Shown here piece by piece: positions 1 to 44,196 of a DNA stretch of 44,196 nt. A program made the position numbers and the translations under genes. Each line of letters starts with the position of its first letter. Positions within the stretch are counted from its first letter, which is position 1. Location of the stretch: positions 1-44,196 of the forward strand of contig JAKSDO010000272.1 of assembly GCA_022360055.1 (NCBI GenBank), read 5' to 3'. The stretch comes from Cytophagales bacterium. Its GTDB lineage: Bacteria > Bacteroidota > Bacteroidia > Cytophagales > Cyclobacteriaceae. The notes under the pieces are model-generated. The model was not told where the DNA came from. It did no database searches and was given only the letters and a program-made list of their open reading frames with translations.

Positions 1-26
1 ATTTGCTCCGGCCACGCCGGTTTCAT
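1..26 (-). repeat. 90-bp repeat family, copy m2 (cut by window edge)
   Basis: The first 26 bases of a second unit follow copy m1 directly on the minus strand: ATGAAACCGGCGTGGCCGGA then GCAAAT. The copies at this end are therefore in tandem, as at 14188-14367. What lies downstream is outside the window. Confidence 0.8.
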
Positions 27-31
27 CCGTT

Positions 32-115
32 TTATTTTTTTAGTTTGCTGACATACAGAGCAATACAATCATGCCCGTGCGTGTCTTGAATTTGCTCCGG
101 CCACGCCGGTTTCAT
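32..115 (-). repeat. 90-bp repeat family, copy m1 (89 bp, with 27-codon ORF)
   Basis: This copy runs on the minus strand from 115 to 27; the coordinates given cover its ORF. It starts ATGAAACCGGCGTGGCCGGA and ends in an A-rich tail before the next unit's ATG at 26. It reads as an uninterrupted 27-codon frame starting MKPAWPEQIQ and ending SKLKK then TAA. It has 89 rather than 90 bp because one base is missing in the A-rich tail. It is homologous to the copies at 14188, 14278 and 34456. Whether the peptide is made is unknown. Confidence 0.85.
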
Positions 116-596
116 GGATTTATATTATATCCGATGAATATCCTTATAAATTTTGAGAGTTAAAATTTTTTTTAGAAGATTTGAGCATATCCGTGCGCTC
201 GCCGAAATCCTGCTTTTCACATACGGATGTTGTGACCTTGATTTCATCACAATGTAGAATTTTCGATCGATTTATTTTTCTTTATGCGACCAGGGTAGTT
301 GCACGGGTACCGGTAAGCGGGTTTGCCAGGGTTTGACTGTGGCGGCATTTTGCAATACCACTGAAAGGGACCTCCGAGAAATGTTAGGAGGAAGAGAACT
401 GCCTGAGCAACCAAAGCCCGTTAACGGATATCCGTATTAATATGGGGATGAATAAAGCATCCATTTTTAATGTTCGCATTCGTCGCAACTTTTGTAATCG
501 GTGAGGAATCCGAAAGATCAAATTCAAACGACAAATTAAACGAAATGATATCCCTTGAACCTGACGGACCAATGACTGCATAATAAATGTATGATG
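116..596. other. Intergenic region without a recognised gene
   Basis: About 480 bases lie between the edge repeats and the ROK kinase stop. A 12-bp palindrome ACGGATATCCGT lies near 425-436, and a weak CCTCC/GGAGG hairpin lies near 372-392. A 65-codon minus-strand frame at 384-581 has no recognisable product and I treat it as chance. No promoter or RNA gene was identified. Confidence 0.5.
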
Positions 597-1502
597 CTAA
601 TCCGCCACGAGCATGGCAGCTCCAAAGACACCTGCGCTGTCCCCCAGTTCGGGCTTAAGAAAGGTGGTTTCAAGCCCGTCATTAAAGACAAATTCCCTGG
701 CCGATTGCACACCGTCCGTATATAAATAATCAACGTTTCCCACACCGCCTCCAATCACAACCACATCGGGATCTACGATATCGATAACTACCGAAATAGC
801 TTTGCCAAAAAAATGTGTCAATCTGTTTATGGTCTTTGTCGCATTTGGGTCTGTGCCTGCTTTGTGAAGTTCAACGATTTCTTTAAGATGCTTTTTCTGG
901 CCGGAAAGCGATTCGTAGTATCGCTGTGTAAAGGGACCGGAGATCACCGTTTCGACACATCCGATTTTTCCGCAATAGCATTCCCCTCCTGATTCGTCCA
1001 GGAAATTATGCCCCCACTCTCCACCGATACCATGCTTTCCGCCAATAATTTTGCCGTTTACAATAAGGCCACCACCTACTCCGGTGCCCATGATCACGCC
1101 AAACACCACTTCCGCATCGATCTTTTGCGATTTAACAGCGCCCATTTTAGCTTCGGCCAAGGCAAAGCAGTTTGCGTCATTGGCTATGGAAATCGGCATT
1201 TTTATAATTTGTTCCAGGTCTGTTATGAAGGGTCGCCCGTTATAGCAGGTAGTATTGGAATTTTTGAGCGTCTGCGCCTGGGGGTCTAACGTACCCGGGG
1301 TGCCGATTCCAATTTTTTCCGGTCTTGCGCCGACCTCTTTCGACATCATTCCGATGAGCTTGCTTATCTGACTGAGAATGTGTTCGTATCCGTGTTCCTG
1401 TTCGGTGGGTATTCGCATACGCGCCAATACTTCCGGATTTTCAGCCGATTTTAATACTACACCCTCGATTTTGGTGCCTCCAAGATCAATTCCCCAAAGC
1501 AT
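597..1502 (-). CDS. ROK-family sugar kinase, fructokinase (Mak)-like
   Basis: A cytoplasmic ATP-dependent sugar kinase of the ROK family, 301 residues, the usual length. The N-terminal phosphate-binding motif DLGGTK is at residues 6-11 and the catalytic Asp is in NDAN near residue 109. The ROK zinc site is complete: His165 in GEWGHN and Cys175, Cys177 and Cys182 in CYCGKIGC. The order NTTCYNGRPF, CYCGKIGCVETVISG and DPDVVVIGGGVGNVDYLY closely follows E. coli fructokinase Mak as I remember it. Fructose is therefore a likelier substrate than glucose or N-acetylglucosamine, but the sequence does not settle this. It lies 6 bp downstream of the AsmA-like gene and is probably co-transcribed with it. 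Confidence 0.88.
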   Translation of the reverse strand: MLWGIDLGGTKIEGVVLKSAENPEVLARMRIPTEQEHGYEHILSQISKLIGMMSKEVGARPEKIGIGTPGTLDPQAQTLKNSNTTCYNGRPFITDLEQIIKMPISIANDANCFALAEAKMGAVKSQKIDAEVVFGVIMGTGVGGGLIVNGKIIGGKHGIGGEWGHNFLDESGGECYCGKIGCVETVISGPFTQRYYESLSGQKKHLKEIVELHKAGTDPNATKTINRLTHFFGKAISVVIDIVDPDVVVIGGGVGNVDYLYTDGVQSAREFVFNDGLETTFLKPELGDSAGVFGAAMLVAD

Positions 1503-1508
1503 AATGAT

Positions 1509-4500
1509 TTAGTTTTTACCTTTCTTTTTTTTCTTAAATAAATTCTGCAAAGATTTTTTGAGCTCATTGGTTGTGCTGTCCAATTCCTCTTCCAATATCT
1601 TTCCCGTTTCCTTCTCCAGATTTTTTGTAAGTTCTTTTTTTAGCGTATCCAATTGTTGTTGAAGTTGATCTTCCCCTTTTTCCACAAGTTTTGTCGCCTC
1701 ATCCTGAATTTTTTGCTCAGCTTCTTGTTGCGCCGAATCCAGGGCAGCCTGCACTTCCTGTTTCACTTCTTCTTTTACCTGCTCCTGAATGGTTGTGGCG
1801 GCACCGCCCGAACCGCTTGTCCCGGCAAGTAATATTTTGGGTTTGTCATAAGTTCCGCCAACATTAAAATTCAGTTTAATCTTAGATCCGGCCGAAGAAA
1901 CATCTTCTCCCTGTAATCCTGCCAAAAGCTGATTTACCTGCTGTCCAATGGCTCCGGCCTCTACTTCAGTACGCACAAAATAATCCAATGTACCATCCGC
2001 TCCGAGACTTCCTGAAATATTTGCTTTTTGTCCGCCGATATCCACATCAAATGGAGATACATGCACTCTTCCGTTTTCCAGGCTTGCCTTCATGATCACA
2101 TCCTTCAGGGACAGCCGGTCCGACTTCAGATCGGATTTCATAAATCCGGCAATTCCCGAAACAAGTTTCGATTCCTTTAAGGAAGCTTTTGCGATTTGTA
2201 TGAGCCCGGCTCCGTTAAGGCTCTCGTAAACAGGCGACATATCCTCTTTAAGTAATCCGCTTATGCTAAAATTTGTGGAGAAATCTCCGTTCATGAGTTG
2301 AGCCATTGGCGCAAAAGTACGAACCGTTGAAAAGCTTGCGAAGGCATCGGGAATCGATAATGCTTTGATGTTTAATTGATAGTTAAAAACCGGACTGTCC
2401 GGGATACGCGTATCGTATTTCCCGTTCATCAGTACGGATCCGCCTAGTAAATTGAAAGACAGATTGCTCATATCCAGCACTCCGTCCCGAATGGAGAGCA
2501 GGCCCTTTGCCTTCTGAAGATTTAAATTGTCGTAGTAAATATTGTCGATAGACGACTGAAATTTAAAATCGATGTTTCTGGGAATCGCAACAATTTCCAG
2601 CGCGGAAGTATCTGCGGATGTTTCAGGTGAGGTTGCTTCACCTGTCATCCATTCATTTACATCCAGTATACGAGAGGTCAATTCCATTTCACCCGATAGC
2701 AATTCATGCTCTCCGAAAACGTAGTCAAGATAATTTTCCACATATCCTTCAATGCTCATATCACTCTTTCCTACCATCCCGTCAAAAGATTCCACGTTTA
2801 TTCGTTTTGGATTGATCGCAAGCGACGACTCTTCGATACTTATTCCGACCGGCAAGTCGTTGCTTGAGTAGCTGAAATCTTTTAAATGTACCTTCCCGCT
2901 GGCCGGTAGTCTGTCGTATCGACCGGCTTCAACATCCGAGTACTTGCCCTTTGATCCCAAATCAGCGGATAACAATCCCTCGTAACTGATTCCTTCGATC
3001 GGATAGATTGCTGAAATAACCTCGAGGTCCAGGTTGCCCTTCACATTAAGATCCCAGGTATAATTATTTAAATTTGTAAGCGATAGGTCGCCTGAAATAC
3101 GTTCCTTTCCCATTGATATTGAAAAGTCATCTACATTCAACCTGAAATCTTCCGGTTTGCCCGAGGGGCAATCTATGGCAGATGCAATTGATAATTTTTC
3201 CAGAGCCTTTGGAAATTCACTCGATTTGAAATATCCGTTGGCCAGATGGATTGAGGCGGTAACGGCAGGCATTATGTTTTGAGTGGAATCATACATGCCT
3301 TCGGCTTTAGCCTGTATTGAGAGAAGTCCTTTCATTTCCAATTCTTTGATGGGAAATACGGATGCCAGCTCAGCGAGATCCAGCCGGGCATTGATATCTG
3401 CTTCCATATCGTAATTCTTCAGATTTTTTACCAGTAAGGTGGCATCTATCGGATTGGTGCCCGCTTCCAAATGCATTTGTTTAATCTCAATCCGGGTATG
3501 GTCTATGTTGCCGTCCTCACAATCCAGGCTCAAGTCCATATCGATATTTTTTATAGGCATCGGCAATTCGGGATAGGAGATCATTCCGTTGGAAATTTTA
3601 AGTGCTATACGGTAAGCAGGAAGACTTGAGTCATTGTAAATTCCTTTCACAAATCCGTTAAACGACATTCTACCTTCTGTATTTATGTTTTCAAAGTCAG
3701 AGGTGTATGTTCCCGGGATCAGGGAATACAGACTTTTTACACTGCCGTTTTTGGAAGAAAAAGCTATATCCATTTCAATATCCTCCGAGGGCATGGCCAG
3801 ATAGCCATCCATGGAAACCGGGAAATCGTTTATTCGAAAAACATTTTCTTTGAATGTAAACCTGAAATCGGTCATGTCGATATTCAAAGTAGCGTTTGCA
3901 AACAATTTTTGACCGCTTAAATATTTTGTTCCCTCAAACTCGAGTGTGGCATGTTCAATATTTGATAAGGTGGTGAGGTCGTAATTATCCAAAGAAATAT
4001 TTCCGCTGCCCGAGTGGTTCAGCCCTTTAAATTCCATATGAAAATCCATGGATTTATCACTATATCTGAAAGTACCGTCGGATATATTCCATTGATCAAT
4101 GGATAAATTAAAGTCGACGGGAGCGGAGGGCTCTGTTTCCAGGGTATCTTCGCCGGATTCCTTTACAATTTCATAATTGGCTTCACCGTTTTCGAGTATG
4201 ATCAAATTTATGTTCGGCTCAATCAGATTTATGGACTTAATCACGTAAGTATTTCCAAAAAGGCTAAAAAGGTCAATGGTCAGGTTCAGGCTTTTGGCGC
4301 TCAACAGGGTATCGGCTTCAAATCGATCGATGCCAACAACTCCGAATTCCCCAAGGGAAGCTGTTGGATTTGGAAAGTTTTTGAAGAGCGTCAACCCAAA
4401 TTTTGAAGGATCAAAATATACTTCAGCTTCGATATTTTCATTCAGGGATTTGTGGATTCCCTCCTGAATATCATCCTTAAATACCACAGGTAAAATTATG

Positions 4501-4556
4501 GCTGTAATTAAAAGTAATGTTACGAATACGGCTAGAAATACTAAGAATTTTCTCAT
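1509..4556 (-). CDS. Large AsmA-like membrane-anchored protein
   Basis: A 1015-residue protein with one N-terminal membrane segment (about residues 4-26) followed by a very long beta-rich region of repeated DGxL/ISG-type strands, as in the AsmA/TamB/YhdP group. Family members are thought to bridge the envelope and influence outer-membrane assembly or lipid transport; a specific role here is inference. A C-terminal AsmA-like stretch lies at about residues 800-910 (SGIAGFMKSDLKSDRL, then VSPFDVDIGGQKANISG). The last 85 or so residues are a charged Glu/Lys/Gln-rich helix, probably a coiled coil, ending in a run of lysines (KKKKKGKN). No substrate can be named. Confidence 0.75.
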   Translation of the reverse strand: MRKFLVFLAVFVTLLLITAIILPVVFKDDIQEGIHKSLNENIEAEVYFDPSKFGLTLFKNFPNPTASLGEFGVVGIDRFEADTLLSAKSLNLTIDLFSLFGNTYVIKSINLIEPNINLIILENGEANYEIVKESGEDTLETEPSAPVDFNLSIDQWNISDGTFRYSDKSMDFHMEFKGLNHSGSGNISLDNYDLTTLSNIEHATLEFEGTKYLSGQKLFANATLNIDMTDFRFTFKENVFRINDFPVSMDGYLAMPSEDIEMDIAFSSKNGSVKSLYSLIPGTYTSDFENINTEGRMSFNGFVKGIYNDSSLPAYRIALKISNGMISYPELPMPIKNIDMDLSLDCEDGNIDHTRIEIKQMHLEAGTNPIDATLLVKNLKNYDMEADINARLDLAELASVFPIKELEMKGLLSIQAKAEGMYDSTQNIMPAVTASIHLANGYFKSSEFPKALEKLSIASAIDCPSGKPEDFRLNVDDFSISMGKERISGDLSLTNLNNYTWDLNVKGNLDLEVISAIYPIEGISYEGLLSADLGSKGKYSDVEAGRYDRLPASGKVHLKDFSYSSNDLPVGISIEESSLAINPKRINVESFDGMVGKSDMSIEGYVENYLDYVFGEHELLSGEMELTSRILDVNEWMTGEATSPETSADTSALEIVAIPRNIDFKFQSSIDNIYYDNLNLQKAKGLLSIRDGVLDMSNLSFNLLGGSVLMNGKYDTRIPDSPVFNYQLNIKALSIPDAFASFSTVRTFAPMAQLMNGDFSTNFSISGLLKEDMSPVYESLNGAGLIQIAKASLKESKLVSGIAGFMKSDLKSDRLSLKDVIMKASLENGRVHVSPFDVDIGGQKANISGSLGADGTLDYFVRTEVEAGAIGQQVNQLLAGLQGEDVSSAGSKIKLNFNVGGTYDKPKILLAGTSGSGGAATTIQEQVKEEVKQEVQAALDSAQQEAEQKIQDEATKLVEKGEDQLQQQLDTLKKELTKNLEKETGKILEEELDSTTNELKKSLQNLFKKKKKGKN

Positions 4557-4579
4557 GACGATTGATACTATCCAAAAAA

Positions 4580-4587
4580 CAAAATTA
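4580..4587 (-). promoter_or_regulatory. Candidate -7 box for the AsmA-like gene
   Basis: On the minus strand TAATTTTG fits the Bacteroidota -7 consensus TAnnTTTG and lies about 24 bases upstream of the ATG at 4556. The upstream TTTG-like element is not well spaced, so this is tentative. Confidence 0.3.
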
Positions 4588-4841
4588 AGATTTATGCAGG
4601 CAAAAAATCAGCGCATGAATATAATTCTGCATCATGTAATTTTTTGCCAAAAAATGTGCTCAAATTTTGACGGCCATCCGTAAGTATGAATTTGTTATAT
4701 CGGAGTAAGGCGTTTTTTGTAAACCTCATATAGTTTGACGAAAGGGTCATTTGGGTCTTTGTTGAATTTTTGGAAAATAATCCGTGCCATATGTGCGAAT
4801 ATTAAAATTGAAGTAATTGTAAAGTTACTTTCGGTAAACAT
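4588..4841. other. Intergenic stretch between divergent genes
   Basis: Apart from the promoter candidates at its two ends, nothing coding or structured was recognised between the AsmA-like gene and the glycogen synthase gene. The stretch is A/T-rich. Confidence 0.5.
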
Positions 4842-4871
4842 TTTGCAATTCAAAGCTATCTCTTATATTTG
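4842..4871 (+). promoter_or_regulatory. Bacteroidota-type promoter for glycogen synthase
   Basis: TTTG at 4842-4845 and TATATTTG at 4864-4871 are separated by 18 bases. This fits the -33/-7 consensus TTTG and TAnnTTTG described for Bacteroidota primary sigma factors. The ATG is about 64 bases downstream. Confidence 0.6.
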
Positions 4872-4934
4872 ATCAGAGACCTAATTATTGCCTACCCTAC
4901 ACGAGTAGACATTCATATTTTTTAGATTTGAGTC

Positions 4935-6782
4935 ATGATGAATATTAAGCGAAACAGATCGACCATTAAGGGCAGACTTACAAAAAAAGTAATAGAAGAA
5001 ACCTTAATTGCGGAAATAGCCTGGGAAGCGTGCAATCAGGTTGGCGGCATATATACGGTATTGCGAAGTAAAGTGCCGACAATGGTCAATAAGTTTGGTG
5101 AGAATTATTGTCTTGTGGGCCCTTATGTACATGCAAATGTGACTACGGAATTTGAAGAAATCAAGGAAATAGAGGGTCCCTTCTCAAAAGCCGCGGCAAA
5201 GATGCGGGAAATGGGCTTTGATGTTCATTACGGGAAATGGCTGGTCACCGGAAGACCCAAAATCGTCCTGTTGAATCCGCATTCGGTTTTTGATCGCTTG
5301 GGTGAGGTGAAATATCAGCTTTGGGAGCACCATCACATAGAAACGCCGGACGATCATTTGATAAATCAGGTGATCGCATTTGGCTTTCTCACAAAAATAT
5401 TTCTGGATTTGATTGCCGGCGGGAAAAAAAGGAACCGCAACATCGTAGCTCACTTCCATGAATGGATGGCCGCCATACCCATACCGGAATTAAGAAAATC
5501 GAGTACATCGGTCTCAGTTACATTTACTACTCATGCAACGCTTTTGGGCCGTTACCTCGCCATGAACGATCCCGAGTTTTACAATCATTTGCCATTTTTT
5601 GATTGGCTTCAGGAGGCGAAAAACTTCAACATAGAAGCCCAGGTAAGAATTGAAAGAGCCGCCGCGCACGGATCTCACGTGTTTACCACAGTAAGTGAAG
5701 TTACTGCTGTGGAATGTCAATATTTGTTGGGTAGAGAGCCTGATATTGTGACGCCCAACGGGATCAATATTGAGCGGTTTCATGTACTTCACGAGTTCCA
5801 GAATCTGCACCAGAAGTACAAAGACAAAATACATCAATTCGTGATGGCGCATTTCTTCAACAACTACACTTTTGATCTGGATGAAACACTTTATTTCTTT
5901 ACGTCGGGCAGGTTTGAGTTTCGCAATAAAGGATTTGGTTTGACATTGGAAGCGTTGGCAAGGCTAAATTACATGATGCAGAAGGAGCACGTAAACAAGA
6001 CCGTAGTCATGTTCTTTATTACCAAACAACCATATCATTCGATCAACCCGGATGTATTGCAGAACCGGGCCGTAATGGAAGAGCTCAGGCAAACCTGCCA
6101 GTCGATCGAGCAGCAGGTTGGGTCGCGATTGTTTTATGATTCGGCGAGTATCCCGGATAATAAGTTGCCGGAGCTAAGCAAATACGTAGATGATTACTGG
6201 AAGCTAAGGTTCCGTAGAACATTGCAGTCCTGGAAATCCGACAGTCTTCCGCCAATTGTAACCCACAACCTGATCAACGATACGGACGACCCGATATTAA
6301 TGTTTCTCAGAAGCGCAAATCTGGTAAATAACCGGCATGATAAAGTGAAAATCGTGTATCATCCCGATTTCATTGTTCCAACAAATCCGCTTTGGGGGAT
6401 CGAGTATGATCAGTTTACCAGGGGATGTAATCTGGGGATATTCCCCAGTTATTATGAACCATGGGGGTATACACCCCTGGAAAGTATTGCCCGCGGGGTT
6501 CCGGCCGTGACGAGCAATCTTTCGGGGTTTGGAGACTTTGTTATCCACAACATACCAAACCCGGAAGAAAAGGGCATCTTGGTCGTCGATAAAGTAAACA
6601 AAACCTTCCACGAATCAGCGCAACAATTGGCTGGTGAGCTGCTTCGGTTTGTCAAACAGAGCAGGAGAGAACGTGTTGAAATGCGAAATAGAGCGGAGTC
6701 GGCATCGGTTAATTTTGACTGGGATGCGTTGACAAAATATTACGATAAGGCTTACCTGTTAGCGATTCAGCGCGGGAAATAA
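4935..6782 (+). CDS. Glycogen synthase, GT3 (eukaryote-like) type
   Basis: Extends alpha-1,4-glucan chains from a sugar nucleotide in glycogen synthesis. The 615-residue protein resembles the GT3 synthases of fungi and animals rather than the GT5 GlgA enzyme. The N-terminal signature EIAWEACNQVGGIYTVLRSK is at about residues 27-46. The C-terminal motif YEPWGYTPLE (507-516), inside FPSYYEPWGYTP, is the GT3 version of the retaining-enzyme E-x7-E motif with Glu508 and Glu516. GT3-type synthases are known in Bacteroidota. Donor choice (UDP- or ADP-glucose) cannot be read from the sequence. Two consecutive ATG codons offer alternative starts. No other glycogen gene is adjacent, although a ROK sugar kinase lies 3.4 kb away on the other strand. 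Confidence 0.9.
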   Translation: MMNIKRNRSTIKGRLTKKVIEETLIAEIAWEACNQVGGIYTVLRSKVPTMVNKFGENYCLVGPYVHANVTTEFEEIKEIEGPFSKAAAKMREMGFDVHYGKWLVTGRPKIVLLNPHSVFDRLGEVKYQLWEHHHIETPDDHLINQVIAFGFLTKIFLDLIAGGKKRNRNIVAHFHEWMAAIPIPELRKSSTSVSVTFTTHATLLGRYLAMNDPEFYNHLPFFDWLQEAKNFNIEAQVRIERAAAHGSHVFTTVSEVTAVECQYLLGREPDIVTPNGINIERFHVLHEFQNLHQKYKDKIHQFVMAHFFNNYTFDLDETLYFFTSGRFEFRNKGFGLTLEALARLNYMMQKEHVNKTVVMFFITKQPYHSINPDVLQNRAVMEELRQTCQSIEQQVGSRLFYDSASIPDNKLPELSKYVDDYWKLRFRRTLQSWKSDSLPPIVTHNLINDTDDPILMFLRSANLVNNRHDKVKIVYHPDFIVPTNPLWGIEYDQFTRGCNLGIFPSYYEPWGYTPLESIARGVPAVTSNLSGFGDFVIHNIPNPEEKGILVVDKVNKTFHESAQQLAGELLRFVKQSRRERVEMRNRAESASVNFDWDALTKYYDKAYLLAIQRGK

Positions 6783-7178
6783 TTGGAAGCATCCCGGCTT
6801 TGTAAGGTTGGTGACAGCCTGTAAACCTGAATCCGGCAAATGCCAGCAAACCGGACCGGTCCGCCACAGCGGATAGACGTCTTTCGGGCGGATAAAGCCT
6901 AAAACAAATGGAAACATGGCACGAGCATCGGTTGGTCTGTGAAGCATTCGACCCCGGTCAGTTTTCGGGGGCTTCCCTTTTGGAAACCCAAGGACAACAC
7001 AAAGGCAAAAAAAACGCTTAGATCTCAAAAATAATAAATGATATCTGCGATAAATGCGTCATATTGGCATTTATTTGTGTTTTTACGCAAATAATCGCGA
7101 CATTTTTTCCGGGTTTGAATTCATTTTCCATATGGCCGAATAATTGATTGAACGGATTATTGGAAAACAAAACATGTT
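6783..7178. other. Intergenic region upstream of clpB
   Basis: About 400 bases with no convincing gene. It contains the palindrome GGACCGGTCC and several G/C-rich short hairpins, which contrast with the A/T-rich leaders elsewhere. An 89-codon minus-strand frame at 6759-7028 overlaps the glycogen synthase end and has no recognisable product. No clear heat-shock operator was seen upstream of clpB. Confidence 0.45.
7050..7074. terminator. Possible terminator hairpin upstream of clpB
   Basis: ATAAATGC pairs perfectly with GCATTTAT across a 9-base loop and is followed by a T-rich run on the plus strand. It could end the glycogen synthase transcript, but the stem is A/T-rich and short. Confidence 0.35.
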
Positions 7179-9791
7179 ATGAATTTTAATAATTATACCA
7201 TAAAAAGTCAGGAGGCCATTCAGAAGGCTATTGAGATCGCAAACGGGAATCAACAGTTGTCCATTGAACCGGCACATTTGATGAAAGCGCTGCTATTGTC
7301 CGATGAGAATGTGGTTTCATATATATTGAAAAAGTTAAGTGTAAACCGATTGCAATTAGACGAAAAACTTGATGAAATAATTAATTCCTATCCTAAAAGT
7401 TCGGGGCAACAACCTTATTTATCGAATGATTCGAATAGAGCAATTCAAAAAGCTACGGGATACCTCAAGGAATTTGGCGATGAATTTGTGGCGATTGAAC
7501 ACATGGTCATTGCGCTTACCGAGGGGTCGGATAAAACAGCAGGCCTGTTAAAGCATTTGGGTTTCAATAAGAAGGATCTTATAACCATTGTAAAAGAGCT
7601 GCGCGGAGGGGAAAGAGTTTCGGATCAAAATGCTGAATCGAAATATCGATCGCTGGATCGCTATTCGAAAAATCTGAACAAAATGGCTTTGGATGGAAAG
7701 ATTGATCCTGTTATCGGACGGGATGATGAGATAAGGCGCGTATTGCAGATTTTATCGAGAAGAACAAAGAACAATCCAATCCTTCTCGGAGAGCCCGGCG
7801 TGGGAAAAACGGCCATAGTCGAAGGTATGGCCCAACGTATTGTGGACGGTGATGTCCCGGAAAATCTGAAGTCAAAAACGATCATCTCGTTGGATATGGG
7901 GCTTCTGATTGCCGGCGCTAAGTACAAAGGTGAATTCGAAGAAAGACTGAAAGCGGTGATAAAGGAGGTAACTGATTCGGATGGAGAGATTATATTGTTT
8001 ATTGACGAGATTCATACCTTAATCGGAGCGGGCGCAGGAGGCGAAAGCGCCATGGATGCCGCGAATCTATTGAAGCCTGCTTTATCCCGGGGAGCATTAC
8101 ATGCCATTGGAGCTACAACTTTACAAGAGTATCAAAAGTACATCGAAAAGGATAAAGCGCTGGAGCGGAGATTCCAGGGTGTAATGGTCAATGAGCCTTC
8201 AATTCCCGATGCGATATCCATTCTTCGCGGTATCAAGGAAAAATACGAAGTACATCACGGTGTACGGATAAAAGACAATGCCGTTATAGCTGCCGTAGAG
8301 TTATCCAACAGGTACATCTCGGATCGGTTTTTACCGGATAAGGCCATCGATCTGGTCGATGAAGCCGCTTCAAAATTGCGTATTGAGATCGATTCGCTGC
8401 CTGAGGAACTGGATGAATTACAACGAAAGATCATGCAGTTTGAGATTGAACGCGAGGCCATTAGGCGAGAAAAAAATAAAGAGAAAGAAAAGCAGTTGTC
8501 CAAAACCATAGCCGAACTCTCCGATAAAAGAAATGAGTTGAAGGCTCAGTGGGAAAATGAAAAAAGCATCATTCAAAACCTGCAGGATGAGAAGGAAAAT
8601 ATTGAAAAGTTAAAACTTGAAGCCGAAAGAGCCGAACGTGCGGGCGATCTTGGAAAAGTCGCTGAAATCAGATATGGGTTAATCCATGAAAGTGAACAGC
8701 GCATACAACGTCTCCAGGAGCAAATCAAGGAACTGCAGGCCGGGGACTCCCTTCTGAAGGAAGAAGTAGATAGTGAGGACATTGCCGAAGTGGTTGCAAA
8801 ATGGACGGGAATACCTGTTTCAAAAATGATCCAGACCGAAAAAGACAAACTGATGCATCTGGAAGCTGAGCTGGGGGAGCGGGTTGCAGGTCAGGATGAG
8901 GCTATTGAAGCCGTGTCTGACGCCGTGCGGAGGAGCAGAGCCGGATTGCAGGATCCCAAGCGACCAATCGGATCATTTATATTTTTTGGCACGACCGGTG
9001 TCGGGAAAACCGAGCTGGCCAAAAGTCTGGCGGAATTTCTCTTCGACGATGAGAACAATATGGTTCGGATCGATATGTCTGAGTTTCAGGAACGACATGC
9101 GGTGAGCCGGTTGATCGGAGCGCCCCCGGGATATGTGGGATATGATGAGGGCGGCCAACTTACCGAAGCGGTACGGAGAAAGCCATACTCCGTCATCCTA
9201 CTCGACGAAATTGAAAAAGCTCATCCCGATGTATTCAACGTTCTTTTGCAGGTACTGGACGATGGAAGGCTTACCGATAATAAAGGTAGGATAGCCAACT
9301 TTAAAAATTCCATTATCATTATGACGACCAACATCGGATCCCATTTGATTCAGAATAATTTTTCAAAAATAAATGATGATAACAGGAAAGAAATAATTGA
9401 AACTACAAAAAACCAGGTATTTGATCTTTTGAAGAAATCCGTGCGTCCGGAATTTCTGAATCGGGTAGATGAGATCATCATGTTTCAGCCATTGTCAAAA
9501 GAAGATGTTCGGAAGGTCGCGGAGATACACTTTTATATTATTAGAGATCGGTTAGCTGAGAATCATATTAAACTGGAAGCAGATCAGAAAGTGCTAAATT
9601 ATATTGCCGAAATAGGGTTTGATCCGCAATTCGGGGCCAGACCCCTGAAACGGGTGCTGCAGAAAAGCATTTTAAATGAACTGTCCAAGAAGATTCTGGA
9701 AGGAAAAATATCCGCCGAATCACTGGTTGGCATAACGCTCAATGATAAACGGGAAATAGAATTTATCAACCTGGATGAGGTGGAAATATAA
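7179..9791 (+). CDS. clpB: ClpB protein disaggregase
   Basis: An ATP-dependent hexameric chaperone that extracts proteins from aggregates together with DnaK. The 870-residue length is normal. Order of parts: Clp N-terminal repeat domain (residues 1-145), first AAA+ module with Walker A GEPGVGKT at 204-211 and Walker B LFIDEIHT, the long M-domain coiled coil (about 405-530), then the second AAA+ module with Walker A GTTGVGKT at 604-611 and Walker B VILLDEIEKAHPDVFN, and the C-terminal small domain with FGARPLKR. The M-domain separates it from ClpA and ClpX. The family is normally heat-induced, but I could not identify a heat-shock operator. A terminator hairpin follows. Confidence 0.97.
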   Translation: MNFNNYTIKSQEAIQKAIEIANGNQQLSIEPAHLMKALLLSDENVVSYILKKLSVNRLQLDEKLDEIINSYPKSSGQQPYLSNDSNRAIQKATGYLKEFGDEFVAIEHMVIALTEGSDKTAGLLKHLGFNKKDLITIVKELRGGERVSDQNAESKYRSLDRYSKNLNKMALDGKIDPVIGRDDEIRRVLQILSRRTKNNPILLGEPGVGKTAIVEGMAQRIVDGDVPENLKSKTIISLDMGLLIAGAKYKGEFEERLKAVIKEVTDSDGEIILFIDEIHTLIGAGAGGESAMDAANLLKPALSRGALHAIGATTLQEYQKYIEKDKALERRFQGVMVNEPSIPDAISILRGIKEKYEVHHGVRIKDNAVIAAVELSNRYISDRFLPDKAIDLVDEAASKLRIEIDSLPEELDELQRKIMQFEIEREAIRREKNKEKEKQLSKTIAELSDKRNELKAQWENEKSIIQNLQDEKENIEKLKLEAERAERAGDLGKVAEIRYGLIHESEQRIQRLQEQIKELQAGDSLLKEEVDSEDIAEVVAKWTGIPVSKMIQTEKDKLMHLEAELGERVAGQDEAIEAVSDAVRRSRAGLQDPKRPIGSFIFFGTTGVGKTELAKSLAEFLFDDENNMVRIDMSEFQERHAVSRLIGAPPGYVGYDEGGQLTEAVRRKPYSVILLDEIEKAHPDVFNVLLQVLDDGRLTDNKGRIANFKNSIIIMTTNIGSHLIQNNFSKINDDNRKEIIETTKNQVFDLLKKSVRPEFLNRVDEIIMFQPLSKEDVRKVAEIHFYIIRDRLAENHIKLEADQKVLNYIAEIGFDPQFGARPLKRVLQKSILNELSKKILEGKISAESLVGITLNDKREIEFINLDEVEI

Positions 9792-9861
9792 AGGACGATT
9801 CTTTCCGGGTAAATTTCGACATGCCTTTGGCTTTTCCGCTTGATCCGGACCGTACTTAAAA

Positions 9862-9888
9862 AAAAGGCTGCTCATAAAGCAGCCTTTT
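9862..9888. terminator. Rho-independent terminator after clpB
   Basis: The stem AAAAGGCTGCT / AGCAGCCTTTT with loop CATAA ends in a T run on the plus strand and has an A run on the other side. It could therefore work in both directions, between clpB and the convergent thioredoxin gene. Confidence 0.85.
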
Positions 9889-9996
9889 GCATTCGGTTTG
9901 ATTATATCTACCCTTCACTTAACCCGATTTATTCGCAGGAATTTTGTGAAATAGGCTTGAGAACACTTCTAAATAATTGAATTATACCCAATTAAA

Positions 9997-10028
9997 CATC
10001 GGTCCTATGCGTGTCATGAATTTTTCAG
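9997..10028 (-). repeat. Possible decayed fragment of the 90-bp repeat
   Basis: Read on the minus strand just after the thioredoxin stop codon, AAATTCATGACACGCATAGG resembles AAATTCAAGACACGCACGGG of copy m1 with three mismatches in 20 bases. The rest of the unit is not recognisable, so chance similarity is possible. Confidence 0.3.
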
Positions 10029-10029
10029 G

Positions 10030-10545
10030 TTAATTCACTTCCGCGGCTTCTTTGCTCAACAAAATCTCATCGATCGCCTTTTTTAGCGTAGCTTTTGGCA
10101 GTGCTCCCTGAGCCATTTGCGGCTGCCCCTCTGCCGGGCAAAAAAGAAGCGACGGAATACTTCTTATCCCAAAAGCGGCAGCCAGCTCTTGTTCGGCCTC
10201 CGTATCAATCTGATAAATTTTGATTTTTCCTTCATATTCTTTGGAGAGTTCCTCCAAAACCGGATGTACCATTTTACAAGGGCCACACCAGTCGGCATAA
10301 AAATCGATCAGACAGGGCAGATCACCTTCGTATTTCCATTCTTTGTTTTGTTCATAATTGAAGACTTTCTCCAAAAATGCCTCTTTTGTTAACTTTTCCA
10401 TATTTGATTTAGTTACTTCTTTCTTTATTTCTATTTTCTTTTCAGCCGGAACATTTTCCGGTTGATCATCCTTTTTCAAGACAATCATTCCTCCAAACAC
10501 GACCGCAATTCCGGTTATGCCAAATAAAAGTATTTTCTTCTTCAT
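10030..10545 (-). CDS. Membrane-anchored or exported thioredoxin
   Basis: A 171-residue thiol-disulfide protein. An N-terminal hydrophobic segment at residues 4-23, without a clear cleavage site, suggests a membrane anchor facing the periplasm. It is followed by a charged linker and then a thioredoxin domain. The redox motif WCGPC is at 86-90 in the context FYADWCGPCKMVHP, and the cis-proline is in SIPSLLF at residue 131. WCGPC is typical of reducing thioredoxins rather than of DsbA-type oxidases. A role in reducing envelope proteins is inference. The gene is single, transcribed toward clpB, and divergent from the SixA-like gene with 150 bp between them. Confidence 0.85.
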   Translation of the reverse strand: MKKKILLFGITGIAVVFGGMIVLKKDDQPENVPAEKKIEIKKEVTKSNMEKLTKEAFLEKVFNYEQNKEWKYEGDLPCLIDFYADWCGPCKMVHPVLEELSKEYEGKIKIYQIDTEAEQELAAAFGIRSIPSLLFCPAEGQPQMAQGALPKATLKKAIDEILLSKEAAEVN

Positions 10546-10696
10546 GACGGTACATTATGTTTCAAATATATGAACATTGTTTCATATAAACAAATATTCA
10601 TATATTATATGACGATCTTTTCAAAAAAAGGTTTCAAGGGCTTAACATTATTGGCGATTCGACGTAATTTAATAGGCAGATTTTTATCTTTAATAA

Positions 10697-11197
10697 ATGA
10701 AAAAGCTTTTTATAGTCAGACACGCGAAGTCAAGTTGGGATTATCCTCATTTGGATGATTATGATCGCCCCTTAAACAAAAGGGGCAAACGAAATGCGCC
10801 GGAGATGGGTCAGCGGTTGGCTCAAAAAAATGTGAAACCCGATGCTTTAATTGCTTCCCCGGCAAAAAGAGCAGCCGCGACAGCAAGGCGAATTGCCGAA
10901 CAAATTTCTTTTCCTGTTTCGGATATTGTAAAAGAGCCATTGCTCTATCATGGATCTGTCTCCAGTATGATCGATGTAATCCGATCTTCTGATGATGGAA
11001 TCGAAACACTGATGATCTTTGGACATAATCCGGGTCTGACAGATCTTACAAACCGGCTTTCCGGATCTGATATTTACAATATCCCGACCTGCGGAATTGC
11101 TGAAATAGACTTTGACGTCGCATCCTGGCAGGAAGTGGGTAATACTAAAGGAAACCTGGTTTCGTTTGATTTTCCAAAGAATGTTCTGAAAACTTAA
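10697..11197 (+). CDS. sixA: SixA-like phosphohistidine phosphatase
   Basis: A histidine phosphatase superfamily enzyme of 166 residues, typical of the small SixA branch. The catalytic RHA motif (Arg8, His9) is in FIVRHAKSSW, and the second active-site His is His110 in FGHNPG. The RHAKSSW start is characteristic of SixA-type proteins, which dephosphorylate phosphohistidine on signalling or phosphotransfer proteins. The target here is unknown, since no phosphotransferase or histidine kinase gene is nearby. It is a single gene on the plus strand. Confidence 0.85.
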   Translation: MKKLFIVRHAKSSWDYPHLDDYDRPLNKRGKRNAPEMGQRLAQKNVKPDALIASPAKRAAATARRIAEQISFPVSDIVKEPLLYHGSVSSMIDVIRSSDDGIETLMIFGHNPGLTDLTNRLSGSDIYNIPTCGIAEIDFDVASWQEVGNTKGNLVSFDFPKNVLKT

Positions 11198-11307
11198 CTA
11201 TCGGTTTCTATGTAATTTTGACTGTTTAACTGCGGAATGAATGGGCTCCGGATTTGTGAGCTTCATAGGCAAAAGTTGGGAATTTATTGAATAGTGTATC
11301 ATTTCTT

Positions 11308-11315
11308 TATTTTTG
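11308..11315 (+). promoter_or_regulatory. Candidate -7 box for the LysM gene
   Basis: TATTTTTG matches TAnnTTTG. An ATTG element about 18 bases upstream (near 11286-11289) could serve as the -33 box. The LysM gene ATG at 11395 is 80 bases downstream. Confidence 0.45.
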
Positions 11316-11394
11316 CAAACCATTTTTTTAAGTTGCAATATCATTGAAGAAAATCGAAAGAGGTTTTTTGAGAAAAATTGTTATAAATCGATTT

Positions 11395-12459
11395 ATGAGT
11401 AAGTTTGTTGTTTTTATAATTATTATTTTTTGCAATTGTTTTGATGGTTCTGCTTATTCGCTTTACTTGTCTGATTCGGTTGGCGTAACTGTCAAAGGGG
11501 AGATAAAGTATGTAATTCATGAAGTTGAGGCAGGGGAAACACTATTTGCGCTCTCGAGAAAATATAAAGTTGATGTTCGGTCGATCAAAAATGCAAACCG
11601 CGAGAATCTTAACAATCTATCTATCGGACAGCGGGTTTTAATTCCAATACCGAAAACAACTGGCTCAGGGGGAGGTGTATATCATACCGTGAGATCTTCG
11701 GAAACCTTATTTTCAATTTCCAGACAGTACAATGTCCGGGTAGATGATTTGAAAAAATGGAATAACCTGTCTGAAAACAGTATTTCTGTCGGGCAAAAGC
11801 TTTTGGTGAAGCGAGAGGCCGGGCAAACGGACCTTGCAGATAATAATGGAAATACCCTCGATTCTAAAAACCGGAAAACCCATGTAGTCGGACAATCACA
11901 AACCCTCTATTCCATATCCAGAATGTATGGTGTTTCTACCGGTCAATTAATCGAATGGAACAATCTGACGTCCGACGCACTCAATATCGGACAGGTATTG
12001 GTAGTTTCGGCATCTTTACCGGTAACCGAAACGGCCTCAAATTCGTCCATGCTGCCTTCACCCGAAAAAACTGCTGAAAAACCAAGGGCTACGGATACTC
12101 CTGAAGAAGGGAAAATCGAGAAAGCTGCGGCAATCGGAGCAGATGTGGTGGTCGATAATCCTGAAGAAAACTACTCCGAACGTCCTGCGGAAAAAGTAAT
12201 TCAAAAAGGCATTGCTGAAGTGATCCAGAGCAATCAGGAGACTAAAAAATATCTTGCCTTGCACAGGGATGCACCGATAGGCACGATCATGCAGGTGAAA
12301 AACGAGATGAACAATCAAAGTGTATTTGTGCGCATAGTCGGTACGATTCCCGACACCGGTGATAACTCAAAAGTAATATTGAAGATATCCAAGAAAGCAT
12401 ACGACCGTCTCGGCGCAGTGGACGACAGGTTTCCGGTTGAATTATCCTATATTCCTTAG
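11395..12459 (+). CDS. Secreted protein with three LysM domains and a C-terminal RlpA-like region
   Basis: A 354-residue envelope protein predicted to bind peptidoglycan. The open frame extends upstream to a TTG at 11344, but the ATG at 11395 gives a normal signal peptide (MSKFVVFIIIIFCNCFDGSAYS) and is preferred. Three LysM repeats follow at about residues 40-85, 90-135 and 155-200, each with the pattern ETLFxISRxYxV...IGQxLxV. A linker rich in Pro, Glu and Ala leads to a C-terminal domain of about 90 residues (HRDAPIGTIMQVKNEMN, then VFVRIVGTIPDTG), which resembles the double-psi beta-barrel of RlpA-type proteins. It sits 12 bp upstream of the TIGR02757 gene, suggesting one transcript. Confidence 0.8.
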   Translation: MSKFVVFIIIIFCNCFDGSAYSLYLSDSVGVTVKGEIKYVIHEVEAGETLFALSRKYKVDVRSIKNANRENLNNLSIGQRVLIPIPKTTGSGGGVYHTVRSSETLFSISRQYNVRVDDLKKWNNLSENSISVGQKLLVKREAGQTDLADNNGNTLDSKNRKTHVVGQSQTLYSISRMYGVSTGQLIEWNNLTSDALNIGQVLVVSASLPVTETASNSSMLPSPEKTAEKPRATDTPEEGKIEKAAAIGADVVVDNPEENYSERPAEKVIQKGIAEVIQSNQETKKYLALHRDAPIGTIMQVKNEMNNQSVFVRIVGTIPDTGDNSKVILKISKKAYDRLGAVDDRFPVELSYIP

Positions 12460-12471
12460 TTTAACCGAACT

Positions 12472-13239
12472 GTGGAGCGAGAAGCATTATTTGAACTGCT
12501 GGAGGGGCAGTTCAGTAAATACAACACTACCGATTTTATTCCGGATGATCCGATATCTGTTCCGCACCGGTTCGACAAATTGCAGGATATTGAGATTTCG
12601 GGTTTTTTTGCAGCCACTTTTGCCTGGGGCCTTCGCAAAACGATTATTAAAAAGAGCATGGAATTAATGAGCCTGTTCGATCATGCTCCATATGATTTCA
12701 TTACAAACCATACGGAAAATGATCTTAATTCCTTGCTGAGTTTCAGGCATCGCACATTCAATACGACGGACCTCCTATATTTTGTTCATTTTTTCAAAGC
12801 GTACTATTCCAAACACAATTCGCTGGAAGATTTATTTGTCCCCGAAAATTCAAACGATGCCAATATAAAAAACGGGATCAATAATTTTTACCTTCGTTTT
12901 GTGAATGACGATTATTTTCCGCCGCGTACCAGAAAACATGTTTCTCGTCCTGCCGGAAATTCTGCTTGCAAAAGAATCAACATGTTTCTAAGGTGGATGG
13001 TAAGAAAAGACCATGCCGGAGTTGACTTCGGATTATGGAAACGCATTAAACCGGATCTGCTTGTTTGTCCATGTGATGTGCATGTAGAAAAAGTTGCAAG
13101 AAAATTGGGCCTGATTACGAGGAAGCAAATTGATTGGCATACTGCGGAAGAACTGACCAACAACTTAAAGCTGCTTGATCCCAACGATCCGGTCAAGTAT
13201 GATTTTGCGCTTTTTGGAATTGGCATGAACGATATTTAG
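12472..13239 (+). CDS. TIGR02757 family protein
   Basis: A 255-residue protein of a conserved family of unknown function common in Bacteroidota. Family-typical stretches are FFAATFAWGLRKTIIKKS, KRINMFLRWMVRKD, VDFGLWKRI, PCDVHVEKVARKLGL and DPVKYDFALFGIG. The helix-rich layout with the CDVHVEKVARKLGL stretch recalls helix-hairpin-helix DNA-repair proteins such as endonuclease III; I regard that as an untested idea. The start is a GTG, since no in-frame ATG exists before the conserved region. It follows the LysM gene by 12 bp and converges with pyrE, with 3 bp between the stop codons. Confidence 0.75.
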   Translation: MEREALFELLEGQFSKYNTTDFIPDDPISVPHRFDKLQDIEISGFFAATFAWGLRKTIIKKSMELMSLFDHAPYDFITNHTENDLNSLLSFRHRTFNTTDLLYFVHFFKAYYSKHNSLEDLFVPENSNDANIKNGINNFYLRFVNDDYFPPRTRKHVSRPAGNSACKRINMFLRWMVRKDHAGVDFGLWKRIKPDLLVCPCDVHVEKVARKLGLITRKQIDWHTAEELTNNLKLLDPNDPVKYDFALFGIGMNDI

Positions 13240-13242
13240 TAT

Positions 13243-13875
13243 TTACTTTCCCCATTCTGCCGGACTTTCCCGCCATTTTTTAAGGCTGGAAGTCTGTTCA
13301 TCGGTTATATAATCAAGCTTTAGCGCTTCATCGATTAAGTCATTGTAATTGCTGAGGGATATATACTTTACATCAGCATCTTTAAAGCTTTTTTCAGCTA
13401 TGGAAAATCCATACGTAAAGATAGATACCATGCCTAGAACGGAAAATCCGCCCGACTTTAAAGCTTCAACTGCTTTTAAGGAGCTTCCGCCGGTAGATAC
13501 CAGATCTTCAATAACTACGACTTTTTGTTCAGGCGTGATCTTTCCTTCGATCATGTTTTCCATTCCGTGCCCCTTGGGTTTAGATCTTACATAGACGAAC
13601 GGAACATTCAAAGCCTCGGCAACAAGAGCGCCTTGAGGTATGCCGGCGGTAGCAACTCCCGCTATTGCCTCCACATCCGAAAAGGAGGCTCGGATTGCAT
13701 CGACAAGCTCATTCTTAATATAGGTTCTTACCTCGGGGAAGGACAATGCAAGCCTGTTATCACAATATATGGGCGATTTCCAGCCAGACGCCCATGTAAA
13801 AGGATGCTCGACGTCCAGTTTAATTGCTTGGATATCTAATAATCTTTTTGCGATGTTCCTGGCAGTGATATTCAT
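13243..13875 (-). CDS. pyrE: Orotate phosphoribosyltransferase
   Basis: Transfers the phosphoribosyl group of PRPP to orotate in de novo pyrimidine synthesis, in the cytoplasm. The 210-residue protein has the type I PRPP-binding motif VVVIEDLVSTGG at about 119-130. It also has the family features FTWASGWKSPIYCDNR (26-41), with the dimer and substrate contacts, and KPKGHG at 99-104 in the flexible loop. It is a single minus-strand gene convergent with the TIGR02757 gene. Confidence 0.95.
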   Translation of the reverse strand: MNITARNIAKRLLDIQAIKLDVEHPFTWASGWKSPIYCDNRLALSFPEVRTYIKNELVDAIRASFSDVEAIAGVATAGIPQGALVAEALNVPFVYVRSKPKGHGMENMIEGKITPEQKVVVIEDLVSTGGSSLKAVEALKSGGFSVLGMVSIFTYGFSIAEKSFKDADVKYISLSNYNDLIDEALKLDYITDEQTSSLKKWRESPAEWGK

Positions 13876-14021
13876 CTTTTCTCATTTTCTACTCAGACTG
13901 CACAAAAATAGAAATTATGGCCTATAAACCCGAACAACCCGAAAAATTATGAATTTTTCTCCCGAAGAGGGCCGATCATTACTTTATGCTCAAAAAAGTA
14001 ACTTTTTAATGGTAGCGTCCA
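13876..14021. other. Intergenic region upstream of pyrE with small hairpins
   Basis: GAAAAATT pairs with AATTTTTC at 13941-13959 around a 3-base loop. CCGATCATTACTTTAT at 13972 is nearly the inverted complement of ATAAAAGTAATGGTCGG at 14051-14067, and so encloses the strong hairpin at 14022-14055. No gene was seen. Confidence 0.5.
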
Positions 14022-14055
14022 TTTATTCATTCCTCAAACTTGAGGAATGAATAAA
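14022..14055. repeat. Perfect 16-bp inverted repeat (hairpin)
   Basis: TTTATTCATTCCTCAA is followed after two bases by its exact inverted complement TTGAGGAATGAATAAA. It lies inside a larger imperfect inverted repeat (13972-13987 with 14051-14067). It could be a terminator for neither neighbour, because pyrE starts rather than ends here. A small palindromic element is more likely. Confidence 0.8.
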
Positions 14056-14069
14056 AGTAATGGTCGGGG

Positions 14070-14155
14070 TTATCCTGTAGCGTATTTGCTTATGATTCAA
14101 TATTTTACAGATATATTATTCTTTAGAAAATAATTTATTGTGAATAAATCGGGAT
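14070..14155. repeat. Second dispersed repeat, copy A
   Basis: These 86 bases align without gaps to 43805-43890 with about 80% identity by eye. The longest identical blocks are TTTGCTTATGA, TTCTTTAGAAAAT and AATAAATCGGG. Both copies are intergenic and A/T-rich, and both follow a hairpin. There is no reading frame of note. Confidence 0.75.
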
Positions 14156-14187
14156 AATTTTATTTCTTGCAATGATTTTATAAGCAT

Positions 14188-14277
14188 ATGAAACCGGCGT
14201 GGCCGGAGTAAACTCAGGACACACACGAGCATGATTGTGTTTCTCTGTATGTCAGCAAACTAAAAAAATATAAACGG
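14188..14277 (+). repeat. 90-bp repeat family, copy p1
   Basis: Begins ATGAAACCGGCGTGGCCGGA and runs exactly 90 bases to the next unit. The frame is MKPAWPE then TAA at codon 8, so this copy could not encode the full peptide. The hairpin CCGGC-GTG-GCCGG is intact. It stands in tandem with copy p2. Confidence 0.9.
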
Positions 14278-14367
14278 ATGAAACCGGCGTGGCCGGAGCA
14301 AATTTAAGACACACACGAGCATGATTGTGTTTCTCTGTGTGTCAGTAATCTAAAAAAATATAAACGG
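14278..14367 (+). repeat. 90-bp repeat family, copy p2
   Basis: Second tandem unit, again exactly 90 bases. A TAA stop interrupts the frame at codon 10. After that the frame is open and runs in phase into the NUDIX gene. The unit ends AAAAAAATATAAACGG, and the ATG that would begin a third unit is the NUDIX start codon at 14368. Confidence 0.9.
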
Positions 14368-15036
14368 ATGAAAATATTCATCAAAGATATTCCGATTGTA
14401 ATCGTATCAAATCACGAATTTATCAAGTCTTCCGATTACGATCACATTTTTAAAGGGCATCATTGGGACCCTCAGATCGAATCGCTTAAGGATGAAGTCC
14501 TCGTAAAACACGCTTCGGCGGAAGTAATCGACGAATTTCTGGTATATCTTAAACAAAACGGTCTTAAAAAGCTGGAAGGGATTACGTTTACGGTTGACAA
14601 CTATGACGAGGTTATTAAAGACATTAAAAAGGATTATACGGTTATAAAAGCCGCCGGAGGCTTGGTGCTGAATGAGGGAGAGGTTTTGATGATGTGGAGA
14701 CTAAAAAAATGGGATTTACCAAAGGGGAAGCTGGATAAAGGAGAAAAGCCAAAAAAAGCGGCGATCCGGGAAGTCGAGGAAGAATGTAATATAAAAGTAA
14801 AGGCCGGAAAGAAGATATGTCATACATGGCACACCTATAAACAAAACGGGGAGCGCATTCTGAAAAAGACCTATTGGTACCGGATGTATTGCATCGACGA
14901 TACTCAAATGAGGCCCCAGAAAGAAGAGAATATTGAGGAAATTAAATGGATGAATGAGGTGGAGTTAAAGGAAGCATTGTACAATTCCTATGCTTCCATC
15001 AGGGACGTGTTCCGGCATTACTACCTGATGGACTAA
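14368..15036 (+). CDS. NUDIX hydrolase with an N-terminal extension
   Basis: A 222-residue protein. Residues 1-90 form an extra N-terminal region (MKIFIKDIPIVIV onward) that I do not recognise beyond its occurrence in Bacteroidota NUDIX proteins. The NUDIX domain begins at about residue 94 (IKAAGGLVLNEGEVLMM), and the box spans 120-142: G-x5-E (GKLDKGE), then REVEEECNI. A Cys replaces the usual Gly near the end of the box, while the metal-binding REVEEE residues are kept. The substrate is unknown, though the family hydrolyses nucleoside diphosphates linked to other groups. The start codon abuts two tandem 90-bp repeats. The stop overlaps the coaD stop by convergent CTAA. Confidence 0.85.
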   Translation: MKIFIKDIPIVIVSNHEFIKSSDYDHIFKGHHWDPQIESLKDEVLVKHASAEVIDEFLVYLKQNGLKKLEGITFTVDNYDEVIKDIKKDYTVIKAAGGLVLNEGEVLMMWRLKKWDLPKGKLDKGEKPKKAAIREVEEECNIKVKAGKKICHTWHTYKQNGERILKKTYWYRMYCIDDTQMRPQKEENIEEIKWMNEVELKEALYNSYASIRDVFRHYYLMD

Positions 15037-15485
15037 AGTTGATAAGGAATATACCTGCTCACATCTCCTCCGTAGGAATGTACTTCCCTTATTATAGTTG
15101 AGCTAATAAATGCAAACTTTGGAGAAGTAATAAGAAAAACAGTCTCCAAACCGTTATAGAGATCCTTATTGACCATAGCAATGGTGTTTTCATACTCGAA
15201 ATCCGTTGTGTTTCGCAGACCTCGAAGTAGGTATTTGGCGTTATGGTTATGCGCATATATGGCAGTGAGTTCGGTGTACTTATCAACTTTGATGTTGCCG
15301 TAGTTGGCAAAACAGGAGCTTATTTTTTCCAGCATGAAGTCTGTTTCGAAGTATCGCTTTTTTTGCGAATTATATCCGATCGCAATTACGATCTCATCAA
15401 AGATGTTCAATGCTCTCAGCACAATATCTTCATGCCCTTTGGTGAAAGGGTCGAAAGATCCGGGGAATAAGGCAATTTTTTTCAT
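15033..15485 (-). CDS. coaD: Phosphopantetheine adenylyltransferase
   Basis: Catalyses the fourth step of coenzyme A synthesis, joining ATP and 4'-phosphopantetheine to give dephospho-CoA. The 150-residue protein has the nucleotidyltransferase motif TKGH at 15-18 within PGSFDPFTKGHEDI, LLRGLRN at about 86-92, and the ISST motif at 127-130. Length and motifs are normal. It lies 7 bp downstream of the DUF3822 gene, an arrangement I recognise from many Bacteroidota genomes. Its stop codon overlaps that of the convergent NUDIX gene. Confidence 0.96.
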   Translation of the reverse strand: MKKIALFPGSFDPFTKGHEDIVLRALNIFDEIVIAIGYNSQKKRYFETDFMLEKISSCFANYGNIKVDKYTELTAIYAHNHNAKYLLRGLRNTTDFEYENTIAMVNKDLYNGLETVFLITSPKFAFISSTIIREVHSYGGDVSRYIPYQL

Positions 15486-15492
15486 GGAAGAA

Positions 15493-16383
15493 TCAAGCTC
15501 TTACGATCTCGGTGGAAAACAAATCGAAATATTGGTGTTCCAATACCTCGTCAAATACGTAGCTGAAGTTGAGATTGTCGGGTCGATGGCCGAGGACTAA
15601 TTGATTCATGGTTTTTTTAAGTTCGTTAAAATGTGGTGTATTTCTTCCCAGGTATCCGTACAGACTGATCTGATCTGTGCGCAGATCAAAATTCAACTCA
15701 TTAGCGGCTATTTTTATAAACCTTATATAGTCGTCGAATCTTTTAATAACATATTGGTTGTAAAACAGCAGTTTCTTATTTTCAGCAACCAAAATATGTA
15801 ATCCAAATCTATCAATGTGTATCACCACATCCCTTTTATCAGGTTTATTCTTTGAAATTACTCCATTGATCAGGGAACTGCTTTGATGGCTAAATCTGAT
15901 TTTTCTCCCCGGATAAATATTTGAAGTCAACTCTACAAAAGACTTCGGAACAGTGAATACATTTATGAAGTCTAGATATTTATGGCGAGTGAGCATGATC
16001 TCGTCGGTAGAAGGATCGAACCTTGTATGCATCAGCAAGTAGCTCGAAATTTTATTTTCTTTGAAAAGACGGTAGGGGACAAAGGAAAAAGACCGGTTTT
16101 TAATGACGAAGTTTATCGTCTTCCAAAAGTTGGCCAGAAGTAAATGATGGTCGTCAATGATAAATTTTACAACAGAGAATTTTTCCGAATCCTTCAAGTT
16201 TGGATCGAATACATAATCCTCTAACAGGACACATTGATTCCTTTCCGAATCGACAACCAATATTTGGAAATCCTTCAGCCCTATAAACAGTGATAGGCTG
16301 TAGAATTCCAGCCTATCGATTTCAAATTTGGGGTCTTTTACTTTTTTAAGAAGCCTAAAAGACTTGTAACTTATTTTACTCAA
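15493..16383 (-). CDS. DUF3822 family protein
   Basis: A 296-residue protein of a Bacteroidota family of unknown function usually found directly upstream of coaD, as here. The sequence suggests an actin/hexokinase-like fold (paired segments RLEFYSLSLFIGLKDFQILVVD and DVVIHIDRFGLHILVAENKKLLFYNQYVI). Such folds occur in type IV pilus PilM-like proteins, so a structural resemblance is possible but not shown. There is no signal peptide or membrane segment. The gene lies between the pilin-like gene (2 bp) and coaD (7 bp) and is probably co-transcribed with both. Confidence 0.75.
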   Translation of the reverse strand: MSKISYKSFRLLKKVKDPKFEIDRLEFYSLSLFIGLKDFQILVVDSERNQCVLLEDYVFDPNLKDSEKFSVVKFIIDDHHLLLANFWKTINFVIKNRSFSFVPYRLFKENKISSYLLMHTRFDPSTDEIMLTRHKYLDFINVFTVPKSFVELTSNIYPGRKIRFSHQSSSLINGVISKNKPDKRDVVIHIDRFGLHILVAENKKLLFYNQYVIKRFDDYIRFIKIAANELNFDLRTDQISLYGYLGRNTPHFNELKKTMNQLVLGHRPDNLNFSYVFDEVLEHQYFDLFSTEIVRA

Positions 16384-16385
16384 GA

Positions 16386-17201
16386 TTATTCCCAGTTTCC
16401 GGATACCGAAACTTCCGTTCTAGAACCTACCCTCAAAGCGTTTTCATTATTATTCTTCCTTCGCAAAGGATTTACAGGTTGCGTATCTTTTGCTTCAAAA
16501 ACATCTACGACAACATTCCCCTTTGTAACCTTCCCGGCAAACATCTCAAATGTTGCATTGTTTTTTGATTCCGGGATATAAGGGAGGTTCTGAATGTTGC
16601 CTATACGCTTGTAAGAGAGATTGGCAAGACCTGCGCCCGTCTCTACTTGTTGCCCTTCTCTTACACTTATTTTTTCGACAAGTGCATTGTATGGTGCCCT
16701 GATTTTCACAGTCTTACCGGTATTACTCAATATGTTGGCTACAAGATCGCCTTTTTTGATGGTACTTCCCTCAGACATATTTAAGGTCTGAACAGTTCCT
16801 GCCGCTAAATTTAACAATGGTTCTCTAACAACAAAAACGGAGTCTTTTACAGATACCTTACCGATCGTGTCTATGTGAATGGTTACTTCCTCAGCTCCAT
16901 ACGCCAGCATTTTGATTTCTTCGCTTCTCTGGGTGATGTAGATGCTACCCGTATCTATAAAGCTAATTAGTGTGTCAAAATCTGTCGTATATTTCCCATT
17001 TGATGCCAGGTAAGCTACCTGTGCGTCTCGGATCATTTTCAATTTATTGATAACTAGCTGCTCTTGCCTTTCTATTCGCTTATCATCATCAATCTTGGAT
17101 TTGATGTTTCTAACGAGCACGACAGCTAAACCAATAGCAACGACAAAGAAAAATATGGAAAGTACTCTTGTTATAACCATGGCGGTAAATTTTTTTTGCA
17201 A
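16386..17201 (-). CDS. Membrane-anchored pilin-like protein with a lipoyl-type insertion
   Basis: A 271-residue protein with a single N-terminal membrane helix (about residues 9-31), followed by a coiled helix and MIRDAQVAYLASNGKYTTDF (56-75), a pattern shared with type IV pilin and pseudopilin globular domains. The C-terminal stretch NENALRVGSRTEVSVSGNWE is typical of a Bacteroidota family of unknown function. Between them, residues of about 131-196 read like a biotinyl/lipoyl hairpin domain: AAGTVQTLNMSEGSTIKKGD, IRAPYNALVEKISVREGQQV and ETGAGLANLS. No biotinylated or lipoylated Lys motif is evident, so it may act structurally, as in HlyD adaptors. The gene heads the DUF3822-coaD group. Confidence 0.65.
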   Translation of the reverse strand: MQKKFTAMVITRVLSIFFFVVAIGLAVVLVRNIKSKIDDDKRIERQEQLVINKLKMIRDAQVAYLASNGKYTTDFDTLISFIDTGSIYITQRSEEIKMLAYGAEEVTIHIDTIGKVSVKDSVFVVREPLLNLAAGTVQTLNMSEGSTIKKGDLVANILSNTGKTVKIRAPYNALVEKISVREGQQVETGAGLANLSYKRIGNIQNLPYIPESKNNATFEMFAGKVTKGNVVVDVFEAKDTQPVNPLRRKNNNENALRVGSRTEVSVSGNWE

Positions 17202-17346
17202 TTATAATTATTTTATGATTTAAAATGCAATTTAAGATGAGCTATTTCACTTGTGTTCTACATTTTAACCGGTGCTCCACAGCCGGTATCATATTTTAGT
17301 TTTCAGCTTTTTACAAAACCGGATTTTACTGACAAACAACAAATCA

Positions 17347-17844
17347 TCAGGATGTTTTCCAAAGATGATATCCTCTTAATGTTTTGATATCTTTTATACT
17401 TTTCAAATGCGTAAACATCTGATGCAAGCTGTTCCTGTCCAATGCATTGATCTCCTCAATATCCATGAATTGAACATGCTTAATGATCTGCTCTTTACGT
17501 CCCATCTCCGGGTCAAATCCGGTCCGCAATGTTCCGGATCTCCTGCGCACCCTGAAAATAAGCTCGATAGCATGTAGCGGAGGGCTTAAATATTCGTGCA
17601 CAAAAAGAAAATCCTCGACATTGATCCGTAATCCGGTTTCTTCCAGAAATTCCCTTTTTAGATTTTCTTCTGCGGATGATCCGAAATCCATTCCGCCTCC
17701 GGGTGGCCCCCAAAAATCATTTTCCTTAGTTAACGATTGATGATTTACCATAAGGATTTTCTCATTTTCAATACAAATTCCGCAAACACGTACGCGCAAC
17801 CTATGACCAAATTCTTCGATGACCCGTTTTCTTATCTTTTGCAT
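17347..17844 (-). CDS. NUDIX hydrolase
   Basis: A 165-residue NUDIX protein with the box at about 50-72: GGGMDFGSSAE, then REFLEETGL, matching Gx5Ex7REUxEExGU. The start of the domain, RVRVCGICIENEKILMVNHQ, is normal, and FWGPPGGGMDFG is typical of the ADP-ribose or dNTP-type branches. The substrate cannot be assigned. It is a single minus-strand gene between the pilin-like gene and the divergent helicase gene, with no clear operon. Confidence 0.88.
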   Translation of the reverse strand: MQKIRKRVIEEFGHRLRVRVCGICIENEKILMVNHQSLTKENDFWGPPGGGMDFGSSAEENLKREFLEETGLRINVEDFLFVHEYLSPPLHAIELIFRVRRRSGTLRTGFDPEMGRKEQIIKHVQFMDIEEINALDRNSLHQMFTHLKSIKDIKTLRGYHLWKTS

Positions 17845-17948
17845 TCGGTGGTGAATAAATAATTAAATAGAATCGTTAAAAGTAACAGATTGCATGAAAA
17901 ATATTATCGGCAGCTATACCTTTGTCAGGTAGTTTAAAAATTCAATAA

Positions 17949-19361
17949 TTGCCTCAAATATCCAACATTATCAGATCAAAATTTCCGTACGAACCGACTT
18001 CGGGTCAATTGAGTTTTTTTTATTCGCTTGACGACCTGATTGGCGAGGGAGAAGATCGCAGGAACACACTTGTCGTCCGGGGTTATGCAGGTACGGGGAA
18101 GACGACCATTATCAGTTCTCTGGTGAGTGCGTTGCCGTTATTCAATTTAAGATATGTCTTATTGGCTCCCACCGGGCGGGCGGCCAAGGTGATTTCATCG
18201 TATACGGAACGAAAATCATTTACGATTCATAAAATCATCTATCGCCAGATGGCCGATCCTAAAACCGGTGAACTCAAATTTGTCAGACAAAAAAACTATT
18301 ATAAAAAAACCGTCTTTATCGTTGACGAAGCTTCTATGATCTCCGATGAAAACGGGTTTTTCAATAACGGGCTCTTGAGCGATTTGGTTGATTATGTATT
18401 TGAGGACAGTTCGAATAAACTCATACTCATTGGCGATAATGCACAATTACCTCCTGTCGGAAGCACACAAAGCCCGGGTTTGGAGCAGATGTATCTAAGA
18501 AATAAATTCGGCCTGCAGGTTTTTGAGGTCGAGCTGGATGAAGTATTGCGCCAGGAGGAAGGGTCAGGAATTCTCTTCAATGCTACCCGGTTAAGAAAAT
18601 CTGTGTTTAATGATGGGCGGAACGTCTCTTTTGAAACGGGCAGGTTCAGTGACATGTATAAAATGACATATCAGAAACTGGAAGATGGGGTCAGATATGC
18701 CTATGATAAATTTGGCATGGAAGCAACAGCGATCATTTGTCGGTCAAACTGGCAGGCGGTACAATACAATGAATATATCCGACGGAATATACTTTACAGG
18801 GAAGAGGAGATAGAAGCCGGTGATATCATCATGGTGGTGCGAAATAATTACTTTGTCCTGGAACCCGATTCTGCCGCCGGATTTATCGCGAACGGCGATT
18901 TTGCGGAAGTAAGAAAAATAGTTTCATTTGAAGAAGAATACGGCTTCAGATTTGCCGAGATTGAGATTCATCTGGTGGATTATCCCGACATGGAACCCTT
19001 TCGGGCCAAGGTGTTTTTGGACACGCTTCACAGCAACACGCCTTCATTAAGCGCTGAGGAGGGGAACAGGCTTTATCACCTGGTTAAAGAAAAGCACATG
19101 GATATCGGAAGCGGCAGGAAATTCAAGGAGGCGATTCGGAACGATGAGCATCTGAACGCATTGCAGATAAAATTTGCCTATGCCCTTACCTGCCACAAAT
19201 CTCAGGGGGGACAATGGAAGGCAGTATTCATAGACGAAGGAAACAGGAAGGAACCCGATGTGGATGTTGAGCATGCCAGGTGGTTGTATACCGCAGTGAC
19301 GCGAGCTGAAAAGGAGGTATTTCTTATCAATTTTGATCAGCAATACTTTATTCGATCATGA
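17949..19361 (+). CDS. RecD-like ATP-dependent DNA helicase
   Basis: A 470-residue SF1 helicase related to RecD. Walker A GYAGTGKT is at 45-52, motif Ia LLAPTGRAAKVIS follows at about 71-83, and Walker B VFIVDEASM is at 122-130. Motif III appears as LILIGDNAQLPPVG, and the C-terminal UvrD-like LTCHKSQGGQW and LYTAVTRAEKEVF are at about 413 and 446. It lacks the long N-terminal helix-hairpin-helix region of RecD2, so it is a short stand-alone form common in Bacteroidota. Its role is probably DNA repair or recombination. The start is TTG, since no in-frame ATG precedes the Walker motif. Confidence 0.85.
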   Translation: MPQISNIIRSKFPYEPTSGQLSFFYSLDDLIGEGEDRRNTLVVRGYAGTGKTTIISSLVSALPLFNLRYVLLAPTGRAAKVISSYTERKSFTIHKIIYRQMADPKTGELKFVRQKNYYKKTVFIVDEASMISDENGFFNNGLLSDLVDYVFEDSSNKLILIGDNAQLPPVGSTQSPGLEQMYLRNKFGLQVFEVELDEVLRQEEGSGILFNATRLRKSVFNDGRNVSFETGRFSDMYKMTYQKLEDGVRYAYDKFGMEATAIICRSNWQAVQYNEYIRRNILYREEEIEAGDIIMVVRNNYFVLEPDSAAGFIANGDFAEVRKIVSFEEEYGFRFAEIEIHLVDYPDMEPFRAKVFLDTLHSNTPSLSAEEGNRLYHLVKEKHMDIGSGRKFKEAIRNDEHLNALQIKFAYALTCHKSQGGQWKAVFIDEGNRKEPDVDVEHARWLYTAVTRAEKEVFLINFDQQYFIRS

Positions 19362-19395
19362 CAGTTATTTGGTTTTAATCGTTATTATTATAAAG

Positions 19396-19839
19396 ATGCA
19401 GGTTATGTGGCTATTGAATAAAATTATCTTTCTTACGTTTATCCTTTTCTATTATTCGGTCATATCATTCGCTCAGGAAAGTCATCAAAGCGACTCTTTG
19501 AATTATGCCCGGATCACTTTTGAAAAGACAGATTTTGATTTTGGAGATATGAAGCAGGGGGAGAAAGCAGCGCATGTTTTTCAATTTAGAAATACCGGAA
19601 ACTTACCCTTGATTCTGAACAATGTTTTGTCAACCTGCGGGTGTACCGTGCCCGAATGGCCCAGAATACCTGTTTATCCGGATTCATTAGGGCAGATAAA
19701 GGTAGTATTCGATTCAAAGTCAAAAATTGGCCGCCAAAATAAAGTGATCACCATCAGATCAAATTCCAGGGGAGGAGATTTTCGATTGAGGGTTGCTGCT
19801 ATGGTTTTACCGCCCGAAAACGGGGAAAAAGGCAATTAG
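19396..19839 (+). CDS. Secreted DUF1573 protein
   Basis: A 147-residue exported protein. The N-terminus MQVMWLLNKIIFLTFILFYYSV ending SFAQ is a signal peptide. A DUF1573 domain follows, an immunoglobulin-like fold with the characteristic FDFGDMKQGEKAAHVFQFRN and STCGCTVPEWP. The frame extends upstream to 19333, inside the helicase gene, but the ATG at 19396 gives the natural signal peptide. Function unknown; DUF1573 proteins are abundant in Bacteroidota envelopes. The stop codon lies in the loop of a terminator shared with the convergent DUF423 gene. Confidence 0.85.
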   Translation: MQVMWLLNKIIFLTFILFYYSVISFAQESHQSDSLNYARITFEKTDFDFGDMKQGEKAAHVFQFRNTGNLPLILNNVLSTCGCTVPEWPRIPVYPDSLGQIKVVFDSKSKIGRQNKVITIRSNSRGGDFRLRVAAMVLPPENGEKGN

Positions 19840-19848
19840 ATTGCCTTT
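19828..19848. terminator. Bidirectional terminator over two overlapping stop codons
   Basis: AAAGGCAAT and ATTGCCTTT form a perfect 9-bp stem around the 3-base loop TAG. The loop bases are the stop codon of the DUF1573 gene, and the opposite strand supplies the DUF423 stop TAA. A and T runs flank the stem on both sides. Confidence 0.75.
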
Positions 19849-20210
19849 ATTGTTCCAAACAATAAAAAAAACCAACCCAGGATCATAAGAAATCCGCCAA
19901 TCGGTGTGATCATTCCGAATTTTGTGATTCCGCTCAGGCAAAGCGCGTATAACGACCCGGAAAAAACAATCGTTCCAATGGTAAAGGCATAGCCGGCATA
20001 ATTAAAAATAGGATGTTTGTAGCTGAACATCAGAATGCCGAGCAGGGTCAATGCCAACGCGTGGTAGAATTGATACTTTACAGCAGTTTCAAAGGTATCC
20101 ATCCTTCCGGTTGATTCAAGTAGATTTTTCAAAGCGTGCGCGCCAAAAGCCCCGATCGTTACAGCCAAGCCCCCAAAAACAGATCCGATAATCAGGAATA
20201 CCTTGTGCAT
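19836..20210 (-). CDS. DUF423 membrane protein (YgdD-like)
   Basis: A 124-residue inner-membrane protein with four predicted hydrophobic helices. The N-terminal GSVFGGLAVTIGAFGAHALKN is the characteristic DUF423 signature, and KYQFYHALALTLLG follows at about residue 46. The family is widespread and uncharacterised. It lies 2 bp downstream of the YggS gene and is likely co-transcribed with it. Its stop codon sits within the bidirectional terminator shared with the convergent DUF1573 gene. Confidence 0.9.
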   Translation of the reverse strand: MHKVFLIIGSVFGGLAVTIGAFGAHALKNLLESTGRMDTFETAVKYQFYHALALTLLGILMFSYKHPIFNYAGYAFTIGTIVFSGSLYALCLSGITKFGMITPIGGFLMILGWFFLLFGTIKAI

Positions 20211-20212
20211 AT

Positions 20213-20890
20213 CTATTTTCGGTAAATTCTCGGTCCGAAAATCTTACTACCCACTCGGATCATGGTGCTGCCCTCCTCCAGTGCAATCGGATAATCATCG
20301 CTCATACCCATAGAAATTTCATTCATCGCTACATTGGGTAAGTTGATCTTTTTTTTGATGGAATCAAAGGTTTTTTTCAGAAACTGAAATTCACTGCGGA
20401 TCTGATCCCGGTCGTTCGTGTAGGTGGCCATGCCCATCAATCCGATGATCTTAATATTTTCCATAGATTTCAATTCATTGGAATTAAGCAGGTTGTACAA
20501 TTCATTTTCCTCAAAACCGAACTTGTGCGCTTCCTCGGCTATATGTACCTGCAGCAGGCAGTTTATGGTTCGATTATTCTTCAGCGCTTGCTTATTGATC
20601 TCTTTCAGAAGCTTGAGGCTGTCGACGGCATGAATCAGGTATATGAAAGGAGCGATGTATTTTACTTTATTTGTTTGTAAATGACCAATCATATGCCACC
20701 GGATATCCTGCGGCAATTGATCCGGTTTTTCTCTTAGCTCCTGAACTTTGTTTTCTCCGAAATCGAGCTGCCCCGCTTCATAAGCTTCCAGAATAAGGTC
20801 TACGGGTTTTGTTTTACTCACGGCAATGAGTCTGCAATTGCAATTCTTCAGTCGATGGTTGAATTCGATTATATTTTCTCTAACACTCAT
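20213..20890 (-). CDS. YggS-family pyridoxal-phosphate homeostasis protein
   Basis: A 225-residue cytoplasmic protein of the YggS/PLPBP family, which binds pyridoxal 5'-phosphate and keeps its free level balanced without known enzymatic activity. The PLP-binding Lys26 is in LIAVSKTKP. Other family motifs are DFGENKVQEL (43-52), WHMIGHLQTNKVKYI at about 64, and the C-terminal EISMGMSDDYPIALEEGSTM with IRVGSKIFGPR. Length is normal. It precedes the DUF423 gene by 2 bp. Confidence 0.95.
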   Translation of the reverse strand: MSVRENIIEFNHRLKNCNCRLIAVSKTKPVDLILEAYEAGQLDFGENKVQELREKPDQLPQDIRWHMIGHLQTNKVKYIAPFIYLIHAVDSLKLLKEINKQALKNNRTINCLLQVHIAEEAHKFGFEENELYNLLNSNELKSMENIKIIGLMGMATYTNDRDQIRSEFQFLKKTFDSIKKKINLPNVAMNEISMGMSDDYPIALEEGSTMIRVGSKIFGPRIYRK

Positions 20891-21433
20891 TCTAAACGTT
20901 ATCCATATTTATGCGGTGCAATTTAAAAGGCTTTATGGTAAAGTACCATTTGAGGGGTCTTAAACTTTAAAAATCCGTATGGACAGATCCGGTTTCCGGA
21001 CAAAATCATTCGGACCCGTGCTGGAAGTTGAGCTTGGCTTTAACTGTGGAAGTTAGCCAAAGTTAACCGGGATTACTCACCTCAATCGGTCGATATTCGA
21101 AGAATGATTCGATACTAACTTGCGGAAGTGTTCGGTTTTAAACAACGACTATACGTTTTCCGGTAACAGCAGTTATTATTGACGCCCTCTTCAAGTTAGC
21201 GACGCTGCATTACTTTTCCGGAAGTCCTGTGATTCGATTCACCGCCGTGTCCGGATGTGCGAAGAATCATGCCCTTTTGGGGATAATGATCTGTAAGACA
21301 ATTTGTTATATGCTATCGAAAACAAATGACCGCAAATAAAAAGTGCGAGTGGGCCAAACTGTCCCGAACTTCTGAACCCCTGGCTTTCAATCCATAATGC
21401 TTAAACGTTTGACCTGCTTTTCTTATCGATTAG
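20891..21433. other. Intergenic region between yggS and trkA
   Basis: About 540 bases without a recognisable gene or a long reading frame. I saw no strong hairpin or repeat from elsewhere in the window. It may hold a decayed gene, but no homology was evident. Confidence 0.45.
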
Positions 21434-21466
21434 TTGCAGAATGTTCTGAAACAGTGCGTATATTTG
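21434..21466 (+). promoter_or_regulatory. Bacteroidota-type promoter for trkA
   Basis: TTGC at 21434-21437 and TATATTTG at 21459-21466 are separated by 21 bases, a good match to the TTTG and TAnnTTTG consensus. The trkA ATG is 32 bases downstream of the -7 box. Confidence 0.6.
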
Positions 21467-21497
21467 CAGCTCATTAACCGTAATACTTTTTATCTCA

Positions 21498-22838
21498 ATG
21501 AAGATAATAATTGCCGGAGCAGGAGAAGTTGGATTTTACTTAGCAAAACTGCTGACCCAGGAAAGGCAGGAGATTGTTATAATCGATCTGGATCAGGAAA
21601 GGTTGAATTACGTTTCGACGCATCTGGATGTACACACGGTGCGGGGGAGCTCTACTTCATTTAAGTTTCTGGAAGCGGCCAATGTCAGCAAGGCTGATTT
21701 GTTAATTTCAGTTACTTCTTCGGAAGAAACGAATCTGACTACATGTATAATAGCTAAAAAGCTTGGCGCAAAAAAGACCGTTGCCAGGATCGACAATACC
21801 GAGTATTTGATAAGTACTGAAAAACTGAATTTGAAGGATATCGGAATTGATGAGTTAATTTCAACCGAAAGTCTGGCTGCAAGGGAAATAAAGCGTCTGT
21901 TGCGCGAAGCAGCGCTTACGGATACTTTTGAGTTTGATAATGGCATGCTCACGTTGGTTGGTATAAATATTGATGAGCATGGATTCCTGGCCGATAAGAC
22001 GCTGAGAGAAACAACGCATTTAAACCCCGATCAGAATTTCATAACGGTATGCATCCTTAGAAACGGTAAAACAATCATACCTCACGGAAGTACCAAATTC
22101 TTACCAAAGGATCATGCTTATTTTATTGCAGAGCCGGAAGGCGTAAAAAAGGTCATGGAACTATCCAGCCAGGAGAAAGTATCGTTTAAAAACTTAATGA
22201 TCCTTGGCGGAACAAAAGTCGGATACCATGCGGCCAGACGATTGAGCAAAAAATACCGGATTAAACTCATTGAATCCGAGCGTGAGCGATGTTTTAATCT
22301 TGCGGATATGCTCAGGGATACCTTGGTGATCAACGGCGATATTACCGATGTTGAGCTGCTGAAACAAGAAGGTTTGGAGGATATGGATGCATTTATTGCA
22401 GTGACCAACAATTCGGAGACAAATATTATTTCCTGCCTTGTCGCCAAAACATGTGGCGTAAAGAAAACCATTGCATTGGTTGAAAACATGGATTATATTC
22501 ACCTTTCGCAAAACATAGGGGTGGATACCATGATCAACAAAAAGCTGATTGCGGCCAATTTTATTTCCAGGTATATCCGGAAGGGCGATGTAATTTCTTT
22601 GACAGGTATTCATGGTGTTGATGCGGAGATCATGGAGTTTGAGGTAAAAGAAACTTCCAAAATAAATAAGAAAAAGATAAAGGATCTGAATTTTCCAAAG
22701 ACAGCAATTATCGGAGGAGTTGTAAGAAAGGGGATCGGATATACCACATTTGGTGATTTCGAATTCAGACCTAAAGACCGGGCAGTCATTTTAAGCTTAC
22801 CCGAATCGATACACGAAGTAGATCAGTATTTCAAATGA
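21498..22838 (+). CDS. trkA: Trk potassium uptake regulatory subunit TrkA
   Basis: A peripheral cytoplasmic subunit that binds NAD(H) or nucleotides and gates the TrkH potassium channel. The 446-residue length and two-fold layout are typical of full TrkA. The first Rossmann domain starts IIIAGAGEVGFYLAK with IIDLD about 20 residues later. A TrkA-C domain follows, then the second Rossmann domain at about residue 235 (LGGTKVGYHAARRL) and a second TrkA-C domain ending KDRAVILSLPE. It lies 68 bp upstream of trkH and has its own promoter candidate. Confidence 0.95.
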   Translation: MKIIIAGAGEVGFYLAKLLTQERQEIVIIDLDQERLNYVSTHLDVHTVRGSSTSFKFLEAANVSKADLLISVTSSEETNLTTCIIAKKLGAKKTVARIDNTEYLISTEKLNLKDIGIDELISTESLAAREIKRLLREAALTDTFEFDNGMLTLVGINIDEHGFLADKTLRETTHLNPDQNFITVCILRNGKTIIPHGSTKFLPKDHAYFIAEPEGVKKVMELSSQEKVSFKNLMILGGTKVGYHAARRLSKKYRIKLIESERERCFNLADMLRDTLVINGDITDVELLKQEGLEDMDAFIAVTNNSETNIISCLVAKTCGVKKTIALVENMDYIHLSQNIGVDTMINKKLIAANFISRYIRKGDVISLTGIHGVDAEIMEFEVKETSKINKKKIKDLNFPKTAIIGGVVRKGIGYTTFGDFEFRPKDRAVILSLPESIHEVDQYFK

Positions 22839-22906
22839 TCAGTATTTTTTAATATGATTTCACGCCACTTCGAAGTCATTTCAAGTTTGCATTCTATGAA
22901 GAGCCT

Positions 22907-24364
22907 ATGAAATTTAATCTAAATGCAATTGTTTCTATTCTCGGATTGCTTTTGATTCTCAATGGAGGATTTATGCTTTTATGCCTGCCAGTTTCCTTGT
23001 ATTACCGCGATGGGCAATGGCATGCATTACTCCTCGCCGGCATTCTTACGATGGTAATCGGCGTATTTTCCCATTTGTTTACAAGACAACGTACCAACGG
23101 AGGATTAAATAAACGCGATGGGTATCTGGTTGTCACCACGGGGTGGTTGGCCATGACATTTTTCGGGACGTTACCCTATGTGATCAGCGGAGAAATCCCG
23201 GATTTCACGGATGCCTTCTTCGAGACATTGTCAGGATTTACAACAACGGGCGCTTCTGTCCTCAATGATATCGAAGGCATGAGCAAGGGGCTATTGATGT
23301 GGCGCAGCCTCACGCAATGGATCGGGGGAATGGGGATTATCGTTTTAACGGTAGCAATTTTACCCCTTTTGGGAATTGGAGGAATGCAGCTTTTTGTGGC
23401 TGAAGCCCCCGGTGTAACGCCCGATAAGCTGAAACCCAGAATTACCGATACTGCAAAACGGCTCTGGTTAATATACCTCGGCCTGACACTTTCTGAAGCC
23501 GTTTTGCTGAAAATCGGTGGAATGTCCTATTTCGATGCCATAAATCATGCGCTGACCACCATGGCAACAGGTGGATTTTCGACAAAGCAGGCAAGTATTG
23601 CCTATTTTGGATCGCCCTTTATTCAATATGTGATTATTATTTTTATGTTTCTGGCCGGGACAAATTTTACCCTTACGTATTTTGGTCTGCACGGGCAGCT
23701 TAAAAAAGTTTGGGCTAATGAAGAATTCCGGTTTTACCTCGGGTTTACCCTGGGATTTGCATGCCTGATCACGATCGTCGTGTATTTTGTAACCGGTGAT
23801 TCATTCGAATCTGCATTTAGGAATTCGCTGTTTCAGCTTGTTTCCATCATCACTACCACCGGATTCGTTACCGCGGACTACACAAGCTGGGCACCGCTCT
23901 TGTCGGTCACCTTTTTCATGTTTATGTTTATCGGGGCTTCAACAGGATCGACAGCCGGAGGCGTGAAGATCGTAAGGCACATTATACTATTGAGAAACAG
24001 TGTGATGGAATTGAGAAGACAGCTTCATCCCGCAGCCGTTTTGCCCGTAAGATTGAATAAAACTGCAATCAGTTCGGAAATCACATTTAACATCATGGCT
24101 TTCATGATTATTTATTTTATGGTTTTTGCTTTAGGTTCGGTGCTTTTTTCTTCCCTGGGTTACGATTTTAATACTACGATCGGAGCAGTTGCCACCTGTC
24201 TCGGGAATATTGGTCCCGGATTTGGCAAGGTCGGGCCCGTAGACAATTTCGCGTTTATTTCTGTTCCCGGAAAGTGGATCCTTTCGATCTTAATGTTGTT
24301 GGGAAGGCTTGAGTTATTTACGGTACTGATTCTGTTTACACCTTATTACTGGACAAAGCATTGA
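22907..24364 (+). CDS. trkH: Trk potassium uptake membrane subunit TrkH
   Basis: The potassium-translocating inner-membrane subunit, 485 residues with about ten hydrophobic segments. The four selectivity-filter loops are visible: GFTTTGAS at 110-117, ATGGFST in the second, TTGFVT in the third and GNIGPGFG in the fourth. Surrounding features such as WIGGMGIIVL and FMFIGASTGSTAGGVKI are typical. It works with the TrkA encoded immediately upstream, in the same direction. Confidence 0.95.
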   Translation: MKFNLNAIVSILGLLLILNGGFMLLCLPVSLYYRDGQWHALLLAGILTMVIGVFSHLFTRQRTNGGLNKRDGYLVVTTGWLAMTFFGTLPYVISGEIPDFTDAFFETLSGFTTTGASVLNDIEGMSKGLLMWRSLTQWIGGMGIIVLTVAILPLLGIGGMQLFVAEAPGVTPDKLKPRITDTAKRLWLIYLGLTLSEAVLLKIGGMSYFDAINHALTTMATGGFSTKQASIAYFGSPFIQYVIIIFMFLAGTNFTLTYFGLHGQLKKVWANEEFRFYLGFTLGFACLITIVVYFVTGDSFESAFRNSLFQLVSIITTTGFVTADYTSWAPLLSVTFFMFMFIGASTGSTAGGVKIVRHIILLRNSVMELRRQLHPAAVLPVRLNKTAISSEITFNIMAFMIIYFMVFALGSVLFSSLGYDFNTTIGAVATCLGNIGPGFGKVGPVDNFAFISVPGKWILSILMLLGRLELFTVLILFTPYYWTKH

Positions 24365-24545
24365 CCCGAAAATTTGCCGAACCTGCCCTCGGCAAGGGCT
24401 GTTTTTCCAGCCTTCCGACAGGTTTGGAATGACCCGCCCGCAAGCGCGCACCCAGGGATCACAATCGGGCATTTAAAACTATTGTCAGACCGGCGTAATC
24501 TCCGGATTTGACAGATCGACCGGTGATGAATTATCCAAACTTAAT

Positions 24546-25643
24546 CTACATTTCCTGTTTTTTCATTTGTTCTAAAAAAAGATCTTCAAGGCGCTGAACC
24601 ATTTTCTCAGTGGTAAAATGATTTTTGACGCGTTCAAGGGCACCTCTTTCCATGGAAAATCGAAGATCATCGTCTGTTAAGATCCGGTTTAATCGTTCGA
24701 AGATTTGTTCCGTATTTTCAGACTCGACCAAAAAACCGGAAATACCGTCTTCAACAAGTTCCGGCGCTCCATTTACGGAAGTGGCAACAGATGCTTTTTT
24801 ATTGGCCATGGCCTCTAAAAGCGCATTGGGCATGCCTTCGTAGCGGGAGGGGAGTACAAATGCATCCGAAGATTTGAGGAGCGAAGAGACTTTATCCGAG
24901 AAGCCAATAAAATGTACCCGGTCCGAAACACTTTTTTCGACGGTTGCACGGATCAGTTCCTGCTTAAGTTTCCCTTCCCCGGCGATGATAAATTGCCAGT
25001 TTCGGTCTTGATCCCTGGCAATTGAGGCTACCCGGATTAACAAATCAAAACCCTTTTGAAAATCCAGCCTTCCTGCCGAAAAAATAATTTTTGAACCGGG
25101 AGGCAGTTGGTACTCGTCATGTAATTTGATTTTGAACACATCTTTCGGAATCTCTATCCCGTTATAAATCACGTGAATAAAGTTGTCCGGGAACCACCCG
25201 AAGCTTTCGTAGATCTTTTTTATCGACTTTGTATTTGTAATTATCCCGTCAATGTATTGAGTAAAGGGCCGGATATATTTCTTTTTGTTGCTTAGGTTCT
25301 GAATGCCTTGCCTGGCAAAGATTGCTTTAATCCCGATCGCTCTGGCCGCTCTTGCGCCAATCTTTACATCTCTATTTTGACAGCAAATGAGCACATCAAT
25401 ATCCGCCTCTTTGAGAAAGGCTTTCAGCGGATAAACTTTCCAAAATGCGATATCGGCGGGAATGGTATAATACCAGGTTTTTAATGCTCGTTCCTTAGCT
25501 TTTTGTTCTATTACCGAATTTTTGATGCAGGCTATCGTTACATGATGTCCTTTGTCCGCCAAACCTTTTGCCGCAACGACCATCCATTTTTCGCCACCGC
25601 CCCACTTTCTTTTATTCAATGAGTTTAGAAAAAGAATATTCAT
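24546..25643 (-). CDS. Glycosyltransferase, GT4 family (A)
   Basis: A 365-residue retaining glycosyltransferase with GT-B fold. The N-terminal domain begins MNILFLNSLNKRKWGGGEKW (acceptor side). The C-terminal donor domain has IIFSAGRLDFQKGFDLLI and, further on, PSRYEGMPNALLEAMA carrying the E-x7-E motif. Sugar donor and acceptor are unknown; it probably builds LPS core or a surface glycan, judging by neighbours. It is clearly paralogous to the plus-strand enzyme at 27012 (both contain QNRDVKIGA, IFARQG and YIDGIITNTKSIK), the two being divergent around the FkbM gene. Confidence 0.9.
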   Translation of the reverse strand: MNILFLNSLNKRKWGGGEKWMVVAAKGLADKGHHVTIACIKNSVIEQKAKERALKTWYYTIPADIAFWKVYPLKAFLKEADIDVLICCQNRDVKIGARAARAIGIKAIFARQGIQNLSNKKKYIRPFTQYIDGIITNTKSIKKIYESFGWFPDNFIHVIYNGIEIPKDVFKIKLHDEYQLPPGSKIIFSAGRLDFQKGFDLLIRVASIARDQDRNWQFIIAGEGKLKQELIRATVEKSVSDRVHFIGFSDKVSSLLKSSDAFVLPSRYEGMPNALLEAMANKKASVATSVNGAPELVEDGISGFLVESENTEQIFERLNRILTDDDLRFSMERGALERVKNHFTTEKMVQRLEDLFLEQMKKQEM

Positions 25644-26127
25644 CTGGATAATTTTAGCAAATATGGTAAAAAACAGCCTATTGAGTTATATTTTTCTTGT
25701 GTGTTTGCCGCTCGATCCATTAAATCGAAAGGCATATCTACGGCCATGCATTGAGCAAGATAAATTGCAATACCGGAGAATTAAAGAACCAAATTTACTT
25801 ACGCGATCCGTCTTCTACCTGCTTATCCTGTCTCCGCAAAGATGAGCTACTATGGAATCGGGGTTTGGCAAGGGTAAGGGTTTTGCCCGGAAGCCGGCAT
25901 TATAAGGGTATTCGGCGTTCCGGTGTTTAACATCATTCGAATTTAATGGCCAATTATAGAAGCATTGCCTTATTTCTCCAACCGAAGCGGCTTTGGTATG
26001 ATGCGGTCATCATCGAGCACTTAAAGCTGGAAAAGTAAGAATTCACAATGGTAAAGACTTAGTTTCCTTAAAATTATAGTAACTTGCAGCGCTCAAATTC
26101 GAGGTGGAAATACAATAAATTTTTGCT
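25644..26127. other. Intergenic region between GT4 A and the FkbM gene
   Basis: About 480 bases. A 97-codon plus-strand frame at 25552-25845 overlaps the GT4 gene start and has no recognisable product. No promoter, repeat or RNA was identified. It may carry debris from rearrangement of the glycan cluster, but I see no homology that shows this. Confidence 0.4.
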
Positions 26128-26907
26128 ATGATAAAATTCAATAGGTTAAAGAAACAACCGATCTATTTTTATTCAAAGATTGCGCCGTTAGGGAAAGTAC
26201 TTAAAATAAAGGTTTCGGAAGGGATACATATGCTCTTCAGGGCCAGGACACTTGATCGCGCAGTATTAAAAGATGTCTGGACAAAAGATGCATATAGTAA
26301 AGCAGGTTTTGAAATTCGTGAAAGTGACACGGTTATTGACATAGGAGGCCACATCGGCGCGTTTACTGTTTTTGCAGCAAAAAAAGCTGCCAAAGGCCAA
26401 ATCTATACTTTTGAACCGTTTTCCGAGAATTATGAGATGCTGCTTTCCAACGTGAAGCTGAATCACATAAAAAATGCCGTAATAGAAAACGCAGCGATAG
26501 GAAAGGAAGATGGTATCTCTAAACTCTATATCCGGCCCAAAGAACTGACTAAAGGGGAAATCGCGTATAACTCCGGCGGTCATTCGTTTCATCTGATCAA
26601 GGATAGCAATATTTCAGTTGAAGTAAAGACCTATACGCTGGATTCGGTCATTGAAAAACACAAATTAAGAAACGTGGATTTTTTGAAAATGGATTGTGAG
26701 GGGGCAGAATACGAAATCATTTTCAATACTTCGAAAGAGACGTTATCCAGGATATCTAAAATCGTAATGGAGTGCCATCCTTATGAAAACTATACCTATG
26801 ATGATATGCATGATTTTTTAGAAGACAATGGATTCGAATGCCTTTCATCAAAAGATCGCCATTACAATTTGTATCTGATTTATGCCATTCGCAGAAACCA
26901 GGGATAA
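26128..26907 (+). CDS. FkbM-family methyltransferase
   Basis: A 259-residue SAM-dependent methyltransferase. The SAM-binding motif I is VIDIGGHIGAFTVFAAKKA at about 69-87, with the acidic TFEPF after it and VDFLKMDCEGAEYEI (FkbM signature) near 180. FkbM enzymes often O-methylate sugars or polyketides. Its place among glycosyltransferases suggests that it modifies a surface sugar, which is inference. The gene lies between two GT4 paralogues, about 100 bp upstream of the plus-strand one. Confidence 0.88.
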   Translation: MIKFNRLKKQPIYFYSKIAPLGKVLKIKVSEGIHMLFRARTLDRAVLKDVWTKDAYSKAGFEIRESDTVIDIGGHIGAFTVFAAKKAAKGQIYTFEPFSENYEMLLSNVKLNHIKNAVIENAAIGKEDGISKLYIRPKELTKGEIAYNSGGHSFHLIKDSNISVEVKTYTLDSVIEKHKLRNVDFLKMDCEGAEYEIIFNTSKETLSRISKIVMECHPYENYTYDDMHDFLEDNGFECLSSKDRHYNLYLIYAIRRNQG

Positions 26908-27011
26908 AAGTATTATGATACACTTTTATCCGGATGATATGTGTTTTTAACAAAATAAGGATAAGTTCGATTTTTTTGTCGTAGATCAATGTGTAATACC
27001 GGGTTGTCGAT

Positions 27012-28118
27012 ATGAGAATACTTTTATTGAATACCTTTCCGGTTTGGGGAGGAGATGAAAAATGGACAATAAATGTCGGTAAGGGGTTGCAACAACGGGG
27101 GCATCACACGGTTATTTCCGCTCTTCCGGGTTCGGAAACGGAACATCAGGCATTGAAAGCCGGATTACATACCTTTCCTTTTAAGATTGGCCCGGATATC
27201 GCATTTTGGAAAATTCCTTCTTTCCAAAAGTATCTTAAAAGGAACGAGATTGAAGTGGTACTCTGTGTACAAAACAGAGATGTGAAGATCGGCGCTTTGG
27301 CCGCGCGGCTGGCAGGTATACCTGCTATTTTTGCCCGACAGGGACTTGATACGATTAAAAGGCGCTTTGATCATAAAGTTCCCTTTACCAAATACATTGA
27401 CGGGATAATTACAAATACAAAGTCGATAAAAGAGCTTTATGGAAGTTATGGGTGGTTTAGGGATGACTTCATCCATGTAATTTACGATGGAATTGAATTG
27501 CCGGCGAAACTGCCGGTTATGGATCTTCACGATCAATTTGGACTCAAGGAGAATTCCGGAGTGATTGTCGGAGCGGGTAGACTTGTCCATCAAAAAAGGT
27601 TTGATTTGTTGATAAAGGCAGCTGCTCTGGCAAAAGAACAGGGGCTAAACTGGAGTGTTTTGATCGTAGGTAAAGGGGAACTTCAAAGCAAGCTCCAAAC
27701 AATGATTTCCGATTTGGGCGTGGAGGATATTGTTAAGCTGGTGGGGTTTCGAAGTGATGTGTTGTCCATCATGCAGGCTTCGGATATTTTTGTGCTGTCT
27801 TCGGATTCGGAAGGGATGAGCAACGCCATTAGAGAGGCGATGGCTGTTGGGAAGCCGTGCGTTGCGACTCATGTTTTCGGTGTTTCCGAGCTCTTTCAGG
27901 CGGGCAAAGCTGGCATTATGGTGGAAAAAGGGAATGCAAATGAGATTTTCAATGCAGTGAAGTCGGTATTTGATTCTCCTGATCTTAGGCTAAATCTGGA
28001 ACAAAATGCAGCAAAGCTGATAAGGGAATCTTTTACCATGGAAGCTATGATTGATCAGATCGAAAAACTGTTCATGGACCAGTTGGCGAAAAGCCAATTA
28101 AAGCCTGACAGCGTATGA
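27012..28118 (+). CDS. Glycosyltransferase, GT4 family (B)
   Basis: A 368-residue GT-B glycosyltransferase, paralogous to the minus-strand gene at 24546. Both share the WGGxEKW start, the QNRDVKIGA block, IFARQG, YIDGIITNTKSIK and the DxFIHVIYxGIE segment. The donor-binding E-x7-E element appears as SSDSEGMSNAIREAMA, where Ser precedes the first Glu in place of the Tyr of copy A. Donor and acceptor are unknown. Its stop overlaps the start of the GT9 gene by ATGA, so the two are almost certainly translated together. Confidence 0.9.
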   Translation: MRILLLNTFPVWGGDEKWTINVGKGLQQRGHHTVISALPGSETEHQALKAGLHTFPFKIGPDIAFWKIPSFQKYLKRNEIEVVLCVQNRDVKIGALAARLAGIPAIFARQGLDTIKRRFDHKVPFTKYIDGIITNTKSIKELYGSYGWFRDDFIHVIYDGIELPAKLPVMDLHDQFGLKENSGVIVGAGRLVHQKRFDLLIKAAALAKEQGLNWSVLIVGKGELQSKLQTMISDLGVEDIVKLVGFRSDVLSIMQASDIFVLSSDSEGMSNAIREAMAVGKPCVATHVFGVSELFQAGKAGIMVEKGNANEIFNAVKSVFDSPDLRLNLEQNAAKLIRESFTMEAMIDQIEKLFMDQLAKSQLKPDSV

Positions 28119-29128
28119 AGCTGGCTGTGCAAAACCCTGCTAAGATCCTGGTCAAGCTCCCTGTGAAAATGGGAGATACCGTCATGGCTGCCTATTTTTT
28201 AAGGGCTGTCAAGGCGCTGTATCCCAACTGCCAGCTCGATGCAATTGTCGCGAAGGGATTGGAAGAATTGATGGATTTCATGCCGTATGTCGATAATATG
28301 CACGCGTTTTCCAAAAAAGAATATCCGGGCCCCAAAGGGAACTATCGATACGGGAAACTAATTCGTAAGAGGGAAAAATATGATGTGTTCTTTTGCCTTC
28401 CATTTTCATTTTCCTCAGCGCTTATGGGCTATTTTACAGGAGCCAAGGTGCGTATAGGTTATAAAACGGAATTCCGGGGTATTTTTCTCAGTAATGCCAT
28501 CAAAAGACCCAAAGGCCTGCATATCGTTGAAGAGTTTAACTATCTGCTCGAGAGATATTCCGGCAAAAAAGAAGGATTTAAACCATTGAGTTTTAAGCCT
28601 CGGAAATGGCATAATTTCCAACTCACACATCTTTCCAAGCTGATTCTGAACGTAAAGTCGGGGCCGCCTTCAAGATCTATTCCGGTAGAAAAGGGAGTGA
28701 GCTTAGTTAAATTGCTTCTCTCGCTGTTCCCGCATGAGGTACTCCTGACGGGCGCCCCGAACGAATCGGTATATATTTCCGAGATTAAAAAGGAATTCAG
28801 GAATGAACCTCGTGTCATTGATCTTTCCGGCAAAACCACACTTTCTCAGCTTGCTTATGTCATAAGCAAAGCCGATTGTATGGTGACTGCAGATTCGGGA
28901 AATGCGCATTTGGCGAATGCAGTGGGAACACCAACCGTAGTATTGTTTGGCGCTGCGTATACCCATCGGGCCAAACCCTACAATAATTCCATCTCCAGAA
29001 TCCTTCAACGATCGGATATGGATTGTGTGCCTTGCGAATCGGAACATTGCAAATACGGCGACAATCGCTGTCTGACAAATATAAATAACGTCGAAATTGT
29101 CAGCTCAATTAAAGCATTGGTGAATTGA
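28115..29128 (+). CDS. Glycosyltransferase family 9, heptosyltransferase-like (A)
   Basis: A 337-residue GT9 (WaaC/WaaF/RfaQ-type) enzyme. The N-terminal KILVKLPVKMGDTVMAAYFL is the usual LPxxxGD start. The C-terminal donor site contains DCMVTADSGNAHLANAVGTP followed by VVLFGAAYTHRAKPY. Family enzymes transfer heptoses to LPS inner core, and a cysteine cluster near the end (MDCVPCESEHCKYGDNRC) is typical of many members. Start and previous stop overlap by ATGA. It is paralogous to the minus-strand GT9 gene at 29642, which has the same architecture and a CAPCHKQICPFGEPIC cluster. Confidence 0.9.
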   Translation: MKLAVQNPAKILVKLPVKMGDTVMAAYFLRAVKALYPNCQLDAIVAKGLEELMDFMPYVDNMHAFSKKEYPGPKGNYRYGKLIRKREKYDVFFCLPFSFSSALMGYFTGAKVRIGYKTEFRGIFLSNAIKRPKGLHIVEEFNYLLERYSGKKEGFKPLSFKPRKWHNFQLTHLSKLILNVKSGPPSRSIPVEKGVSLVKLLLSLFPHEVLLTGAPNESVYISEIKKEFRNEPRVIDLSGKTTLSQLAYVISKADCMVTADSGNAHLANAVGTPTVVLFGAAYTHRAKPYNNSISRILQRSDMDCVPCESEHCKYGDNRCLTNINNVEIVSSIKALVN

Positions 29129-29230
29129 AGTTTTTATCTGTCTCCGATGATTACTGTTGATTCATCGATAGCAAATAAGGCGGTAATCAAGTAAGTATCT
29201 CTTATTTGGCCAGGGCATAATTTATCTTGG

Positions 29231-29614
29231 ATGAACACCGTTTTAATACCTATTTCAATTGGAGCTTTGTTTGATAAAATTTCCATATTGCAAATTAAAA
29301 TAGAGCGCATAGCGGATCAGGTGAAGCGATCGGATTGCAGAAAAGAACTTGATCTGCTCAATAAGTAATTCTTGTTTTACTATGCAATGAACAAGGCACT
29401 TTTTGAAGGCCTGAAAAACGTGGATGCACAGTTATGAGAAATAGAAGATGACATTCGCATCAAAGAAAAGCGAAAGGAGTTCGACGAAGATTTTGTACAA
29501 CTTGCCCGTTCGGTTTATAAGGTGTATGACCGGCGATCGCTCATAAAAGGGCAGATCAATCCCATTTTTGACACTGAGATCAATGAAGTACAATCATACG
29601 AAGACTATCAATAA
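29231..29614 (+). pseudogene. DUF6165 family gene inactivated by two in-frame stops
   Basis: One frame from an ATG at 29231 to a TAA at 29612 reads as a complete DUF6165-like protein of about 127 residues. It begins MNTVLIPISIGALFDKISIL and ends NEVQSYEDYQ. Two nonsense codons interrupt it: TAA at 29366-29368 and TGA at 29435-29437. The TGA stands where the family has Trp in the segment ALWEIEDDIR, so TGG to TGA is the likely change. No frameshift is needed. Members of this family often sit among LPS or sulfotransferase genes, as here. The function of the family is unknown to me. Confidence 0.75.
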
Positions 29615-29641
29615 GTCACAGGCTACCGGGATTAAAAAAAC

Positions 29642-30676
29642 CTATGAGAGAAATGACGCCGTCTTTTTCGGAATTTTAGTCCATTGGTCTATTGTAGTCA
29701 ATATTAGATTGGTATCAAGTTTGGTTAAGCATATCGGTTCACCAAAGGGACAGATTTGCTTATGGCAAGGGGCACATTCCAGCCCGTCTTTCCTGATAAT
29801 ACGTAATTTGTCCTTGTTCCATGGGCTGGCGATGCGCTCGTCCGCAGCGCCAAAAAAAACGATGGTTTTAGCTCCAACCGCATTTCCAAGGTGGGCGAGA
29901 CCGGTATCTGTCGAAATCACAACACCGGCGGTCCGCATGACAGATGCTGTTTCGATCAGCCCAATACCGGCAAAGTTTAAAACACGTTCCGGAATTGATA
30001 GTTGGTCGATTATCGCCTGTACCTCCTGATATTCATCCGGACTCCCTACCATTAAAATGGTACATTCATATATTTCAAGAATAGATTTTATGATTTTTTT
30101 AACCTTGGATGGAGGAATTCGTGTCGATTGTTTTGCCGAATTTCCGTTAAAGACCAACAGCGGACCCTTTGGAAGTTTTTTAGAAATGAATTCGGTTTCC
30201 GGGGTGAGTTCATAAGATTCTTCATGCGGCTTGTTGTCGGTATGCCGTTCCAGTAAATGAAGTGCATCTTTTGCAGAATGGACAATGTGTTCATTGTGCG
30301 TATACGGATGTGTAAATAAAAGTTTTCTGCCTTCCGTTTGAAAGCCTATCCTCATTCGGCTTCCCGAAAAAAAAGCTATCAGTGCAGCGGAAAATGAGTG
30401 AGGTAGACAAAAACACAGATCATGCTTCCTTTGCTTCAGGATCGACCGGCCAATCTTCATTTTTCCCAACAGCTTGTCGTATTGCTCTTTAGTAAAGGGG
30501 TGGGTGTGATCAATTTCCCGGATAATCCCGGCGAATTCGGCAAGATGGCTTGGCGCCACGACACCGATCTGACTATTCGGGTATGCCTTTTTAAGTGCTT
30601 TGATGAAGGGAATGCTCAGCACCATGTCGCCTACCTTATTTGGTAAGATTACCAATATTGTTTTGATCATTTGCAT
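29642..30676 (-). CDS. Glycosyltransferase family 9, heptosyltransferase-like (B)
   Basis: A 344-residue GT9 enzyme, opposite in orientation to the one at 28115 and similar to it throughout. It starts IKTILVILPNKVGDMVLSIP, has the donor-side motif GVVISTDTGLAHLGNAVGAK followed by TIVFFGAADERIASPW, and a CxPC...CPFGEPIC cysteine cluster at the end. MQMIKT gives two candidate ATG codons. It probably adds a heptose or related sugar to an LPS core. It is convergent with the DUF6165 pseudogene. Confidence 0.9.
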   Translation of the reverse strand: MQMIKTILVILPNKVGDMVLSIPFIKALKKAYPNSQIGVVAPSHLAEFAGIIREIDHTHPFTKEQYDKLLGKMKIGRSILKQRKHDLCFCLPHSFSAALIAFFSGSRMRIGFQTEGRKLLFTHPYTHNEHIVHSAKDALHLLERHTDNKPHEESYELTPETEFISKKLPKGPLLVFNGNSAKQSTRIPPSKVKKIIKSILEIYECTILMVGSPDEYQEVQAIIDQLSIPERVLNFAGIGLIETASVMRTAGVVISTDTGLAHLGNAVGAKTIVFFGAADERIASPWNKDKLRIIRKDGLECAPCHKQICPFGEPICLTKLDTNLILTTIDQWTKIPKKTASFLS

Positions 30677-30995
30677 TTACCAGATAAATATACTTGATAA
30701 ATAGAACCCCGTATTTTCTGCTAAGGATTTATCAATATACTAAAATGCAGTTTATTGCCTCCAATCCGAAAGAAATACATTGCTATGAATAAAAATTACT
30801 GTCGTCCGACTAAAAGTAAATACTGAGAAAATATAGCTCTTTTGCGTTTATTAAGGCATTTTTTTAAATTCTTAAAAACACTCCCTACTTTTTACAGACA
30901 TAAGATTTCATTGTAACACATTGATTATAAAGGCCAATCACCCTAACCCCCTTCACCAAGGGGGAATTCGTCGGATGACAGTAAATAAAATTGAT
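30677..30995. other. Intergenic region with a C/G-rich hairpin
   Basis: About 320 bases, with no coding frame seen. The only structured element is the CCCCCTT/AAGGGGG hairpin at 30947-30964, described separately. Confidence 0.5.
30947..30964. repeat. CCCCCTTCACCAAGGGGG hairpin of a widespread Bacteroidota intergenic repeat
   Basis: A 7-bp stem CCCCCTT/AAGGGGG with loop CACC sits in the context CACCCTAACCCCCTTC. I recognise this type of sequence as a common intergenic repeat in Bacteroidota. It lies downstream of the Wzi gene stop and could help end that transcript. Confidence 0.6.
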
Positions 30996-32657
30996 TCAGT
31001 TTTTTGATTCATTACTTTTTATTGCTTTACGACTTTTCCGCTGAATACCGTATGAGAGCCCAATATTCACTCCAAAGGATTCGTACAATTCGCCCGAGTC
31101 GAACGAAAACGATGACTTGAATTTTAGTTTGTTCAGCTTTGCCGGTTGATAGGTGAGAAGCAAATGAGAATAAGTTTGGTTTTTCCCCGAACCATAAAGA
31201 TAATCTTGAGCCTCGGTCCAGCTATAACGGCGCACATACTGTTCGCTGTATGAACCATAATTCTTCGTAAGAGTTAATTTGAATAAATATTCAAGACCTC
31301 TTATCACTTCTCCCTGAAAGCCTACATGCAAAGCCTTTATCCTGGTATTTTTAAAAATTACATAATTATTGGTCGCCCAGGAAGGTGCAAAAATAGAAGT
31401 TTGGTGTTTTGAATGATAGAGTGGCATCCCGAACGATTGTTTATGATAGGTCCAGCCATTATAATAAGTGCCGTTATTGTTATAATCATCCCTCCCGCCA
31501 TACTCAAATCCATGATTTTGATTTTCGACCATATAGTTCATTACATCGTCTTTGTTCCAGCCGCTTGTGGTTTCGTTGAACACCTCCAACATCAAGGCAT
31601 CATAATCATCAATGTCATCCAGAAAGAATAGGTTTCCTTCCTTCGGATGCCCTTCGGGATAGATGGGATCCGGAATACCGGGACCTGTTTGGTGCTCAGT
31701 CCTTATGAACTCTAAAGCAATGCTCTTTAAATACCGGGGCCCCTTCAGGTCCAGCATACATCCGAGCCTGAAGTCTTTATTTCTTAGTTCCCAGGTCTTC
31801 ATGCCACTCCCGTCTGCAAAAGGTCTCTGTAAATAGATCAATAGGTCGGACCAGCTTGTACTTGCGTATAATCCTATATCCCAAAAACCTTCGTGCGCTC
31901 CGGCAGCATTGGTGGCTTCGCCGCCTCCGATTTTGTCTGAGCCCATTCCAAAAAAAGTGGCTATATAATCAATGGGAATTTCTTTTCCGTTCGGCCGTGT
32001 GCCACCGTAGATCGAATTGTGGACAAGTCCTGCATATGGTTTAAACCTGCTACTCCCAAGGCGGATGTAGGCCCATTTCTCGTGAAGGTATGGCATCCGG
32101 GCACTATTTGACTTGCCTTCTGCTGTCCGGTCGTCATTCAGCCAGCCGTGTGAGATCCCCCCTCTTATTTCAACCCAATTTTTAATGAAAGAGAGCGGCA
32201 AATACTCGTAAATACCTATGGTTATTTTCGGGATGGGTCGTGCATTGCTGTTGTTTAGAAACCCTCCCACAGTGAGCGTATCGTTATAAGATATTGGAGA
32301 AAATGCTTCTTTACCGATTGAAAAGTCAATTGCGTTAAATACCCTTCCCCGTATGTATGCCTGATGCAAAAGACTTTCATCGAGGTTATCCTTGATTATG
32401 CCCGATACACCAAGCTTCAGCGCGATTTTCTCGTTGTCAAGTAATTGGTGGTACCCTCCGAGCTGAAATAATAATACGGATTCCTGAAAAGGAGAAATAA
32501 TACCCCATATATTGGAATATTGATAGAGTGGCATCAATTCGTCTTGGGAAGAGTGAATGGCAGATGCCTCAACATGTATCTCTGATTTGCTCTGTGCAAT
32601 TGAGCAATACGAATACACTGTCAGAAAAAACGTAAATATCAGTACCGGTAATCTCAT
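30996..32657 (-). CDS. Wzi-family capsule assembly outer-membrane protein
   Basis: A 553-residue exported beta-barrel protein. Residues 1-21 form a signal peptide ending SIAQ. The rest has the alternating aromatic strands of a large barrel, including VEIRGGISHGWLNDD, WAYIRLGSSRFKPYAGLVHN and the C-terminal SFGVNIGLSYGIQRK. The WAYIRLG and GLVHNSIYGG context is typical of the Bacteroidota group of Wzi capsule-assembly proteins. Wzi anchors capsular polysaccharide on the outer membrane. Position beside glycosyltransferases supports a surface-glycan role. No Wza or Wzc partner is in the window. Confidence 0.8.
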   Translation of the reverse strand: MRLPVLIFTFFLTVYSYCSIAQSKSEIHVEASAIHSSQDELMPLYQYSNIWGIISPFQESVLLFQLGGYHQLLDNEKIALKLGVSGIIKDNLDESLLHQAYIRGRVFNAIDFSIGKEAFSPISYNDTLTVGGFLNNSNARPIPKITIGIYEYLPLSFIKNWVEIRGGISHGWLNDDRTAEGKSNSARMPYLHEKWAYIRLGSSRFKPYAGLVHNSIYGGTRPNGKEIPIDYIATFFGMGSDKIGGGEATNAAGAHEGFWDIGLYASTSWSDLLIYLQRPFADGSGMKTWELRNKDFRLGCMLDLKGPRYLKSIALEFIRTEHQTGPGIPDPIYPEGHPKEGNLFFLDDIDDYDALMLEVFNETTSGWNKDDVMNYMVENQNHGFEYGGRDDYNNNGTYYNGWTYHKQSFGMPLYHSKHQTSIFAPSWATNNYVIFKNTRIKALHVGFQGEVIRGLEYLFKLTLTKNYGSYSEQYVRRYSWTEAQDYLYGSGKNQTYSHLLLTYQPAKLNKLKFKSSFSFDSGELYESFGVNIGLSYGIQRKSRKAIKSNESKN

Positions 32658-33006
32658 TTTTCACTCATTCGGTATTACGCTATATATTTTGGTGATTTGG
32701 CCTGGCACATAATCATTCTTATTCAAACGAGGATTACTTATAAATATTATTCCCGAATATGTGTTGATAATTGTTCGCGCCTCAATCAGGTATCTTTTTT
32801 TGCAAAAATACATGGATTATTGAGTGTTTAAAATAATGGAATAAAAAGAATATCCTGTAAACGGTGTGATTTTTGGCTGGACGACATGTTTCCATCTTAT
32901 CGGAAAAGCGTGTAAGCCCATTGTTTTTAAACATGGAGCTTATTGCATCCGCGGCGTGCAGGTTATTTCCAAAAGAGCATACACACAAGTAACCGTTACA
33001 TAAAGG
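32658..33006. other. Intergenic region between Wzi and Maf genes
   Basis: About 350 bases. A 68-codon minus-strand frame at 32782-32988 has no recognisable domain and I leave it uncalled. Nothing else was identified. Confidence 0.4.
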
Positions 33007-33573
33007 CTAAAACTGCAAAAGAGTTTCATACACTTTATGAATAGGCAACCCCATCACTGTAAAGTACGAGCCTTCGATGCGGTCAATGCCGATCATTCCA
33101 ATCCATTCCTGGATGCCATAGGATCCGGCCTTGTCGTAAGGCTCATAATTGTCGATATAGTATTCGATCTCTTTGTCTGTCAAGATTTTGAAATTTACCC
33201 AGGTCGTATCTGAAAAAGAAATCATTTGATCCTTGTCTTTTATCGAGACTCCTGTAGTGACATGATGGGATCTCCCGGATAGGGAGCTCAACATCCGCAT
33301 GGCCTCTTCCCGGTCCGACGGCTTACCCAAAATTGTGTTGTTGATAATAACCGTGGTATCGGCCGCAATTACCAGCTCTTTTTCTTTCAGGTAGGGGAAT
33401 TGTTTGGCTTTTTGTTCCGCGATATGTCGGGCAATCTCATCCGCCGGAAGATTCGCGCAATGATCTTCAAGTATTTCTACCGGTTTAACAGTAAAATCAA
33501 TCCCTGCTTCTGTCAAAATCATTTGTCTGCGCGGAGATTTTGAAGCCAGAATTATTTTTTTATCGTCAAACAT
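33007..33573 (-). CDS. maf: Maf-like nucleotide pyrophosphatase
   Basis: A 188-residue Maf/Ham1-fold protein that hydrolyses non-canonical or excess nucleoside triphosphates such as dTTP and UTP. The N-terminal ASKSPRRQMIL at 10-20 is the signature loop. The catalytic Asp is in VIAADTTVI at about 69-77, followed by ILGKPSDREEAMRML. The C-terminal EPYDKAGSYGIQEW and IEGSYFTVMGLP are typical. In Bacteroidota this enzyme is probably of the YhdE branch (dTTP/UTPase). It is a single gene on the minus strand, divergent from the NUDIX gene at 33811. Confidence 0.95.
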   Translation of the reverse strand: MFDDKKIILASKSPRRQMILTEAGIDFTVKPVEILEDHCANLPADEIARHIAEQKAKQFPYLKEKELVIAADTTVIINNTILGKPSDREEAMRMLSSLSGRSHHVTTGVSIKDKDQMISFSDTTWVNFKILTDKEIEYYIDNYEPYDKAGSYGIQEWIGMIGIDRIEGSYFTVMGLPIHKVYETLLQF

Positions 33574-33810
33574 CTTGGTGTTTATTTTTTACGAATATAA
33601 TATCTTGCCTGAATAGGGCGGAGAAAAAACTGAAAAAGATATAAGCTTACCCAATCAGGTATAATTAGGATCAATTTAGCTGAAACCGGTATTTGTAAAC
33701 CATAAGGCAGAGAAATTATTTCCCGGTGTAGAGGCAATTGTCGAAAGACACCGGTCGAAATATTCATGCTTGTTTTTTCTTTGCTATTTTTACCGGATAA
33801 TTCTCGATAA

Positions 33811-34452
33811 ATGTACGAACGATTCAAGGAAAAACTCAGGTTTGAATTATCAAAGCAATTGCCAGGTGAAATTGCTCACCGAATGATGATGCCTACTGTT
33901 CGTAATGATCATCAAAAAATACCGTCTCGCGATATTCCGCCGGTAAAAAGTGCTGTACTGGTGCTTTTGTATCCTGGTGAGCGGCAACACATTAAATTCC
34001 CACTTATTCAGCGGCCGGCATATAACGGTGCACATAGCGCCCAGGTGAGTTTCCCGGGGGGCAAAGCGGAAATTGGAGATAGAGACCTTACATTTACCGC
34101 GCTTCGCGAAGCTCATGAAGAAATAGGAATTGTCAAAAACAACGTAGAAGTAATAGGCGAATTGACGGAACTATTCATTTGGGTGAGTAATTTTATTGTC
34201 ACACCTGTTGTAGCATTTACAGACAGCACACCTGTTTTTATCAAGGATGATGAGGAAGTCGAAGCAATTATAGAAGCAGATCTTTTCGATATTATTAATC
34301 CCGATAAGCGCAAGACAGGAACAATCATTGTGAGAGAAAAATATAAAATCCAAACGCCCTATTTTGACATTGATCAGCGGATTGTTTGGGGGGCTACTGC
34401 TATGATGCTAAGCGAATTGAGTATGATTATCGATCGGGCAAGAATTCTTTAA
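33811..34452 (+). CDS. NUDIX hydrolase, CoA-pyrophosphatase (NudL)-like
   Basis: A 213-residue NUDIX enzyme. The segment GAHSAQVSFPGGKAEIGD at 73-90 followed by TALREAHEEIGI (96-107) carries both the NUDIX box and the preceding UPF0035-type GxVSFPGG element, which marks the coenzyme A pyrophosphatase group. These enzymes split CoA into 4'-phosphopantetheine and 3',5'-ADP. The substrate assignment is from this motif only. It ends 3 bp before the 90-bp repeat copy p3 and may be co-transcribed with the DUF819 gene. Confidence 0.88.
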   Translation: MYERFKEKLRFELSKQLPGEIAHRMMMPTVRNDHQKIPSRDIPPVKSAVLVLLYPGERQHIKFPLIQRPAYNGAHSAQVSFPGGKAEIGDRDLTFTALREAHEEIGIVKNNVEVIGELTELFIWVSNFIVTPVVAFTDSTPVFIKDDEEVEAIIEADLFDIINPDKRKTGTIIVREKYKIQTPYFDIDQRIVWGATAMMLSELSMIIDRARIL

Positions 34453-34455
34453 AAC

Positions 34456-34545
34456 ATGAAACCGGTAGGACCGGAGCAAACTCAGGACACACACGAGCAT
34501 GATTATATCGCTCTGTGCGTCAGCAACTTAAAAAAATACAAATAG
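34456..34545 (+). CDS. Small ORF of 29 codons made by the 90-bp repeat (copy p3)
   Basis: This repeat copy is exactly 90 bases and is open end to end: MKPVGPEQTQ at the start, SNLKKYK at the end, then TAG, which touches ATG at 34546. It is homologous to the frames in the copies at 14188, 14278 and 32-115. It begins 3 bp after the CoA-type NUDIX stop codon and ends 8 bp before the DUF819 start. The arrangement is what a translated coupled micro-ORF would look like. The stem here is CCGGT-AGG-ACCGG, a compensated version of that in the other copies. Expression and function are unproven, and the frame could be incidental. Confidence 0.4.
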   Translation: MKPVGPEQTQDTHEHDYIALCVSNLKKYK

Positions 34546-34553
34546 ATGAGAAT

Positions 34554-35807
34554 ATGGATCACACTGAAGAGGCAATTTTTACAAATGATGCTGTAGTATT
34601 TGGCATTTTAGTGGTCATGCTGGCCTTTATTTTTAAAACTTCATCGAGCAATAATCCTTTTTGGAGAAAGTTTTACAAGGTAATACCGATGCTGCTCTTG
34701 TGTTATTTTCTTCCTTCGTTGCTCACAACGTTTGGTTTGGTAAATCCCGAGGAGTCTCAATTGTATTTTGTCGCTTCCCGGTATATGTTGCCGGCCAGTT
34801 TGGTATTACTTACGCTCAGCATCGACCTCAAGGAAGTAATGAAGCTTGGCCCCAAGGCATTGATCATGTTCCTGACCGGGACTTTCGGAGTAGTTGCCGG
34901 AGGCCCGTTGGCCATTCTCATTGCCTCCTTTATTTCTCCCGAAACCGTGGGAGGCGCAGGTCCTGAAGCCGTATGGAAAGGCATGACGACCATAGCCGGA
35001 AGCTGGATAGGAGGAGGCGCCAATCAGGCGGCGATGTATGAAATTTTTCAGCCCTCGGATAAGTTGTATTCCATCATGATCACGGTAGACGTGATCGTGG
35101 CCGAAATCTGGATGGCATTTCTTTTGATCGGCGTTGGCAAGACAAAATCCATTGATCGTTTTTTCAAGGCAGATGCTTCTTCCGTTATCAATCTTCAGGA
35201 AAAAATGCATGAATTCAGCCAGCGGATCGCAAAGATCCCTTCTTTGGCCGACCTGATGGTTATACTTGGATTCGGACTTGGAATTACGGGGCTCTGCCAC
35301 CTGCTGGCAGACCATATTACGCCTTTCGTCTTGGAACATGCACCGGTTCTGGAGCGTTTCAGCCTGACGAACAAATTCTTCTGGTTGATTGTATTAGCTA
35401 CAAGTTTTGGACTTGGATTGTCATTTACAAAAGTCAGGAACCTCGAAGGCGCTGGGGCTTCCAGGGTCGGAAGTGTTTTTATTTATATCCTCGTCGCCAC
35501 TATTGGCATGAAAATGAATATACTGAAGATCTTTGATAATCCCGGTCTGTTTGTTGTCGGTGGCATTTGGATGTTGTTTCATGTAGTACTTCTTATTGTG
35601 ATGGCCAAGATCATCAGATCGCCATATTTTTTCCTTGCTGTCGGCAGTAAGGCGAATATTGGAGGAGCAGCGAGCGCACCGGTTGTTGCTGCGGCTTTTC
35701 ATCCTTCCCTGGCGCCGGTTGGGGTGCTACTTGCAGTACTGGGTTATGCTTTGGGTACATATGGCGCATGGCTGTGTGGTATACTCATGCGAATTGTCGC
35801 TCCATGA
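34554..35807 (+). CDS. DUF819 family membrane transporter-like protein
   Basis: A 417-residue integral membrane protein with about ten hydrophobic segments, of the DUF819 (YjcL-type) family. Typical stretches are ILVVMLAFIFKTSSSNN, FGVVAGGPLAILIASF, WIGGGANQAAMYEIFQPSD and the C-terminal SKANIGGAASAPVVAAAFH, with its Gly/Ala-rich re-entrant-like segments. The family is placed in a transporter superfamily but the substrate is unknown. A longer frame from GTG at 34515 runs through the repeat and is not preferred; the ATG at 34554 begins MDHTEEAIF, a natural start. Confidence 0.85.
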   Translation: MDHTEEAIFTNDAVVFGILVVMLAFIFKTSSSNNPFWRKFYKVIPMLLLCYFLPSLLTTFGLVNPEESQLYFVASRYMLPASLVLLTLSIDLKEVMKLGPKALIMFLTGTFGVVAGGPLAILIASFISPETVGGAGPEAVWKGMTTIAGSWIGGGANQAAMYEIFQPSDKLYSIMITVDVIVAEIWMAFLLIGVGKTKSIDRFFKADASSVINLQEKMHEFSQRIAKIPSLADLMVILGFGLGITGLCHLLADHITPFVLEHAPVLERFSLTNKFFWLIVLATSFGLGLSFTKVRNLEGAGASRVGSVFIYILVATIGMKMNILKIFDNPGLFVVGGIWMLFHVVLLIVMAKIIRSPYFFLAVGSKANIGGAASAPVVAAAFHPSLAPVGVLLAVLGYALGTYGAWLCGILMRIVAP

Positions 35808-36024
35808 TTTAAAGAATGCCCGTTCGTGGGTTTATTGAAAATGGGAGGTATTCAGTTATTAGTCCCTGGGATTGCAGCGTTTAACCAATGGCAGGCATCC
35901 TGTGCCGGGTTGAATGATCAACATGGATGCTTTTAAAATGAGGGAATTCAACATGTCGCACCGCTTCAGCGGGCTTTAAAAAGAGGAAGAAGCTCACAAT
36001 ATCCCGGAGAAATTGAGTTATAAA

Positions 36025-36055
36025 AAAAATCCACAATGCTAAACTGTGGATTTTT
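36025..36055. terminator. Rho-independent terminator
   Basis: AAAATCCACA pairs with TGTGGATTTT across a 9-base loop, with A and T runs on both sides. It lies between the convergent DUF819 and ferritin genes and could serve both. Confidence 0.85.
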
Positions 36056-36067
36056 GAGTATTACAGA

Positions 36068-36622
36068 TTACATTCCTTTGTCTGTCGAAGCTGAGGTTCT
36101 CAAACTTTCCCCCAGTTTGCCGATTTCCTGGTCGATCGTCCACAATCCCACTCCTTCTTCACCTATGATTTCAAACAATTCCAGGATTCTTCTGGCAAGT
36201 GTTTCTTCTTCCCGCTGCTCTGTTACATACCATTGCAGGAAATTAAATGTCGTAAAATCCTTTTTTGTAAAACAATGATCGACCAACGTGTGGATTGATT
36301 TGGTCACTTCGATTTCGTGCTCAAGTATATCTTCGAAAATAGAGCGAAGGGAGCTGAATTTATGAGAAACTCCTGTAATTTCAGGCTGAAGCGCGTGCCC
36401 TCCGGCTTCATTTACATATCTGAATATTTTCATCATATGCATCCGCTCTTCGTCGGCATGATCATATAAGAAAGCCGAAGAATTTTCGTACCCCATGGTC
36501 TCGCTCCAGGAAGCCATCGAAAGGTAAATTGCCGATGAGACCGCTTCAAGTTTTATCTGTTCGTTCAAAAGTTTCTCGGTCTCTTCGAGTAAGGATCTGG
36601 ATTTTGTTATAATTTCTTTCAT
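36068..36622 (-). CDS. Bacterial ferritin (FtnA-like)
   Basis: A 184-residue iron-storage protein that forms 24-mer shells and oxidises Fe(II). The ferroxidase residues line up as in FtnA: Glu26 (IKLEAVSSAIY), Glu59 and His62 (HADEERMHM), then further acidic residues in EDILEHEIEVT and in QWYVTEQREEE. Length is slightly above the usual 165 because of a C-terminal tail. It is a single minus-strand gene. Together with Dps about 6 kb away it points to iron and peroxide control. No Fur-type site was identified. Confidence 0.9.
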   Translation of the reverse strand: MKEIITKSRSLLEETEKLLNEQIKLEAVSSAIYLSMASWSETMGYENSSAFLYDHADEERMHMMKIFRYVNEAGGHALQPEITGVSHKFSSLRSIFEDILEHEIEVTKSIHTLVDHCFTKKDFTTFNFLQWYVTEQREEETLARRILELFEIIGEEGVGLWTIDQEIGKLGESLRTSASTDKGM

Positions 36623-36688
36623 GGCATGTGATGTTTCTTTTTAATCAAGATAAAATTATGTTTTTCAAATTAAAAAAGATATTCAAAC

Positions 36689-37255
36689 CTAACTAATAAT
36701 TTTAAGTACATTTTGCGCTTGCAGAATGTGTCGTTGGTTATGTGCGATCATAAAATGTAAGGCGTCCCCGATACACATTTTCAAAATCGAGCCGGCTGCG
36801 GTTATGATTTTCGGTTTGGTCAAACTCAAACCGTCCAACCCTTCAATTACATGAATAATGGAGGTTTGAAATCCCAGGAACTCATTCAGAATTTTATCGC
36901 GCTCCCCCTCAGACCGTTTTGGTTTTAAGTTACCAAATGTTTTCATTCTGAAGGCAATGGACTTATCTGGTCTTGGCAGCATGGATCTTACGGCCATCCT
37001 GCCGACCAAACTGTACTTGAAAAATTCATTTTGGCCTTTATACTTTTCTTTATCTTTCACTTTTTTCACCATTTGCGGGATGTAAATGTCAAGCGTCTGA
37101 TTTAAATGGATAAAACACTCCGCTATACTCCATTTTTCCGGAGAAGGTTTCGTGTTGAACTTATTTGGATCCAGTTCGGCAAACTCTTTTTTCACAGATG
37201 AGATGATTTCTAAAGTTTCTTTTTTCCGGTGTTCAAGAAAATCAACTGTTTTCAT
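36689..37255 (-). CDS. DinB-family protein
   Basis: A 188-residue DinB-like four-helix-bundle protein. The metal-binding His triad is visible as WSIAECFIHLNQ (first His near residue 50) and HFMIAHNQRH near the C-terminus. Members are putative metal-dependent enzymes, often thiol-S-transferase-like, and substrates are mostly unknown. The frame opens further upstream with a TTG at 37282, but the ATG at 37255 (MKTVDFLEHRKK) is the better start. Confidence 0.85.
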   Translation of the reverse strand: MKTVDFLEHRKKETLEIISSVKKEFAELDPNKFNTKPSPEKWSIAECFIHLNQTLDIYIPQMVKKVKDKEKYKGQNEFFKYSLVGRMAVRSMLPRPDKSIAFRMKTFGNLKPKRSEGERDKILNEFLGFQTSIIHVIEGLDGLSLTKPKIITAAGSILKMCIGDALHFMIAHNQRHILQAQNVLKIIS

Positions 37256-37650
37256 ATACTTATCAAATCGGATTGATCCCAAATTGTTTGTTTTATGTGA
37301 TGTTTCATGGGCCGGCTAACATGTATGTGCCTGGAAATATTCGGTTTATTAATCCATCTTTTGATGCCGTTGTCAATAATGTCGCAAGTATTCTGATTTT
37401 TTCAAAGTGATTATCTCACGATCAACATTAGGTTCTTTTATTTTTCGGCACTCGCGGGGAAGAGTTTGCCTCCGGGCAGACAGACTTTTCCGCGGTCAGA
37501 CCCGAATGCCTACCCGGAACGGGAATTTGTAGGGCGCAAGCAATTAAATCCGATCATCCCAAATAGAAAAAGCCTTTCCTGTGTATATTGAATAACAACC
37601 GTTTAAACTCTAAAACACCAAGTGTAAGTTTGCTGGCGTTTCAACATAAA
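37256..37650. other. Intergenic region upstream of the DinB gene
   Basis: About 400 bases, of mixed composition with a G/C-rich part near 37440-37510. No gene, repeat or promoter was identified with confidence. Confidence 0.4.
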
Positions 37651-37676
37651 AAAAAGGCGTCCGAAGACACCTTTTT
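37651..37676. terminator. Rho-independent terminator-like hairpin
   Basis: AAAAAGGCGTC and GACACCTTTTT form a stem around CGAA with one C-A mismatch, flanked by A and T runs. It stands 23 bases before an ATG at 37699 and is not directly after any surviving gene. Confidence 0.65.
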
Positions 37677-37698
37677 CAATTAAACAGACAACCTAACC

Positions 37699-37879
37699 AT
37701 GAAAATGAATAACCTTAACTTTTATGCGAACCCTACTTTTATGTTTGTCGGTAATATTAACGGGTGTGTTGTCCGAAATATCGAAAAAGTTGAGTATAAG
37801 GAGTATCAACTTACAAAATGAGACGAGGTTATTTCGTAAACAACACATTATCAGCAATTTAAATAAAGATCAGTCTTGA
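37699..37879 (+). pseudogene. Possible remnant of a secreted-protein gene start
   Basis: The ATG at 37699 follows the leader AACCTAACC and opens a 40-codon frame beginning MKMNNLNFYANP. From base 37724 a different frame reads MRTLLLCLSVILTGVLS, a good signal peptide, for 51 codons. Joining the two frames with a one-base shift would give an N-terminus like those of exported Bacteroidota proteins such as SusC-type receptors. The rest of such a gene is absent. This is low-confidence interpretation; the 51-codon frame could equally be a small secreted protein. Confidence 0.25.
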
Positions 37880-38010
37880 GTTTTTAGAATGTGAGCTTTT
37901 ACGGATGCCGGGCATTTTAATCACTAGCGGGAATTTTCCAGACGCTCATAGTTTTTAACGCCAAAATTTTCAGGCGACGATCCGTATGAATTTTTGAGGC
38001 GGCCGGATGG
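37880..38010. other. Short intergenic region
   Basis: Nothing recognised between the possible gene remnant and the stop codon of the radical SAM gene. Confidence 0.4.
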
Positions 38011-39288
38011 TCAAATCATTTCGGATTCCTGCAGGGATTCTCTTTTCTTTTTGGCGATTTCATCCTCTACCTGTATGGTGAGCAAGTCACCAAATATTCT
38101 ACACTCGTCCAACCTGCATGAATTCACCAGTTTGCCTTCAAAAACACACATGTCCGGGCAGTCGTCGCACATATCAATTTTGCCATTTTCAAGAAGATCC
38201 GGAGCCTGTACCATGCCAATTCCAAGTGATTTCATCGGATAGAAGAATCGCAGCGGATTTATCAAGCAGTATTTGATAAATTTCCAAAATGCCTTGCGAA
38301 CGAGCGGATCAAATATGGACATTAAAAATACCGTTTTACCGATTCGCTTATTTGGATATACCAGGTAGGTGCCATGGGTAAAGTGATAAACCGCTTGGGC
38401 CAGTTCAAGTGTTTTGCGTCCAAGGGCTCCAAAAGTCTTTCCTTTGGTATTCACAAACAGGCTGCCCCAGAGCCATTTAAATGAAGTATGATCTGCGGTG
38501 CCGCCCAAATATCCCATCGCTTCGTAATCGGGAAAGTGTTTTTTGATAACAGCATAGACGTCTTGCGCGCGTACATTTATTTTTTCATATTCCTCCTGAC
38601 TTACCGTATATCCAAGCTTCCCGATTTCCATTTCCACTTCTTCCCCTTTTGCAAAATACCGAACGCCCGGCATGACAGGTAATCCCCGGTAAATGATCAA
38701 GGAAATGCCGTTGATCAGCAATATATTATCTTTTGCCCATCGAATCAATTCCGGCACTTCATGAAGGTTTTCAGGTGTAACGGTAATCCCGAAATGGGAA
38801 TAAAAGTTATACTTCTTCAGCATTTTGGCGTACCCCAACCGCATATCGTTTAGCTCCAATTCGCTGTGAAGTTTTTTCTTTTTGAATTCCGGTCTTGTTT
38901 GGGTGATGTCGATATGAAAGCTAAAACCCAACAGACCGACTTCCTTCATTTCTTTAAGGATTTTGTCGTTGAGCGCCAACCCATTGGTAAGAATTACAAC
39001 CTTCATTTTTAATCCTACAATGAAGGAAACTATTTCTTTTATGTCGGGATGAAGAATCGGCTCCCCGCCTGCCAGTGAAATGTTGTCGCAGTTTCTCCAT
39101 TTTTTCAGGAACAGAATTTCATCCTTTATCTGTTGAACCGGTTTATGCCCCTCTCCCATCACAAGGCGATAGCAGCCTTTACATTTAATATTGCAAATGT
39201 CTGTTGCTTCGATCCAGCCAATGGGATTATCATTCATGGAGTAGGGAAGGCGGTAGAGATTTTTCTTCTCAGGGTATGTGTTGGTCAT
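38011..39288 (-). CDS. Radical SAM protein with a C-terminal cysteine cluster
   Basis: A 425-residue radical SAM enzyme. The iron-sulfur motif CxxxCxxC is at Cys32, Cys36 and Cys39 (ICNIKCKGCYR). SLAGGEPILHPD at about 70-81 is the SAM-binding GGEP motif, and VVILTNGLAL follows. A second cluster at about 374-396 has five Cys (CDDCPDMC, then CRLDEC) and may bind a further iron-sulfur centre, as in SPASM-type proteins. The segment FSFHIDITQTRPEF is unusual and may mark a subfamily. The substrate is unknown and there is no partner gene beside it. Confidence 0.85.
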   Translation of the reverse strand: MTNTYPEKKNLYRLPYSMNDNPIGWIEATDICNIKCKGCYRLVMGEGHKPVQQIKDEILFLKKWRNCDNISLAGGEPILHPDIKEIVSFIVGLKMKVVILTNGLALNDKILKEMKEVGLLGFSFHIDITQTRPEFKKKKLHSELELNDMRLGYAKMLKKYNFYSHFGITVTPENLHEVPELIRWAKDNILLINGISLIIYRGLPVMPGVRYFAKGEEVEMEIGKLGYTVSQEEYEKINVRAQDVYAVIKKHFPDYEAMGYLGGTADHTSFKWLWGSLFVNTKGKTFGALGRKTLELAQAVYHFTHGTYLVYPNKRIGKTVFLMSIFDPLVRKAFWKFIKYCLINPLRFFYPMKSLGIGMVQAPDLLENGKIDMCDDCPDMCVFEGKLVNSCRLDECRIFGDLLTIQVEDEIAKKKRESLQESEMI

Positions 39289-39420
39289 TTGTGATATATT
39301 TATTGGTCGATAATTTTGTTAATGAATTAATTCCAAAAAGCTTCAATAATTAAAAGTGAAGTACGTCTGCAAAAAGTTCCCTGAATTAAAAAAAATGTTC
39401 AAAGTGTGCTTAATTGAAAT

Positions 39421-39807
39421 CTATTTCATCTTGAGTTCTATTACTCCGGTTTTTAAGGTTTTAAAAAGGGCGATTTTACGGCCGTACAACTGCTTTGCTT
39501 CTTCTTCCGAATTCAACATGTAAACCAAAATATCTTTTACATTATTCAGTTGATTCGGATAGGCTTTCTCCACAGCAACCTCAAAAGCTTTTATGAGTTC
39601 CTGTTCGGCGTTGACCACTTCAAATGCATTCTCAAATTCCTTTTTAAAAACTTTTGTTATTAATACCTTTTCTTGATTTTCCGGCAATGCGTTGAATCCG
39701 GATTTGCACGGAGCTTCAATGAGAATATATCGGACATTTTCTCCTTTCTTATCCATATCGATGGCATAACCCGAAAAGAAAAGTATGGTAAAAACGATGG
39801 CTTTCAT
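39421..39807 (-). CDS. Hypothetical secreted protein, small
   Basis: A 128-residue protein with an N-terminal hydrophobic segment MKAIVFTILFFSGYAIDMDK that looks like a signal peptide. The frame extends 18 codons upstream to 39861 but the ATG at 39807 is better. The mature part is charged and helical, with one cysteine (IEAPCKSGF) and no recognised domain. A/T-rich, as are the next ORFs. Function unknown. Confidence 0.6.
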   Translation of the reverse strand: MKAIVFTILFFSGYAIDMDKKGENVRYILIEAPCKSGFNALPENQEKVLITKVFKKEFENAFEVVNAEQELIKAFEVAVEKAYPNQLNNVKDILVYMLNSEEEAKQLYGRKIALFKTLKTGVIELKMK

Positions 39808-40080
39808 TGCTTTAGATTTTTGTTCTAATAAGTTAATCAAAATTAGAACGATAAAGTTCACTTGTTGATATGGTTTTTAAAAGTTTAATACATAAATAAT
39901 TATGCATTCACCGAATTATTCCCCGGGACCTTCCTCTTTTTATACCTGTTATATTGTATTCCTATTGTGGCTTTAATTCAAGCTTTAATATTATAAATAA
40001 TGATTCATCGCATAGTTAATTTATTTTTAATCCTCATCAGCTATGAGATATTTTTAGTATATAAAAATAAACTGTTAGAA

Positions 40081-40362
40081 ATGAAAACATTATTATTCCT
40101 CCTTTTTGCGGTTATCATTTCGATTGGCTTAATGCACGAAGCCCGGGCTGAAACTACGGAATCCAGTGAAAGAGCCACAGCGGTGATCCATCAAAAAAGT
40201 AAAAATCTTTTGGCAGTTTCCAGCGTTTTCAATAATAGGAAAAGCATGGCGAGATCCGGCTTTCAAATCTTTTCTTCTGCTCGAAAGGTTTTGAAAACAA
40301 GAAAAGGAACCGGGATAGTAAACCAATTGATTTACATTTCAAACTGTTGCCTTTTACGATAG
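40081..40362 (+). CDS. Hypothetical small secreted protein
   Basis: A 93-residue frame. MKTLLFLLFAVIISIGLMHEARA followed by ETTE is a convincing signal peptide. The mature part is basic (about 70 residues) and unrecognised. The frame is open upstream to 40000, where the sequence is hydrophobic, but the ATG at 40081 fits better. It may be a real small exported protein or a remnant; nothing else supports it. Confidence 0.5.
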   Translation: MKTLLFLLFAVIISIGLMHEARAETTESSERATAVIHQKSKNLLAVSSVFNNRKSMARSGFQIFSSARKVLKTRKGTGIVNQLIYISNCCLLR

Positions 40363-40416
40363 CATTAGCAAGGATATTTGGTAAGTTCAATCATTCTTCA
40401 TTTAAATTCTGGCAAC

Positions 40417-40746
40417 ATGAGAATCAAGAGATCCGTTTTAGTGACATGGCTAATATTGAAAGTTTCTATAATTGCGGTATTGTTGTTCATCTCAGCAACC
40501 GTATTTGCAAGCAATGAAAACCGAGATACAGATCATAAGGAAATTTCCGTAAGTGAAGTTCGGTTATCCGAGGATATTTTCAGGCATCGGATATTAAATT
40601 TTGCAAAGGATACAACCAAAATTGAGTTGCACATAGACAGGTATTGGGAAGGAAATCGAATAATAAATCGCAGCGAACGGTTTATCATAAAGAGATGGCC
40701 GGTATTTATACGGTCCTATAAAATGGGCAGGCCAAAAGATCGGTAA
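40417..40746 (+). CDS. Hypothetical small secreted protein
   Basis: A 109-residue frame. MRIKRSVLVTWLILKVSIIA, then VLLFISATVFAS, makes a signal peptide. The mature region is charged (ENRDTDHKEISVSEVRLSED) and ends in a basic stretch. No domain was recognised. It is on the plus strand between a second small secreted ORF and the decayed Band-7 gene. Confidence 0.5.
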   Translation: MRIKRSVLVTWLILKVSIIAVLLFISATVFASNENRDTDHKEISVSEVRLSEDIFRHRILNFAKDTTKIELHIDRYWEGNRIINRSERFIIKRWPVFIRSYKMGRPKDR

Positions 40747-40769
40747 GATCCTCGATTGGAAAATAAAAC

Positions 40770-40990
40770 ATGAAAACTTTTGTGTATCCGAAGTTTACAT
40801 CCATACTTAAATCAAAGAACGTGAATTACGTTATATTAATAATAACCCTTTCTTCAATGGCATCTTCGGGCTGCGCGGTTGTAAGGCAGGGAGAAGTCGG
40901 TGTAAAGAGAAAAAAGCGCCTGATATTCTTGAGACGATCTGTTCGGACTACGAATCAGCAGTACTAAGCGAAATCATTCATTCGGTTTGA
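40770..40990 (+). pseudogene. Decayed Band-7 (SPFH) lipoprotein gene
   Basis: The first 50 or so codons encode a lipoprotein signal (VILIITLSSMASSGC) followed by AVVRQGEVGVKRK, the typical N-terminus of Bacteroidota SPFH/Band-7 lipoproteins. The frame then departs from the family and stops at 40967. In another frame, from 40916 to the TGA at 40988, the sequence APDILETICSDYESAVLSEI resembles an internal part of the same family that normally lies well after the N-terminus. The simplest reading is an internal deletion plus frameshift. The next gene starts inside the final TGA. Confidence 0.55.
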
Positions 40991-41442
40991 GAACATATTT
41001 AAAACATATTGCCAAAACTCAACTGCTCGGTATTGTAGATACCAAAATTGATCATCTCAATGAGAAAGTTTTTTTATTAAAACGTTCGGGCGATACCCTC
41101 TTTAAGAATTTTGGAATTAACAAGTATTTTATAAGTAAGGATTTGATTTTTCCCGACGCTCTTCAACTTGAGGATCAATTGGCAAAATTGGAACATTTGA
41201 AAAAAAGAATTTCAAAGATTGACCTTTACAAGAAATCGAACATAGTCGAATTTGGAAGTTTAGTGATTACAAATTTGGCCATTTACTTTATTTCCGGAGG
41301 GTTTGGGTTGGTTGAGATCAATGGCGACAAGATCTATGCCATATCTCTGGCGTCCGAAATGGGAAAGGTGCTGGAAGGTAAGATCGTCGGGGATAAAATC
41401 GATTATAAGGAAAGGACTATTGAGATTATAGATATTTTTTAG
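40987..41442 (+). CDS. GreA-like C-terminal domain protein, diverged paralogue
   Basis: A 151-residue protein starting at TTG (overlapping the upstream TGA). The C-terminal part, GSLVITNLAIYFISGGFGLV followed by EINGDKIYAISLASEMGKVL, matches the GreA/GreB C-terminal fold and the neighbour at 41540. The N-terminal helix pairs with the neighbour's (LLGIVDTKI and LLEIVEEKI) but lacks the NETK, AGDKYETGR and MAQ motif. Genes of this kind are often misannotated as 3-oxoacyl-ACP synthase. A role in transcription is possible, since Gre factors bind RNA polymerase, but loss of the tip motif suggests altered or lost function. Confidence 0.65.
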   Translation: MRTYLKHIAKTQLLGIVDTKIDHLNEKVFLLKRSGDTLFKNFGINKYFISKDLIFPDALQLEDQLAKLEHLKKRISKIDLYKKSNIVEFGSLVITNLAIYFISGGFGLVEINGDKIYAISLASEMGKVLEGKIVGDKIDYKERTIEIIDIF

Positions 41443-41539
41443 CAGGATATTACCTGAGGATTTGCTTGGAGCTTTTTGAAAGCTTTCGGCTGTATTGATA
41501 TTAAATGGGTGACAATAGGATCAAGTAAGAAGATTTTTT

Positions 41540-41995
41540 ATGAACACTACTGGTAAGAAAAGAATTATTCAAAAGCTGCTCGAAATTGTAGAGGAAAAAA
41601 TAAAGAATACGTGCAGCGCCCTGGACCATGTAAGGGATGCCAGGAATGTTGAAACCAAAAACAGTGCCGGAGATAAATATGAGACAGGGCGGGAAATGGC
41701 TCAAATTGAAATGGATAAATATGAGTATCAACTGGGTGTCCTTTGGAAACAACGGAAAACCATATTTGAGGTCCTTAATTTTAAGAATTCCGCTTCGGCG
41801 ACTGTTGGAAGTCTTGTCACAACCAACCACGGGCGATATATGATTTCTGTTGGCTTGGGAATAATTGAGATCGACGGACAAAAAATTATGGCCATATCAT
41901 TGGATTCCCCGATCGGAAAAGCATTGAAAGGGAAAAAGGCCGGGGAAAAACTGGCTTTTCATGGAAAGGAAATCGAAATTCTGGACATGGAATAA
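41540..41995 (+). CDS. GreA-like protein
   Basis: A 151-residue protein with an N-terminal coiled coil that carries NVETKNSAGDKYETGREMAQ (about 36-55), characteristic of a Bacteroidota family, and a C-terminal GreA/GreB-like domain (VGSLVTTNHGRYMISVGLGI, ISLDSPIGKALKGKKAGEKL). It is likely to act on RNA polymerase like Gre factors, although this is inference. Automatic pipelines often call this family 3-oxoacyl-ACP synthase, without support from the sequence. It follows its diverged paralogue by about 100 bp. Confidence 0.75.
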   Translation: MNTTGKKRIIQKLLEIVEEKIKNTCSALDHVRDARNVETKNSAGDKYETGREMAQIEMDKYEYQLGVLWKQRKTIFEVLNFKNSASATVGSLVTTNHGRYMISVGLGIIEIDGQKIMAISLDSPIGKALKGKKAGEKLAFHGKEIEILDME

Positions 41996-42167
41996 AAAGG
42001 CTGTCTCAAAAGCATCTGTGTTGCCTTATCGTATTTTCCGCGCACGTATTCATTCGGTTATCATAAACTGCCGAACCACTAAGGCCCGTTGACCGCAGTC
42101 ACGGATAGCATATAGATCGCAAAGTAGCGTACGCGCAAAAATAACCGGGTTTTGAGACAGCCTTTTT
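41994..42167. mobile_element. MITE-like element with perfect 18-bp terminal inverted repeats
   Basis: AAAAAGGCTGTCTCAAAA at 41994-42011 is inverted exactly at 42150-42167 (TTTTGAGACAGCCTTTTT). The 138-base interior has no reading frame of note. The left end overlaps the stop codon of the GreA-like gene. No target-site duplication was seen. It could be a non-autonomous transposable element, or a terminator whose loop was expanded by an insertion. Confidence 0.6.
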
Positions 42168-42171
42168 CTAT

Positions 42172-42645
42172 TTATCGGAGGAATGCGGAATACATCCAAA
42201 CTAATTTCTCCTGTTCCCGGATGTAATCACTCATTAATGAGTTAGTGCCTTCATCGTTAATTTCTCCGGATAGATCCAGGACCACACGTTGTTTTGCCAA
42301 TAAAATCTTGAAAGAGTTTAATATCTGACCAACGGCACTCAAGCCGTCCGACGTTTCGTCGCTCTCCTCAATCTCAGAGATCGATTGGTAATCGGTAAAT
42401 TTATGGTTTGGTACCTCTCCCAGGGTCAAAACGCGTTCTGCTACCTCGTCGATTTTATTGAACAGATCGTTGTACAGTTCTTCGAACTTTTGGTGCAGTT
42501 CGAAGAATTTATCCCCCTGAATGTTCCAGTGAAATCCTCGTACATTCTGGTAAAAAACAGAGTAGTTTGCCAGCAAATCATTCAGATGTTTCGCCAACTT
42601 TTCACTCACTTCCTTGTCGAGTCCAATGTGATTTAATTTTTCCAT
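42172..42645 (-). CDS. dps: Dps-family DNA-protecting ferritin-like protein
   Basis: A 157-residue protein that forms 12-mer shells, oxidises iron with peroxide and protects DNA. The inter-subunit ferroxidase residues are in place: His39 in RGFHWNIQG, His51 in ELHQKFEE, Asp66 and Glu70 in FNKIDEVAER. The C-terminus is short and lacks the Lys-rich DNA-binding tail of E. coli Dps. It is divergent from oxyR, and an OxyR-type operator lies in the shared region, suggesting peroxide induction. Confidence 0.95.
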   Translation of the reverse strand: MEKLNHIGLDKEVSEKLAKHLNDLLANYSVFYQNVRGFHWNIQGDKFFELHQKFEELYNDLFNKIDEVAERVLTLGEVPNHKFTDYQSISEIEESDETSDGLSAVGQILNSFKILLAKQRVVLDLSGEINDEGTNSLMSDYIREQEKLVWMYSAFLR

Positions 42646-42706
42646 TTCAATTCGGTTTTATTGTTAACAGTTTGTTTGCAATCATGTTCCTTATATGATT
42701 TCGTTG

Positions 42707-42737
42707 TAAAAATATCGCATCAAATTGTATAGATCAA
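42707..42737 (-). promoter_or_regulatory. Candidate dps promoter
   Basis: On the minus strand TTG at 42737-42735 and TATTTTTA at 42714-42707 are separated by 20 bases, close to the Bacteroidota consensus (last base A instead of G). The OxyR-type operator lies just upstream of the -33 element, where an activator would bind. Confidence 0.4.
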
Positions 42738-42748
42738 GCAAATAATTT

Positions 42749-42774
42749 CTATATTGATTATAGATAATATCTAT
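42749..42774. promoter_or_regulatory. OxyR-type operator between dps and oxyR
   Basis: CTAT-N7-ATAG-N7-CTAT at 42749-42774 matches three of the four spaced elements of the known OxyR site (ATAG-N7-CTAT-N7-ATAG-N7-CTAT). The right half, ATAGATAATATCTAT, fits the consensus half-site exactly. It lies 3 bases before the oxyR ATG and upstream of the dps promoter candidate, so it could control both genes. Confidence 0.75.
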
Positions 42775-42777
42775 GGG

Positions 42778-43719
42778 ATGAATATTCAACAACTGGAATA
42801 CGTTGTTGCCGTTGACAGGTTCAGGCAATTTAGCAAAGCGGCAGATTATTGCCATGTAACACAGGCCACTTTAAGCGCCATGATCAAGAAGCTCGAAGAG
42901 GAGCTGGGCATTATAATTTTTGACCGAAAGACCAATCCCGTGATTACCACAGAACACGGATTGACAGTGCTTGAGCATGCGAATAAAATATTAATGCAAC
43001 TCAAGCTGTTGCGGGAAGGCGTGAAATCTGCTAAAAAAACCGTTGAAGGTCATTTGAAACTCGGAATTATACCAACTGTTGCAACCACGCTTTTATCCAT
43101 TTTCTTAAAGCCCGTGCTGGATAAATATCCTCTTCTGAATCTTGAGATTCACGAGCTTACCTCAATGGATATTGTTGAAAAATTGAGAGTGGGAATTCTC
43201 GATCTCGGTATACTGGCTACCCCGATCAAGGGTCAGTGGGAAATTGAGGAGACGATTTTATATTATGAATCCATGATGGTTTATGGTGTGGAAAATGAGC
43301 GGGAAATGTTTATCAGGCCTGAAGAAATCGACAGCGAGATTATATGGCTGATGGAAGAAGGGCATTGTTTCAGGGAGCAGTCCATCAAGGTATGCAATCT
43401 GAAGAAGAAACAGAATCTTCCCAAAAATCTCAATTTTGAAGCCAATTCATTTGAAACCCTGGTCAATTTAGCTGAGGAATTTGGCGGAATCACCCTGATC
43501 CCGGAATTGTATTATCAGACTATGAGCGAAAGAAGAAAACAAAAAACAGCCATGTTCAAAACTCCGATTCCGGTAAGGGAAATTAGCATGGTTTATTATC
43601 GGCCGTTCGCAAAGTTGAATGCCGTCGAAAAAATATCGGCAGAGATCGTAAAGCGCATGGAGGGCCGGTTGCTTACCGGAGGGTATCGACCTCATGAGCT
43701 TTCCATAATCGGTATATGA
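42778..43719 (+). CDS. oxyR: OxyR-type LysR regulator
   Basis: A 313-residue LysR-family regulator. The winged-helix domain is at residues 1-60 (MNIQQLEYVVAVDRF, then THVTQATLSAMIKKLEEELG in similar form). The redox pair of OxyR is conserved with correct spacing: Cys197 in EEGHCFREQ and Cys206 in KVCNLKK, matching Cys199 and Cys208 of E. coli. Oxidation of these by peroxide activates the protein. The open frame extends upstream through a TTG at 42754, inside the operator; the ATG at 42778 is the natural OxyR start. It is divergent from dps. Confidence 0.93.
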   Translation: MNIQQLEYVVAVDRFRQFSKAADYCHVTQATLSAMIKKLEEELGIIIFDRKTNPVITTEHGLTVLEHANKILMQLKLLREGVKSAKKTVEGHLKLGIIPTVATTLLSIFLKPVLDKYPLLNLEIHELTSMDIVEKLRVGILDLGILATPIKGQWEIEETILYYESMMVYGVENEREMFIRPEEIDSEIIWLMEEGHCFREQSIKVCNLKKKQNLPKNLNFEANSFETLVNLAEEFGGITLIPELYYQTMSERRKQKTAMFKTPIPVREISMVYYRPFAKLNAVEKISAEIVKRMEGRLLTGGYRPHELSIIGI

Positions 43720-43779
43720 TACATATCAACTGGTTTTTTCCGCCGGTTTGTGAATAATCGGTGCGATGGATCGGACAAA

Positions 43780-43797
43780 CCTTCGAAATACCGAAGG
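43780..43797. other. Small hairpin downstream of oxyR
   Basis: CCTTCG pairs with CGAAGG around AAATAC. There is no strong T run, so it is at best a weak terminator. It lies just upstream of repeat copy B, as a hairpin also precedes copy A. Confidence 0.35.
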
Positions 43798-43804
43798 CAG
43801 ATGA

Positions 43805-43890
43805 TTATCCCATGGTGTGTTTGCTTATGAATCAACCTTTTACCTATACTTTATTCTTTAGAAAATGATTTATTGGAAATAAATCGGGGT
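43805..43890. repeat. Second dispersed repeat, copy B
   Basis: The partner of 14070-14155, about 80% identical by eye over 86 bases without gaps. It is intergenic, between oxyR and the PDZ ORF, and shows no reading frame of note. Confidence 0.75.
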
Positions 43891-43971
43891 ACAGATCATA
43901 CGTACCGAATCTATTTCAAAATTGGCATAAGAGGCGGGATGCAACTGGTGCTGAAATGAATTCGGGAGGTG

Positions 43972-44196
43972 TTACTTTATCGGATCTTCAAGCGTAAATT
44001 TGGCTGAAATGAACTGGTTTTGTCTGCGAACCCCGACAGTGAGCTTTCGACCATCCCTCGACTGTAGCATTTGGACAATATTACTCAAACTGTATAGAGA
44101 GGTTTCAATGCCATTTATTGTGACAATTTGATCGCCAACTTCAAGGCCGGCAATCCAGGCTGGGGACCCTTTTCTGATTTTGACAATTTCAAATAC
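43972..44196 (-). CDS. PDZ-domain protein, C-terminal fragment (cut by window edge)
   Basis: The last 74 codons of a minus-strand gene that continues beyond 44196. They read as a PDZ domain: VFEIVKIRKGSPAWIAGLEV, then GDQIVTINGIE and QMLQSRDGRKLTVGVRR. In Bacteroidota such a C-terminal PDZ often follows a retropepsin-like aspartyl protease domain, which would lie outside the window. The enzyme type is therefore a guess; the PDZ call is firm. Confidence 0.8.
   Translation of the reverse strand, partial: VFEIVKIRKGSPAWIAGLEVGDQIVTINGIETSLYSLSNIVQMLQSRDGRKLTVGVRRQNQFISAKFTLEDPIK

Follow-up and report, generated by a model that had tools for sequence, protein, structure and literature searches.

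Short interspersed repeats of bacteria usually lie between genes, at no fixed distance from a reading frame. Several described kinds resemble the repeats treated below. The REP and REPIN repeats of RAYT systems are short, extragenic and high in copy number, carry a hairpin at one end and are presumably moved in trans. For subclass 2.6 of the Y1 transposases, excerpts of Quentin et al. 2018 (PMC6006769) describe flanks made of atypical structures without GT[AG]G, copies of which occur elsewhere in the genome. MITEs, such as BrickBuilt of Porphyromonas gingivalis, are short, non-coding and present in many copies, with a direct repeat at both ends. Palindrome-associated elements derived from IS200/IS605 are generally understood to combine a fixed short target with a hairpin and ends that are not inverted; ends of the IS200/605 type need a second hairpin at the right end. 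Rickettsia palindromic elements are short mobile elements tied to coding-sequence position; according to excerpts of PMC10969869 they encode a conserved peptide and are often in-frame insertions inside ORFs. Excerpts of PMC3733652 and PMC4596501 also served for the comparison.

The family described here is present in hundreds of copies in one Bacteroidota genome. Its units of ~90 bp begin with ATGAAA, insert at ATGAAA and commonly end flush with the start codon of a gene, which is an unusual form of insertion. Among open-licence papers in PMC, no title or abstract was found that describes an ATGAAA start-codon repeat. The window, the whole stretch of DNA that was analysed (44,196 nucleotides), is contig C179 of a 7.55-Mb genome in 300 contigs, and it holds the following features:

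14150..14187, plus strand: native leader of the NUDIX gene; same-genus orthologs have a recognisable counterpart that directly abuts the start codon (L230 compared with L231-L236)
14188..14277, plus strand: unit 1, type 1, 90 bp, starting with ATGAAACCGG
14188..14193, plus strand: left hexamer ATGAAA
14194..14206, plus strand: 5′ hairpin CCGGC-GTG-GCCGG of unit 1, based on covariation over 44 sequences and on folds; repeated in unit 2 at 14284-14296
14218..14236, plus strand: conserved core GACACACACGAGCATGATT of unit 1, conserved across genera in the alignment; repeated at 14308-14326
14262..14277, plus strand: A-rich tail of unit 1, directly 5′ of the next ATGAAA; repeated at 14352-14367
14278..14367, plus strand: unit 2, type 1, 90 bp
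14368..15036, plus strand: NUDIX gene, its start codon within the right hexamer (14368-14373)
34456..34545, plus strand: single type-1 unit of 90 bp, then ATGAGA at 34546-34551; not flush
27..115, minus strand: type-1 unit of 89 bp at the contig end
1..26, minus strand: opening 26 bases of one more unit, which the contig end cuts short

Units 1 and 2 stand head to tail between the native leader and the NUDIX start codon; Tandem Repeats Finder gives a period of 90, 2.1 copies, 92% matches and 0 indels for 14188-14373. A first-pass annotation of the window had described exact 90-bp tandem units. Both units do have that length, without indels, but their sequences are not identical, and the length is not fixed in the family: 82 of 115 near-complete type-1 units are 90 bp long and the others fall within 80-91 bp. 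The same annotation was right that the ATG of a would-be third unit is the NUDIX start codon, since the third ATGAAA begins the coding sequence of a NUDIX protein of 222 aa (Pfam PF00293, E 4.7e-19). The related copies that it had placed at 1-115 and 34456-34545 are also there, as a minus-strand unit plus a fraction and as a single plus-strand unit. The unit at 34456-34545 lies 8 nt upstream of the likely start of a DUF819 gene (ATG at 34554), and the context of the copy at 1-115 is cut off by the contig end; within the window, flush placement is seen at the 14188 locus only.

When 44 units chosen from seven genomes are aligned, the order of parts is ATGAAA, a 5-bp hairpin, a conserved core (GACACAC..GCATGATTA), a middle that varies by lineage and an A-rich tail. 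The 5′ hairpin is kept by compensatory change: 91.8% of alignment cells are paired, and 20 cells show a double change against 7.1 expected, a value that none of 500 shuffles reaches. Versions of the hairpin slid along the alignment score far worse than the true register; counted by pairs, double changes (3 against 2.2 expected) are unremarkable. A second hairpin, in which the core would pair with GTGTGTC, appears in folds of single units, and RNAalifold drops it on 65 and on 44 sequences; nor does RNAalifold support any hairpin at the right end. The first 20 nt of the consensus match the reverse complement of its last 20 nt at 2 of 20 positions, so that terminal inverted repeats are absent. 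In the 15 nt before the final site, A makes up 63% of the tails; the corresponding values are 43% for native leaders at filled sites and 40% for 1151 other ATG starts. At the gathering score no Rfam family matches the window, the best weak match being sroH (E 0.2).

Some copies depart from this plan. In two same-genus genomes (G003 and G005; L309, L311, L313, L070, L076) the hairpin loop holds extra, mostly palindromic sequence of the CCCGCCTGCCGGCGAGGCAGG type, so that the hairpin is extended and not broken; two copies of Splendidivirga corallicola (L335, L339) have an extra stem-like insert right after the 5′ hairpin. Several copies of G001 (L296, L304, L308) share GCCTCTAAAATCC just upstream of the left ATGAAA. 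One unit on contig C248 of G000 (stretch C248_1, minus strand from 8843) is a hybrid, its type-1 5′ part joined within the core to the hairpin and body of type 2.

As the first-pass annotation had supposed, the family is dispersed. The 19-base core matches the genome 243 times with at most three mismatches, and the pattern read backwards, used as a control, matches it 0 times. A related second type (type 2), with another middle and tail and a unit of 91 bp in the copies examined, gives 59 genome matches for its 3′ part and again 0 for the control. Profiles of both types, run with nhmmer, give 160 matches in 1.9 Mb and 0 once that sequence is reversed; these controls exclude chance as the source of the matches. 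With one overlap removed, the survey comprises 159 units in 110 arrays. It covers 100 stretches and the window, merged to 49 stretches (1,906,072 bp, roughly one quarter of the genome), mostly from contigs with known copies, so that density and occupancy are over-estimated, while position relative to genes should suffer less. Coding sequences (1517 CDS) were called with a simple home-made dicodon model after masking the elements, and called start positions are therefore approximate. Of the 43 places listed, 11 are no more than 300 bp from a contig end, and array sizes are accordingly lower bounds. Contigs of the assembly break at or next to repeat arrays in the window (1-115) and at the ends of C86, C195, C203, C88, C196, C223, C108 and C25. 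Repeats of this kind break assemblies and can mislead the annotation of start codons.

Placement was counted for 105 arrays, five edge arrays having been dropped, and it is non-random relative to gene starts. The array ends exactly on a called CDS start in 64 cases and in the same ORF, with the called start at most 90 nt away, in 8; the other 33 comprise 7 that precede a CDS start by 1-60 nt and 26 in other places. The right-hand site opens an ORF of at least 50 codons in 78 of the 105 arrays, and does so with ATG in 76. By comparison, the 3197 element-free ATGAAA hexamers fall into 197 at starts, 81 in the same-ORF class, 67 before a start, 380 elsewhere and 2472 inside CDS. Starts are thus over-used relative to other non-coding ATGAAA sites, with an odds ratio of 4.4 (3.5 with the same-ORF class included). 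For arrays whose right hexamer is ATGAAA (60 exact, 5 same ORF, 20 other) the odds ratio is 6.8, or 5.2 with the broader start class. In the surveyed quarter an element stands on 60 of 257 exact ATGAAA gene starts, an occupancy over-estimated by the choice of contigs. Inserting at ATGAAA, the element usually lands exactly on a gene's start codon.

Because masking of the elements before gene calling could hide an interrupted gene, a further test was made without gene calls, in which the frame had to be open for at least 50 codons on both flanks. Such frames occur at 5 of the 105 arrays, at 10 of the 197 unfilled starts, at 38 of 442 intergenic sites of other kinds and at 1931 of the 2558 sites inside CDS; copies avoid coding frames, and interrupted genes are no commoner among them than at element-free starts. 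Arrays away from starts occur in either orientation relative to the neighbouring genes. Filled starts (64) are richer in A at +7 and +8 than unfilled ones (196 sites) and differ from them at -5, -2 and -1 (p 0.003-0.03, uncorrected for 46 positions).

Comparison with related genes separates insertion from inheritance. In 6/6 same-genus NUDIX orthologs (L231-L236) the leader runs, unit-free, straight into ATGAAA or ATGAAG; the two-unit array is therefore an insertion, and these orthologs do not have the repeat as an ordinary conserved leader. Likewise, the 70 nt before the start contain no unit in 4/4 near orthologs of the gene at L261 (77-81% identity), nor in the eight orthologs closest to the gene at L275. 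In the opposite direction, target genes of relatives gave eight matches in the G000 sequence covered, at 50% identity or more. Five are empty there (L081, L085, L289, L317, L319); the other three, which are the ortholog of L073 and a gene filled in three species (L105, L069, L307) that we take to be kinase-like, are filled. We regard it as very probable that the family is mobile and targeted to ATGAAA. The first-pass annotation had suggested a targeted insertion or a mobile 5′ element, and empty orthologs and the over-use of starts bear this out; the target, however, is mainly ATGAAA, often but not always a start codon.

The hexamer flanks the arrays on both sides, exactly as ATGAAA on the left in 83 of 105 and on the right in 85 of 105. 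The pair may be a target site duplication, as in MITEs, or one of the two copies may belong to the element. The sequences compared are contradictory on which copy is native: the left copy agrees with the empty G000 relative at L094 (identity only 49%), and the native one at L275 is more plausibly the right copy.

Set beside the described kinds, the units share with REP repeats a conserved hairpin, but their foot in the alignments is ATGAAA and not GT[AG]G, and the unit of ~90 bp with its conserved core and A-rich tail, inserted at a hexamer that is mostly a start codon, has no counterpart there. They are short and transposase-free, as MITEs are (the 115 near-complete type-1 units give no coding signal), yet they differ from these in lacking terminal inverted repeats and in having a fixed hexamer target, mostly at start codons. 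Unlike in IS200/IS605-derived elements, the hairpin abuts the target hexamer and a right-end hairpin is unsupported; no TnpA with such ends was found. Rickettsia palindromic elements differ in that the ATGAAA units show neither coding selection nor an excess inside frames. The family works like a passenger repeat of the REP or MITE class but is filed in none of the described kinds, each known kind being without at least one defining feature here, or undecidable on it.

Arrays grow by repeated insertion. Both types are mixed in 25 of 36 multi-unit arrays, which means that units were added one after another. Pure tandem duplication fails as their origin for the same reason, although it may have contributed in part, type-1 neighbours being closer than average. 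The last two bases before ATGAAA, rare tails included, are common to 28 of 45 adjacent pairs, compared with 26% of random pairs (p 5e-7). Across 16 type-1 pairs, members of one array are much closer to each other than to units of other arrays over the last 46 columns; over columns 20-50 they are hardly closer (4.25 within against 4.78 between), and the hairpin is intermediate. Tail sharing above chance suggests insertion guided by annealing, in which the end of an incoming unit would anneal to the resident tail and be resolved to it; we infer this from few pairs. Some of the shared tails may instead go back to tandem duplication, since type-1 neighbours also show some likeness in the body (median percentile 0.18). 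Between the tail of an element and the native leader the last two bases are equal in 12 of 99 cases against 6.6 expected (p 0.03), a weak effect.

The family also occurs outside the host genome. Model R1 matches 7 of 59 genomes, namely its own genome, four of six of the same genus (G001, G003, G004, G005), G015 (one copy) and G022 (two copies). When 16 chosen relatives were searched more sensitively, G022, which is Splendidivirga corallicola, gave 13 copies and G015 one; the other 14, the same-genus G002 and G006 among them, gave none. Of the 13 copies in S. corallicola (BMA10 is a strain of this carrier), 10 open an ORF of at least 50 codons. A Marinilabiliales MAG has one copy, at the start of a gene that is presumably kdpC. 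The loci fetched from relatives comprise 59 distinct arrays, some cut at contig ends and a few with a non-ATG right site; 46 of the 59 open an ORF of at least 50 codons. Judged by sequence, the units in other Bacteroidota lineages, including those of S. corallicola, are diverged yet have the design of the host-genome family. A class sample of 395 genomes, with 10 candidates scored per genome, matched only in the own genome, which at this low sensitivity is weak evidence of absence. Pattern scans gave 0 in viral contigs and, for the exact type-1 pattern, 0 in named genomes, where a looser type-2 pattern found five stretches.

A search for the mobiliser, which covered genes and longer copies, found none. 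Pfam PF01797 matches the genome four times; by nhmmer, the fetched stretches of these four loci and of three RT loci contain no unit. RAYT genes were set aside as carriers, the Y1 genes at L062 and L063 having other flanking palindromes when inspected by eye, and so were the RT genes, which are pieces of group II intron type in unit-free stretches. An autonomous longer version was not recovered either: a search of the 1.9 Mb with the 5′ half added to the full-model matches only one variant copy and one copy at a contig end, and none of five copies without the 3′ part convincingly frames a gene downstream.

The placement counts raise the question of what guides insertion to gene starts. The start excess could come wholly from selection on an element that targets the hexamer alone, flush insertion sparing promoter and coding sequence and other sites being harmful; this is a serious contender, which we put somewhat short of even odds. 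It accommodates the filled ATGAAA away from starts, among them six between two opposite-strand genes and five before a converging gene, and the fact that interrupted frames are as rare as at unfilled starts though most element-free ATGAAA lie in CDS. Yet of the sites between converging genes, which should be near neutral, 5 are filled against 46 element-free, compared with 64 against 197 at starts, and filled starts differ in the flanking bases given above, with the same uncorrected p values. Selection may in any case account for part of the start preference. Spread through RNA, with a transcribed unit reverse-transcribed from priming at ATGAAA, perhaps by the RT of a group II intron, would fit the A-rich 3′ end, the sharing of tails and the occurrence, in the element's genome, of intron RNA and of RT pieces of the group II intron type. 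Copies truncated at the 5′ end are, however, a hallmark of target-primed reverse transcription, and their absence argues against it: among 10 partial matches none is without more than the first 9 model positions, whereas 6 are without the 3′ part. Some copies, moreover, lie antisense between genes, and we consider this route improbable.

We think it just as improbable that the units are REP-type repeats of an atypical kind, mobilised by a Y1 transposase, for instance one of the Bacteroidetes-centred subclass 2.6. The short one-end hairpin, extragenic position and high copy number speak for it, as do the PF01797 matches and the atypical flanks described for that subclass in excerpts of PMC6006769; the different palindromes beside the Y1 genes and the unit-free PF01797 loci speak against it. 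Two further explanations can be given very little credence. One is a conserved cis-regulatory leader inherited with its genes; two gene families do carry units in at least two species (L073 with L078; the kinase-like L105, L069 and L307), but orthologs are empty in both directions, arrays mix the two types and copies occur in places where no leader would be. The other is a translated N-terminal peptide repeat like the Rickettsia palindromic elements. The first-pass annotation had counted the unit as 30 codons, and the consensus is open over these and in frame with the gene at 90 bp. The count has no coding meaning, since synonymous and non-synonymous changes are both as expected (ratio 1.0), 36 of 115 units have a stop within the first 72 nt, and the 40 of 115 that are open into the gene compare with 34% expected.

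Overall, the best explanation, with a probability of roughly 0.62, is that of short non-autonomous mobile elements that insert at ATGAAA, mostly at start codons, and are mobilised in trans. Units of ~90 bp insert singly or repeatedly, mostly at start-codon hexamers, and the finished junction reads native leader, ATGAAA-unit(s), ATGAAA-gene. Of this picture, the insertion itself, its hexamer and start preference, the hairpin, the repeated insertion and the shared tails are established. A putative trans-acting enzyme would recognise the hairpin on a single-stranded copy, whose tail and ATGAAA would anneal to the target. A second insertion would tend to inherit the resident tail. Insertion at the start codon may be tolerated because it leaves the promoter and leader in place upstream, and because the A-rich tail would serve as the gene's new leader; that this tail could act as a leader had already been proposed at first pass. 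The single-strand annealing mechanism in particular is tentative, and we would sooner bet against it than for it. Should the tail drive translation, the elements would rewire 5′ leaders genome-wide. In a stronger version the element would home to translation starts, reading ATGAAA in its gene-start context (leader, transcription bubble or annealing), stacking, copying the resident tail and substituting the leader, and would be of a categorically new kind; this we think unlikely, but if it were true a large share of the ATGAAA-starting genes in some species would have a replaced 5′ leader. The family could point to a system for precise 5′ insertion.

Two minor observations concern the genes examined as candidates. 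The Y1 (RAYT-like) genes at L063 and L062 have palindromes of their own, of the TGTCGGATA..TATCCGACA type and of the GTCTTAGCGAGACGCTAAGAC type, which are unrelated to the ATGAAA repeat. One group II intron-type RT is in two pieces, L250 (C129:1-1989) and L252 (C129:1179-4418), that flank an ORF which we take to be serine-recombinase-like, as if a recombinase element had inserted into the RT gene.
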